Positions 1-64,000 of a DNA stretch of 64,000 nt are shown here, piece after piece (within the stretch, counting starts at the first letter, position 1; every line of letters begins with the position of its first letter). Source of the DNA: Lepidurus packardi (Eukaryota > Arthropoda > Branchiopoda > Notostraca > Triopsidae); NCBI GenBank assembly GCA_023053545.1, contig JAKZAN010000004.1:11222001-11286000 (forward strand), given 5' to 3'. Both the position numbers and the translations under genes were made by a program. Below the pieces are notes generated by a model, which was given only the letters and a program-made list of their open reading frames with translations, did no database searches and was not told the origin of the DNA.

Positions 1-1764
1 GGCAACGGCGGATGCACTGAAGAAGGGTAAGATGAGGGGGAATCGCCGAAGTCGCGGTCGCTGTGACTCGACTCGGGGGAAGGTTGTGTGTACTGGAAGC
101 TGCTGGTACTGCCGATGGCGAGCAAACCCGCTTTGGGTGACACCGGATGATGAAGATGGCTCAACTTCTCCCGTTTGATGGGTCGGATGAGGGGATGATC
201 TACGTCGTGGTCCGGGGACGGCGCGTCGGTTAGAGGCGGGGGCGTGAGCGACGTATCGGAGATGGATCGTTTGCTCTTGCTCGGCGGCTGATTCGTCTGA
301 TTGAGCGAGGATGAGTCGCGAGAGGATGAGTTGGGCGAGCTGAGGGTTGGCGAAGGAGCCGATTTCCCGTTACGCGGGAGCATGAGGAAAGAGGTCGGAG
401 TATCGTCGTTGGGTTCGGATTTGGTTTGAGACCCGGCCGGGCTCGGACTGTTGGTGTGGTACAGATGGCTGGAATCCATGGAGAGGCCCGTTTGTTCTTG
501 CAACAGGCAGTGGATCTTGAACCAGTTGGAGCGGCGACCGTAGCGCGACCCGCTTTTGGACATGCCCACTAAAAGGCACTTGCGCAGGCGACAAGCCTTG
601 CAGGAAGTGCGGTTTTTCTTGTCGATCACGCAGTTGCCGCCGTGTTTGCATTCCTGGATGGCTGAAACGTTACTATAGGTCCGTCCGAAGAATGACTGTT
701 GAAATTGCGAAAAGAAAACAGGAGGAATTTAGATATTTGCTCTGGAAATACTTCAGCGGTGCAAGAAAAGAGAACTTTGCTACCGTTCCATAATTAAAAA
801 GTTATTTAAAATAAGTTTCGTTAATTAGAGAAGGAATTGCTTCCAAAATTTACAGTCACAGAAATTTCTGCGAAAATAGTATTTTTGAGACAAGGTCAAC
901 GAGGGAATTTAGTCTATTCTTATGATTTTATAGATTTTTTTCTTATAGAAATTGGAACTCGTTCGGTTTCCCCCATATTCTAAATAGTAAGCCACGAATC
1001 AAGAGTAGTACTGCCATTCATAGTGCACAGGCTTTCGTGGGTGCACACTGTACAGAGTTAGGTTAGGTAAAGGTTGAGTTAGGTTAGAAGCTAGACTAGG
1101 TAAAGCTAACCTAGCCTAGTTTCTAACCTAACCTAACGATCTACAGTGTGCACCCACGAAAGCCTGTGCACTATGAATGACAGTACTACTCTTGATTCGT
1201 GGCTTACTATTTAGAATGTGGGGGAAACCGAACAAGTAGCTATAAATTTGCGAAACTAAAGAAACTAAATTGAAATTCACAGAAATTTCTGCAAGAATGG
1301 TTTGGCCTTTTTTTAGTATCGTTGAAATAAATCCTCGAAAAAGAGAATTCAGTATAATTCATTTAATTGCGAAAGTTCAATGATTCAGGTCATTTAGTTT
1401 CACCTACATTTCGGAACACTTAAAATCACGTAAATGTCAGCATATTTTTAGGATCATTTAAATTCTTGAAAAAGGAATTTGAATGCAGTGTTATTGTTTC
1501 TTTATTTACGAAAGATTAACGAATTCCGTGCATGGAAGTGCACAGACATTTCCGCAATAATACTTTACATAGTTTGGCGGGGCTATTAGTTTGTTTTGTT
1601 CTTTTAAAGAAGAGACGAGCTTTTAAAGAAGAGACGAGCTTTTAAAGGAAGAGACAGATATGGGCAAAACAGATGAATGGACTTACTTTGCAACCTTCGC
1701 ATGTAAAAGCGCCAAAGTGGAACCCTGCAGCTGGCTCGCCACATACTTTGCATTTCTGGTTCAT
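1..1764 (-). CDS. knrl: Knirps-family orphan nuclear receptor (NR0A), N-terminal part, cut by window edge
   Basis: Two exons are visible: 1687-1764 (26 codons) and 1-695, which stays open to the window edge; about 257 residues in all. The protein is a DNA-binding transcription factor of the knirps/knirps-like/eagle group, which keeps the two C4 zinc fingers but lacks a ligand-binding domain. Finger 1 uses Cys5, 8, 22 and 25 with P-box CEGCKSFFGR; finger 2 uses Cys42, 48, 58 and 61. The family-specific knirps box follows at about 71-93 ([20 protein letters not shown]). The intron falls directly after CEGCK, in phase 0, with donor GTAAGT. Downstream the protein is low in complexity, rich in Ser, Pro and Thr, with an IKREK stretch. 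The chosen ATG matches the family start (MNQ.CKVCGEP), and it directly follows a pyrimidine-rich tract ending in TAG, so a 5' UTR exon probably lies further right. The family call is firm; the paralog choice (knrl-like, from LLVGMSKSG) is from memory. Confidence 0.93.
961..1233. repeat. Foldback element inside the knirps-family intron
   Basis: The left arm (961-1052) and right arm (1142-1233) are 92 bases each and nearly perfect inverted copies, differing at only a few positions. The 89-base centre is built from AGGTTAGG-type units and is itself partly palindromic, so transcribed RNA would fold into one long hairpin. It lies wholly inside the intron between the two zinc-finger exons. A diverged copy of one arm lies in the last KDM5 intron (61887-61997). 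It looks like a non-autonomous foldback or MITE-type repeat; I see no coding capacity. Confidence 0.85.
1600..1656. repeat. 20-bp direct tandem repeat, about 2.8 copies
   Basis: The unit cttttaaagaagagacgagc occurs twice, followed by a partial third copy with one inserted base. It sits 30 bases from the donor of the first visible knirps-family exon, inside the intron. Confidence 0.8.
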
Positions 1765-4700
1765 CTAGATTACAAAAGAAGATGGGAGAAAAAAAAGGAC
1801 AGAAAGAATTAGTAATTAGGTCTAGGTAACTTGTTATTGCGAGTTCTTCTCCCCCTTAAGTGGAAAAAAAGGCAACATAAACCATGATAAGGAGAAGTAC
1901 AACACGTAGATGGGAATTGGGAAGGAAGACCTCGCTCTAGTTTTAACCATATCCATCTATCTGTGTCGTCGTGAATGAGGAGGCACCGTTTTGGGTCTTG
2001 TTGTCATGTCTGGAGAAGTTTAGACCATTTTTTGTGCTTTTTTTTCACAAAGCGCCGATTCCAAACGTCTTAGAAAGTTTCCGAGCGCGGTTCCGTCCCT
2101 TGTGTTGTTTGTCGTAAAAAGGAAAATCGTTGTCATCTTCTTTACCACGGCATGTAAACTAGGGAAACGTGAACGTGAGAAAGTGTATCAACTACACACA
2201 TCACATGTAAATGCGACAAGGATTGGGCGTCTTACTCATTTCTATTGCCAAGTGGAGGAATCCCGAGTTTCACTTTTTTTCCCTTTCGTAGGACTTTTGC
2301 TACCTTATATTGTCGTCACCTTGGCGTGACAAGTCGGCTCGCTCCTTTTTGATAACAAATAATGCCACGTGGAAGACGGTTTCGCCTTTGTCGCTTTGTT
2401 GATTGTTCGATTTATAGCGGAACAATCAGGCCAGAACGTCATCCTGTGTGTCTTACAATAGGCTAGTAATCTCATGCATCGTACAATGTCACTTTCTCCT
2501 AGCCATTCTCGATTTGACCTCTTTTTTTTTAACTCTTTTGCTTCTTTTTCTAAACAAACTTTACTTGACTCTAAACAAACTTTACGTCAATTTAAAATGC
2601 CTAAATAAATTTCATACATTTATTTAAGAATTCAATTCTATCGTTTCGGATTGATTTAAGAATCAATTCTAAATTTCTTTGTTAAATTTCTTTGAAATGT
2701 CGGTTTGAAGTTTGGTTTAAAGTTGATGCATTTTGGGGTATGACCGTCACTGCCATCTCTTGCCAAAAATGATCATGATCAACTACTCGGTGTGGAACAA
2801 AAAGCTTTCAAAGCCTTCTGAAAAGCAATTACATCAGCTGTTCTAGTTTAGGCAACTTGAGACTCCTTTGAATACTATTTTGAATACTGTGAGCAGCTTT
2901 TTTCATTAGAAAGGAATGTGGGAGCTGGAAAGGACGCTCCAGAAATCGTGTTTTCGAAGAGAAGAAGAGCTTGTTGAGAAGATTGACTCGAATAGATGTA
3001 TGTAGAATAGATGTAGAAGAAACAGGAAAACATGTTGTCTATCACATGTCACTCGACTTGAAGAGTAGGCAATCCTTAAGTTATGCAAATCAGGGCTTGG
3101 AAAACCCAGTCGGAAGTGTTCAAGTGACAAAATTCATTTAGTTCAACTTGCGACTATGTTGTCACGGAGCTAACCTGATCTACCGCCGAGGCGATGGGTT
3201 CCAAGAAATGGAAGGAAAGACAAAAAATAAGCAGAAGAAGACGAAGAAAAGGCCAGCCCAACAGGTTTTTCACTTCAGGACTTGTCAACCTTTACGAACC
3301 GGAATCAGGCTTGGTTGAATTACTAGGTTTCTTCTTTTTTACGGGGGTTTAGAAGATGTGAGTTACAGTAATTCCCTTTCCATGAGATGGGTTGCCCTTC
3401 TTTACAATACTTTTTTTTTTAATATAAAAAAGAGAGAAAAAAGGGTTGGGATTGAGTGCAGAAGATTTGCTCTAGAGCACCTTTTCTTTAGTAGAATGCA
3501 CCATCTTTTTTTTTTCCCAGCAGAACGTACATACCACATCGTAAATCCTCAACCTTGAAGGAAAACCGTGTGCCTGTGAATATGAATTCTAATAACGACT
3601 TTTTCGCTAAGAAGTCCGAAAGCGAAAGTTTCTAGGGATTGACAATGGAAATCAAAACTTGACATAAAAAGGATATACCAATTCGCCTTGACAATTTGAA
3701 GAAACGAAAACTGCCTTGGAACTCGAAAACTGGAAAAAATTCCAAAGAAGATTCAGTCAAAAAAATAAAAAGACACTGGGCACGAACTCGTCCTAAAGGG
3801 GGCTTTCAAGGGTCTTAACACCACGAAATGTCGATTTCACATCGGGTAATCGAGCAGGCCATGTAATAGTCCCCTTTATTTCAGAATTTCTGGCCAAAGA
3901 AAGGAACAAAACACTGTGAAGGCTTGATTAGGTTGTGTGAATACCAAATGCCAACATGGCAAGGAGAAAAGGGTGCAAGGAAAGGAAGGAAATCAAATTA
4001 AAAATAAAAAGGAAAAAGTCAGCTGACAATAGCTCCATAAATCTTCATCTAAACATAACGTTAGCTTCTTTAGCTATTGTTTGTCCCGGCCTCGTAAGGA
4101 GTTAAGCAACACCGCTAACGATGCTTCATTAAGTGAGCGTGAAGGTGTCGTGTGAACTACTGGAATTGATGCCATCACACGCTCTTTCCTATTACCCTCT
4201 TTTAAAATTTAACTCCGAGGAAAACGAGGACTCTTTAAGTGGCTTCAAAACTTTTCCCCTTCGGAGGATTTGACACAAAACAAGCACGATTTTTCATAGT
4301 TTTTCCCTTTTAGATGTAGATTAAGTACACTGTAATGGGTCTTTAGTTGGGAGGCGGGGCTAGATGCCATCCCGTATCCCCTCATGGAAAAGGTCGCTGA
4401 AAACTTGTTAGTATCTTCCCAAGTCATTAAAATAGTGCAGCTACAGGGCAAATTTCCCCCCAAATAAGAAAGAAAAATGAATAAAAAATAAAATAAAAAA
4501 CGAGGTTGCTCCAAATACAGACGACTCACACGAGACTTGGCCTACACCAGGTAAAGAAAGAAGTCGAAAAATGGTTAGGAGAAGAATACAAGTTTTAATT
4601 ATGGTGATTGGAGGTGGAACCATCGCTTGTTCATGAAAATTGGGGCAAATATGCCCATCCAACTTGTAAACAGTACAGCACCAAAAGATCAAAGCTAGGA

Positions 4701-7700
4701 TCAACAAGAGCTTTCTACTTTTTGCTCCTTTTTGTTACGTTCCTTGTACGGGGGAAAAGGGAGTTAGGAAGATGAGTAGGACAAGGATGGACTGGAAATA
4801 AATCTGTCAGCTCAATGGCGACCCCTGTGATGCGTAGGACAATACCTACGCGTAATGAGAAAACTCTTATGGCCACAAATTTTGGCGTCGGAATCATCCA
4901 CGCACACAGGCACACATAACATGCAATAAACGTAGAAAATGAGGCGGGGGTAGTAGGTCAGAATCGAGATTTTTCCGATTTTCACCCCAAACTAGTGAAA
5001 CGGCGAACCTCAATTGCTGGGCACCGTGCGGTTTTCTTGGTATAGATTACGTTAGCCTTACCTTGTTAAGCTTGCGCTGGAGCGAAACGATGGTCTGTTC
5101 TTGTCACTTTGGCAGATGTTTTTTTTTTGTTCCTTTTTAATTTCTTTTCCTTTCCTTTGATAGTCCAGAGAAGTTGTTTGTAGAGCACTTTGGCTTGAAA
5201 TTCAGGCTTGAAATTCAGGATTCGAGTTGATGGAAGAACTTAAAGGCACTCGTTAGCGAGTTTTTAGTGCTCTCTTTTTACCCGTCTATTTTTTTATGTC
5301 CAAGATTTCATCGCTGGGAACGTTAATGCTTTGGCGTCCCGACCAAAAGAGAGGCCCAATCCGTTTCCTATTTTTTTTATGCCAAAAATCTTGAGTCGCC
5401 CCAAATAAGGCTCGTCCCTCCACACCAACAAAAGTCTTTCCAAGAGTGTTGCAACCTTGGGCCAGACAATATTACTCGGGTTGGGAAGACCCAGTTTTAT
5501 CCGATACCCATTCTACCACTTTTCCACTCAAACAAACCCCCAAGTTACGTTCCTAGTAGTTCCAGAAGCGAACGGGCAGTTGACGGCGGGAATCAAGAAG
5601 ATTGGGGTTTGCAGCACTGCGGAATAAACACAATCAAAACGGATTTTTTCTCAATTTTTCTCGCCCTTTTTCTTCAAACACTTTTGGCATCACGTTCAAA
5701 GATTGGAGTGGGAGGCTGGAGTTGAAGTAACAAGTGTCAACGCTACACGTGTCGGTCCGCTTGTTTCTTCTAAAGCCGGGCTCGGTGTACCCACAACAAC
5801 AACAAAAAAAGTACCAGCGCAAAAAGGGCAGTAGAAACGTTTGGTATCCCCCGAGTTTTAACTGCGAGTTTACCTGGCCAAGGCAGACGGCCGAATGACT
5901 TGGCCCAAGACTGGGAATCCAAAGCAGAGCACACACAACTTTTACCATGGCACCATACCAGCAAGGTCTCTCCACCACCACCACCACCACCACTACTCTC
6001 CTCCTCTTTTTCCTCAGGTAATACTCGCACGAAGATGGGCTGAAAAGCGTGGGGGCCTTCTTTATGCTCTGGGTCTTATGTTATACTCTATTGTATGGAT
6101 GGATATGAATATATCGTACCTGTCGGTTTCTCGAGGATGGACTTTGCAGCCTTGGCTGCTTCCAAGACGTTTTGCCAGGCCACCAGGCCATTTTTAGGTA
6201 AAGAACTATGGAAACTTTTGTCTAATTGCAACACATGCTCATCGCGGCTGGGGCTTTTCTATCTGTCTGTCTTTTTTTCCAGCGTCTAAATAAGTGTCAA
6301 ATAAAAAGTTGGCGATCTCGGGGTTAAAAGAGTGAAGGAGCCTTGTCTCCTCACGGCAAACGAGCCCGATAGCCCAGCCTGCTCCGGGAAGGACCTAACG
6401 GCATCTTGGGAATTGCTGGTGCATACCAATGATGGTCTCTTGTAGCTCCGGACTTTCTGGAGCAGACAGAAAACGGAAAATGTATACAAAATACCCCCAA
6501 AAAATTAAAGGGAAATTTTTTTTCGGAAGAGGCTGAGGTCTGTCCGCTGAGGTTTGGTTGCTCCAGATTGCGTCAGGTCCTCATGTTTAAACTTGTTTTC
6601 GTGCAGGATTCAGGATTTCGTCAGCGAAAGTTTGTGTAGTGAGGCAAGGCACTTAAGTGTACTTACGAAGGTAATTAAAGCTATTAAGCGAGTTAAAAAC
6701 AGCTATAATTAGCTTTACCTTGTACATTCTAGGAAAAAATTAATGGACTGCGTTGATTAAAGAAGGGAATTGTGTACCCTTGTTGGCGAAGAGCCCTGCG
6801 AAGGGGACAGTTTTGATTGAAGGACAATCAGGTCAGCATTTTTTTTTCATACGATTCAACCTTGACCTGACCAAAAAGATACCAATTTTGGCCAGCTCAA
6901 GGGGCAGGACTGAGTTCCGGTTTGCACAAGCTTTGATTGTCCTGGAATTAAGGGCCAAGGTTCAACAAGGCCGTTGCGTCTTCCATTGAGGGAATACAGA
7001 ATAATGGAATGAGCGATTTACTTTCCCCCTTTCCCTAGAAAAAAAAAATCATAACGACCCGTTGAAGGTTATTCTGGGGCAGCCATCGTTGTGGCTCTTA
7101 GGGGAGACCCCTGACGGGAAAGTTCTTCGTAGAATCGGTAACGACATGACGAATGTAAAGCCATCCGAAGGCAGATTCTCCAAACTGAATTCGCTTCGAA
7201 AGGCTTGTAAAAAGGTCACCTGATTACGAAATACAATGACGGTAGGGAAGCCTACTGTAAGTATGCTATAATATCACAGGATAGGTCGTTCGAATGTCGT
7301 GCGCCTGACAGGTTAACTAAGGTTTCGCTGTTTATCGCTTTATCGCATCCATTTCTTTTTTTTTAAGAAGAAATGGATCATTTTTCGCCTCCGGTAGGCC
7401 GCTTTAATGCCTAGTTAAGATCCATTCTCTGCCATGCAAGTTCTAACCAAGTCGTAAAGTTTCATTTCATTGCATCCTGAGAATGTCTTCTTCTGCCTGC
7501 TCGTGGTAGAAGAGGCGATGAGGATGACTGCGGAAGATTCCTGTGATTTGAATGATAAAATTGGGAGGCCGTGTGGAGTCCAACATTAGTCTGTCAGTTG
7601 CAATTCCCTTGGAAAGGAAAATGTTTCGCAAGGTAATCTTTCGCTGCGGAGCGGTTGGAGCAGAGAGGCAGAGACGAGGGAAGTTTTCTCTCTTTTCGGT

Positions 7701-10700
7701 CCGAAAAGCTGGGGAAAGGTTAGGGACCATTTATTTGTGTCCAAGTCCTATCTTGCCGTTTCTGGGACTGGATTCTTGCCAACATCCTAACGTTTACACT
7801 CATGGCTGAATACGTGCCAAATGGCGTGCCTTGGAAATTGGGCAAGAATTCAGCAATAGGAGCCCTGGATGTCACGCAAATCTGTAGTAATGTAACAGAT
7901 GAGCAAGGAGGCAGAAACACGTTTTCCCCTCCCTTAGTCCCATGTCATTGTCAAAGCTCTCTCTCTCTCTCCCGCGCGCGTTTTAACCCTCAGACGTTAT
8001 TATTCTCGAGTGCATTTCGCAGAATTCTTGGGGTTTCTCCCCATATTCTCATGCTGTGCCAGAAGTCTTACTTCGGCGCATCTTCTTGTCGACCCTGATT
8101 TGCCTATCGCAGGTTCAAAGATACCTGTTTGGATCAGATGGTTCAGTTTCGGGTCAGGTTTTTCTTCGCCATTTAGTCTTTCTTTCGTTCGTTTGCCTTA
8201 ACTCGGCCTGCGGATGCAACTGCCAAATACGGGGAAGGCAATTAGAACGTAAGGGGAAGCAAATAGGCAAACATGTGTGCCATTTTCATGCGAGGCTGCA
8301 CCATAAGGTAATAAAAGAGGCCCCCATTTTATAGCACTGAAAGGAGGTTGTGGAACTTAAAAAAATAAAAGATTTCAGAGCGATAAGAGGACAATTAGAG
8401 CTACGTTAAGCTAGGTTAGGCTCAAAGCTATTGGACGTGAAAATTTAACCTGGGATTATCTGAACCTAGGATCGGTTTTTTTGTTATTCGCGTTTCACTT
8501 CGTCGCCGCCGCCGCACGGTACCAGACACTATCTCACAAGGCATGATCTCGTTAATCCAAAGCTGGCAGCGATATGAACTTTAAACCGCTTTGCCTATAG
8601 TCAATTCCGTTCGTATTCAAGTGCATTCCAGGCCCATAATACCAAGATCACGACGGATACAACAGGACTTGAGGAAGAACCTTTTGTGCGATCCAGTCGT
8701 TTCGGTGACAACGATAAGAGCATTTCGCTTTCAAAATTTGTCAAAATTGAGCGTAGAAAGAAGTTTAGAAAGTGCTTCAGCTTTTGTTTCAAGTTATTCC
8801 CAGATCTTCGTGTGACAGTTTCTTATTTTATTAATTTATTGAAAAGCTCTGATGCCGATGGAAGAAAAACATTCCAGTTTGTCCTGCTCCTTCCCCGAAT
8901 AAAGGCAAAGGTCGTTTATGAATTGAGGCCATGTTATTCCCTTTTATTGAAATTTTTGGGACCTTGGATGGCTTCTGGAGCAATCCTGACCTACCCTGTT
9001 TGTCTCGTCAGTTGAGAGGGAAGAACAAGGAGAGCGACAACCAGATACGGTTTTTGATGTCCCACTGTAAATTGGGGCATAAACTAGGGTTACTCTATAT
9101 ATTTTGCATTTATGACTGAAGGGTCACCGAGCAAAAAAGTACAGCCGTGTGACTTTCGGGACCCACTCAAGTAGCATACAGGAACCCAAACAGTCTACCT
9201 GAACAACTAGTCAACTAACCACCCCAACACTTTTTTCATTGAATTTTTTGTAATTTCTTGGCTCTTTCTCCTCTGGGTAATAGCCGATTTACAGTTAACA
9301 CTAGGGTACAGGTTATACGTCCCTGGTCCGGTATGTGTCGAGTTAATTAGCGTATCCGAGGCTGTCGAAAAACGTCCATCATACCTTTGTTAGCTAGTGC
9401 GCATGCGTGCGCATGCGTGTTCATTTCATGCGGCTGGGGACCTCAAAGTCTTTTTATTTATTTTTTTACCTCCTTGATTATTAGCAACAGTTTCTTTTGG
9501 CCCAAAAGGTGTGGCTTCTTAACCTACACCTTTTTTTTTACCTTTAATCCAAAAAAGGAGGCACAAGTATACGTATACAGTATGATCTAGTTTGGAAGAA
9601 GAGGTATATTAATAAGAAGAAGAAGATGAAGAAGGAAGGACGTTGCTATCTTCCAAGTCTCTCGACTTACCTCGTTTGAAAAGTCTGTGGCGTTGGCACG
9701 CATGAAATCCATTAGGGAATGAGACCATTTTGTCGAGGGAGTTTGGAAACCCTCCACGAAATTATGAACAGGCTTTTGGGAAACTGCTACGCAACACACC
9801 AGCACCCATACCTCTTAGGGCAAATGAGATGAAGCTCCGTTATGATAGGCCTTTTGCTCCTCAGGTTAGTATGATTCCTTATTTATTCGTCAGGTTCCCC
9901 GAAGAAAACCAGTCTCCAGGTCACCTCGTTATGGATCACAAAAGCGCAGTGGAAATCCTCATGCAAATTTCGAGATTGCTACTATAAATTATGAAAAGAC
10001 CCCAGCGCACCCAGGCTTTTCACAGGACTTGTATTCTACTGACCAAAAAAAAAATATACATAAATAAAATTGAATACGAAAAAATTTGGGGGGGAAACTG
10101 TTACCCTACTACCCTTTTTGAAGAGATTTTTATTTATTTTTTTCCCAAAATGTATATCTTGATAAAGATAAGAGATTTATTCCCAGGAGAGGACTTTCTA
10201 AAAAAAAAGGAAAAAAACCAATACTATAAAAGGAATAGATCTCGCCTTGAAGTGAAGCTCTTGGAAACGGAACATTCGCTTATGGGGTGAAACGCAAACG
10301 TTTGGACATTTGTGGCCCATAGAGACGGATTCTCGATAATGTATATTTTAAAACCGTCTGTCTCGGGAGACACGGGCCCAAGAATGTACCCAGGTATGGA
10401 CGATTGCTTTTGTTTTACACTTTGAGGAATTTTTTCCCCTTTTTTGGCTGGAAAGGGCTCGGCGAACTGGATTTCTGGGCTTTTTTATGCATTTTGGGGG
10501 TGAATTTTTAACGTGTTTCCCTCTTAAGAGTCTCCAGAATTTTCCGGCTAATAAATAAAAGAGGCTAACAAGATCCTCGTGGCAGGAGGTAAGAAAAAAA
10601 AGAGCTAAAGAGTAAACCAACGCTTCACAAAGTACGCTCTTGCCCTTTGAATCCATAACTCGAAGGGGAAATCAAGATCAGGCTTTCTTTCGAGGACCTG

Positions 10701-13480
10701 TAATTTTTATTATTATTTTTTTTTTGCCTCGAAGAAGATGTTGCCCTATAAAAACCAAATTTGGAAAACAGCCCCCAAAATGAAGTTGCATTAAAAACTT
10801 TTTAGCACTTTTGGGAGGAATTTTCCTTCTTAATGCTCGAATTTATAAATTTATGAAGCTTGCGTCTGTCATTAGGCTGTCCAAATAATGCTAAAGCCAA
10901 GTATGCCTCATTTCCCTTAGAAAATGACGTGGAAAAAGTTACCAAAAATGCACTGTCATTCGTTGTTTTCTAGGGCAAAAATGCTGTCAGGAGGTCCCTA
11001 TACCTAGCTAGAGTATGGGAAGGTCCTTATGCTTTCGCCGGAAAACTTGCCAACTGTCAATTGTTAAATCGAACGTTTTTCAGACCTTTCGTTGTACTTT
11101 GGGTTTGCTCAATGTAAGCTGGGTACAAGGGAATAAGGCCCAATTTCCAAACCGACTCTCAAGGTGCTCAGGGTTAATGGCGAGTTCATTGCATAATTGG
11201 CCTTTTACAGGTCATGTTTGGAGGAAAAAGGGGATGGTGCAATCGCTTGAGTAATACCATTTTGACCGAATTTTCTTTGGTTCCTGTTGTTCAATTCGAG
11301 GGGCGTGTGGTTATGTGGAACGCCAACGTCAGAAAGCCAGGATGTGGATGGGATATGACGTGTGTGTTGCTTCCTTGCACCATCTACCATAAGCACATGA
11401 GGAACTGCTTCTCGACCGGTGCAGGAGGATCTCAAGCAAGGAAGCTTAGATAGGTGTATTTCGCATGGCAAGGAAGGAAACCCAACTTTCACCTCGGAGG
11501 ATTCACCATCCTGAGCGTGGTGAGGGGGAAAGTAAAAACTCGTATGCGAGACCAGGAGCTTTTTCTTCTCGCATGTGGGGATTTTTCGTTGCATTTCCTT
11601 TTGTTAGGAAATTGAAAAGAAGAACGGGAGGATGAGCCGGAAGATTGATTCGAAACCTCTTATGGCGAAATTTTAATTTATTTCTGCGGTTTTGCGCAAA
11701 GTGGGATGGAGGAATGGGGAGGGGGGTTTCAAGTGAAGGTTGCAATCAGCTCACTTACCTCTGTTTTTACCCTTATCGTGTGTCAGGACGGTCAAGGACT
11801 CTTGGTGGATTGCAATTTTGCAAAGTTTCCTGGAGGCAATGTAATATCGATATGTAGAGAAGGAAAGCCATCCCGCCAGTTTCCCTTCCAATAAATTCGG
11901 CCAAAGTTTACTTTACTTCTCGTTTTCGGGACTGGCTGGATTCTTTGGGGAGAGACAGACCGTAGCATAAAGAGACGAAAACCAACGTTGGGTAACGTGG
12001 AAGGGACGATTGTCGTCCTCATTCCATGAAATTAGCATCAAGGTTTTTCCTTCAGTTTTCGTAGACCGCCTCTAGGGAGAAGAAGAGTTGCAAAGGGACC
12101 CTGGTCTTCTTCTGCTTACGGCCATACATATAGACCGTGGGGCTGGTGGCCATCGAGTTAACCAGAGAGAGAGAGAGGTTCGAGTTTGGCGCAACAGTTA
12201 CCACCCCCTATTCCCCTTCACGAAGCCTCCGAGGTAATAGGTCTCGACTATTTTATCTTGGGGAGAGTTTAGGTTTATGGTGACGGCTTGCTACCTTGGC
12301 TACCTTTTCGGCCAAGAAATAAGAAACCAGACACATTTGTTACGCGCCAGAGAGAGCGAGAGACAAGAAGGTGGGACCTGAAGATGCAAGGACTAAGAAT
12401 TGTTTGTTTTTTTCGCCTTTGGAATGGAAGAACCCAATGTTTCGAACACACCTGTCCTGCCAATCTCTGGCTTAAAACATACGATTTTATTGCCGAGAAA
12501 TTAAGGGACAGGCGTCGAAAAGAGACATTGGGAAGTGGGGAAACTTTTAGCCTTTTTGATGCTAATTTTCTTTCTGTCGTTCGTGCTACATTTAATCACA
12601 TGCTTTTGGCTTGAGAAAGCTGTCCAATGAGTGGTTCCCAGAAAGTGAAGCTTTTACACTCACGTGGTGACCGCCGCTGCACAATAGAGGGTAGTACTGT
12701 AGGGAATGGTTATTGGAGGGCGATCCAGAACCAGCCAGAAAGGTAATACGGGACAACCTTGCGTGTCGTAACTCCGGCACGTGGTTATTAGCTTGGGCCT
12801 TTTGGTTGAAAACACAACGGTGCTTTGGGGGGGGGGGCTTGAAACATCCCTTTTCTCTCCGTTCTTCTTTAAAAAAAAGGAACTTTTTACAGAAAGGAAA
12901 TTAGGTCTTGTTTCCGAGGGGAAATTTATGGGATTTTTTGGGAATCTTTTATTTACCATGCTAGCGGGTGAAAACCCCACCCTTGCTTTTGCTGTTAGCA
13001 TAAGTATGATAGCGTTCTGATAATCATCGTGTTTTTTTGGGGGCTTTTTTCCCAGTGTAGGGGGACTTGACTAAAATCCCCTACTGTTTTTCTTTCCCAC
13101 CTTAGCATTCTTTTTTACCCCAGTGAGCCTTTTTTTCAAGAAATTTCAATGAATATTTCATGGTATTTCTTATTTTTTAAATTATTTTTCACACTGTTTT
13201 CAGCTCAACCTGGATTTCCTTTTTCATTAAATAATAACATTTTGTGTCATGGTTCAATTATTCAGCCTCTTTTTCAATTTCTATTTAAATTATTAAACTT
13301 ACTATTATTTCTTATTATTTCGTACTACTATTACTTCCGATTAAGTTGCATACTTTCGAGCTAGCATATGTTCAACTTTTGATTAAATGATTGAATGAAT
13401 TGAGAAAAAGTTCATTTTCTTTTCAAGAATTTAGCCTGTTTTCTGTCTAACTTATTGTTGGGTTAAATCGTTCAATTCAA
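1765..13480. other. Gene-poor DNA upstream of the knirps-family gene
   Basis: I see no supported coding exon on either strand. Content includes poly(T) and poly(A) runs, a CAC tract at about 5971-5996, a small hairpin around 7350-7376 (arms ATCCATTTCTT and AAGAAATGGAT), an AGGTTAGG-like patch at about 8400-8440, a pair of GCGCATGCG motifs at 9399-9420 and a G run near 12823. Open frames here are short, overlap on both strands and match no family I know. It may hold cis-regulatory DNA or untranslated exons of the knirps gene; that is inference. Confidence 0.6.
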
Positions 13481-13562
13481 TTTAATCAAGTTCAATTCAA
13501 TGCATCGTTCAACTCAATTCAATTTAATCAAATTCAACTTAATTTCATCGTAATGCTTATTT

Positions 13563-14231
13563 CATCAAGTGCAATCCATTCAGCTCAGCTTCAACTCAGT
13601 TCAGCTCAAATTTAACTCAGTTTCATCGTAATGCTTATTTCATCAAGTGCAATCAATTCAGTTCAGCTCAAATTCAACTTAATTTCATCTTAATGCTTAT
13701 TTCATCAAGTGCAATCAATTCAGCTCAGCTTGAACTCAGTTCAGCTCAAATTTAACTTAATTTCATCGTAATGCTTATTTCATCAAGTGCAATCAATTCA
13801 GCTCAGCTTCAACTCAGTTCAGCTCAAATTTAACTTAATTTCATCGTAATGCTTATTTCATCAAGTGCAATCAATTCAGCTCAGCTTCAACTCAGTTCAG
13901 CTCAAATTTAACTTAATTTCATCGTAATGCTTATTTCATCAAGTGCAACAATTCAGCTCAGCTTCAACTCAGTTCAGCTCAAATTTAACTCAGTTTCATC
14001 GTAATGCTTATTTCATCAAGTGCAACCAATTCAGTTCAGCTCAAATTCAACTTAATTTCATCTTAATGCTTATTTCATCAAGTGCAATCAATTCAGCTCA
14101 GCTTCAACTCAGTTCAGCTCAAATTCAACTTAATTTCATATTAATGCTTATTTCATCAAGTGCAATCAATTCAGCTCAGCTTGAACTCAGTTCAGCTCAA
14201 ACTCAACTCAATTTCATCTTAATGCTTACAT
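13563..14231. repeat. 78-bp minisatellite with 62-bp short variants
   Basis: The phrase catcaagtgc recurs at 13563, 13641, 13703, 13781, 13859, 13937, 14014, 14076 and 14154, giving spacings 78, 62, 78, 78, 78, 77, 62 and 78. Short units lack about 16 bases around the cagctcagcttcaact segment. Units are rich in the TCAGCTCA/TTCAACTC theme, and less regular TTCAATTCAA sequence precedes the array from about 13460. An open frame of 96 codons (13943-14233) is a by-product of the repeat. Confidence 0.9.
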
Positions 14232-17200
14232 AGCTTTATATTTAATTTTCTAATGTACTAATGTATTAATGAAGTTGAATATTAGTTAAGTAGAATGCTT
14301 AGCTCATTTTACCGGCTAGCCTACATTGTCAATTAAAATTCAATTTCCATCGTGAGGATTAAATCATTTTAATCGAACTTTTAAACCCATCTTTAATTGT
14401 AAGCTTATTGCACTATAATTTACGTAAGAATCTTTGGCTTTATTATTAGTATCATCGTTCTTAGTATTCCTATTTTAGTATTCCCCTTTTGCGTTTTATT
14501 GGCTCTTAAAAGGAAAATATTTAAAAAAAATTTATTTCATCTTTTCATCGATTTCATCTTTTGTTAATCAGTGTTGGCAAAGAAACGCTTTTCGGTCAAG
14601 TCAAGTTTTTCCCACGAGTCGTATTTTCAAGTTGAAACAGTTTAGTTCGTGATGACTTGGTTGTGACAAATGTCAGATATTGGCGAAGTGGTGGTTCCCT
14701 TAGCGTGCAAAGGAGCACAATTTCTTTTCTAGTGTCTTTTGTCGATGCGCTCCAGCTCCTCGGATGCCACTGTTCCTTTTTTTCTATTTTTTTTTTCTTT
14801 TTTTTTTTTTGCGGACAATGCAGTTGTCAAATCGTAAAAAGCGAGCCGCGGCGCGGTTACAAAGTTACAGCGTTACAACTCGGACATTTGCATGCGGTTG
14901 ACCAACGTCAAACATGCCTAACCAGTAAACAACCGCAATAGCTCGTTTCTTTCTTTCTTTTTTTTTTTTTTTTTTTTTTTTTTTGTTGGTTGTTTCTATC
15001 TTTTTTTTATTGGGCTAGGGGTATTAATTGGGCTTTTTCTCTGAGTGCTTAAACCGTCTGTGAGACAACAACTTGGAGCAAAGTAACACTTTTTTACTTG
15101 CCACGTTTTCTTGTCTTTTGTGAGACATGACCAGAAAACTGGGGGGATTTTATTACCTCAGGACAATAGATGCAGTTAAAAAGTCGGCAAGCGCATCCAA
15201 GCTCTAACAATCAAAAGAAAAAGGAGAAGTTTAGATAGGTGAGGCAGAGCAGCTAGAGCCCCCAAGATCAGTCGTTTTTTTATTATTATTTTTTTTTTTT
15301 TACTTTGGGGATTAAATGAAAGGAAATAAAATAAAATAAGATGGTAATGGCGTGCAATAGCTCATCTCACCTCTGCAATGTGGAGGCAAACTTTGGCGTC
15401 ACGGTTTTTACTTGCTTCGACTGCCTTGAACTAATTCCAGTTTCTTTCCCATCTCGGTGGATTAAACGTCAGGTTTTTTCTTCTTTTTTTTCTATTTTTT
15501 TTTATTCTTTTTTTGTTTACTAAAGTCTTGGTTTACGTTGTGCTCATCTTCAAGTGTCATTGTGCTCATCCAACAAGCATGAAATGCCAAAAAGCTGGGA
15601 AGGATCCAGGTATTGGCCTCTTTTTTTTCAGCCAAGTCTTGAAAGCGAAAACTTGATGTGTAGTATGAGTGTGTATATATTGCCTTTCACAAAACTTTGC
15701 TTTTTTTCAAAAACTTGATATAAAGACAGCTAGAGAGAGAGAGAGGGGAAGAGAGAGAGAGAGTCGAACTCGAGAGAAGAGAGAAGAGCTGAGGATGATA
15801 AGCATCGGAACAGCCCACAGCATCCGCAACCAGAAACAATGTTTTCGATTCATGTACTGTGGTACCAAGCAAGCAAACAAACTCTAAAACTCGTGTCTTT
15901 GTTTAATGTATATGACACAAGTCACCTTTTCCGAGCTGACTCAAGGAACTTGAATTAATTTTAAATTCTTAAGTTAATTTAACTGCTTATGAATTGATTA
16001 CTTTTATGTACATCGGAGATAAAACTGATTTGACATGATCTGTTGCAAACGCCCATGGGAAAAAATAGAGCGAGCAGAAGTTAGGAAACTAGGCATAACT
16101 ACACTGTATCTAAAAAGTCTTTCTAAAAAAATGAAGTAGAATTAATTAAAAAATCAAAATAAATAAATTTTAAAAATCGATTCGTTTAACTTTGGGATTT
16201 TTTGTGTGTTTTTTTGCAAGTATTCCTCATATTTTAATGTATTTATGTTCACTCTCATTCATTCTTTAAAAAATCAAAGAGCGGTTTTCATTTGAAATTG
16301 AAAAATAAAAACAAATTTGAATTTAAAAAATGAATACAAAATTTAGCCGGCCTATTTGAAAATAAGATAGTGGGGCAATAAGTATGGGTTATTTTTCTTA
16401 CAATTGCCTAACTGTAACGCCGTTTACAGTGTCTTGTTCGGAACGTTACGAAATAAAAAAAAATTAATCAAACCTCTCATTTCTATTTAACAATTGTAAG
16501 TTAAAAGTTTCGTTGAAAGAGTTCAGTAATGTACTAGAATGAATGGTAATTGGCATAACATATGTACCAGGTATCAGCAATGTGTTGCGTTGAGCGAGTT
16601 ACAGCTTTTCGACTTATTTGTTCATTGTATTAAGTTTTCTTCGGTGAAAATGGTTTTAGAAAAGGAAATTGAAGAATTTGAAAGAAATTCTATTGGTACC
16701 AGGCGGAAACTAGCTTGGCCTGGTTTCCCTCCATCCATTAGGTCTTGCCAGACTTTATGTATGTCTTCTTAAAGATGGAATAAATCTCCATGCACCGACC
16801 TGTTGCCCTCTGACCCTCTTCATGTTGCGAAATGGTGGGATTGATGGAAGAAGTATTCACACACAGATACATAAACAGCATTTACACACGAGGCAACCGA
16901 TTTTGGCCTAGAAATGCTTTCGCCTTCCTTCCAGGTCCCTTCTCACACACACGTACATAACATAACATACGTATTGTACAAGTTGGACTTAAACTTTCTT
17001 CGACTCTTCCAACATTTCCATACCGTCGCCTGGTGGTCAGGTAAACGCTCTCCTCACCAGCTTATGTTACCTTGGGCGTCAAGTATGGAAATGGGATTCA
17101 TCTCCCCATCACCTGTGTGTCTGTATCAACATATCAACACACTTAATAGTACGGTGCAAAACTTTGCGGGATTTTTATTCATTAAACGGTTCAAGTTTGA

Positions 17201-17710
17201 TCTGTTTCTTTTTGTTGATTTTTTTGGCACGTGTGCTCCTCCGTACCAGGTTCTCTGTACGAGCCATAAGCAAGTACTATACTGTACTGTAAAGCACACA
17301 TCCGTGGTGAAGAGTACTACATTTTGATTTAGCCAAAAGGCCGAGAAGCGATGTGTGGTGAAGAGGATCCCAAGTTGGAAGAAGAAGAGAAATCCATCTG
17401 GGGAGCGTTTTCAGAGCGAGCCAAGAAAAAAAGAAGAGCGTGTGAACTCCAACTCGACTCGGCGGTGTGTGTATCAGTGTATGCAAGGGTTGAGAAACAA
17501 GTACTGGCCGTATGCATAGATACAGATAAGAACTGCGATGGCAATCTGGGAACACTTGCATCACGCAACCTGCGCTTTATAAGGTGAAGTGCAGAAAAAC
17601 TGGCTTTTAAGTGTGAAAAAGTAGTCTTTGGGGTTTCTTGGCAAGTCCCTTTTATAAAGAAGCCAGATTCCTTCACGTCTCCTCCCAGTTATATCAACAG
17701 AGCCCGAGTT

Positions 17711-17739
17711 TTATCATGAGCCCTGTTGGCTCATGATAA
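17711..17739. other. Perfect 12-bp stem-loop
   Basis: Arm ttatcatgagcc (17711-17722), loop ctgtt, arm ggctcatgataa (17728-17739). All 12 pairs are Watson-Crick. No gene lies nearby, and no T run makes it look like a terminator. Confidence 0.7.
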
Positions 17740-19168
17740 GTTCATTAGTATACAGTTCTGGTTCGGTTGCCAATATTTTTTTGATTTTTTTTCCCAAGAG
17801 GGGGCTCATATTTTTCCGCCCAATTATTAGTGTCGTACAATGGATGAATTCGAAACACGAAATCTTCTTTGGTTTTAAAGATTTTATTTTCCACGTGTAA
17901 GGAGCATTTTGGATGAAGCGTGAGAACAACTTGACGAGTTCATTTACTTTGGTCGGATCGCACACATTATTGGGGTAAAATAACTTCTGAGGCCTTTGCC
18001 CTTCACATGGGAAAATACGTACTTCATTCGAGTACTGCACTGTACGTCCCACAGCACTCCCAATACGTGACACACGTGGAAACATGCTGAGATAGGCACA
18101 CTTATTTTTTTAATTCTACGAAGAAGGACCAAATGGGTGCATTAGCTGAGGAATTTCGTTTTGCAAGAAAAAAATGAAAAGGGAAAAAAAATAATTGGCA
18201 ACAGGGCTACACTTTGGTCCGCTTCAGTTTATGGGAAGAAATAACGTTTTTGCTCTTGAAGTTTTTCTTCAAGATGAAGAAGAATGGCCTTCCAGGGGCT
18301 GTTGGAGCTGTTGGCTCGTTTGGGAAGGTGGAAAAACACTTGGAACCACGTACCACGTACTCTGTGAAACGATGAGCTTGATGATTTAATCGTGTGAGAA
18401 GAAGCCATTCATTTATAACCATAACATATGGGAACGAGTGCAGTCGAGCATTGAAATCCTCCTTGAAAATTCTTCGTTTTTGTGGGGTACTTATTGTCTT
18501 GAAAGGGTCCCCTTCAGATCAAATTAGATCAGGATTCCGAGTTCGGGCAAAAAAAAAAATAAAATAAACTCTTGGCACACGAGATCCTTGTAAGTGTTTG
18601 ACCGGCGTGCGAAGTTATTTTTCGCAGTTTTTTCTCCTTATTCTTATTTTTGTTTTATTTTTCAATGGCTTAGTCCTAATGTAGTCACAGCTTTTCAAGC
18701 GGGTTTAGGCGGGCACTCACGCATAGGCGGAAATGGCTTGTCGTGATGCACCAATTTATTGATCACAATTTCCCCTCTCATTACACTACAGGGAAGAGTA
18801 GCCTGAAAAAGGGAAAATAAGAGTACTCAAAACGGTAATAATAGTCAGCAACAATCACATTATGAGACTTTGCTAGATTATTTTAGTTTACATTATTCCA
18901 AGTAGGACGAAATGGTCTTAAAATATTTTACATATTTTAAAATAATATCTCTATATCTAATAATATCTTTAAATAATAATATCTTAAAATAATATCTTTA
19001 AATAATAATATCTTAAAATAATATCTTTAAATCATATTTTCAATAATTATTTGTATTTGTATTTTTGTATTTTTGAGGCGAACCATGTCGCTATCATATT
19101 TTCGGCTTAACATAGTATTGACTTAAGTAGAACCGTTCGCTAGATATGGGTATGTTTACGTTGGCGCA

Positions 19169-19301
19169 TGACGTCACGAACACGTGGAGGTGTGGCTTAC
19201 GGTGCTTTGTTGCCATGGACATGGTTTACCGCTTCCTTGCAGTAAACCAAAACAGTAGACACATGGTTAGGGTAGCATGGATTCTGCTGTCTGTGACGTC
19301 A
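19169..19301. promoter_or_regulatory. Two palindromic CRE sites with an E-box
   Basis: Perfect TGACGTCA octamers lie at 19169-19176 and 19294-19301, with CACGTG at 19181-19186. TGACGTCA is the CREB/ATF site and CACGTG a bHLH/bZIP site. Two exact palindromic octamers within 133 bases of AT-rich desert is more than I would expect by chance, but regulatory function is inferred. Confidence 0.3.
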
Positions 19302-22300
19302 GGAAGTCTCGTGACCCTCTTTCGGAATTTCTGTCTTTAGTAGTCTAATTACTACTTCGCTCACGATGGGAAGGAACGTACACGTAGAAACTAGATTTGA
19401 TGCTCTATTCTGTTTTTCAAGGTATTTTTTTTTTTTTTTTTTCGTGGCTATTACACTTTGACAAGGAGACTACTGTTTGGTTTTTAAGCGGGCTAGCGTG
19501 AGAAAATCCAGCCTTGGGATCCTCTTTCCCCAAGATGCTCGAGTTAATGAGCCCTCGCAGCCCGCACCGCACTCCGATCTTGGGGCTATATAGACTATAT
19601 AAATAAATAACGAGTCGACACAGTAGCGGTCTTATCCTATTGCGTTTACTCAGCTAATAGGTCTTTGCGTTGGGCCGTTTGGATTGCTTGCGCCGTGTAC
19701 TTCCAGGTTTTGAAAAGCGGGAAGAAAGAGAGACGGTCCGAGAGCAAGACAGGAATAAAAAATGGTGGGAATTGCCCACGAGCGGTTTTACACCATTAAT
19801 TTATTTGAAAGGTCTCCCAGTTACCTAGACCTTTTCTTACCCAGATGTTGTATTCCTTCAATTACTCTAGGAAAATTACTCTAAAAGGCTCTACATCCCT
19901 AAAATCTAAATAAAATTCAGATTAAACCCTTTTTCCCCGCTTTCTATGTATATATTATCAATTTTTTTCTATTATTTTTTTTATTACTATTCTACTATTT
20001 ATTATTTTTATTATCTTATTTTGCTTTGCTTTCAGTTTTTATTTGATGTCTTTTTATTTTAAAACGAAAATAAGAAGAACAGCCCCGGAATTAATTTCAT
20101 CAAATTACTTTCGAATTTATTTTTATTTTTTAATTAATTGTATATGTATTATCTATTTTATTTCTTAAATATGATGTTACATTATTGAAATCCTTTATTA
20201 TTGAGTCCTTTATTTTCTTTCTGACAAAGGTTGTTTTTTTTTATTTACTTTAAAACTTTTCATTTTCATTTCATTTTTATGTACAGTAAATCTTTTCAGA
20301 CATTCTTTTCAAACTATTTTATGAATTGATCACGATAAAGAAAAGCCAAGCCGATAGACTGAGAAGTGGCAAACTGTAGTTTCTTCCCAGGTTGACTTTG
20401 TTCTCTCTCTCTAAAAAAATTTTTTAAAAAAATGGGCTTGAACTCTGGAATTAGATGGAATAACCTCTTTTTTTTATTGTTGCGCGCTTGCATTGGTTTG
20501 ACAAATGTGTTCCCATATGCTCCACGTGTTACGGGTTTTGCGCCGGTACTTGTATGCATTAAGAGCATAATCCAGCCCCAATAAGGTGGGCTATTTTATG
20601 TTACATGGGAAAATCCGCCGCGCAAGAGCTTCATAAGGATTTTCGTTATAAATCCCGCGTCGCAAGTCGTGCTCAAATGAGAAATGCGAGCTTAACGAGC
20701 GTAATTACGTCCTCTCTACTTTTTGTTTCGGAGAAGGCTAATGAAGGCGGTTTTCCGAGTTTCTTAAAAACAACACACTCGGGCAAAAAACCAGCGCTCC
20801 AACACATGACGCCAAAGCTCATATTGTGCGCTCTTCGTGAAAAAGAGATGCGCGATAACTTTCTACTTTGCTAATTGTCAAATAACCTTTCTGCTGAGGC
20901 TTCATTTGCGTATCCCACCCTGGAACGTGACATGTTGTTCTTGGGGCTCTTTTTTTTCCACAGTAAACCTACCATACAAGGCGTTTTCTGGACTCTTTTT
21001 TTTTATTTTATTTTATTTTATTTACCGATTTTAGTTATTTTTTGGACTACTTTTGAGTTCTGACGTCTTGGCCTCGTACTTGCCTCGTTTCCATACGTAC
21101 TGTACGGTTGTTGTTAAGTGAAAGGCAATGCAAAGCAGTGCAATTAATTTTCTCGCGTCGCACAAAAACGAAACATGCAATGGGGAAATTGTTATTAATT
21201 TTTTTAATGGACCCACCATATCTTTTTCTTCCCCTGGAAGTCCTTTGGAAGAAATCCTTTGGAAGGGAAGATATGATATTCGCTTTGCAGAGCTTTGCAG
21301 GAAATAAAAAAATCATAAAAAATTAGATCTGATTTAACCTTTGACGTCAAGCGGGGGGGAAATCAAGACTTCTCATTTGCATAGGAAATTAAGGGAAGGG
21401 TACCGCACCTTGAAACTATGAAATGAGTAGCCCGGAGCTGGGAATGTACTATGGAGGATTAACACAGGTTGGAAGTAGCTTTTCAGAAGGTAATAATCGT
21501 AACAATCAGAACGAGAACGATTTTCTGACTTGATTTGCATATTGGCTGGAGCTCCACCTTTCAATAACTTGCCATTGGAAATCAATTTCCTCGAGTTTCT
21601 TTTCTTCTTATTTTCGTTTTCAAATAAAAAGGCGGAAATTAAAAGAAAAAGCCAAAAGGAAGATGAAAGAAGAAGAGCATTTGAAATTAAAAAAAAACGG
21701 GAAGAAAAAAGTACTAAACCATTTCCCAAAGATGTTAGATGTTGGAATTAGAAATGCTTGATTACAAAAGTGGCTATTTGGACGCTGATGTAATATAAAC
21801 GTTCGAGGAAAATACGTGTATGAGCGTTATTGTTACCATCCTAAGCTCGTGTAAGATGAATCCTCGGAGATAACGAGACTTCATCTATGCAAAGGGACCA
21901 ATTCATTATGCTAACGAAGGCACCTGGGAAAATTAATAGCCTCGTTTCAATTGCCCCTTTTTGGTTGGTTGGCCTTCTTTTGTGGGACCTTTCTATTTAT
22001 ATTGAGAGAGAATGTGCAACAGCACATCCTGGGCAGCGGAATTGGCCCATAAAGCACCAGCAAGCTCTTTTATTTTCTGTATTTTTTTTTATTTAAAAAA
22101 AGGAAAAAACATTTAGAAGAACCAACGAAAAATCATTCCCTTTTTTAAATTTCCTACGTGAATTCATTTATTATTCGGTTTACTTTGTATACATTTTTAG
22201 AGTGTACATTACTTGTAGACTTTCTTGGCGAAGGTGAATGCTGAATGATCCTCCCAGTTCAAGACCATCATTGGGGAGTGTTTTGAGTTGGTTTCCTTGT

Positions 22301-22686
22301 GGTGCAATTTTGGGGGAATTTTTTGGCGCGTGAGTTGGAAGAGTTGCTCAAGCACCCGGGGGGGAGGGGTTAAGGAAGGTCAGAAGATTGTGTTGGAATA
22401 GCGGATAGGGCACATTTGATGCGAAGCAATACGTTATTTTAATGCAGAAGGAGCTCATTTGAAAGCGAAAGGCCGGCTTTTCCATCATTTCCAGCCTATT
22501 CACACACGCGGCCTACTTTAGGAAGGAAAGCGATGCCGAAGAAGAATCCTAAACACTATTTTCTTCCATTTTTTTCTTTTTTTTTCATCATTCTATTTTT
22601 GGTTCATTTTCTTCGATTACTCTTGCTCGTCCGACGCCGAACGGCAACGCGACATAAGGACGCCTTAACATAAGGACGATTCGACG

Positions 22687-22888
22687 TAGTGCACCCGACT
22701 TAACGACTGCAAACCCCGACTTGCGAACTGCGAACCCCGAATTAAGGATCAGGTTAGGTTAGGTTAGGACTAAGTTAGGTTAGGTTAGGACTAGGTTAGT
22801 TTTCCTTAAGTTCTGTTAGGTTTCGTTAGGTTCTGTTAGGATAGGTTAGGTTAGGGGTTTGTAGTTCTTAAGTCGGATGCACCCTAGT
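22687..22888. repeat. TTAGG-bearing foldback element
   Basis: Imperfect inverted arms (left 22687-22717, right 22854-22888) share the core gcacccgacttaa and its complement ttaagtcggatgc, plus the caaacccc/ggggtttg ends. Between them are many AGGTTAGGTT units. The architecture matches the element in the knirps intron, but the arms differ in sequence. Confidence 0.75.
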
Positions 22889-23766
22889 CATTTCGCCGAT
22901 TCGCCCTCATGTCCCCTTCGGATTCGTGTTGAAATTTTGAAATGTTTCAGGCATCTACAATGCGTTAACTAGGCGTCAGCCCACGTGGGAATCTTGACTT
23001 TTTGCCTGTGTCGTATAGTTTCTTATTAAAGGATTTGGAAAGAAGGACAAATGTGGATATTTGCAAACGAGACATTTGGCCAGAAGGCAAACGTTATAGT
23101 CTTTCTACTGGTATTAATTTTATTAATTCTCTAAATTATTGCAAGACAGTGGAAGGAATTTGGTTCCAATTTATTTCCCTTTCAAGCATTCAAGCAGCAT
23201 TGTGGGTGGCTGTGGTGTGGAAAGGGTTATGAGGGCTCGCTTAATCAAGTCCAATTGCCAAAGACATTGTTTTTCCCCCCTTTGAGTTTCTGGTGGCCTG
23301 AGAGATCGGAGAGCGAGAGACAATAGGGTTTTAAATTTGGATGCGGTCCGTGAGAGCTGGAGAGCGTCAAGAAGAACACAAGGGAAGAGAGAGACGAGGA
23401 CGACGTTTGTGGTAAAAGGTCAATTTTCTTTATTTCCTTATGCAAATAATGACTTGCCGAGCTGGGAAACTGACACTTGGACAGCCATTGTCGAAAACCA
23501 CATTTTTACACCGTCGACAGTTGATTTCGGATCACATTTCTTTTTTTTTTAAAAAAGAAATAAAACATACACAACCGAAGGTGCATGGGGGAGGGTCAGC
23601 CCAAACAAGGGTTTACTTCTTTTTCATTTCATTATATTTCATTTTTAATTTGATCCTCATTTCTTGTAGGGGAATATGGCTTCCCTCAGCCAATAGGACA
23701 AAAGGGCCGAACGAAGTGTACCAATTCGAAAGGAAATTAATTGACGTATTGAAGTCATCCCGTGCC

Positions 23767-23816
<50 letters not shown>

Positions 23817-26800
23817 CGCTCACTCGCTCGCTCGCTCGCTCACTCTCTGGCAACCAAGAGTTCGTTGGCTTTGTTTATTCAAGGAAATGCTATGCTATTT
23901 TGCCGACATCAAGCTCCGCAGACACATCGCTTGTTCTCGAGGTAACAAAAGGGCAGCAATGTAAATACGGACAACCTGGTTCTCTTATGCATATAGCATA
24001 CACCAACGATTTTCTCTGTGGGTACTGCTGTTGCTCGAATATGACATTTCTTCTGTGGCAGTCTTTTGTGTGGGGGCTATGAGGTCTGTTGGGTGTAAGG
24101 GGGAGGAATAGCTCATCTTTTTACCACCCAAAGATGATGCGTCTTCAGACCGCAAGTTATTAGCACAACTCGACGTTTGAAGTTGGAAAGAATTTCTCGG
24201 GGGCTGCCTTTTAAAACATTGAACAGTTTCCATTGGGATCGCCTTTTCCTTTTTATTATGACATGACGTTTAGGAGCCAAAATTCCCACATTTTTAAGAG
24301 GAATTTGGGGAAATTTTGGTCCCGTCATCCGTCTATCCATCCCACTTCTTGACTGCTGGTACCGGCGCATTTGCGTGGTGCTGCTGTTGTGTGCGCAAGG
24401 CTGTTGGAGAGGCGCGATTGATGTTGGGAAGCTTTTATGTACTCAGCGACTGATTTGACAATAGGTCAATACTGTGAAAGCTGAAAAAAGGGCGCTTTTC
24501 TTTTCTTTTTTTTACCCCCGATCTTCTTCTCTGTCTCGCGCGTTCTTTCCTACTTTTATTTGAGGTATTCAAGACACACCGTATGTATGTATCTATGGCG
24601 GGGGGGAAATATTGCTCGATCATTATGGCTTTTGTGTGCTGCAGCAGAGCAACAATAGACGCAGAAAATCTTCCAAGACTTACTTTCTAGAGTGTCGGAG
24701 AGGGGGACACAAAAAGGCTTGGAAGAAGTCCATTTTGAAACGTAACATCTCCCAAGACGTTTTCTCTCTATTCTATTTGATTTCATTTTTCTTAGCGAGT
24801 TTTGATTGTATTTTTTTTATGTGGAAGGGGAACTTAACAATAGGAACGTGGGTTAATTCGGAACCTTGTTTTGTCTTCTTTCTATATAAATAGAGATTTC
24901 TATTGCTATGCGGACGGTACTGGCCGGTTTTCTCCTCACACTAATTGTTCGTTTCTCGCGCCAGACGCAATTTGCGTGATTTGTTATTTGTGAGCCCTCA
25001 AAGAAGCAAAAGAATGTTACATCAGCATTGTCTCGCTCAAAATTTTCTCTACTCGACTTTATAAATAGCAACTAATTACACTTGTTCCTTTTTTTTTTTT
25101 TGCAAGACAGTATTTACCTACCATGAAAAGCTTTTCTGGCTTGAATCAGCTTTTCCTAGAATCTCATTTTATTTCATTTTTACCAATTAAAAAAAAGGGC
25201 ACAAAAAAAGAAGACAAATTGAATTTAGAAAAAATGAGCTTGAACACCACATTTTGGCCCTGAACTACATGTAATTTGGGTGGACGGCTTCTAAGGCGAT
25301 TTAATTTCCTATTTATTTTTTTTAGCTACAACAAGGAGAGCTTTCTAAGTGTTTTTTTTTTGTTTTTTTTTAATCATCTCTTCCCAAAAAAACGTTCGGT
25401 TTTCATTAGGTTTTCAGGTTTTCAAGATCGTAAAGCTCGATAAACCAATCCGGATTAAACGATCCTTTTTTATCCTTTTTGTCCTCTTTAGCCTTGGATA
25501 ATCAACCTCATTACGAATCTCGGAGGCCAGAGTATGGAAAAGAAAGGATCGTTTTTTTCAAATTAATTTGAAGCCAACAGGTCTTTTCTTTTCATTTCAT
25601 TTCCCTAGCGAGTTAAAAGCAGGTTTCAAACAGCCTGATAAGCGGTCTAACGGCATCGGCCAAGCTAAAAATAACAATCAAGCTCAGACGAGAGACGTAG
25701 ATATCGCGGTAAGGGGTCGTCCGAGGTCAAATACCGTGACCGCGCGGCCGACCTACATTTCTCCACCAATTCCACGTGTACTCCGCATTTACAGCAAGCA
25801 ACCCCGCCCCCTCCTCCCCTCTAACCCTCCTTTCCTGCTCTGTCTTGCCCTTCTAGATTGTCTTTGCCCTTGCTCGACTTGCCGAGTTATTGTCTATTGT
25901 GATGTGTGGATGTGTGTGTGTGTGCCCTCGACCCTATATTTAAAGGTCTTGTCAAACAAAATGACCTCGCTCGATTGACTCGGCTGACAGATGGGTGAAG
26001 ACTGAAGAGTAAGTTGAGGCTCTGCTTGAGCGATCTCTAAACGCCACTTTTTTGGGACTATTTAGGGAAAACGATGGGTGACCTTACCCTAAACTGAACT
26101 CTTGGAGTAGTTTTACTATGACTGGACTGGGGGGGACCTATAAAGGCGTAGAAAGAGGTGGAGAGCCGAGTTTTCACTTGAGAAATATTAGTACTATAAA
26201 AAGCCACCCCCTTCAGCGCCTGGGAGGGTTGCGAAAATGGTTGAATGCCTTTTCTTCGTTCTCAAACTCGTGTCGTTAGCTTAAGGGCGTTTGCCCATTT
26301 GGAGCTTGTATCTATTTTCTTGGATTCTGGTTCACATGTTCGGGCATTTTTCCTTGGAGCAGTAAAGTAAGCCTGTATTGAAGGTAATGCTTACAGTTAC
26401 TAGGCTACCACTACCTTTTCCTTAAAGAGGGTTCCATGGGGCTTTGCTAACAAAAGCCAGTGTTTTTCTTCTTCTTTCCTCCATTTCTGGGTTGGTTGGT
26501 GCGAGTTATGGCAGATTCCAGGCCAAATAAGGTCTCATACTCCCTTAGTCAGCCTTTAGAACCGAAGAAACGATATCGAAGTACCGATATCGACCCCAGT
26601 CTAGAAAAGCCAAAGTTCTTTGATTTGGAGGGAGAAAAGCTCTCTTCAAACTCCACAGGTACTCGAAGGACTTGACGGATTCCAATGTAATTGCTCTTTA
26701 TAACGTCAAGCTGGGGATGTTCAGCTCCACGGGATCCCTTTCTATTAAGCCCGAGAGGTGCAAATTCTCTTTCAAAGAACAATAGCCACCAATAGTCAAC

Positions 26801-27130
26801 TTTTGTCTTACAGGTAAAAGGAACATACAATCCTAGTTTCGCCCCGTCATCGGCGAAGCAATAATTAAGCTATTAAAGACAGAAATTTTGTAAAAATAAG
26901 GATCACGTGGCTTTGTTTAACATCCCAAACATAGCAGTAACCATGGTACCCGAGCGCTTTATTTACCATTTTAAGGCTCCCGTATACCTTAGCTCGGTAT
27001 AGGCGGTTAGCATGGGGAATTCGCATGTTTCGCAACAACTCTTCGTTAAAACCAGCCAATTTCCATGAAAAAAATCTTGGACCTTAAGCGGGAGCATTCC
27101 AACAGCTACCGCACTAGCAATCCACCTTAA
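22889..27130. other. DNA without recognised genes; CT microsatellite inside
   Basis: A (CT)n tract running into CGCT/CACT units lies at about 23769-23848 and generates Ser-Leu frames on the plus strand. A more GC-rich patch at about 25670-25870 and TATA-like strings near 25935, 26148 and 26193 are visible but are not tied to any exon. I could not assemble a gene. Confidence 0.55.
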
Positions 27131-27132
27131 TA

Positions 27133-27546
27133 CATAATAATAATAATAATACATTAGTATTAGTAGTAGTAATACAGTAATAGTAATACAATGAATAGTA
27201 CAGTAGTAGTAATATAGTAATAGTAATACAATGAATTGTACAGTAGTAGTAATACAGTAGTAGTAATACAATGAATAGTACAGTAGTAGTAATACAGTAG
27301 TAGTAATACAATGTAGTACAATGTAGTAATACAATGTAGTACAATGTAGTAATACAATGTAGTACAGTAGTAGTAATACAGTAGTAGTAATACAGTAGTA
27401 GTAATACAATTAATAATACAGTAGTAGTAATACAATTAATAATACAGTCGTAATAATACAGTCGTAATAATACAGTAATAGTAATACAGTAGTAGTAATA
27501 CAGTAGTAGTAATACAGTAGTAGTAATACAATGAACAATACAGTAG
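27133..27546. repeat. Imperfect TAG/TAA/CAG trinucleotide array
   Basis: About 410 bases of taatacagtagtag-type units with irregular aatgaa and aatgta interruptions. Tyr/Ile/Thr-rich frames across it on the minus strand come from the repeat and are not genes. Confidence 0.9.
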
Positions 27547-29500
27547 TAGCATGCAAATTAAGTGTGCAACTTGGTGAAATACGTTGCCTAAATATGTCTT
27601 TGATTGTGCACGAGCTGTTGAAAAAGAAAGCTTTTGTTTTAGATTGCTTTCAAATCTGATGTGACAATCCGTTTTCGAGAAATCTTGTTCCGAATGTTCG
27701 ACTTGAAGACGACTTTATTGGGGAAATTATTGTGCTGGTACATCAAGCTGTGGTGACAGCATGTACTTTTCAGAACCAAACAAGTGTAGAAACTTTGCCG
27801 GCAATTAGCCGTACGTTTCTTTCACTTTCTTACCAAAAGCTTTCCCAAAACAATGACAAACATCAGTGCCATCTGTGACTGTATTGCATCAATAAGCTAT
27901 AAGAATGTATAAGTGCTTTTAGACAAAGTAAGTCGTGTCGATTCACGGCAAACTTTCCTATTCTTCGCTGATGGCGTTATATAACATGGTTATCTTCTTT
28001 TAGGACGAAAAAGCTGGAGTCAATTGACCACGTCCCCCCTAGGGATCATTTTTCTCATGAAAAGGCACTTGGGATTAAGGGCCAGCAACTTATGGATTTG
28101 CAGAAGCGTCTTTGGAAGCCTTTTGGGAAAGGGTTTTGACAAATGAATCGGGAGAGTACAAATTCATTAGTTATTGGGGGGCCTTGGAATGAGACGTTTT
28201 TAAAGTAGCCGTTAAGGATTCCTCTCTTGCTTAAATTATCAAGCTCCTGTGGGGTGAAGAATGCACTATCCGTGACCTGTATCACGCGTCTTTGCGTGTT
28301 GCTAACCCATCCGGTGCGGTGGCACAATTAACACACGGCAGATGCCCTTTTTCCTTTTTATATGGCTATTAAAAACCGACTCCCTTAGGGACGTTTCATA
28401 ATTATTGGCCGATCATCCTTTATTTTTTTTTTTTTGGCTTTCCTCCCCCCTCCCCCCTTTTCATGTCCGCCCCAGCTTTCAAACTATGCCCTTATTATAC
28501 TTCTATACGACCTTATTCCAAACCTTATTCCAATTTTTTTAATACCCTGATGGCTGAGCTCGATAAATTGCCTCGTTTTGGCAATTTCCTTTCTTTTACA
28601 ATCTGCAACTTTTTCTTTTGTGTTTCACTTGCTATTCCAGGGCTGAAAACACGATTTTTTTTTATTTTTTTTAGGCCAAGTGTCTAATCATTTTTATGAG
28701 CTGCAAATCAAAAGTTAAAAGTTTCCGCAGCACTCCAGGGATTTCTCTGTAAACTCTGTAAAAATCGCATCGGAGAAAATGGAGGGCTTTTCAAACGAGG
28801 AGAGTGGGCGGGGTGAAGGAGATTTATGACTTGAACCTTCAAAAACCTTGGCGTCTTACAGCCACAGACAGGAAAAAAAGTGGAGTTTATAGTACTGAGT
28901 CCTTTAGTATGCTTATTATGGAAGAATTACCCTGGGATATATGGCTAAATGTGGCCCCGCCCCTCGAATGAAGTCAAATGGAGGCACTCCTTTAATTAGC
29001 CGAGACCATAAATGTCAAAACGTATGGCCCGAGATTTGGATCAGCTCGGTTGTTGTTATTTTTCGTTATAGATGTATGGAACTAGCTCGTAACCATTTTT
29101 TTTTAGCTTACTCTTCATTTGCTGGGATAATTCCCCAATATCAGAAAGGGGATTACACAGAGATAACCATTTTCTCGTGACTGAGAGGAGTTGAAAAGAT
29201 GTACCAGGATTTATCGAAATGACACGGGACGGTGTTATCTTCCTTGGCCCATCTATTGAATTATTATGATTTTGATTTCTTTTTTCTCTAACTCTCTCGC
29301 TCCTTAAGGCCACGATGTACTGCAGGTAGTTGATTGTTTTTCGTCAAAAGATGGCGCAGATGTCAGGCCAACAGGTTCTCCAGTTTTGGAACTCGGAGAT
29401 AAAATTGACACGAGTGTGTATTATTGTTGCAAAACGTTCGCCGGAAAAAGAATGACAAATGGGTGTAACTCGAGTTGAAAATTGTTGTTGGATTGGAAAT
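27547..29500. other. DNA without recognised genes
   Basis: No supported exon, long repeat or RNA gene was seen. There is a T run at about 28424-28436. Short frames on both strands resemble no known family. Confidence 0.5.
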
Positions 29501-29504
29501 GAAT

Positions 29505-29690
29505 TAGTTTAGGTTATGTTAGGATAGGTTAGGTAAGCTTAGGTTAGAGGTTAGGTTACAGGTTTGCTTAGGTTAGGTTAGATTAGGTTAGGTTAACGAT
29601 TCTCATCAACGAAAGTTGATGAGAAAGGAAAGTCAACGAAAAATCAACAAAAAGTCAAAGGAAAATCAACGAAAGTTGATGAGAAACGTT
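29505..29690. repeat. TTAGG tract followed by GAAA-loop hairpins
   Basis: Bases 29505-29597 are made of degenerate ttaggttaggtta units. A perfect 11-bp stem closed by a GAAA loop follows (arms 29600-29610 and 29615-29625). A second, shorter copy with the same loop lies at 29665-29680, separated by gtcaac/atcaac-rich sequence. GAAA is a stable GNRA tetraloop in RNA. Confidence 0.7.
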
Positions 29691-29867
29691 AAAACTTGCA
29701 CTTTCACTACACCAGGTGAAAAAAATAAAAATTCATTGTTAGACAGTGACACAGTAGTGTAAATTTTGAACTCCGGGATACATTACGTACGTTGGTAACT
29801 AAATCCGGAGAACGTGTTGATTTTTTCAGGGCTCTCTGTCAATTCCATGACTATTGTCTTCTTCTTC

Positions 29868-30237
29868 TTTTTATTATTATTATTATTAGTAGTAGTCGTA
29901 TTATTAGTATTACTAGTATTATTAGTATTACTAGTATTATTAGTATTACTAGTATTATTAGTATTACTGGTATTATTAGTATTACTAGTATTATTAGTAT
30001 TACTAGTATTATTAGTATTACTAGTATTACTAGTATTATTAGTATTATTAGTATTACTAGTATTATTAGTATTACTAGTATTACTAGTATTATTAGTATT
30101 ACTAGTATTATTAGTATTACTAGTATTATTATTAGTATTATTAGTATTATTAGTATTACTAGTATTATTAGTATTACTAGTATTATTAGTATTACTAGTA
30201 TTATTATTAGTATTATTGCTACTATTATAATTATTCC
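29868..30237. repeat. Compound AT-rich trinucleotide array (TAT/TAG/TAC)
   Basis: Units alternate between agtattatt and agtattact for about 370 bases. Because the step is three bases, most frames stay open on both strands and give Leu/Val, Ile/Ser and Asn/Thr homopolymer-like frames. These are artefacts. Confidence 0.95.
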
Positions 30238-30402
30238 TATTAAGGCCCCGGTGTAGTGCAAGTAGTTGATCATTTTTTGTCAGAAGATGGCGGTGATGTC
30301 GTACCATGTCACAGTGTAATTTCATAAACTGTAAACAAGAAATCAAAAGAAACAGAAAGAGATAATTGAAAAGCTATTTTTCTAAAAGTATCTTAATAAC
30401 AG

Positions 30403-30527
30403 AATCTACTTTACCTGCTGCTTAAGATTTTGGTAAATTATTTCTTTGAAATTTTCGTAACTTGAACACTATGGAAAAAGTTTGTGAAACCGATATTAAA
30501 CATTAAATTCAGCAGGTAAAGTAGATT
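30403..30527. repeat. Pair of perfect 18-bp inverted repeats
   Basis: aatctactttacctgctg (30403-30420) is exactly reversed and complemented at 30510-30527, with about 90 AT-rich bases between. This resembles a small MITE or its terminal inverted repeats. No coding frame is enclosed. Confidence 0.7.
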
Positions 30528-32100
30528 TATACATATTACATATCCCGTGCATTACTGTCACAATACAATTTCATTATATTGCACAGAGAATGAGAATTTT
30601 CGCATAAAAATTTGCCATGCTGTAGTACCATAAGGGGTTCGCTTTACAAAGGTTCGCTTTCCGCTTTATAAAGGTTTCCCAGAAGGCCTCACTTTACTTG
30701 TTCGCATTATAACAAGAAATACGCTTCTTGGTACTATAAACACGAAACTACTCTTCCGAAGCGTACTCCTTCGTTATGATATTCTTTTGCATTCTCGTTT
30801 TTATTACTGGAAAGGGTAAATAGATTTTGTTCCGATTCAAAAATTGACGTTGGCCAATTTTCTTTCGGCTCAACGAATCTTCTCATTGAGTCCTTTTCAC
30901 ATTGCTCTAACCTCTTCTCTTCTTCCCCTCTCAGAAATCCAGTCAAGAAGAGCCTATTTAGCTATTCTTCCCATTTGGTGAAGGAAAAAAAAAAAGAAAT
31001 AAATCAGGGCCTTAAGCATTTGCCGCCCTTGGATAAATATCTTCCTGCTTGGTGGGCGTTTCCCCCCCTTTTTTTTGCTTCATCTGTCCCCTTCTTGGGA
31101 GTGTACCAAACAGTGCCTGGTACTTACCCTCAAAATGGCGCTTTTCTTGTGCAATGCTTGGAAAATTTGAGAAATTGCTCCTCTTTTAGAACTATTTCCT
31201 CAAATAGGAACTATTTCTCAAAAATACAGGCTGATAGGGCGACTCCGCCCAGGTACCAGGTGGTAAGTAATACGTTTAGTGGCGCTGCAACAATCTACTT
31301 TTTTGTTCCCTCCCAAGATCTTCCAAGTTGAAAAAGGGGTCGTAAATCATGACACACTAAAAGCTAGGCCATGAGAGTTAACATTAACACGTGATATCAC
31401 TCATGGGGTTAGAGGACTTTAGATTTGAGTAGGAAAAAAAATATAGGGAAAGCCCACTTTATAGAAAAAAGCTTTTTATATATTTTTTTTATATCCTACA
31501 AGAGTACCAGAAGGGAGACAATAGTTCCTTTTTTTAGTGTTTAACTTGTCAAGAGTTCTCAGCACAATCGTAGGACTAAACAGGGGGCCAAAATGTGTAA
31601 CCTCAATGACCCGTTTCCCAGAAAACGAAAATAAAAAAGTATATACACTTCAATTGTCTTTTTATGGCCCATTTGTTGGCTTCTTTCGCCCTCAAACCTG
31701 TTGGAAATCGCTCTTTTACCAGGAATCCTAGAGAGTTTTATGGGGACACCGTGATAACAGTATATCGATGATGTATTTTTTTTTTTTTTTAATGTATTAT
31801 TGTTATTGTGTATTGTTGTTTGTATTCAGCTTATTCTAGTGTATGTGTTGAGTTATGGGAAAAAGAGAATATATAGACTTGGGACCAGTTTCTTGTGGAG
31901 ATCCTAATGAGTACGAATGCAGGTGTTGGCGGATGTTGTACGATGCTGGCCAAGCTGAATTTAAAAAGTTTTTCTGGATTGAGATGGCAAATTTATCCTA
32001 GGGTGGAGTTGTTGATTAGTCTCCCACCGCGCGTCGGAGAGCTTGATAGTGCTGGAATAAAGACAAAATAATTAAAAGCGGCTGTGATCTATATATCAGT
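30528..32100. other. DNA without recognised genes
   Basis: Contains a few direct copies of the ggttcgcttt theme at about 30640-30675 and T runs near 31483 and 31777. Nothing codes convincingly. Confidence 0.5.
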
Positions 32101-32104
32101 CGTG

Positions 32105-33239
32105 AGCTGCGTTCGTTTTGACGAAAGTTTTAAGTCGACTTAAAAGTCTAAAAGACTTTCGCGTATAAGCGTTCAAGATGGGTAAACTTTGGGCTTCTAA
32201 CGTTTTATTTAGTTTGTCGACTTAGACTTTGTAAGTCAACTTTTAGTTTTAGTTTTGCTTAGTCTCAAGTCAGGCAAGTCTATAACGAGTACGCATGTGC
32301 CAAGACTTAAACTTAACCCCGCCCCCTTGTTTATGTTCCTTTGTTTATTACGCGCATGCCGAGAAACTGTGTGCCTTTCAAGAATACGCTACTTTTTATG
32401 CATTTGAGTTGTTTGTTTTAATTATTTTAGTTGGTAATCAACGATTTTCCCTCAAAGTATGGAATTGTGGGACAAGAACCCCGAGCGTAAGTTGCAAACA
32501 ACCAATGGAAGACAATTATCCCGTCAACATCCTCCACAGCCACATCTTCCGAGACCCGAGACTATAAGCTTTCGCTTATAAGCGTTCAAGATGGGTAAAC
32601 TTTGGGCTTCTAACGTTTTATTTAGTTTGTCGACTTAGACTTTGTAAGTCAATTTTTAGTTTTAGTTTTGGTTAGTCTCAAGTCAGGCAAGTCTATAACG
32701 AGTACGCATGTGCCAAGACTTAAACTTAACCCCGCCCCCTTGTTTATGTTCCTTTGTTTATTACGCGCATGCCCAGAGACTGCGTGCCTTTCAAGAACAC
32801 GCTACTTTTAATGCATTTTAGTTGTTTGTTTTAATTATTTTAGTTGGTAATGAACGATTTTTCCTCAAAGTATGGAATTGTGGGACAAGATCCCGTCAAC
32901 ATCTTCCTCAGCCACATCTTCAATTGTCCGGGTAATAACGAAAAACTGATTCAAAGAATGGAAGAAATTAACTGCCCCACAGAACAAAGCGATAATTTGC
33001 TATTAAAATCCATACTCGACAAGCGAACAATTCGTATATTGTTTACGTTCGACAAGCCCCGCCCCATGGGTGGAGTCATTCTAAACTGATGCTTATAACC
33101 GTTCGGACTTCGTTTCGGACTCGAGACTTTCCAAGTCGACTTCCGTAAACTTTCAAAGTTTACACTAAAACGAACGCTTATAAACGTAGGTCAATGAAGT
33201 TTGGCTAGTCTAAGTTGAAGGGATCAAACGAACGCGGCT
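32105..33239. mobile_element. MITE-like element with inverted ends and internal 413-bp duplication
   Basis: The ends are AGCTGCGTTCGTTTTGA (32105-32121) and the complement of AGCCGCGTTCGTTTGA (33224-33239). Further inverted themes (aagtcgactt, ttataagcg/cgcttataa) lie inside. Bases from about 32169 to 32481 recur from 32582 to about 32893, with an offset of 413 and few differences; both copies carry the phrases accccgcccccttg and tttattacgcgcatgcc. No transposase is visible, so it would be non-autonomous. I could not define a target-site duplication. Confidence 0.6.
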
Positions 33240-36200
33240 ATGATAAGTTGGAAGCGAAACGCTTGTAGGCAATAATGAAAATTTCTTTTGATTGTATGTC
33301 ACATGTTTCTAGGGTTTTTCATTGTTGGATGCCAACGCTGCTTTGTGTGTATGATGTCGGTATCTATACCTGGCCAACCCGGAACCGCCGGAATCCGGTA
33401 ATGCCGCAAAAAAATGTAATGGAAGCTTTTACATGGATCTAGTAGAGTGTCCTGGCGCAGAGTCGTAAACCAAGGCAACAAACAAAGAGAAAAAGACTCC
33501 CACAAAGCGATGGCCATATAAAACTGGGCCTTCAAAAAGTCGTGCTTGGGAGTTGGTTTGGCTGGCCATTTGACTGATCGTCATCACACAAAACGAGCGT
33601 TAATGACTCCATAAAATGCGACCGTTGTTGTCAGCTTCTTTGCCCTCCATACCGAACCCAGGGTCTCTGCTCAAGAAAAAAGTCTTGGAAAGGTGTAACA
33701 TTCGGACTTTTACTCGGATAAAGTAAGTTATTGCGTTTAGGCCGTATGGATTAGCCACAGCCGATTTAAAGTTCGTTTTATTGGATTTTTTGAGGGGGGT
33801 TCCCAACAAAGGAGCGTAACGGTACACAATGGTGCAATGATCAGTCTTGAAAACGGTAATGATTGCAGAGCAAAGCAGTTGATCACTGAAGGACCTCCCA
33901 AAAGTGACAGGTAAGCGCTCCATAAAAAAATTCCATAAAAAATAAGAAAATAAAGCTTCGTGTTTTCAGGGAATCGGAATGAGCTCACGCCGGAATGCTT
34001 TGCGGTTCCTGGGAAATTCAAGCTGAGTTCTGGGAGGAAAAGGTAAGTGTAATATGATCTATGAATCTGTACAATACGTAATAGTTTTTTTTATAGTAAT
34101 AGGTTATTTCTTGGGTTGGGACTCTTCAAGATTCTTTTCTTTTTCCTCGATTTATCAAGCTTCGTTTGGCTGCAGTGTGCATGCATTATAGATTTGCTTA
34201 CTTCACGGTCAGAGGTCAAATTAGAACAATGTTAGCTAGGATTGGTGGCCATTGAGGCGGTCACCCAAAAGAGCGGGTCCGTGTCTATTGTCACGAGCAT
34301 AGCTAATACCAGGTCGGTAAGCCAAGCCATGTTCCGTCGAAAATGAGTGTCCCAAGTCGGGCGCTTGTTGTTCACTGTTTTGCTCATTAACGGTGGAAGC
34401 CCACACAGAAATTTGCATCTAAACTGACGTTGCAGGCAACTCTGTTTTTTTCTTTCCTTATGCTCTTTATGTCGTACAAAATGGTATGCAAAGTTGGGGA
34501 ACTTTTCATTTCATTTTTTTTTTTTTTTTTTTTTTTTTTCATCTGAAATGTATTAACCCAAACGGTTTTGGTAAAGAAGAGATGAAGGAACTCTACACAT
34601 GTCAATTTACATTTCATTAAAAGAGAAAAATATTTATACAAAGAGAAAATTACAGAGAAAAAAATACTTTAAAGAGAAACGTAGGTGAAAAGTTTAGCTG
34701 AAGTAAAATTTTTTTTTTTTTGGGGGGGGGGAATTTTAAGAGTGGTACTTTGGTGAACGTGTCCTGTTTCCCACCCTTCTGGCGGAGAATTTTCTTATTT
34801 TTTTATCATGACAAAAGAGAGGGAAAAAATGACTGCCTGGGATAATTATGGTTAATTGTTCCCAATGTTACGTTATCCTAGTTTGGACGTGACTTATAGC
34901 TCGGCCTGAGCTTCTGTGCTGCACACTTATGGTACTAGTGGCAAGTAATATCTTTTCCTCTGACTTGGAACTCAAATTATGTTGGAAGGGCGAACGAAGC
35001 AAATCCTCATCAAGCTCAAACAACATAAACCGTAGGAATATGCAGTGAATGGCCAAGTCCTGTTTTCTTTTTTCATGTTCGTGAAGATCCGGGATGAGAC
35101 ATTGCATCCATCGGTTTTCTGGCATGACCACATTTAGTTTTTGTAATCATTCATTATAGTTTTCTTTGGACGGGGAGCAAAAAGAGCCTTGTTTGGTTAC
35201 TTTTATTTTACCTTGAGGAGGAAGTCGAACTGGGCGGTTCGGTTTGGTTGTTCCATGAGATGTTAATCAGATATAAATCTGTCCCTAAAAGGTCCATAAT
35301 GTGATGTGTGTTTCGCACTTTTCTTTTCGTTTTACCCCGAGGAAAAAGAAGCTGGATTTTTCAAGGTCTTTTGGGGACACCTCGATCCAATACCGCAAAT
35401 GGGAGGGTATAAAAGAAGGAAAAGAAGGAAACGGCTATTGAAGTAGTGTGCAAATGAAGGAAACGTGTTCCATATAAAGCTGAGAGAGTGCGCGCATCCG
35501 TGGGATCTTTTGGTCGTAGGGCTAATGCGTGAGTCCTTGATTGTTTTTCGTGGGCTTTTTTCGATCCCCGCCAGGAAATTTATAGTGATGGGCCAAAGTG
35601 ATGGTACGAGGAATGCTAGAAATGTTTGTCGATATCGAAAGCGTTCCAATCCGTCCTCGTAAATTCCTCAGCAACGCTACTAAATCCTCGTTTTAATAGG
35701 TTAACCTTGTCATTGCAGTGACTTCGCGGTGGTTTCGAGTAAAACCAAGACAAAAAATCCATGGAACTTAGTTTTTTTTTTTTTTTTTTTTTTTTTTGCT
35801 AAAAGCAGTGTGGATCTGGAAGATAGCGACTAAACTACACTCTAAAATTAAGTTGATTAATTGAATATCAAGCTATATACTAGGAATACTTATCAAGCTA
35901 TTATTAGGAATACTTAATCTAAGTCTATTGTTAAAATCAAGCTATATACTTAATCTAAGTATTGTTAAATTGATTTATTATTAATAAAATCTTGAGCAAA
36001 TTACTGATAAAATAGCTGATCGAATTACTAATCAGAATGGCCACTGCGACTGATCTTGTGTTTAGTCTCTGTTTAATTATTGGCAGAATGTTGCTTCCGT
36101 CTATTCTCCAAATTTGATTCACATTCCAAAGCTTTCGGCGGCCGAAACAATGTGACTGAATACCTTGTGTATTGCACCACTAAAATGCGAACTTATCCGT

Positions 36201-38090
36201 CAAATTCCGTCCGTTCATCCTATCAAACGCTAGGAATACTCAATTTCTCCCCAGCCTGAAGCCAATGTAAAATCATAGATCAAACTGCAATCCGTCCGGC
36301 CATATCCATAAATTATATCGATCATCATATCGATCATTATATCGATCATCATATCGATCATTATATCGATCATATAAATGACATCGATTATATCGGAAAT
36401 TTTTCCAATTGTCTCAAAACTCATCGATTTTTTTCTAAATTCTTCGACATTTTTCGACTTTTTTCCAAATTTCTTTTTTGCAGTAACTAACTTATAGTTA
36501 GTGTTTCGCGGGTTAGGAAAAGACACATGAATATAAACTAGAATGTTCACTTTTTAAGACAGGTTTTTGTGATAAATGCCCTTTAACTAATATCGTATAA
36601 CTTTTTTTTATTATTTAAATTATTTTTGTAATTAATTAAAAATGAAGAACGGTGATTTTAAACCAAAAAGTTCTTCGTTTATGCATGGTTCTCATTTTAT
36701 AATGATCTTTCAAGTTCTTTTGCTATCATTCTAAATTTTTGAGAGGTTTAGTGGCGTAGTTGACCATGGGGTTTTTGCTTCATAGCGTTGTAATGATATT
36801 CTGTTCAGGAAAGGAGCTTGACAGCTCCAAGAGTCCAGTTAACATTTCATCTTGTAGACTCGCGTGCCCGTGTTGCATTGGACGTCAGCAAGCAAATAGA
36901 TTGGAGCTGCGAGCACGGATGGTTCACGTCACACCTTGTATAATTACAGCCCTAGCTAAAAGCAAGTACTAGATCAATGCTATTATCTTGCCTTCTGGCT
37001 TTGTGCACTTGGACGTGGATTGGGGTAATCAATTCTGGCTACAATGCGTTGCTAATTTTGCAATCCAATTTGCCGAGTTTTATTTTCAGAGGCGGTTCTA
37101 CCTTTTACAACACTGGAGCTTACGCATAGACCAATTTGGCAGCTGTCTGGTGCAGTTTGAGCCATGCGTGCAAATGTTTGACAATGTAATGATCCGTGTT
37201 CAACCTGGGAAGTTTCTCGCTTTTAATTCGATTCGGTCTTTAGTTCTATCTCGAATTCGATTTGAACGTGCCTATATTGTGTATTGCAATACAAATAGGT
37301 ATTAGGAAAATCAAGGTGCAGCCAAGAGTTGTATTTTCACACTTGGGGTTTGAACATAGCAAAAACAATTGAAAATTACAAACATAACTAAAATTTTCAA
37401 TCCTGACCAATTCGCGCATTGCGTTATTACTGTCACTTTTTACATCATGGAAATGAAATTGAGGACACGCAAGGAATGATACAAGCAAACAAATTATGTA
37501 GGACATACAAGTTATAAACATATACAAACAAAGGCCAAGAAAAGTCATATAAAATGCTACACAAATAAAAAGTTCACCACTAGAGCTTAAAAGTAAAAAA
37601 TAAAAGCACTTTTCCCAACAAAGGCCAGGGTTTACTGCAAATAGTTGATAATTTTTGGTCAAGAGATGTCATTGATGTCAGATCCACATATCCTTCGAGT
37701 ATAGGCAACACATTGTACACCTGTGACCAGTTTCTCTCACTAGATGTCTGCCCTTAAAGAATGATGGGGGAAGGGAAGAAGTGATGTAGGGGAATGTATT
37801 TTTAAGACGTTTGGCATAGGTTTCATGCAAATCGGCAGTCAAACAAATTCGCTGGACGTAAAAGAATAATCTACAAAAATGCCCCGCAAAAACTCCTAGT
37901 ATCGGGAGCGCCATCAACAGAGTCCAACCCTAAGGCGGAAGTCACGCCATCCTCGGTGTTATTATGTGAAATTCTTTCTCCGCACTTGAGTAGTACCGAT
38001 CTTTTATATATTGTGTAAATTAATGACTGTACGGTTATTTTGGTAATGTCTTATATACGTGGGCTTTTAATTTAAAAAAAATCAAGCCTT
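33240..38090. other. DNA without recognised genes
   Basis: Long T runs lie at about 34508-34540 and 35772-35797. AT-rich sequence with short repeats of aagctatatacttaat type lies at about 35870-35960, and a 12-bp tandem at 36315-36374. Frames such as 33299-33535 and 36988-37305 match no family I recognise. Confidence 0.5.
36315..36374. repeat. 12-bp tandem repeat of atatcgatcatY
   Basis: Five near-identical copies of atatcgatcatc/atatcgatcatt run in succession, each carrying the palindrome ATCGAT. The Ile/Asp/Met-rich frame on the minus strand is a by-product. Confidence 0.85.
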
Positions 38091-38099
38091 GTTATTTAT

Positions 38100-38215
38100 T
38101 TGGAATGATTTTTATTACATTTTATAATACTTACAAGAATATAATACATTAATGCAAACTTATAGAGAACACGAGGTATGGCTGTAAGAGAACCATCGTA
38201 TTTTTATACATTTGT
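38100..38215. repeat. Left copy of a direct repeat flanking the ATAD1 fragment
   Basis: The segment with tttttattacattttataatac, taatgcaaactt, tagagaa and aaggtatggct-like words is found again, diverged, at about 39578-39690. The two copies lie in the same orientation on either side of the broken ATAD1 copy. Confidence 0.55.
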
Positions 38216-38273
38216 ATAAATCATATGTTTACAAATTTTTTTGTAAAAATAGCAAACGGGTTTCAAAAGGTAC

Positions 38274-39026
38274 CGATTTCGTCGATAAAGATGATGCACG
38301 GCTGGATCTTAACGGCTAGCATAAAGACTGCAGCAACAAGCGTCTGGCTTTCGCCGTACCATTTATCCACCAAGCTAGAAGCGTCTAAATTAATGAAATG
38401 CATGCCTGCTTGCTTGGCAGTCGCTTTGGCAACCATGGTTTTCCCGCAACCAGGAGGTCCATGTAGTAAAACGCCTAATTGAAACGTTGAATAAGGTAAG
38501 GATCATAAGGATGAAGAATTTAGGAGGTTTAATACCTTTAGGAGGTTGCAACAGCTGAGAATTCCCGAAAAGATGGGATTTTTGGACGGGGAGAATGACA
38601 GTGTCTTTTAATTCTTGTAGAATGCCATCCAGACCTGCAATATCGTTCCAAGATGTGGGGAGCTGATGAGAATCAACTAGATTGCTGGCAATGGTAAGCT
38701 CGTATTCGTTTAGCTACACACAGATGAGTGGAATTAGTAAGATAAACGAAGGAAGTTTCATTTGAGTTATCTTACCTTCATATCGGGGCTTAGCTTAAGC
38801 TTTCGCATACTGTTTTGAGCCTAGAGAAAAATGAAGGGGTGTTACTGTTAGGAGTTTAGAAGAATTGGAAAATGAAGTGGTACTAGAGTTTTCGCCTTCT
38901 TTTTCTGTTCCGGGTAGGATCGAGTAAGTCAACCATCCATTTAATTGTGAGGATACTAAAGGTAGTGGCTATGGCTGTTTTCACCAGGACAAAGATAATC
39001 TCTGAACGCGTAAATTCTTCTTTCAT
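38274..39026 (-). pseudogene. ATAD1: 5' half of an ATAD1/Msp1-type AAA ATPase gene, broken
   Basis: Four exons with proper splice signals: 38884-39026, 38776-38820, 38536-38713 and 38274-38474. ATAD1/Msp1 pulls mislocalised tail-anchored proteins out of the mitochondrial outer membrane. Exon 1 gives the N-terminal membrane segment (ILTIKWMVDLLDPTR). Exon 3 gives the linker with the family word DIAGLD. Exon 4 carries Walker A GPPGCGKT, pore-loop region KWYGES and Walker B IIFIDE. Two defects show. Exon 1 (143 nt) loses frame just after DPTR, as though one base were missing; one more base would give 144 nt and the phase exon 2 expects. After exon 4, which ends in a plausible phase-1 donor (GTACCT), I find no second AAA half, including sensor 1 and the arginine finger; repeat sequence follows instead. 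Introns are kept, so this is a DNA-level copy, not a retrocopy. An assembly error could produce the frame loss. Confidence 0.75.
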
Positions 39027-39029
39027 TTT

Positions 39030-41600
39030 TGGTAAAATTATGGTGCTTGATGACCGGCATCTGCCTTGTAGAATTGATTATTGCAATGTTTACTAAACAT
39101 GGTGGCGGCAGTGTTGCAGTTTTTTTTAACTATAACTCGCAAAAGGCGCTCGTAAAGTCGCCAAAGCCCTCGCCAATAAATAAATAATAACAATATAGTA
39201 TAAATAAGAGTATAGATAAAAACACATAGAAGTTATAGTAAACACATAGAAGAAAAACACATAGAAGTTATATAAACACATAGAAGTTATATATATTGTT
39301 TGTAGTGGCTTCAAGACACTACTGGGATCTCCCGGAAACTACGGGAGACTACAAACGTACTGGATGAGTCCGGCAGTTAGGTTTACGGTTCATAGAGGCC
39401 ATAGGTTGTTATGAAAAATTGGATTGTATGTGTAAGTTTACAATACACATGATTTAAAGGAAACACATGGCCTTATATTTAGTTATGAACGATTTTGACT
39501 CGTAAACCAAATAAGGATATTTTTTAAATATTATTTATATATTATATTATTATATAAATATATTATTTAAATAAGGATATTTTATTACATTTTTAAATAC
39601 ATACAAATAAATACGATATAATGCAAACCTCTAGAGAATATAAGGTATGGCTATAGGCAAACGTTCTAACTTTTATCAATCGTAAAAGATCAATGCTACC
39701 CACATACACCAATTTTTATAGGCCTGTTGCTGCAAAGTTAAACCTGTGAAAAATGTATTTGACTTGAGAATTCCATCCAATTTGAATAGCGCGCGTTACT
39801 GGAATGGCGGCAAGGGGTGCTTTGCCCAACTGTGCAGCCGTTGCAACTTGCCCAACTTTGTCCAACTGGCAGTCGCGCGCGTAAAGCCGAACAAGTTACA
39901 TGATCAAAAAGAACCTAATTGTTATGCATAACTTACAGAATAGTTGTTGTTTTTTAGCTGAATTTGCGTAACTTACTCTTTCTGCAGTTACGAACAACAT
40001 TCGTGTTAATGTATAAGCATTAATTTAGCTTCATTTGTGAATTTTGTGCAAAGTGTCTTCAGTGTTTTCAGTGCCAAGTTTCACTGAAACATTTAGACGT
40101 GTAGGCGTTTTTTAACGATTTTGTCAAGTTGGACTGGACAAACTCAAACTAGCTGCCGCTGGGTTGTTCTTTTTCACCTTTTGCCTGCTCCAGTTGGTAA
40201 TTATTATTTGAATTTTCGAGGAGAGACATATTTATTTTTTTCGCCTGTTATGCCATTGAAGCTGAGTGAAAACATGGCGTGCCATGTGGGAGAGATATGT
40301 GGGAGATTAAGGAAAGCTCTTTGAAAACGTATTAAACAGTTTAATATACTGTAATAGATCCGTAATAATAAAAGGAATAAAATAGGTCCGTCCTCCTTTC
40401 GTTGCAGCTTTCGTTCTTATGAATTCGGCTTATTAGTTTGTTATTTATACATATAAACGAATGCTTATGTTTCTCCATTCATACATCGTCGTAAGCAATC
40501 GGAAGTTTATTTTGCTTAGTCCCCAAGTGTGGCTAGGAGACGTGGACTTTCCACAATTTTCGTTCCTATCTATTTGTTGTGTACAGTTACTTGTTATGTG
40601 TGCACTTATTTGTTGTGTACAGTTATTCATTGCCATTTTCCTTATATTTTTTGGGGGAATAGTATTGCTAGAACGCAGAATGCCAGAGCACAGAATGCCG
40701 AAATTTAAAAGAATCTACCTAACAAAGTACCCAATCACTTTGCTCGTTGCTAACGTTGCTATGGCCTCTGGCGAATGATAAAGCCCTCTGGAGGCACTCG
40801 CTTCCACTTTGCATAGTCGACGGAATTAATCCCGCCAGCCATTGTGTGAACAGACGCCACTTCCCTTTGTACGCACTGCGCGCCACTTTGCGTAGTGGAC
40901 GGAATTAATCCCGTCAGCCATTTTGTGAACAGACGCCAAGCCGACTCCACGTCAGGTAATTTGCTCCCGTTTTATTCAAATTTGTCGACTCCCATCCGAC
41001 TTTTATCAAACTGAAAGGCAAACAGACCTAAGTATTATGCAATCAGCTTGCATATTATCACATTTTCTTAATTAAAAGTAACAATGTTGATAGTGTTCGA
41101 CATTATTCCCAGGGGTAAGCGTCAGTAGATTTCGAACATTTTCAAGTTTATTCGCTCCCATTGGCTTCATATTGCCATTAATTCAATTAACAACTACTAG
41201 GAAGTTACCATATTTTGCCTTCCGTTTTCCTCTAGTTAAGCGAAGATTTTGTTTAACCTACTTTTTCACGAAAATGGTCAAAACCCGATTTGAGCAATTT
41301 CTAGATTTTCCTTAATTCCTCAATCCTCATGACTACCAACAAAGATACAACCCTGGTGGGTTATCCCGTTTTTGGATTTAAAAAATATCAATGCAAACAA
41401 ATTTAGCAATTTTCCGGCTAAAAAACGTAATATTAAAAATTCCCGCATGGCCGCCATTGCCGGTCCCGGACAAAGCTCCAGCGAACGTTTTTGTCCCCTG
41501 ACGCTTAACCCGAGTGCCCGCTCTGTTCCGCCATTTTGATTTTTCTAGTCGGGTGGGATGACGTACTTTTTTCGAGACTCAAATTCAACTTGTCAAAGCG
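39030..41600. other. DNA without recognised genes
   Basis: Holds a short acacatagaagtta-type tandem at about 39225-39295, the right copy of the ATAD1-flanking repeat (about 39578-39690), a GC-rich patch with partial inverted ends (about 39788-39885), and a 79-bp tandem pair (40804-40950). Around 41450-41540 two GCCGCCAT/CCGCCATTTTG motifs resemble YY1/Pho sites and could belong to a promoter for the exons that follow; that is inference. Confidence 0.5.
40804..40950. repeat. 79-bp tandem duplication, two copies
   Basis: Copies begin at 40804 and 40883 with ccactttgc(a/g)tagt, and both contain ggaattaatcccg, cagccatt and gtgaacagacgcca. The second copy is slightly short. Confidence 0.8.
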
Positions 41601-41826
41601 TAAAACCGTGTTAAGTTGTGTTTAAAGATGAACAGTATTACTAAGAGTTGTCCCTTTTCTATTTATTAGGTGGTGACAAATTTCACAAACAGTTCTATTG
41701 GTACAAAGTGTTAAGTGTGTGGTCCTTTCCCTCCCGTTCGACTCAGCCAACTTTATCCCCCTGCCTTTTGGCATCCTTTCGGAGAAGAAAAAGAGAACCG
41801 CAACTTTTTTGTCTGCCAAGCTGAGG

Positions 41827-42547
41827 ATGTGTGGAGACAGCCATTATTTCATCTTCTGTGGGAGCTGCCAGGAGAACCAGAAGAAAAGGTATGCCAGGAG
41901 TTGAAAAGTGTTGTGGCCGGTTAGGTCTTTAGCTGCAACATTTTAACTTACTGGGGGGACAGAAAAGTCTTCGCTGTGCCATACAATAGGTCTTAAATGG
42001 CAGAAACAGCGAAAACTTTTCTGGGGTCAGGGGTCAAACGGGTGGTGGAAGCCTCGACTGAAGAACGCGAAGACGCCGCCAGGCAGGGGGAAAACGTTTC
42101 GTCTGTGGACATTTCTGGCTAAGTACGTTCTTTTCTATTGAATTTAAATATTGATAACCTTGTTAGTAACTAACTTCCATCTCGTTTACAGGCTTTCACT
42201 CCGTTTGGGTCCCTTAGTGCTCCGGCTGGGATTTTACCGTGTTTTCAAGATTGTTGCTGTTTTTGGGGGGTATCCACGTGTTCGCTCAGTCGAGGTAAGA
42301 CCTCGTTTGAATTTTTTCCAAAGTGGCTTTCTGGTTTCTTTCCCTAATCGAAGAGTCCATTTTATATTTGAACATGTTGGTTAACATGGCCATAGAAGAG
42401 GGATTGCTTTGGAAGTGTTTCAAAGCTCAGTTTTACAGTTTTTATTTTTATTTCATAGTTTTTATTCTTGTTCTTTTTTTCTAGGACGTTGACGAGATCG
42501 CGAGAAAAGGGAGGGCGAAGTCTCGGAAGGTTTTGGGTCGTAGCTAA
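41827..42547 (+). CDS. Predicted 3-exon small gene of unknown function (module 1)
   Basis: Candidate exons are 41827-41888, 42192-42294 and 42485-42547 (62, 103 and 63 nt; 75 codons plus stop). Every junction has GT-AG signals (donors AAAG|GTATGC and GAG|GTAAGA; acceptors TTTACAG and TTTCTAG), and phases 2 and 0 join without frame loss. The predicted peptide starts MCGDSHYFIFCGSC, has a hydrophobic-basic middle and a basic tail (ARKGRAKSRKVLGRS). I recognise no domain. The frame is also open upstream of the ATG back to about 41698, so an upstream exon is possible. Diverged copies of exons 1 and 2 occur near 43680-43717 and 45400-45453 (exon 1) and 45560-45838 (exon 2); most have lost frame. 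Intron 1 carries two hairpins. It could be a decaying repeat instead of a gene. Confidence 0.3.
41910..42023 (+). ncRNA. Tandem hairpins H1 and H2 of module 1, within predicted intron 1
   Basis: H1 (41910-41939) pairs GTTGTGGC with GCTGCAAC using two G-T wobbles, with loop CGGTTAGGTCTTTA. H2 (41960-42023) pairs 18 bases (CAGAAAAGTCTTCGCTGT with ACAGCGAAAACTTTTCTG, one mismatch), then a 4-base bulge, then GCCAT/ATGGC, around a loop containing TAGGTCTTAA. H2 is 64 bases, about the size of an animal microRNA precursor. Both begin just after donor 41889. Structure is read by eye; expression is unknown. Confidence 0.4.
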
Positions 42548-42892
42548 GCAAAAGGGGGGGAGAACCTGCACCTGGTCGGTCGACTCGGTCTGGTCGGCAA
42601 AATCTCCGTCTTTCCCACACTTGCTATGTCTCCATTTGAGTCTTTTCAACAAGATAAGTCCATTTCGTGTATCTCTCTCTGCTTTCATCCGCGTTCGTCT
42701 TTCCGCCACGCGAAGCTTTTGGGTTTGGAAGAATGAAACAATTCTTGGCCAGAAGTTTTTTTTCATTTTTAAAAGTGTATACTAATGTTGTTGCTTTTAT
42801 TCACATAGGCTATCTATGGGATCTCCTGCGTTATTACTTAACAACATCTCCATGACATTGTGCCCTATGTCGTTAAACATTCCGTCCATTAG

Positions 42893-43126
42893 AAGAAAGC
42901 AAAGAGTCTAGTGAGCTGCAGTTATCCAATTCACCAGTTTCGCCCTTGGTGTTCACTACTGGAGGTAAAGTATTTTCATTGGAATGAACTCGATTTTTTT
43001 CAAATTAATATTTGCTTGGTCCTAGGCTCTTGTGTGCTTCAGACGGAAACTTTCTTCAATTCCGCGGTGTTTTCAAGATTCCCGTACTCGTCCAATGTCT
43101 CGAAGGGAAAAGGAAGATGTAAATAA
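42893..43126 (+). CDS. Exon pair of unknown gene, copy A (ELQLSNSP exon plus terminal exon)
   Basis: Exon 42893-42964 is 72 nt with phase-1 ends on both sides (acceptor CCATTAG, donor GTAAAG). It encodes a short acidic Ser-rich stretch with core SELQLSNSPVSPLVFTTG. A 61-base intron leads to 43026-43126, which continues in frame to TAA and ends KGKGRCK. Two more copies of the first exon follow at 43235-43333 and 44087-44158 with the same phase. Upstream, sequence related to 44478-44575 (cctgcgttattacttaacaa) precedes it. No family recognised; no start codon located. Confidence 0.3.
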   Translation, partial: KKAKSLVSCSYPIHQFRPWCSLLEVKYFHWNELDFFQINICLVLGSCVLQTETFFNSAVFSRFPYSSNVSKGKGRCK

Positions 43127-43234
43127 GTCGACTTGGGCAACGTCGCCATCGTCTGAAACTTGAACTCCGCGCGCAAGTTAGTACTGTGCTTTGTGTTACT
43201 TACATAATACTGATGCTTGTCTCTTTTATTCTAG

Positions 43235-43333
43235 AAATCTCAGCGAAAATTAAGCTAAAGAGGACACTTCTAGATTCTTATGAGCTGCAATTGTCAAATT
43301 CACCAGTTTCGTCCATGGCATTCATAACTGAAG
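43235..43333 (+). other. Exon-like copy B of the ELQLSNSP segment
   Basis: 99 nt, again phase 1-1: acceptor TTTATTCTAG, donor G|GTAAAC. The core SYELQLSNSPVSSMAFITE stays open and differs from copy A mainly by replacements that keep the frame; the 27 extra bases at its start are nine whole codons. The next acceptor-like site (AG|GCTTCC, about 43457) leads quickly to a stop, so this copy may be dead or end there. Confidence 0.3.
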
Positions 43334-43733
43334 GTAAACCATTTTAAAATGAAATGAACTAATGTTCCCTTGATAATTTCGCTCCAAAAAGAGTTTTCCG
43401 TAGTGGAAAACTTTTTTGAATGTATTCATGTTTTTCTCATTCCTCTTTGCTCTAGGCTTCCTCTTTTGAGCCCCTAGTGCTCTTTCCTCGCTATTTAGTA
43501 GCGCAGGCATTCCTAAAGAAGATTATCCGTGCATCAATGGCGATTCCTACAACTGCAATACCGAAGATCATCGTCATCATCAGCTCTTCCCTCAACCCTT
43601 GCCTTGCCTTGGAGCGCCGCCGTAGCTGATCCCGTTGATGTTTCTTCACGTCGCCTTTGATTCGGACTTTGGATTCGCCCTTTCTTGTGATGGAACTGGA
43701 GACCCAGAGGGCATAAGGTATGCTAGGAGGTTT

Positions 43734-43846
43734 GGTTGCGGTAAATCGCTTAAAGATTTGCTGCAATCCAACTTTTTGGGGGGCAGAAAAGTTTCCGTTG
43801 CTGCATGATTCGTTAGGTCTTTAATGGTAGCAACGGAGCTTCTCTG
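43734..43846 (+). ncRNA. Tandem hairpins H1 and H2 of module 2
   Basis: H1 (43734-43769) pairs GGTTGCGGTAAATC with GATTTGCTGCAATCC around GCTTAAA, with wobble pairs and one bulge. H2 (43784-43846) pairs CAGAAAAGTTTCCGTTGCT with AGCAACGGAGCTTCTCTG, loop with TTAGGTCTTTAA. They follow a donor-like GTATGCTAGGAGG at 43718, the same placement as in modules 1 and 4. Confidence 0.4.
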
Positions 43847-44086
43847 GTTTTTGGGGGGCTTGGTTTAGGTGGATTTTGGATACCGATGGAATTCAGGCAG
43901 GCAGGCCAGGGTTGAGTTCGTCTGCGGATTGAAGAAGTGGAGTAAGTTTTGATCTTATTTTGTGTTTATTGAATGTTAATAGTTTTATTTGTAATTCAAA
44001 AAGGCTTCTCAACCGGATTCCCTGCGTTACTACCCAAGCTTATCTTCATTTGAAGCCGTTGTGAGGCTAAACTCTGTCCACTTTAG

Positions 44087-44158
44087 AAGAAAACGAGGAT
44101 TCTTGTGAGCTGCAGTTAGCCGATTCACCAGATTCATCATTGATGTTCATTACGCAAG
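44087..44158 (+). other. Exon-like copy C of the ELQLSNSP segment
   Basis: 72 nt, phase 1-1: acceptor CACTTTAG, donor G|GTAAAT. The core is CELQLADSPDSSLMFITQ, open and aligned with copies A and B. The following acceptor (TCTAATAG|GCTTGAG) meets a stop after two codons. Confidence 0.3.
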
Positions 44159-44230
44159 GTAAATTTTTGGATTTGAATGAACTAGATCTTTTTTGATTAA
44201 TACCTGCCTTGTCATTGTCTAATAGGCTTG

Positions 44231-44338
44231 AGATAGAGCTCCGTTTGGCTACTATTCCGTATTGGGAAATACCGCGAGCAGGCCCGTTCATTTTCAGTGT
44301 GTTAAGTCTTAAACGGTAGCAACGGAGCTTCTCTGGGT
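44231..44338 (+). ncRNA. H2-type hairpin of module 3, enlarged loop
   Basis: The 3' arm ggtagcaacggagcttctctgg is identical to that of module 2. The 5' arm (about 44233-44254, AGAGCTCCGTTTGGCTAC) pairs with it allowing small indels, and the loop has grown to about 60 bases but keeps TTAAGTCTTAA. It looks like a decayed member of the series. Confidence 0.3.
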
Positions 44339-44794
44339 TTTGGTGGGCGTGGTTCGGGTGCATTGTGGGGCCTGTGGAGGACCAGCAGGAAAGGGGTGTG
44401 ATGATGAAGAGGCGGAGTAAGTTTTGACTTTTAATTTGTGTAATTCTGTATACTAGTGCTGTTTTTATTCAAATAGGCCATCCATTGGATCTCCCGCGTT
44501 ATTACTTAACAACATCTCAATGACATTGTGCCTTTATGTTGTTAAATGCCGTCCATTCGAAGAAAGCAAAGACATAAGAAGTGTCTCGGCCCACGTCGTA
44601 GTAGAATTCGCCAGAAGTTTCGGTTTGGCAAACCGTTCTCTGATTCGCTACCATGGATGGACGAACCCGAACCGACGCTGTGCAGCACTGCATGTGTTTT
44701 TCGTATAAACACTAAACCGTGTCCGGATAGGTTCAAGAGAACGAATCCACAACTTAAGTTCCAAATGTGTGTTGCCTTTGAACGAATGTGCACC

Positions 44795-45170
44795 CTGAAG
44801 AACCCTTATAACGTCAGTTGCTCCTTAGCAAGCAGTTAGTGCAGATTTGCTTATCTCCAGAGATGTTGTGAAAGCTAGTAGTGAGTTTATAATTAAACAT
44901 TACCAAGCATGTTGTACATTAACAATCCGCTTAAGCGTTATTTTTCGAAAACATTACCAATTGGATCTTCGAAAACCCTGAAGAGCCCGTATAACGTCAG
45001 TTGCTCCCTAGCAAGCAGTTAGTGCAGACTTGCTTTTCTCCAGCGATGTTGTGAAAGCTAGTAGTGAAGCTAATAGTGAGTTTATAGTTAAAACATTACC
45101 AAGCATGTTGAACATTAACAATCCGATTAAGCGTTATCGTCGAAAACATTACCAATTGGATCTTCGAAAA
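44795..45170. repeat. Tandem duplication of about 185 bp
   Basis: Sequence from about 44795 (ctgaagaacccttataacg) through ttggatcttcgaaaa near 44978 recurs from 44979 to about 45170. The copies share ataacgtcagttgctcc, tagcaagcagttagtgcaga and aagcgttat; the second carries a small insertion. It lies inside the module block and probably arose with it. Confidence 0.75.
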
Positions 45171-45472
45171 TCTGGAGACAATTCAAGTGCGTGTTTAAAG
45201 TGTCAAGTGTGGTGTTTGGCAAAAGGCTGGCCAGGCCTATGCCAGTAAAAAAACAAATGTGTTGGTGTTAAGTGTGCTCTCATCCCTCCCATTCATCCCT
45301 CCTGTCTACTTCATCCCAGCCTACTTCATCCCTGCCTTACATCATCCTTCGCAGTCGACACAATTTACAACTTTAATCTGCTAAGCTGATACTTCTGCTA
45401 CTTGGAGGTAGCTACTTACCTTCTGTGGGAATCAGGAGAACCAGAAGGAACAGGTATGCCAGGAGTTAAAGT

Positions 45473-45582
45473 GTTGTTGGCCGATTAGGTCTTTTGCCGC
45501 AACTTTTAATTTCCTGGGCGGCGAAAAGTCTTGGTTGTTACCATTCATTAGGTCTTTAATGGTAACAACGAAGCTTTTCTAT
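45473..45582 (+). ncRNA. Tandem hairpins H1 and H2 of module 4
   Basis: H1 (45473-45503) pairs GTTGTTGGC with GCCGCAAC, with one bulge and one wobble, loop CGATTAGGTCTTTT. H2 (45522-45582) pairs CGAAAAGTCTTGGTTGTTACCATT with AATGGTAACAACGAAGCTTTTC, with one mismatch and one bulge, loop CATTAGGTCTTT. They begin 19 bases after donor 45454 (GTATGCCAGGAG). Confidence 0.4.
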
Positions 45583-46419
45583 GGTTAACGGATTTGGGGA
45601 GCCTCTACTGAAGAACGCAGCCCTGGCAGGGATGGAAGTTTCGCCCATTTGTCTGATCCTTGGGATTCCTTCATTCCCCTTTCTTCAAATCCCAGTGTTT
45701 CCAAGAGTGAAAAGTGCCGCGATAAACCGTTCTTCGGGTTGGTCCCTTGGTGAGCTTTCTTCACATTCAGTGGTGTTTCCAAGATTGCCTGCGAAGCCTA
45801 AGTCAACTTTTGCAAGTCGAAGTGTTCGCGAGGTCGAGGTAAAAGATAATCTTTGTCTTTCCCATGTCGTTTAGATTTTGATTCGTTTGTAAACATTTCG
45901 AACTTACTTTTTTCTACTTTACGTTTCGTTGCAGGATCTTTGGTAACGTTAATCGACTAAAGTGGGTGGAAGGTGGCGAAAGGGGGAGGACAACTGGGTG
46001 TTGCGACGTTCATACGATGTCTCGAACCGGAAATGCAGAAGTGAGGTCGACTTTACGAACATCTCAAACGTGTGCAACTTGTGTTGTTGTTTTTTATTTG
46101 TCCATCAAAAGTCTACAAACACAAAACTCGGCAAGTTTTCTCCTTCTCCAAAGTCCTTTTCCTTTTCACATGTTTTATGCAACTAGTGTTGTTGTTTTTA
46201 TGTGTTACCGGAAGTCTACAAACGCGAATCAGGACAAGTTTGATCCTTTTCATACGTTTTGTGTTTTCACTCGATTTGGTAGCCTTCCTCTGCGGATGTG
46301 TTGGTTCACACGTATTTGTAAGTTTTAGACATTTTGTTTATGAATTGATTTCATGCGTACTGATATTTTTCTCTTTTCTTCTAGTTTTCGGTGGCCAAAT
46401 GAAGGGGAAGAGGAAGTAA
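45581..46419 (+). other. Module 4 exon-like segments
   Basis: A frame open from 45581 to a donor at 45838 (GTCGAG|GTAAAA) corresponds to exon 2 of the module 1 gene; both end in a VR.VE word at the same splice position. The next acceptor (TTGCAG, exon start 45935) reads DLW and then stop. Further right, an acceptor near 46384 opens a short frame ending QMKGKRK at 46419. The series looks like a copy in partial decay; I cannot say whether any part is expressed. Confidence 0.25.
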
Positions 46420-46560
46420 TCCTGTGCCAAGAGGTCAACATCTAACGATCCCGATTTCAGTTTAAAGGTCATGGGGAGCTTCGGAGTGATGGTTCTAACA
46501 CTTTAATTTACATTTATAAGTTTTTACTACTCATTGTTTCTTTCAGGCGAGCATCGTTGA

Positions 46561-49500
46561 GGTCTTCACTATGGCGGTGGCTAACCTTAGACAGCGGTGG
46601 CTAACCTTAGACAGCAGTGGCGGTCTTTGGCGGGCAATTCCTATTGAAAACATCGGTGGAGGTTTTCATTAGGGCGGTGGCTAACTTAAGACAGCAGTGG
46701 CGGTCTTTGGCGGGCAATTACTATTGAAAACATCGGTGGAGGTTTTCATTAGGGCGGTGGCTAACCATAGACAGCAGTGGCGGTCTTTGGCGGGCAATTA
46801 CTATTGAAAACATCGGTGGAGGTTTTCATTAGGGCGGTGGCTAACTTAAGACAGCAGTGGCGGTCTTTGGCGGGCAATTACTATTGAAAACATCGGTGGA
46901 GGTTTTCATTAGGGCGGTGGCTAACTTAAGACAGCAGTGGCGGTCTTTGGCGGGCAATTACTATTGAAAACATCGGTGGAGGTTTTCATTAGGGCGGTGG
47001 CTAACTTAAGACAGCAGTGGCGGTCTTTGGCGGGCAATTACTATTGAAAACATCGGTGGAGGTTTTCATTAGGGCGGTGGCTAACTTAAGACAGCAGTGG
47101 CGGTCTTTGGCGGGCAATTACTATTGAAAACATCGGTGGAGGTTTTCATTAGGGCGGTGGCTAACTTAAGACAGCAGTGGCGGTCTTTGGCGGGCAATTA
47201 CTATTGAAAACATCGGTGGAGGTTTTCATTAGGGCGGTGGCTAACTTAAGACAGCAGTGGCGGTCTTTGGCGGGCAATTACTATTGAAAACATCGGTGGA
47301 GGTTTTCATTAGGGCGGTGGCTAACCATAGACAGCAGTGGCGGTCTTTGGCGGGCAATTACTATTGAAAACATCGGTGGAGGTTTTCATTAGGGCGGTGG
47401 CTAACTTAAGACAGCAGTGGCGGTCTTTGGCGGGCAATTACTATTGAAAACATCGGTGGAGGTTTTCATTAGGGCGGTGGCTAACCATAGACAGCAGTGG
47501 CGGTCTTTGGCGGGCAATTACTATTGAAAACATCGGGGGAGGTTTTCATTAGGGCGGTGGCTAACTTAAGACAGCAGTGGCGGTCTTTGGCGGGCAATTA
47601 CTATTGAAAACATCGGTGGAGGTTTTCATTAGGGCGGTGGCTAACTTAAGACAGCAGTGGCGGTCTTTGGCGGGCAATTACTATTGAAAACATCGGGGGA
47701 GGTTTTCATTAGGGCGGTGGCTAACTTAAGACAGCAGTGGCGGTCTTTGGCGGGCAATTACTATTGAAAACATCATTGGAGGTTTTCATTAGGGCGGTGG
47801 CTAACTTAAGACAGCAGTGGCGGTCTTTGGCGGGCAATTACTATTGAAAACATCGGGGGAGGTTTTCATTAGGGCGGTGGCTAACTTAAGACAGCAGTGG
47901 CGGTCTTTGGCGGGCAATTACTATTGAAAACATCGGTGGAGGTTTTCATTAGGGCGGTGGCTAACCATAGACAGCAGTGGCGGTCTTTGGCGGGCAATTA
48001 CTATTGAAAACATCGGGGGAGGTTTTCATTAGGGCGGTGGCTAACTTAAGACAGCAGTGGCGGTCTTTGGCGGGCAATTACTATTGAAAACATCATTGGA
48101 GGTTTTCATTAGGGCGGTGGCTAACTTAAGACAGCAGTGGCGGTCTTTGGCGGGCAATTACTATTGAAAACATCGGGGGAGGTTTTCATTAGGGCGGTGG
48201 CTAACTTAAGACAGCAGTGGCGGTCTTTGGCGGGCAATTACTATTGAAAACATCGGTGGAGGTTTTCATTAGGGCGGTGGCTAACCATAGACAGCAGTGG
48301 CGGTCTTTGGCGGGCAATTACTATTGAAAACATCGGGGGAGGTTTTCATTAGGGCGGTGGCTAACTTAAGACAGCAGTGGCGGTCTTTGGCGGGCAATTA
48401 CTATTGAAAACATCGGTGGAGGTTTTCATTAGGGCGGTGGCTAACTTAAGACAGCAGTGGCGGTCTTTGGCGGGCAATTACTATTGAAAACATCGGTGGA
48501 GGTTTTCATTAGGGCGGTGGCTAACTTAAGACAGCAGTGGCGGTCTTTGGCGGGCAATTACTATTGAAAACATCGGTGGAGGTTTTCATTAGGGCGGTGG
48601 CTAACTTAAGACAGCAGTGGCGGTCTTTGGCGGGCAATTACTATTGAAAACATCGGTGGAGGTTTTCATTAGGGCGGTGGCTAACTTAAGACAGCAGTGG
48701 CGGTCTTTGGCGGGCAATTACTATTGAAAACATCGGGGGAGGTTTTCATTAGGGCGGTGGCTAACCATAGACAGCAGTGGCGGTCTTTGGCGGGCAATTA
48801 CTATTGAAAACATCGGGGGAGGTTTTCATTAGGGCGGTGGCTAACTTAAGACAGCAGTGGCGGTCTTTGGCGGGCAATTACTATTGAAAACATCGGTGGA
48901 GGTTTTCATTAGGGCGGTGGCTAACTTAAGACAGCAGTGGCGGTCTTTGGCGGGCAATTACTATTGAAAACATCGGGGGAGGTTTTCATTAGGGCGGTGG
49001 CTAACTTAAGACAGCAGTGGCGGTCTTTGGCGGGCAATTACTATTGAAAACATCGGTGGAGGTTTTCATTAGGGCGGTGGCTAACCATAGACAGCAGTGG
49101 CGGTCTTTGGCGGGCAATTACTATTGAAAACATCGGTGGAGGTTTTCATTAGGGCGGTGGCTAACCATAGACAGCAGTGGCGGTCTTTGGCGGGCAATTA
49201 CTATTGAAAACATCGGTGGAGGTTTTCATTAGGGCGGTGGCTAACTTAAGACAGCAGTGGCGGTCTTTGGCGGGCAATTACTATTGAAAACATCGGTGGA
49301 GGTTTTCATTAGGGCGGTGGCTAACCATAGACAGCAGTGGCGGTCTTTGGCGGGCAATTACTATTGAAAACATCGGTGGAGGTTTTCATTAGGGCGGTGG
49401 CTAACTTAAGACAGCAGTGGCGGTCTTTGGCGGGCAATTACTATTGAAAACATCGGTGGAGGTTTTCATTAGGGCGGTGGCTAACTTAAGACAGCAGTGG

Positions 49501-50400
49501 CGGTCTTTGGCGGGCAATTACTATTGAAAACATCGGTGGAGGTTTTCATTAGGGCGGTGGCTAACTTAAGACAGCAGTGGCGGTCTTTGGCGGGCAATTA
49601 CTATTGAAAACATCGGTGGAGGTTTTCATTAGGGCGGTGGCTAACTTAAGACAGCAGTGGCGGTCTTTGGCGGGCAATTACTATTGAAAACATCGGTGGA
49701 GGTTTTCATTAGGGCGGTGGCTAACTTAAGACAGCAGTGGCGGTCTTTGGCGGGCAATTACTATTGAAAACATCGGTGGAGGTTTTCATTAGGGCGGTGG
49801 CTAACTTAAGACAGCAGTGGCGGTCTTTGGCGGGCAATTACTATTGAAAGCATCGGTGGAGGTTTTCATTAGGGCGGTGGCTAACTTAAGACAGCAGTGG
49901 CGGTCTTTGGCGGGCAATTACTATTGAAAACATCGGTGGAGGTTTTCATTAGGGCGGTGGCTAACTTAAGACAGCAGTGGCGGTCTTTGGCGGGCAATTA
50001 CTATTGAAAACATCGGGGGAGGTTTTCATTAGGGCGGTGGCTAACTTAAGACAGCAGTGGCGGTCTTTGGCGGGCAATTACTATTGAAAACATCGGTGGA
50101 GGTTTTCATTAGGGCGGTGGCTAACTTAAGACAGCAGTGGCGGTCTTTGGCGGGCAATTACTATTGAAAACATCGGTGGAGGTTTTCATTAGGGCGGTGG
50201 CTAACTTAAGACAGCAGTGGCGGTCTTTGGCGGGCAATTACTATTGAAAACATCGGTGGAGGTTTTCATTAGGGCGGTGGCTAACTTAAGACAGCAGTGG
50301 CGGTCTTTGGCGGGCAATTCATGATGAAGATACTTTTGGGGGGTTTTCATTGTGATGGTGGCTAACCTTAGACAGCAGTGGCGGTCTTTGGCGGGCAGTA
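46561..50400. repeat. 80-bp minisatellite, 46 full units plus degenerate ends
   Basis: Units starting ctattgaaaa run without phase change from 46641 to 50320 (46 x 80 bases), flanked by a degenerate first unit (46561-46640, with an internal 20-base duplication) and last unit (50321-50400). Variation is confined almost entirely to two sites: catcGGTgga/catcGGGgga/catcATTgga and ctaaCTTAag/ctaaCCATag. The 80-base step is not a multiple of three, so it does not code. The plus strand is G-rich (agtggcggtctttggcggg). The array follows the module block directly. Confidence 0.97.
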
Positions 50401-51050
50401 CAGTTCTCCAAGTACAGTGAGCTGGTCCGCTCATTTGTGATGGTTCGTCATCCAGCGTCACGCGCGTCGCCAGCTGGAAGATTTGAAAGGACCCAGAGGG
50501 ATTCAAGTGTGGGTGGTGGGCTCGTAATTCTAAAATTATACAAATGAGATGTTTGGCTTCCCCCGGAATTTCTTTGTTGCATATTTGTTACACCAAAACG
50601 TTACACCCACATTTGTTAGACCGGCAATTTATTTGTTACACCCACAAAATCTAATTTCCCAAATTTCCTTTTTGTTGTACGATTTGCAATTTTTTAAATA
50701 AAAGCGAAAATTCTGGAAATTTTTGCGTGATTGTTCGTAAAATCCGCTAAAAGGGGTGTGGCCTCCACAAAAATGACGAATCAAGACGAAAAAAGACGAA
50801 TTTTTGTTGTATGATTCCTAATTTTTTTTATAAAAGAAAATTTTTTTAATATTTTTATACATTTTTCAAGAAAAGCGCCAAAAAAGGGGGCGTGGCCCCG
50901 AAAATGGACGAATCCTATTGGTGGATTGGACCAAAAAGTGGGCGTGGCTCCTTTTCGAGCTGGGAAAGCGTTTTCTGGGCTTTTTTCCATAAGGATCCCT
51001 GCACGATCAAGGGGGTCCCCTTCAAAAATCGTCAAAAATTGAGAGCCTCG
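50401..51050. other. Noncoding DNA with diverged direct repeats
   Basis: A roughly 130-base theme, ttgttgta(c/t)gatt then an A/T-rich run then aaaagggg(t/c)gtggcc, occurs at about 50675-50775 and again at about 50805-50900, with a third ggcgtggct at about 50940. No gene is seen. Confidence 0.5.
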
Positions 51051-51300
51051 CCCCTTTCCCTGTTCCCAACTCCCTCCCCTGCTCGGTTTCCTATCCTCGA
51101 TATTCGAGCTCGTAATGCCGAAGCATCACAATTTCGAATATGGGAATAGGAACCTTGCCGGGAAGGCATTTGGTACAGGGAAAGGGAGCCATTTAATATT
51201 TCGTATTTTCGACGAAATAAACTGCCACGACCGGGAATCGAACCGAGGACCTTTGGGTCCCCAGTCGTGCGTGTTATCCACGCGGTCATGGGCCTATATA
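51050..51300 (-). mobile_element. tRNA-like SINE or tRNA pseudogene
   Basis: On the minus strand the head (about 51222-51293) has an A-box-like TGACCGCGTGG and a perfect B box GGTTCGATTCC at the spacing of a tRNA promoter, ending in GGTCGTGGCA. Acceptor and anticodon stems do not pair well enough for a working tRNA. A non-tRNA body continues to about 51050. I infer a SINE from the combination of B box and body. Confidence 0.55.
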
Positions 51301-51960
51301 TAATATCCGTTGAAACATATATAAATACAATTATGAACTTAGCCAGTGTACAGTGTGAGGGTAGCACCCATCTTTTGTTCGATTTATATAAATTTGACGG
51401 TATGCCCATTGCCATGCATTGTATTCTCTAAAAGTTTGCAGTGTATCTATTCCTTTGTATTGTATTGAAAAGTGTAATAAAAAAAGCCTTCCTTATTTTG
51501 GATTGTGAGTCAAAATCGTTCGAAATAATTACAAGGCCATATAGTCTTATAGTATGTTTATTAAAAGCTCACAAATACAAGTTCTCATACATTATTGTAT
51601 TGACTCAGCCATTATTGTATTGGCCCTTGATATATGGCCCTGGATTTTTGGGGGGAAATTAAAAAATTTCCGAAATCTTCGCTTTTATCTCAAAAATTAC
51701 AAATCGTACAAAAGGTCCGTACCATTGAAGCATTCAGCGAAAGTTGCCGAAGGCTTTCCTCGGTTCGTATTTTTAAAAGCATAATAAAATAAGCACACTT
51801 GAGGGATTCTCGCCTAGTCGACTTACATGTATTTAGCAGGCTTGACAACACACAAGAACAAGAAATAACCTAGAAAAGGAGGGTATTGCCAATTAGCGAT
51901 TGCTAATTCTGTGCCCACATTCTCACCAAAAAGCTTTCTATCGTCTCCTTCTCTACACAC
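51301..51960. other. Noncoding DNA downstream of ZDHHC17
   Basis: No exon or clear repeat found. The part next to 51965 should contain the 3' UTR of the minus-strand ZDHHC17 gene, but I see no canonical polyadenylation signal close to the stop. Confidence 0.45.
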
Positions 51961-51964
51961 TGTT

Positions 51965-54458
51965 TTAAACCGCATCGTTGTGCTTCTTCAATTCACTGTT
52001 ATCATCATGGGCATACACCCGAGTCCAATCTGTGGTATCCGGACGCAGTAACCCACAGCAGGTACACCTGAAGAAATCCACCGCATTCTGCCAAATTCCT
52101 TTGTCAAACGGACTTCGATGTTTCTTTGAATTTCCAGGCACATGAAAATGTCTGTAGCGAGGTGCATTCAATCGTTCGTTTGTAGTCATAGCCACCGTCG
52201 AGCACTACAAAAGATGAAATTTAATAAATTATCCAATTTTCAAAATTATCGAAATTATCTAATTCACTAATTTCCCAAATTTCAACGCAAAACCTTTCTG
52301 TACTACCAAAGGCCTTGCATACAAAAAACACTCAAAATAAAAAGTGCTCCAAAATGCTCCAAAATGCTCCAAAAAGGTTTGAAATCTCAAATAAAGTCAC
52401 ACCTGATAAAGTTGACAAACCAAAAGGGCTCCAACCCATAAACTGTGCACCAGTGCGTTACAGGCCATGAAACTAAGCCAGCCATCACATCTTAAAACCT
52501 TCAGCACCATCCCAGCATCCCAATCAAAACTTTTCAGGCAGTGCTGGGACCAGAAATAGGTACAGCCCCACAAAAAGCATACGCATGACGTGAACAAGAA
52601 AGTCAAGTAATTGACAAAGTTCTTATGATTATGCCATCCTATAAAAACAATAAAAAATAACTTCTCTAATGGATTGAGACAAAACACGATGGATTAGCTT
52701 CATACCTATGCAATTTCCCACCCAAGGACAGTGATGATCGAATTTGGCTATACATCTCTGGCAAACTGAGCAGTGTTTTGAACGTAAAGGGCGTTTAATT
52801 AAACACGTGCTGCAGAATACCTGAGGATCAAAACCTACACCTTGCTCAGCCAATTCTCTGATCATCTACAAGAATGATTTTGTTCAAAAAAATTTCAGTT
52901 CGTAAATAAAATTACCTTGAATTTCTCTTCTAAAGGATAGACAATTGCTCCTGGATCTCCTCGCCACGTGCTATAAAACTGATGACACAACAGTGCTGCA
53001 CTGGTGCAGAAAACAACGTTAACTAGAAAGGTCACATTGGGCATCAGCCAAAGCACCCACGTTAAAATGACCCAAAACTATAGAAATAGGAAGTTTGTAA
53101 GAGTATAAGTGTATGATTATGAGTAGAAAATGAGTATGATTATGAGTAGAAGAGGCTTACTTTTGTGGCCAAATAAATGAAAACTGGCAAGACTGTCATA
53201 ACACGATGGTCATGGATTCGACTGAGGAAGAAGGGAGTTGAGAAAAAACCAGCAGCAAATAAGAGGATTTTGATCCAGATTGCTAGCGAAGACTGACACA
53301 GCGAGGCCATTAAGTAGAAGAGCAAGAAAGGCGTCCCAGACACGACGTAAAAGCGAGTGTCCTAAGAGAAATTACACAACTATTATGGTATAATTCAACT
53401 ATTATAAACGAGCGAGCTGCTTGCCTTGTCACATTTAGGTAAACAACTTCTTCCACCTTGTCGCGAAGGTTTGGTTTGTCGAGACGCTAAGGCTCTTAAT
53501 TTCTCAGCAGATTTAGCTCCGATCCATCCCGGAGGTTTGTTGACTAGAATATCAAAGCAGGTTTCGCCCTAAAAATACAAAGAATGAACAATTTAAATAT
53601 ATTATTTTGTGAATGATTTAAACAGAAAAGCTTTGTATATTTTTTTCCACGAAAATACAAAGTAATTTCAATACCTGAAGGTTTGGTATGTCCAATGGAG
53701 GGTTTTTGTCCACCATGTTAAGTATGGCAGACGAATTTCGACCTAAGAAGGCCCAATGCAAAGGCGTGTTTCCATGAGCAGTATCTTGCAAGGTCAGAGA
53801 CGATCCTGAGGACAATAATAATCGAACAGGGTCGAGTCTAAAGATGGAGGGTTAGTAACATATGGGTTTAAACGGTGAGACAATTACGTTTGTGTTCTTA
53901 ATGCGGACCACATCAAAGCAGTCATGCCTTGCTTATCTACTTCGTTGACGCCGACACCTTTGGCAAGAAGATAAGCCACAATGGATGTGTGGCCTAACAT
54001 AGCTGCGACGTGAAGCGGACAACAGCCTTCACCGTCAGGGGTGACTGGAGAAGCGCCCAACTGCAACAGGAGAACTACCATGCTCAAATGCCCTTGCCTT
54101 GAACGTGAAATGATCATATTACTATAGAGTAGTCGGAGAAAGCTTTTTCATTACCTAATAGCCCAATGGATTGGCGTTGCTTCTAGTTTACCACCAACGG
54201 CGTCAATTTCAGCGCCTACGCTCACATAATACGACACCAAATCTCTCCTGTTATTGATTGCAGCCCAATGTAGGAGTGTGACTTGTTCTTCGTCTCTCTT
54301 GTTTACGTTATAGCCCGCTTCAATAACAGATTTGCAAGTCTCAAATTCCCCATACTAGCAAGGGCAATAAAAATCGAGTTGAAAACCATTTTGGGACGAA
54401 ATTAAAGGTAAAATACCTGGGTCGCTTTGACGATATCTACGGTACCACTTTCGTCCAT
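51965..54458 (-). CDS. Hip14: Palmitoyltransferase ZDHHC17/Hip14 (ankyrin repeats plus DHHC)
   Basis: Ten exons: 54417-54458, 54155-54354, 53888-54097, 53675-53837, 53425-53568, 53161-53361, 52916-53077, 52706-52865, 52403-52638 and 51965-52204; 585 residues, against about 630 in vertebrates. It transfers palmitate to cysteines of synaptic and trafficking proteins at Golgi and vesicle membranes. Residues about 15-230 form ankyrin repeats ([39 protein letters not shown]). Hydrophobic membrane segments follow in exons 6, 7 and 9. The zinc-binding Cys-rich domain spans about 391-426, with catalytic DHHC at 417-420 ([11 protein letters not shown]). The C-terminal [14 protein letters not shown] is the family TTxE-type motif. 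Intron 5 has donor AAG|GCAAGC, a GC-AG intron; all others are GT-AG. The ATG is the first in frame. It diverges from BCL7, which starts 451 bases away. Confidence 0.96.
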
Positions 54459-54909
54459 TTTCTATATTGGGTAGAAGGTCTCTTTTTTGTAAGAAAATCC
54501 TTCAAATTGTACTTCTGATCATCTAGAAAAAAAAAAATACGTTATTTGTATTTAGCAAGTTTTAGGCCAAAGATACGGTATGTAGTTTTTTTCAACTCAC
54601 CAAGATGCACAGGAATGTCTGGTCATAAATAAATGCATTTAAGCAATGTAAATGATTATACTACACAATTACACATAGCACGCATTTATACATCAGAAAA
54701 ATAGCCCAAAAGCCGGCTTCTTAGCACAAACACAACACAGCAACAGCTCAAGGCGACTTGGCTGCCATATTGGATGGGTGGGACAAAATCTCAAACTTCA
54801 AACAGCGAATTGAATAATGAATACCGAATGACTCAAAAAAGCCTAAATAAGCCAAACAAGCCAAGGGCTGGCCGTTTTCATCCAAACAAAATAAGTTAGT
54901 TAATTAATT
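54459..54909. promoter_or_regulatory. Divergent promoter region of ZDHHC17 and BCL7
   Basis: 451 bases separate the two start codons. A pyrimidine-rich, splice-like stretch near 54520-54600 suggests a possible 5' UTR intron of ZDHHC17. GCTGCCATATTGG at about 54760 resembles a YY1-type site. No TATA box is evident. Shared control is inferred from geometry. Confidence 0.5.
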
Positions 54910-55380
54910 ATGTCTCGTTCTGTGCGAGCAGAAACTCGAAGCCGAGCAAAAGATGACATTAAACGTGTTATGCAAGTAGTGGATAAGGTTAGGCATTGGT
55001 AAGTACACGCACTCAACCCTCAACAGAGAAATTGAATTTGCGACTTTTTTAATTCTCTAGGGAGAAAAAATGGGTAACTATTGGCGACACTACCATGAAA
55101 ATTTTCAAGTGGGTACCGATTACTCAAATGGACACCAAGAAAAAAATTAAGAAAGAAATTAAAAGAGCCCTAGACCCTGCACTGTTAACATTAAGCGGTG
55201 AAGATTCGAACACAAGTAATAGTTCTCAAGTTTAAATTTTAAAAGATTGCTATAAAACATTTTTTCCTAGGCTTTTCATTAACGAGTGAATCACAAGGTC
55301 CTACAGAATTTACATCCAATCATCTAATAGCATCTGAAGATTCCAATTCTCAATGTGACGGAACTGCCAAGAAATTTTAA
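54910..55380 (+). CDS. BCL7: BCL7-family protein, SWI/SNF (BAF) complex subunit
   Basis: Three exons: 54910-54998, 55061-55215 and 55271-55380; 117 residues. BCL7 proteins are small accessory subunits of the BAF/PBAF nucleosome remodellers. The conserved N-terminal block is clear ([18 protein letters not shown], then [12 protein letters not shown] and KIFKWVPIT). The rest is short, basic and then Ser/Glu-rich ([10 protein letters not shown]), much shorter than vertebrate homologs. Without the last intron the frame would stop at 55235 (QV stop); I prefer the spliced form because donor A|GTAATA, a strong pyrimidine-TAG acceptor and phase all agree. A polyadenylation signal follows 28 bases after the stop. 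It converges with Pescadillo, with 140 bases between stop codons. Confidence 0.92.
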
Positions 55381-55407
55381 ACTATCAGCCAAAAATCTCA
55401 TTCACCT

Positions 55408-55413
55408 AATAAA
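55408..55413 (+). terminator. Polyadenylation signal of BCL7
   Basis: AATAAA, 28 bases after the BCL7 stop codon and upstream of the Pescadillo stop. It is the only canonical hexamer seen in this short gap. Confidence 0.6.
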
Positions 55414-55520
55414 ATTGTACACACATCATGTCCCTTTTTTTACGCGACAAAAAATACATACCTTTTCTTGCCATTAATGTATTCCTATTCGCTCCACGTA
55501 CATTAACATACTCCCCATTC

Positions 55521-57835
55521 TTACCCAGATATCTTGGCCTTTTTAGCTTTCGCTTGGCCAGGGCTTTTGGTTTGTTTCTTCTGCTTGTCGGTTTTGTCCT
55601 GTCCTTGCTCGATGTCGCTACGTTTCTGGCCCAGTTTGACGGCTTCTTTCTCGCGTCGTGATCGGCTACGCATCATGGAGCGGTACAAACGCTTATGACG
55701 TTTCTTCATCATCAGCTCACGGAATCTGTAATGCTCTTTCTCTTCAGCTTCCGCAGCTTGCTTAGGATCAGCCTTCTCCACCTTACCACGCTTCACCTCC
55801 ATACCTTTAAGCTAAAGGCAACCAAAATTTGACAACTGCACAAACTTTGCTAAGTTTTCTTCAAATTTTACCTTTTGCGTGGTTACTTTGCCAGGTTCTT
55901 CGTCACTGACGTCACCTTCTAAGTCACCATCATCATCATCCGAATCTTCTCCTTCCTCGGAACCTTCTTCCATACCCTCACTTTCTTCCCCACTCTTCTC
56001 TTCTACGTCTACTCAAAATTTGTTAAAATAACTCTGCTTTAAGAGAAATTGATAGAAATTACCCATTTCCTTTCCCTTTTGACTGGCCAATAATGCCATT
56101 CGTTGAGGAGGCACGTAATCACCAGCACGTTCTTGCACGAAGGGGGAAACATGGGGAGGGAGTACTGCTCCTACAAAGTAGTCCTCTACGGGAAGTAAAC
56201 GTTTGAAGTTGATGCTGTCATAAACCCATTGGGGCTGAACGTAATACCTAGAATGATACTTGAATTAAACCCTGTTTTAATTAAAGTTAGTTTTTTTCCA
56301 CGCAATTTTGTGGAGATGGAGATTTCACCTCGAAAGGTAGGGTTTATCTATAGTTGGTCTGTCAACGATTTGATGGGTGATGGTCTCATCAGATTCGGGA
56401 AACGATGAACCAGCGAATGAAGTTTCATCCCAAGAAACTTGACCTCCACATGCTCTTAACACAAACACGACAGATTCGCGAGGCACTTCTCGTCCCAAGA
56501 AGACCTTCAGGCCCACAAACAAAGACTGTAGACGTTTAATAGCATCGGCTTCTTGTTTTGCTTCTTCAATTTTCGTCGGATCGCCAGACTATTTCCATTA
56601 AAATTTCAATAAAAAAATTAAGAAAATGTAATTGGGAATTGTTGTAAATAGAATTACTTTCTCGAAAACATCAAGTTCCGGCTCTTCTTCAGTCGCAGCC
56701 AGTGAACGAACTAAACTACGGTTCAGAGCAGCTACCAGTTCACTGTAGTCTTCTTTGTCGGTTTCTGCGTTTAATAAAGTTGAATTAACGATGCTGATGA
56801 TAGATGATGTCCAAACCTTGTACTCCTGGAGTGACGACAGATAATTTGGGGGGATAATGAAGATTCAAACTATGGTAGAGGCGGAAGTTGATGAAACCCA
56901 ACATGGTCGTGTAAAAATCAACGAATGTGGTCATGATTTTGTAATCGACTTGCGAAGCAGGTTGATGCTAAGAAGAGATGGGGATTACAAACAAACTTTG
57001 TAGGAAATTTGTAGGAAATGTAAGGAAATTTACCTGGTAACCTCGCTGATGGGGAACTATCCAAGTAATGGTTTCGCCTTTGACGTCAACTTGATAGTAA
57101 AAACCTTTGATGGAGACGAAAACTTTGCGAAGCGCTTTAGCTTCGATGACGTAATGCATAAACTCGAGAGTTAATCTTCTGCAAAGATGAATTAACTGCA
57201 TGGGAATATGGGTTATGCGAGGCATGGTGGCGTACAGACAACACAGCGATAAGCAGTCATCCATATCCCTTAAGGCGTCCGAAAACGTAGGATATCTACA
57301 TAATGAAACACAGCATTAGAACCGTGCAGTGAATTTGCAATGCGAGAAATTATTCACCTTTCTTTGACAAGATGGTCTAAAGACAGAGTTGGCTTGTTCT
57401 GGTTCATTCGTTCAACTGCTTCCTCGTCTCCTTTCTCTCTGGCAGTCTTGATCTTGCGCATAAAGACCTATACAAACATAAAGGAATTTAGAACTTTCCA
57501 ATTTTAATTATGTTCTTTTTACCTTGAATTCTCTGAAACGCCATAGCATGGGCTCGTGCATCAAAAACCGAATATCCTTGGTATAATACAGGGTTTTCCT
57601 GTCAATTTGGCCTTTTTGGGCTTTCTTGCGGTTATTAGGCTCGCGTGGATAGATTCCTTTCAGAATGCATATTCGGCGAAAGTCTTTCAAGTTCAACTGT
57701 AGCTTTTTTAAGGCTTGAGCTCTGGAAATGTATTTGGCAGCCTCTCCTGACGCGTACTACCAGTACATAGTGTTATTACATTCTATGAGCTAATTAAGTA
57801 GTTGTTTTTACCTTCTTTTTCATGCGGGCACCCAT
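55521..57835 (-). CDS. Pes: Pescadillo (PES1), ribosome biogenesis factor of the PeBoW complex
   Basis: Ten exons: 57812-57835, 57523-57756, 57358-57467, 57034-57295, 56817-56967, 56658-56764, 56329-56588, 56063-56247, 55872-56008 and 55521-55811; 586 residues, almost the length of human PES1 (588). It acts in the nucleolus with BOP1 and WDR12 in maturing 5.8S/28S rRNA and the 60S subunit. The pescadillo N-terminal domain covers about 1-280 ([54 protein letters not shown]). A BRCT domain lies at about 315-410 ([44 protein letters not shown]). An acidic stretch in exon 9 and a Lys/Arg-rich tail follow, both usual for the family. All phases join. The short first exon (MGARMKKK) matches the family start. 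It diverges from lin-7. Confidence 0.97.
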
Positions 57836-58083
57836 TTTTAATGATGTGTGTAACGAACAATCAACCACAGAAACACGTGTTATTTCGTCGCCAAAATTGA
57901 CATCAGCGCCACCTCCTACGAATTAGGTTTGAGTACAGAAATGCGGTACAATGGCGCTACTAGTAGCCACGGATGAGCTAAGAGTTTCTCCCATGTTTTT
58001 GACCCTTTCCATTTAGGCCACGCCTATTTTCAATAAATTTTGTGCTCATTCAGGTACAATTCCACAAATTAAAGAAATAAACG
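57836..58083. promoter_or_regulatory. Divergent promoter region of Pescadillo and lin-7
   Basis: Only 248 bases separate the two start codons, so both promoters and 5' UTRs must fit here. No TATA box is evident; GGCGCTACTAG and GGCCACGCC are among the GC-rich words present. A bidirectional promoter is inferred from geometry. Confidence 0.55.
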
Positions 58084-58930
58084 ATGGCTACTCCCGTGGT
58101 CGAGCGTTTAACTCTTAAAAAAGGTCAGTCGCTTATACGTGATAGTTCTTGTTATCAATACTAAACTAGTTTTATTGTAGACGTTACAAGAGCCGTTGAA
58201 TTATTGGAAAAATTGCAAAAAAGTAAGACTCTCCTAATCAAACTTTAAACACGTAACCAGCGTATTTTGTTCCGCATAGCTTCCGATATACCTTCCGCCA
58301 AGTTGGCAGCATTGCAGAAAGTGCTGCAGAGTGATTTCCTGAGAGCTGTACGGGAAGTGTACGAGTACGTTTATGAAACTGTAGATGTGGGAGGTTCTCC
58401 TGACGTTCGAGCATCAGCAACTGCCAAAGTAACATTCTAAACCCTAACATAGACACTAGAATGAGTTCGTTTGCCATACATTATGTAGGCTACAGTGGCC
58501 GCTTTTGCTGCCAGCGAAGGACACGCCCATCCCAGGGTAGTAGAACTGCCTAAAACTGAAGAAGGCCTCGGTTTTAACGTAATGGGCGGTCGGGAACAGA
58601 ATTCTCCCATCTACATATCTCGAATCATTCCTGGAGGCGTGGCTGATCGCCATGGTGGCTTAAAACGCGGAGACCAGCTGTTGTCCGTAAACGGAGTGGT
58701 AAGTAGCCTTATCCAATCATGATCCCTTAAATATAACGATATCGTATTAAATTTCTACGGTTTTTTACTAGTCGGTGGAAGGTGAGAATCACGAAAGAGC
58801 AGTGGAGCTTCTGAAAGCCGCACAGGGATCGGTAAAGCTCGTGGTACGTTACACCCCCAAGATTTTGGAAGAAATGGAATCTCGCTTTGATAGACAAAGA
58901 ACAGCGCGCAAAAGGCAGCCTTTTCATTAA
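58084..58930 (+). CDS. lin-7: Lin-7/Veli/MALS polarity scaffold (L27 plus PDZ)
   Basis: Five exons: 58084-58123, 58181-58222, 58280-58428, 58489-58698 and 58772-58930; 199 residues, the usual family length. Lin-7 joins CASK/Lin-2 and Mint/Lin-10 and also binds Stardust/PALS1, placing receptors and channels at synapses and epithelial junctions. The N-terminal L27 domain lies at about 10-70 ([31 protein letters not shown]). The PDZ domain is at about 94-176 with carboxylate-binding loop GLGF at 103-106, followed by [18 protein letters not shown] and [14 protein letters not shown]. The end ([15 protein letters not shown]) is basic, as expected. Phases are consistent throughout. A canonical polyadenylation signal lies 130 bases after the stop. 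Confidence 0.97.
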
Positions 58931-59576
58931 GCAGCGTTATGGAAGCTCTCTTCCTCTTTATTATGAATTCCACTTGAGCAATTGTAAGTTTATTAAGTTG
59001 TTGCATGTCAGTTGACGTAGTTGTGCCTTTGTGCATTTTACTGTGTAATTTCCTATATTGAATAAAGTCTATAACACTTACAACTACGACGCCTGATGAC
59101 ATAAATCCTTAGCAAATTACTGTGGTAAATATAACGTCTAATTAACTAAAATAGGCTATTCCAACCTTGCATCTGCATGTACTTTTTCTGCGTGTCTTGT
59201 TCCTAATCAAACCATGCCATAATATCGGGTAAATATAAAATCAAATATATATCTATCATATAAAAAAAAAAAATCAAATATATGCGAAATAGAAATGTTA
59301 CCATTTCTTGTTTCGTGTTTTTCCCGCACCCCTTGAAGAGTCCTTTCGAAAAAAATGTCCGTAAGATGGCAGTGAATGTAAATTCATTCTAAAAATCTGT
59401 ATTATTTTAACGTTGCTGCGTATTAAATCTAATCGGTGTTATCACATCAGTTAACGAACAAGGAATTAAAGCTGGAAGCCTTTTATCTTACATGTTAGCT
59501 TACAGACGCCTGACAAATCGGTTTCACACAATACATTATTTATGGTAGCGCTAAAAAGCTATTAGTAAAGTTAAAA
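58931..59576. other. Gap between lin-7 and PHYH
   Basis: Holds the lin-7 3' UTR, AT-rich sequence with an A run at about 59263-59274, and the presumed PHYH promoter. No other exon was found. Confidence 0.5.
59061..59066 (+). terminator. Polyadenylation signal of lin-7
   Basis: AATAAA in ttgaataaagtct, 130 bases after the lin-7 stop codon. Confidence 0.6.
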
Positions 59577-60870
59577 ATGCCCCAAAACGTACGTTCGCTT
59601 TGAATTCGTAATTTAAGTTAATTTTGTATTTAGGTTATCTCTTGTTTTTTTAGGGATTACGTTACACGCTTGACAACGATCGTCTAACTCTAGAACAAAG
59701 GCAGTCTTACGAGGATAATGGATTTATAGTCGTTAAAAAGTTGATTCCTGATCCCATGATCGATGCCTTTCGGTAAGCACCAGTGAAACCTGTCGTTTTC
59801 TACGATTCCTAGCTTTGTTAAAGGATAATTAACGATAATCTACTTCATCTAGGGAGAGGTTTTTGAATCTCTGCGATAAGAAGATTCCATGGGGTGGGAT
59901 AACTATGATGAAAGACATTTCCTTGGCGAAAATGGGGACCGTAACTGGCGAACGATTGTTCAACAAAGCCCAGGACTTTAACTACGATGAAGTTCTTTAC
60001 AAGTACATAGAATACAGCCCGGTATATTCCTTATCCTACAATGCTAAACAAGAAAAACTCGAAACTTACCAACGAATCGTAGCTTTTGGATTACGTGGAA
60101 TGCTTCGTTGGCCCTAATATCCAATCCATGCATACCATGCTCATCAACAAGCCGCCTGATCCCGGTACTCAGACATCTCGCCATCCTCTACATCAAGTAC
60201 CTTCTTAGTTATATAACTGTAGGTTTAGGTAATTGTGCTCACTTCGTCACTCACTAGGATTTGCACTACTTTCCATTCCGACCAGCCGATCGCATTGTTT
60301 GCGCTTGGACTGCCATGGAGCGCATCAACAGTGACAATGGTTGCTTAATAGTCCTTCCAGGTTCTCATAAAGGTGTTTTACACCAACACGATTACCCCGA
60401 TTGGGAAGTAAAAATGACGATTTACTCTAAAGAACGAAATATTAGTCACATTTGTTTAAAAATTTACAATCTGTCTTGCAGAAAGGCGTAAATAAGATGT
60501 ACCATGGGGTTCGAGGTTACGACGGAGTTCCTTATACTGAACTCCACATGGAAAAAGGCGACACGGTGTTTTTCCACCCGATTTTGATCCACGGATCGGG
60601 TACCAATCGCACCAGTGGCTTCCGTAAAGCAATTTCTTGCCATTATAGCTCTGCAGACATGCACTACATTGACGTACGTGGTACGACGCAAGAAAATATT
60701 GCTAAAGAGATCGAAGAAGTGGCGAAACGACGAGGCATGGATGGTCTAACTTTCCAAGTACTTTCTAAAAAGTTTTAGACTCAAATCCGAATGACTAACA
60801 ATGCTTTGATTAGGAAATGTGGCAGTTTCGCAGTCGATTTGTACGCGGACGCGCTCCAGCTCGCTTATAA
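59577..60870 (+). CDS. PHYH: Phytanoyl-CoA dioxygenase, peroxisomal (PHYH)
   Basis: Seven exons: 59577-59588, 59654-59772, 59853-60021, 60083-60196, 60258-60407, 60482-60757 and 60814-60870; 298 residues. This Fe(II)/2-oxoglutarate dioxygenase 2-hydroxylates phytanoyl-CoA, the first step of peroxisomal alpha-oxidation. Iron ligands appear as H137-x-D139 (RHPLHQDLHYFPF) and H225 (HPILIHGSG); R236 (GFRKAISCH) is the 2-oxoglutarate-binding Arg. Their spacing matches human H175, D177, H264 and R275. The last exon gives [11 protein letters not shown], similar to the human C-terminus, and ends Ala-Arg-Leu, a type 1 peroxisomal signal. The short first exon (MPQN) leaves no room for the N-terminal PTS2 of the human enzyme. 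Without the last intron the frame would stop at 60778 and lose the conserved tail. Start chosen as the only ATG joining in frame. Confidence 0.95.
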
Positions 60871-61418
60871 GGATGCAATCCTTAAAAGTGTTAGTTTTTA
60901 TTTCTAGAAATATTAATATTGGGCATATATCAACCTTTGGTAAAACTACCTATACGCCTCGGTGCTTTATAAAATGGAACATAAACAGTTTCTTCTAGCT
61001 TTGGGGTAAAAGAATTGAAAGAATACAAATGGTTTAATTTTAATTGCAAAAGATATTGTACGACTTTCACGGCGAAAGGGGTTTTTCGTTTAAACAATTT
61101 GACGAAACTTGGAGGAGGGATGAGAATCATAAATTCACCAAACAACATGAAAGTAATTGTAAAATAGTCCATAAAGTAGGCGTATCCAAAATTGAAACGA
61201 GTTCATGTGAACCTCTGTCAAATCCTGACATCAAATCAAACGAAATGAAAAAAAAAAAAAAAAACAACAAAGAAAAAGGTATTACAGTTCAAACTGACTC
61301 CTTGATTTTCGCCACAGGAAACTGATTTGACCCCCAAGACAAACAGAAAATAACAAACAATTAAACGAGCAAATCCAAAAGTGTTTAATACTCTTCTACG
61401 TGGTGGTGAAGAAACAAT
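60871..61418. other. Gap between convergent PHYH and KDM5
   Basis: Contains both 3' UTRs. An ATTAAA variant signal on the minus strand (61384-61389) lies about 30 bases after the KDM5 stop. A plus-strand frame of 93 codons (61044-61325) resembles nothing known and includes a Lys run from a poly(A) tract. Confidence 0.5.
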
Positions 61419-63985
61419 TCACGAATCGTCGTCCATGGAATCGCCTGTAGCTCCCTCAGGTTCAGTCACTTCATCCGCAGTTCCCTCCAGACTGCCCTGT
61501 ACCAACATTAATTCAATAAATTTAATACTAATTAATGAATAATAATCAACTAAATCATAATGAATAATAAAATAATAATAAATAATAATTTCATATGCAC
61601 ATTGTAGAGGATTAGGTTACATTAGTTCAGCTTAGGTTGGGTTACGTTAGTTTAGGTAAATAGCGCGTTCCACTGGGTGCACTAGTGCAACATTTTTGGC
61701 ACTCAGTGCGTTAGCATATACATGTTTGACACACAAGAGTCCACAAATACTGAACCAATGCGTGCCAGTGGAACGCGATATAAGTTAGGTTAGATCAGTT
61801 CAGGTTACTTTATGTACTAAAGTGTCCAAAAAAACGACCCAAATGATACCCTAGAGATCGCTTAATCCAATTATTTTTCCTAATATCCAGTGTGCATTCT
61901 AAAGAGTCACCAACGAAAGCATCTGCACTACGAATGGCAGTCATGCTGTTCATTCATGGGTTAGTTTTTAGAATGTGCGGGGGAGAAGCGAATAAGTTCC
62001 AAAATTTACTTGTTGAAAGCCGGGTGGATCTTTGCATTTCCTGCATAAGTACTCCTTATCGTCCGATACGTCCTGTTTGCGTAATCCAACACAACTCAAA
62101 TGAAACCAACTCTCACAACCATCGCACTGAACCCAATTGACTTCCCTTCCTAATAAAGACCGAATGTTACCATCCTTATAATGCCAAACAATTCACGTAT
62201 TCTTAAAAATTCAGAAAACACCAACATCAGTCAGCCAATTTCCTTACCAGTAGGTTTGAGGCACTTGGAAGCAGAACAGTCCTCCTCGGGATCATCTGAC
62301 GAGTCGCTTTCGGCTTCCCATTTCTTTGCATTCTGGCGGCGCGCCTGCTAATACACAAAAAAAACACAATGAGTATTAAAATAACAACAAAATGAGTACT
62401 AAAATAGACAAGAAATTGACGCAAATTACTCTGGGCTTTTTGTTAGGGGAAGTTTCGCCTTTTTCGAGTTTGATCTGCTTCTGAGAACGTTTCCCTTCGC
62501 GGAATACCAATCCTCTTTTCTTAATCTTACGTTCTTCTCCCACATCTTTCTCCTAAATTCGCGGAGAACGAAAAGAATTGATAAAGTACAACTTGATTTC
62601 TGTCACTTCCTAATAAAAACAAACTTACATCATCCCCGCAGTGGAAATGAGGCATTTGAGTAGCTTGCATTATATTTCCCAGTTGGCTAATTTCCTCAGT
62701 CTGGAGTTCCAACAAGTAGCCTTCAATCAACAAGTCTTGCAAAGGCTTTTGCAAACTAGTAGGTATTTCCAACAAAGGGACTTTATACTTGGCGCTCAAG
62801 CTTTGAACGTCCATAGCATCTTCTTTATCGGCTACTACACCTAACGCCCCAGATGCTAACGCAAGGAAAATGGTAATAATGAATACACTAAGTTAATTTC
62901 TTTCTTAAACGCATTAGTTACCCTTCTCACTAGCTGCGTATGCGTGTTCAGTGCTGCCCAGACTCTCCTCTTTAGGTAAGTTCGATTCTTCCAGTGAATT
63001 GGTCTTCTCGGCAGGAGTTTCTTGCTTGATATGAGCCAGTCTTTCAGACCTAAAGCTCTGGACAGCATCCAATTGCTTCTGTTGCACGTACGGCAGTTGG
63101 ATTTTTGCCTTTTCCACTTCTGGCTGAGCTAGCATCTTCTTTGCTCGATCCTAAAGCAACAGTGAGATTTTTAATACCATTTGCGACTCAAAGAGCCGAA
63201 AAAAACTTGTAAATTGGGCTTACTTGCCAACTCATGGCTCGTTCAGTGAGACATTGCAGTGCTTCGCCCTCCGGCATGCGTACGGCGATGGATTGGAGGG
63301 CGAATACTAAAGATAATGCAGTTTCGAGCTTGGGTCTTGACGAGCGGCAACACAATGGACACAAAAAGTGATTTTCGGGGTTAAAAGTCGCAGCAGGTAT
63401 GGGCGAACTTGTACCACTGTCTTTCCCCTTAACAGGAGCAGGAATACATGACTCTAAAAGAGGAAAGGGGAAAATAAAACTTAATTCATCTTATTTTATA
63501 AGCTTTTTGAAGTAAACAAGTGTTCTTCCTAAAACAATTCGTTTTAAGAAGAAGTTTAAAGAAGTTTTAAGAAGAAGTTTTAAGTTTTAAGAAGAAGTTT
63601 TCAAGGTTTTGACGTACCATGGTAACACTCCTTGCAGAGATTACACTGAAGCATGGATCTCTGGTAAGTTCGTCTACAAGTGCAATATTCCGCAGCCTCA
63701 GTTTCCCGTTTCGCTATGTTTGCTTGACGTAAACGCTGGATTGCGTCCATTTCTTGACGCTGTGCAGTCTAAACCCATCACATGAAAAGCTGTTACGAAA
63801 ACTGTTCTCTAATCGATAAAAATGGCCCAAAATACCTTGATGGCTTTAATGACAGCTCTTCCGTCAATGGTTTCGCCACCCGCCAGTTCTATAATGTGGT
63901 TTAAGTGAGTCGTGACATCTTCTCGCGCTCTTCTGCGCCTAAATCTGGGCGGTCCTTGTCCAATATCAGCTCGAGGAGTCAGAAC
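61419..63985 (-). CDS. KDM5: Histone H3K4 demethylase KDM5/Lid, C-terminal 475 residues
   Basis: Nine exons: 63836-63985, 63618-63768, 63224-63453, 62922-63150, 62629-62855, 62430-62552, 62248-62347, 62010-62149 and 61419-61496 (1428 nt). The JmjN, ARID, PHD1 and JmjC parts would lie beyond the right edge; the first visible exon follows a clean acceptor. KDM5 removes methyl groups from H3K4 at promoters. Visible are a PHD2 region ([20 protein letters not shown] to [16 protein letters not shown]), the family block [19 protein letters not shown], a helical linker, a basic KKKR-type stretch and an acidic Ser-rich stretch, and PHD3 ([20 protein letters not shown] to YLCRKCK). PHD3 of human KDM5A reads H3K4me3. 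The protein ends in an acidic tail, SMDDDS. All nine phases join, and the total is a multiple of three. Confidence 0.94.
61605..61997. repeat. Nested repeats in the last KDM5 intron
   Basis: TTAGG-type words flank a 120-base element with inverted ends cgcgttccactgg (61664-61676) and its complement (61765-61777). A second segment (about 61887-61997) is a diverged copy of the arm of the knirps-intron foldback, sharing ccagtgtgca, cgaaagc, ctgcacta.gaatg.cagt and tttagaatgtg. It ends about seven bases before the donor of the PHD3 exon. Confidence 0.7.
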
Positions 63986-64000
63986 CTGTAAACATAAAAA

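Follow-up and report, generated by a model that had tools for sequence, protein, structure and literature searches.

What kind of sequence is the series of paired hairpins that follows repeated donor-like motifs in the genome of the notostracan Lepidurus packardi? The locus lies in a 64,000-nucleotide stretch of contig JAKZAN010000004.1 (positions 11,222,001 to 11,286,000), referred to here as the window. A sequence-only reading had described a repeated GTATGC(C/T)AGGAG motif followed by a small hairpin (H1) and a longer one (H2), and had proposed either a tandem intronic structured-RNA or microRNA cluster or an undescribed foldback repeat. We confirmed the repeated motif, and found a further hairpin, H0, that this reading did not contain, located 3-4 bases upstream of GGTATG. 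The unit is arranged in the order H0, GGTATG, H1, H2, and measures 164-172 nt in the window copies; the window holds three complete copies and a degenerate fourth, all on the plus strand:

41852..41884, plus strand: module 1 H0, TCTTCTG/CAGAAGA, from the unit fold and RNAalifold
41888..41893, plus strand: module 1 donor-like GGTATG, separating H0 from H1
41894..41954, plus strand: module 1 full H1, base CCAGGAG/CTTACTGG, the window copy having one mismatch; tip at 41910-41939
41960..42023, plus strand: module 1 H2, fold z -5.9; match to model R1 of 48.3 bits
43677..43712, plus strand: module 2 H0, GCCCTTTCT/AGAGGGC, bulged
43717..43722, plus strand: module 2 donor-like GGTATG
43723..43779, plus strand: module 2 full H1, tip z -5.5; base from the unit fold and RNAalifold
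43784..43846, plus strand: module 2 H2, z -3.6; 88.3 bits with R1, which was partly built from this H2
44231..44338, plus strand: module 3, a degenerate enlarged foldback, z -1.6; no GGTATG; 22-base arm in common with module 2
45419..45448, plus strand: module 4 H0, CCTTCTG/CAGAAGG
45453..45458, plus strand: module 4 donor-like GGTATG
45459..45517, plus strand: module 4 full H1, base CCAGGAG/TTTCCTGG; tip alone weak, z -1.4
45522..45582, plus strand: module 4 H2, z -4.9; 89.1 bits with R1, which was partly built from this H2

H1 proved to be a real hairpin, but the spans first assigned to it cover only its tip, which folds well alone in module 2 but poorly in module 4; the full hairpin is closed by a base in which CCAGGAG pairs with CTTCCTGG. 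The proposed H2 positions of modules 1, 2 and 4 do fold well (-28.2, -27.7 and -25.6 kcal/mol, respectively), whereas the module 3 foldback is weak, with 13 of 200 shuffles folding equally well. The loop sequence TTAGGTCTT is indeed shared, except that the H2 of module 1 has ATAGGTCTT, and modules 2 and 3 carry the same 22-base arm, GGTAGCAACGGAGCTTCTCTGG, starting at 43826 and 44315, respectively. Among relatives of module 3, some copies have no 3' arm, and some copies of the unit are missing H0, H1 or part of H2.

Searching the genome for the H2 arms retrieved 127 places of the module-2/4 type and 40 of the module-1 type, with none in reversed-pattern controls. The modules are carried by a much longer repeat:

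39700..46600, plus strand: dispersed-repeat core carrying the modules, from ten aligned 20-kb copies; limits approximate, with few copies including the left part
46594..50397, plus strand: 80-bp minisatellite adjoining the core, 47.5 copies of the 80-bp unit; seen in nine of the ten long copies

The more than 100 dispersed copies might be taken as the mark of a MITE-like family in which every pair of hairpins would be a miniature transposon of its own, the outcome that would have spoken against the structured-RNA proposal. However, in the ten long copies homology extends past the hairpins, and each of the 17 short loci around divergent arms likewise shows it beyond the hairpins on one side or both, so that the hairpins are internal and do not form the ends of the dispersed unit; we consider this explanation the most improbable of those weighed here. 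The outer limits of the repeat are variable. An inverted pair at 39424-39708 and 51353-51581 (74-76% alike) suggested a simple element with ends near 39.42 and 51.60 kb, which we dropped because copies differ outside those points; the ends vary between copies, no target-site duplication could be placed, and the 50.6-51.6 kb segment may be a separate repeat. A Transposase_21 gene stands beside one repeat copy and was considered as a candidate autonomous partner; of 37 matches it is the only one closer than 5 kb to any of the hairpin places listed (which include 100 of the 127 module-2/4-type places), so among these it did not recur beside another copy. A protein-coding block was rejected: indels of 1, 2, 3 and 4 bases separate the modules; the strongest windows of 3-periodic substitution begin outside the units, at 44760 and 44580, and a weaker one at 41820-41999 (chi-square 9.8) covers module 1. 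A viral origin was likewise set aside, as viral contigs scanned twice with exact patterns gave no match. The host repeat is large, dispersed and apparently non-coding.

The many copies provide alignments in which pairing can be followed. For H2 we used an alignment (A7) of 54 matches, 32 of them distinct, from 36 sources; it excludes other loci repeating the same places, L059, L060, L061 and L064 (no R1 match at E 0.001), as well as L062 and L066, whose H2 carries insertions. For H0 and H1, the 54 A7 matches plus L066 were reduced to 39 distinct units by merging identical ones and by leaving out L058 (truncated upstream) and L025:9876 (cut by the stretch end), neither of which has a readable GGTATG, as well as L042:2604 (insertion) and units lacking 42 bases upstream of GGTATG. 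A first alignment held 33 of the 39, with L011, L021, L031:5737, L051, L052 and L054 excluded (three with damaged H1), and was the only one used for RNAalifold and the refolding null; repeating the alignment with all 39 gave an agreeing result (97.4% paired before, 97.1% after).

Pairing in H0 and H1 is retained beyond chance. With pairs picked from the same data, 97.1% of the 801 paired cells in the 39 units stay paired, with 68 inferred substitutions, as compared to 45-62% in slid controls; the H1 base is paired in 98.5% of its cells. A column-matched tree null for these pairs gave a mean of 78.9% and a maximum of 95.3% in 3,000 runs. Only the refolding and cross-module tests are free of that choice: one of 400 refolding controls was equally stable (33 units), and fold prediction from module to module held in 653/749, 604/808 and 642/737 cells (75-87%) versus 34-58% when slid. 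RNAalifold, given no structure, recovered H0, the H1 base and the H1 tip in the 33 units, with 21 pairs, five of them showing two-sided changes. Cells with G.U pairs far outnumber those with A.C (198 versus 5), pointing to a plus-strand RNA, and the consensus energy of the 33 units is -14.4 kcal/mol on the plus strand and -3.5 on the minus strand.

The arm changes described earlier as compensated are themselves real (CGCTGT/ACAGCG versus GGTTGT or TGTTGT/ACAACG; TTGCT/AGCAA versus TTGTT/AACAA), but the count of two-sided changes does not reach significance against tree-aware nulls (P 0.08-0.15 in 33 units, 0.14 in 39, and 0.10-0.21 for H2). The covariation energy term is ordinary in the refolding null of the 33 units, and H0/H1 stem columns change at about the rate of unpaired ones (1.43 versus 1.54 events per column). 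A fold that is kept while its letters change suggests a working part of an RNA, and not a microRNA cluster.

The order of the unit raises the possibility of an amplified spliced-leader-like RNA gene, with H0 as exon, a GU donor, and stem-loops around an Sm site. Copepod spliced-leader RNAs, in the portion of PMC4664967 that describes them, have exon stem-loops, GU, and stem-loops flanking an RR(U+C)RR Sm site, measure 108-158 nt, and come in multiple types and tandem arrays. Our units share with them the order of a putative exon hairpin, GU and stem-loops, a similar length, and many copies, some in tandem; GGTAT is present in 38 of the 39 distinct units, and 32 of 39 carry an RR-Y5/6-GG stretch between H1 and H2. 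This stretch, however, makes up the 3' side of the H1 base and so is paired rather than a single-stranded Sm site, and in further contrast to the copepod RNAs as sketched there the units are embedded in a long repeat. Since, in addition, the exon part varies between modules and no 5S rRNA match was found within the window, we regard such a gene as highly improbable.

H2 is distinguished by its slow change. Pooled H2 substitutions amount to 1.06%, compared with 3.4% for the whole element (P 0.00075); the H2s of modules 1 and 2 fall within the slowest 2-4% of element windows, and that of module 4 within the slowest 12%. Pairing retention in H2 is moderate (P 0.008 or 0.058). The strand evidence here is mixed, with G.U exceeding A.C (60 versus 13 cells), and with all three window H2s reaching stronger z values on the minus strand (-9.0, -6.2 and -6.3), where the H2 of module 1 is also more stable.

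A low substitution rate and a stable, long-stemmed hairpin of 61-64 nt (modules 1, 2 and 4) would also fit the idea that the H2s are precursors in an intronic microRNA cluster. In animal microRNA precursors, the arms are expected to be more conserved than the loop. The H2 loop, on the contrary, is conserved like the arms (4/440 changed cells versus 14/1227), and in the deeper set events are about equally frequent per column (30 in 23 loop columns, 48 in 40 stem columns). Moreover, the hairpins form a single three-hairpin unit present in more than 100 copies within one repeat family. Rfam returned no match at the gathering score anywhere in the window, to microRNAs or to any other family including ribozymes; a permissive search of 39400-46600 gave one sub-threshold match (22.4 bits versus 74), away from the hairpins. 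We thus abandoned the microRNA half of the original proposal, which now appears very unlikely, and retained its other half, an undescribed structured or foldback repeat, based on the pairing kept in 39 H0+H1 units, the strong plus-strand bias and the slow H2.

Could the hairpins nevertheless be inert? They may represent old palindromic duplications copied along with the repeat, with pairing only apparently retained because copies derive from few source lineages and because arms were converted at the DNA level. The small number of two-sided changes fits such a history, as does the loop motif common to H1 and H2, which duplicates would share; the H2 model gives one H1 tip a score of 22 bits. Yet arm conversion would yield Watson-Crick pairs and not the observed excess of G.U over A.C, the retention of pairing lies far above both the tree null and the refolding null, and H2 changes three times more slowly than the element that carries it. 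On this balance we think it unlikely that the hairpins are inert passengers.

We favor, with a probability of about 0.6, an undescribed cis-acting RNA domain (H0-GGUAUG-H1-H2) of a non-coding, mobile-type repeat, as judged from sequence comparison. Source elements would be transcribed from the plus strand. In the resulting RNA the domain would act in cis, folding into a binding site for proteins or snRNPs and keeping GGUAUG, the donor-like motif, open between a pair of helices. Most likely it would control how the element's own RNA is spliced, stabilized or packaged, and several modules per transcript would multiply the binding sites. A bolder version, to which we give little credence, is a novel kind of RNA domain in mobile elements, in which an array of GGUAUG motifs resembling 5' splice sites, each held between helices, captures U1 or a protein, possibly as a trans-splicing donor that lacks a classical Sm site, and serves propagation of the element.

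Partial parallels exist. Non-coding RNAs with repeated stem-loops, such as roX of Drosophila (PMC4719309), resemble the present case in having several structured modules per non-coding sequence. Each of those RNAs derives from a single host locus, and its protein partners are known, whereas the present modules belong to a dispersed repeat whose transcript and partners are putative. Plant retrozymes with hammerhead ribozymes also place a defined RNA fold on a multi-copy non-autonomous repeat, but here the fold consists of three simple hairpins around GGUAUG, with no ribozyme at the Rfam threshold (PMC4918200, in part). The foldback transposon Tetris, in the extract of PMC4079207, is similarly modular, rearranged and apparently non-autonomous, with internal tandem repeats; its foldback is formed by terminal repeats, in contrast to the small, internal conserved hairpins seen here.

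Searches for RNA families usually mask repeats. A high-copy repeat provides its own comparative alignment, from which the fold, the likely strand and the spacing around the donor-like motif can be read in a single genome. If functional, the domain would be a candidate RNA family without a match in Rfam 15, and would make it possible to test by what means such a large non-coding element retains or moves its RNA.

Inspection of the sequence and a repeat search confirmed what the sequence-only reading had described: the donor-like motif, the hairpin pairs and their common loop, at the places listed here.

41910-41939 and 41960-42023: H1 tip and H2 hairpin, module 1
43734-43769 and 43784-43846: H1 tip and H2 hairpin, module 2
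44231-44338: foldback of the degenerate module 3
45473-45503 and 45522-45582: H1 tip and H2 hairpin, module 4
46594-50397: 80-bp minisatellite, 47.5 copies, 97%
56971-57315, minus strand: Pescadillo N-terminus exon, ordinary gene
60446-60775, plus strand: phytanoyl-CoA dioxygenase exon, ordinary gene

On the plus strand the proposed H2 foldbacks were borne out in modules 1, 2 and 4 (z = -5.9, -3.6 and -4.9), while that of module 3 was weak (z = -1.6, with 13 of 200 shuffles equally good). The H1 tips gave z = -3.1, -5.5 and -1.4 in modules 1, 2 and 4, respectively. Whole-unit folding showed that H1 is a real hairpin whose extent had been drawn too short: CCAGGAG, directly 3' of GGTATG, pairs with CTTCCTGG just 5' of H2, so that the part first recognized is only the tip of a long hairpin H1. 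The same folding revealed an additional hairpin, H0, overlooked at first reading, whose 3' end lies 3-4 bases upstream of GGTATG (arms TCTTCTG/CAGAAGA in module 1 and CCTTCTG/CAGAAGG in module 4).

Given no input structure, RNAalifold recovered H0, the H1 base and the H1 tip from an alignment of 33 of the 39 distinct H0+H1 units, yielding 21 pairs, 5 of them with two-sided changes. Across all 39 units, 97.1% of the 801 cells (one base-pair position in one aligned row) were paired, versus 45-62% with slid pairing partners; 17 cells were changed on both sides, versus 3.4 in shuffles, and GGTAT was kept in 38 units. Structures of single modules, applied to the rows of the other modules, paired 653/749, 604/808 and 642/737 cells, versus 34-58% when slid.

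Pairing retention was also compared with expectation under descent, using a tree built from unpaired columns, on which parsimony counted, for the 39 units, 68 substitutions across 42 stem columns. When these were redistributed at random (75% transitions assumed), a mean of 78.9% and a maximum of 95.3% of cells stayed paired in 3,000 runs, below the observed value, and in a refolding null for the 33-unit set only 1 of 400 simulated alignments reached the observed energy. Against retention beyond descent, pairs changed on both sides were not significantly numerous, either for H0+H1 (P = 0.14 with 39 units; 0.08 and 0.15 with 33) or for H2 (P = 0.10 and 0.21; 4/20 pairs in the largest set), and the covariation energy term of the H0+H1 alignment was ordinary. 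H0/H1 stem columns were not slower than unpaired ones (1.43 vs 1.54 events per column). H2 alone, in 32 distinct rows, showed moderate pairing retention (P = 0.008 when substitutions were placed freely, 0.058 when placement was matched by column).

The hairpins could instead be DNA palindromes, or their arms could be kept alike by conversion between them; neither would be expected to prefer G.U, yet H0+H1 contained 198 G.U against 5 A.C cells and H2 60 against 13, counts that are inflated by descent. Per pair, in the 33-unit set, G.U occurred in 17/21 and A.C in 3/21, in one row each. The H0+H1 consensus fold reached -14.4 kcal/mol on the plus strand versus -3.5 on the minus, and folding of the H1 tips favoured the plus strand 1.6- to 2.6-fold. 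H2 gave a mixed signal: the minus strand was the more stable in module 1 and the plus strand in modules 2 and 4, with minus-strand z (-9.0, -6.2 and -6.3 in modules 1, 2 and 4) stronger than plus-strand z in all three. Judged from sequence, an RNA domain is thus most likely read from the plus strand, because of H0 and H1.

The window lies on contig C3 of a 108.6-Mb genome, in which searches with modules 1, 2 and 4 returned at least 40, 43 and 68 matches, respectively (the best 40 of 122, 196 and 221 candidates were scored). H2 3'-arm patterns, with up to 3 mismatches, occurred at 127 places genome-wide for modules 2/4 and 40 for module 1; the reversed patterns gave none in the same scan. Among the matches listed on the six largest contigs, 63 of 135 places stood more than 6 kb from any other hairpin place, so that numerous copies have just one module. 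When ten copies were taken as 20 kb each, they matched the stretch from about 39.7 to 46.6 kb of the window in separate blocks, rearranged and interrupted by deletions and insertions, and 9 of these long copies also held the minisatellite. Each of the 17 short loci around divergent arms had element sequence flanking the arm on one side or both; together with the long-copy alignments, this places the hairpins inside a long dispersed repeat. The model R1, built partly from the H2 hairpins of modules 2 and 4, found H2 in 13 of these 17 loci at E 0.001 (none in L059, L060, L061 and L064). At C2:4326400-4332400 the module-4 part forms a tandem repeat of 4.53-kb units (99.93% identity over 1,472 bases compared), and a third place follows at similar spacing.

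In the window and the ten copies, counting relative to the majority base, the element carried 3.4% substitutions and H2 of the three modules 0.7%, 1.1% and 1.6% (pooled 1.06%; P = 0.00075 vs 20,000 random window triples). The H2 loop was conserved as well as the arms (4/440 vs 14/1227 changed cells); H1 tips were not uniformly slow (3.1% in module 2).

Among the places listed for the six largest contigs, short contigs being left out, the distribution was skewed to contig ends, with 38/97 in the outer quarter for modules 2/4 (24 expected) and 23/38 for module 1 (9.5 expected). Three module-2-type loci share an identical H2 and are found near the ends of C6, C3 and C5, at distances of about 5.9-12.4 kb, as if carried by one shared end-of-contig duplication. 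Internal arrays of TTAGG type, the usual arthropod telomere unit, occur at 22751-22855 and 29504-29595. Inverted stretches at 39424-39708 and 51353-51581, 74-76% similar, flank the repeat and are possibly old terminal inverted repeats; the ends differ among copies. A stretch with ATPase-like frames, named by eye, at 38235-39130 has only one other copy in the genome, which is also on C3, about 430 kb away; the two are 96% alike and each adjoins a repeat copy, which suggests segmental duplication or capture. The minus strand of 51222-51295 resembles a tRNA 3' half by eye and might be a SINE remnant; ARAGORN called no tRNA there. A cuticle-protein domain, Chitin_bind_4, adjoins one repeat copy; this domain and the TTAGG arrays point to an arthropod.

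No Rfam family matched the window at gathering score, and a permissive scan of 39400-46600 gave one sub-threshold match, mir-7131 (22.4 bits vs 74), outside the modules. The nearest published architecture that we found is copepod spliced-leader RNA, which, as described in PMC4664967, comprises exon stem-loops, GU and stem-loops around a single-stranded RR(U+C)RR Sm site within 108-158 nt. The unit is of similar length and carries a donor-like GGTAT and, in 32/39 units, an RR-Y5/6-GG stretch; in the H1 base, however, this stretch forms pairs, whereas the Sm site described there is single-stranded, so a defining spliced-leader feature fails. The modular, repeat-rich look of the repeat is shared by foldback elements such as Tetris (PMC4079207). 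Our searches of open-licence PMC papers listed no account recognizable as the H0-GGTATG-H1-H2 unit. We conclude that the modules hold a conserved three-hairpin RNA domain, without an Rfam 15 match, within a high-copy, apparently non-coding repeat; by its predicted fold, the domain may act in cis, where it would present GGUAUG between two helices.
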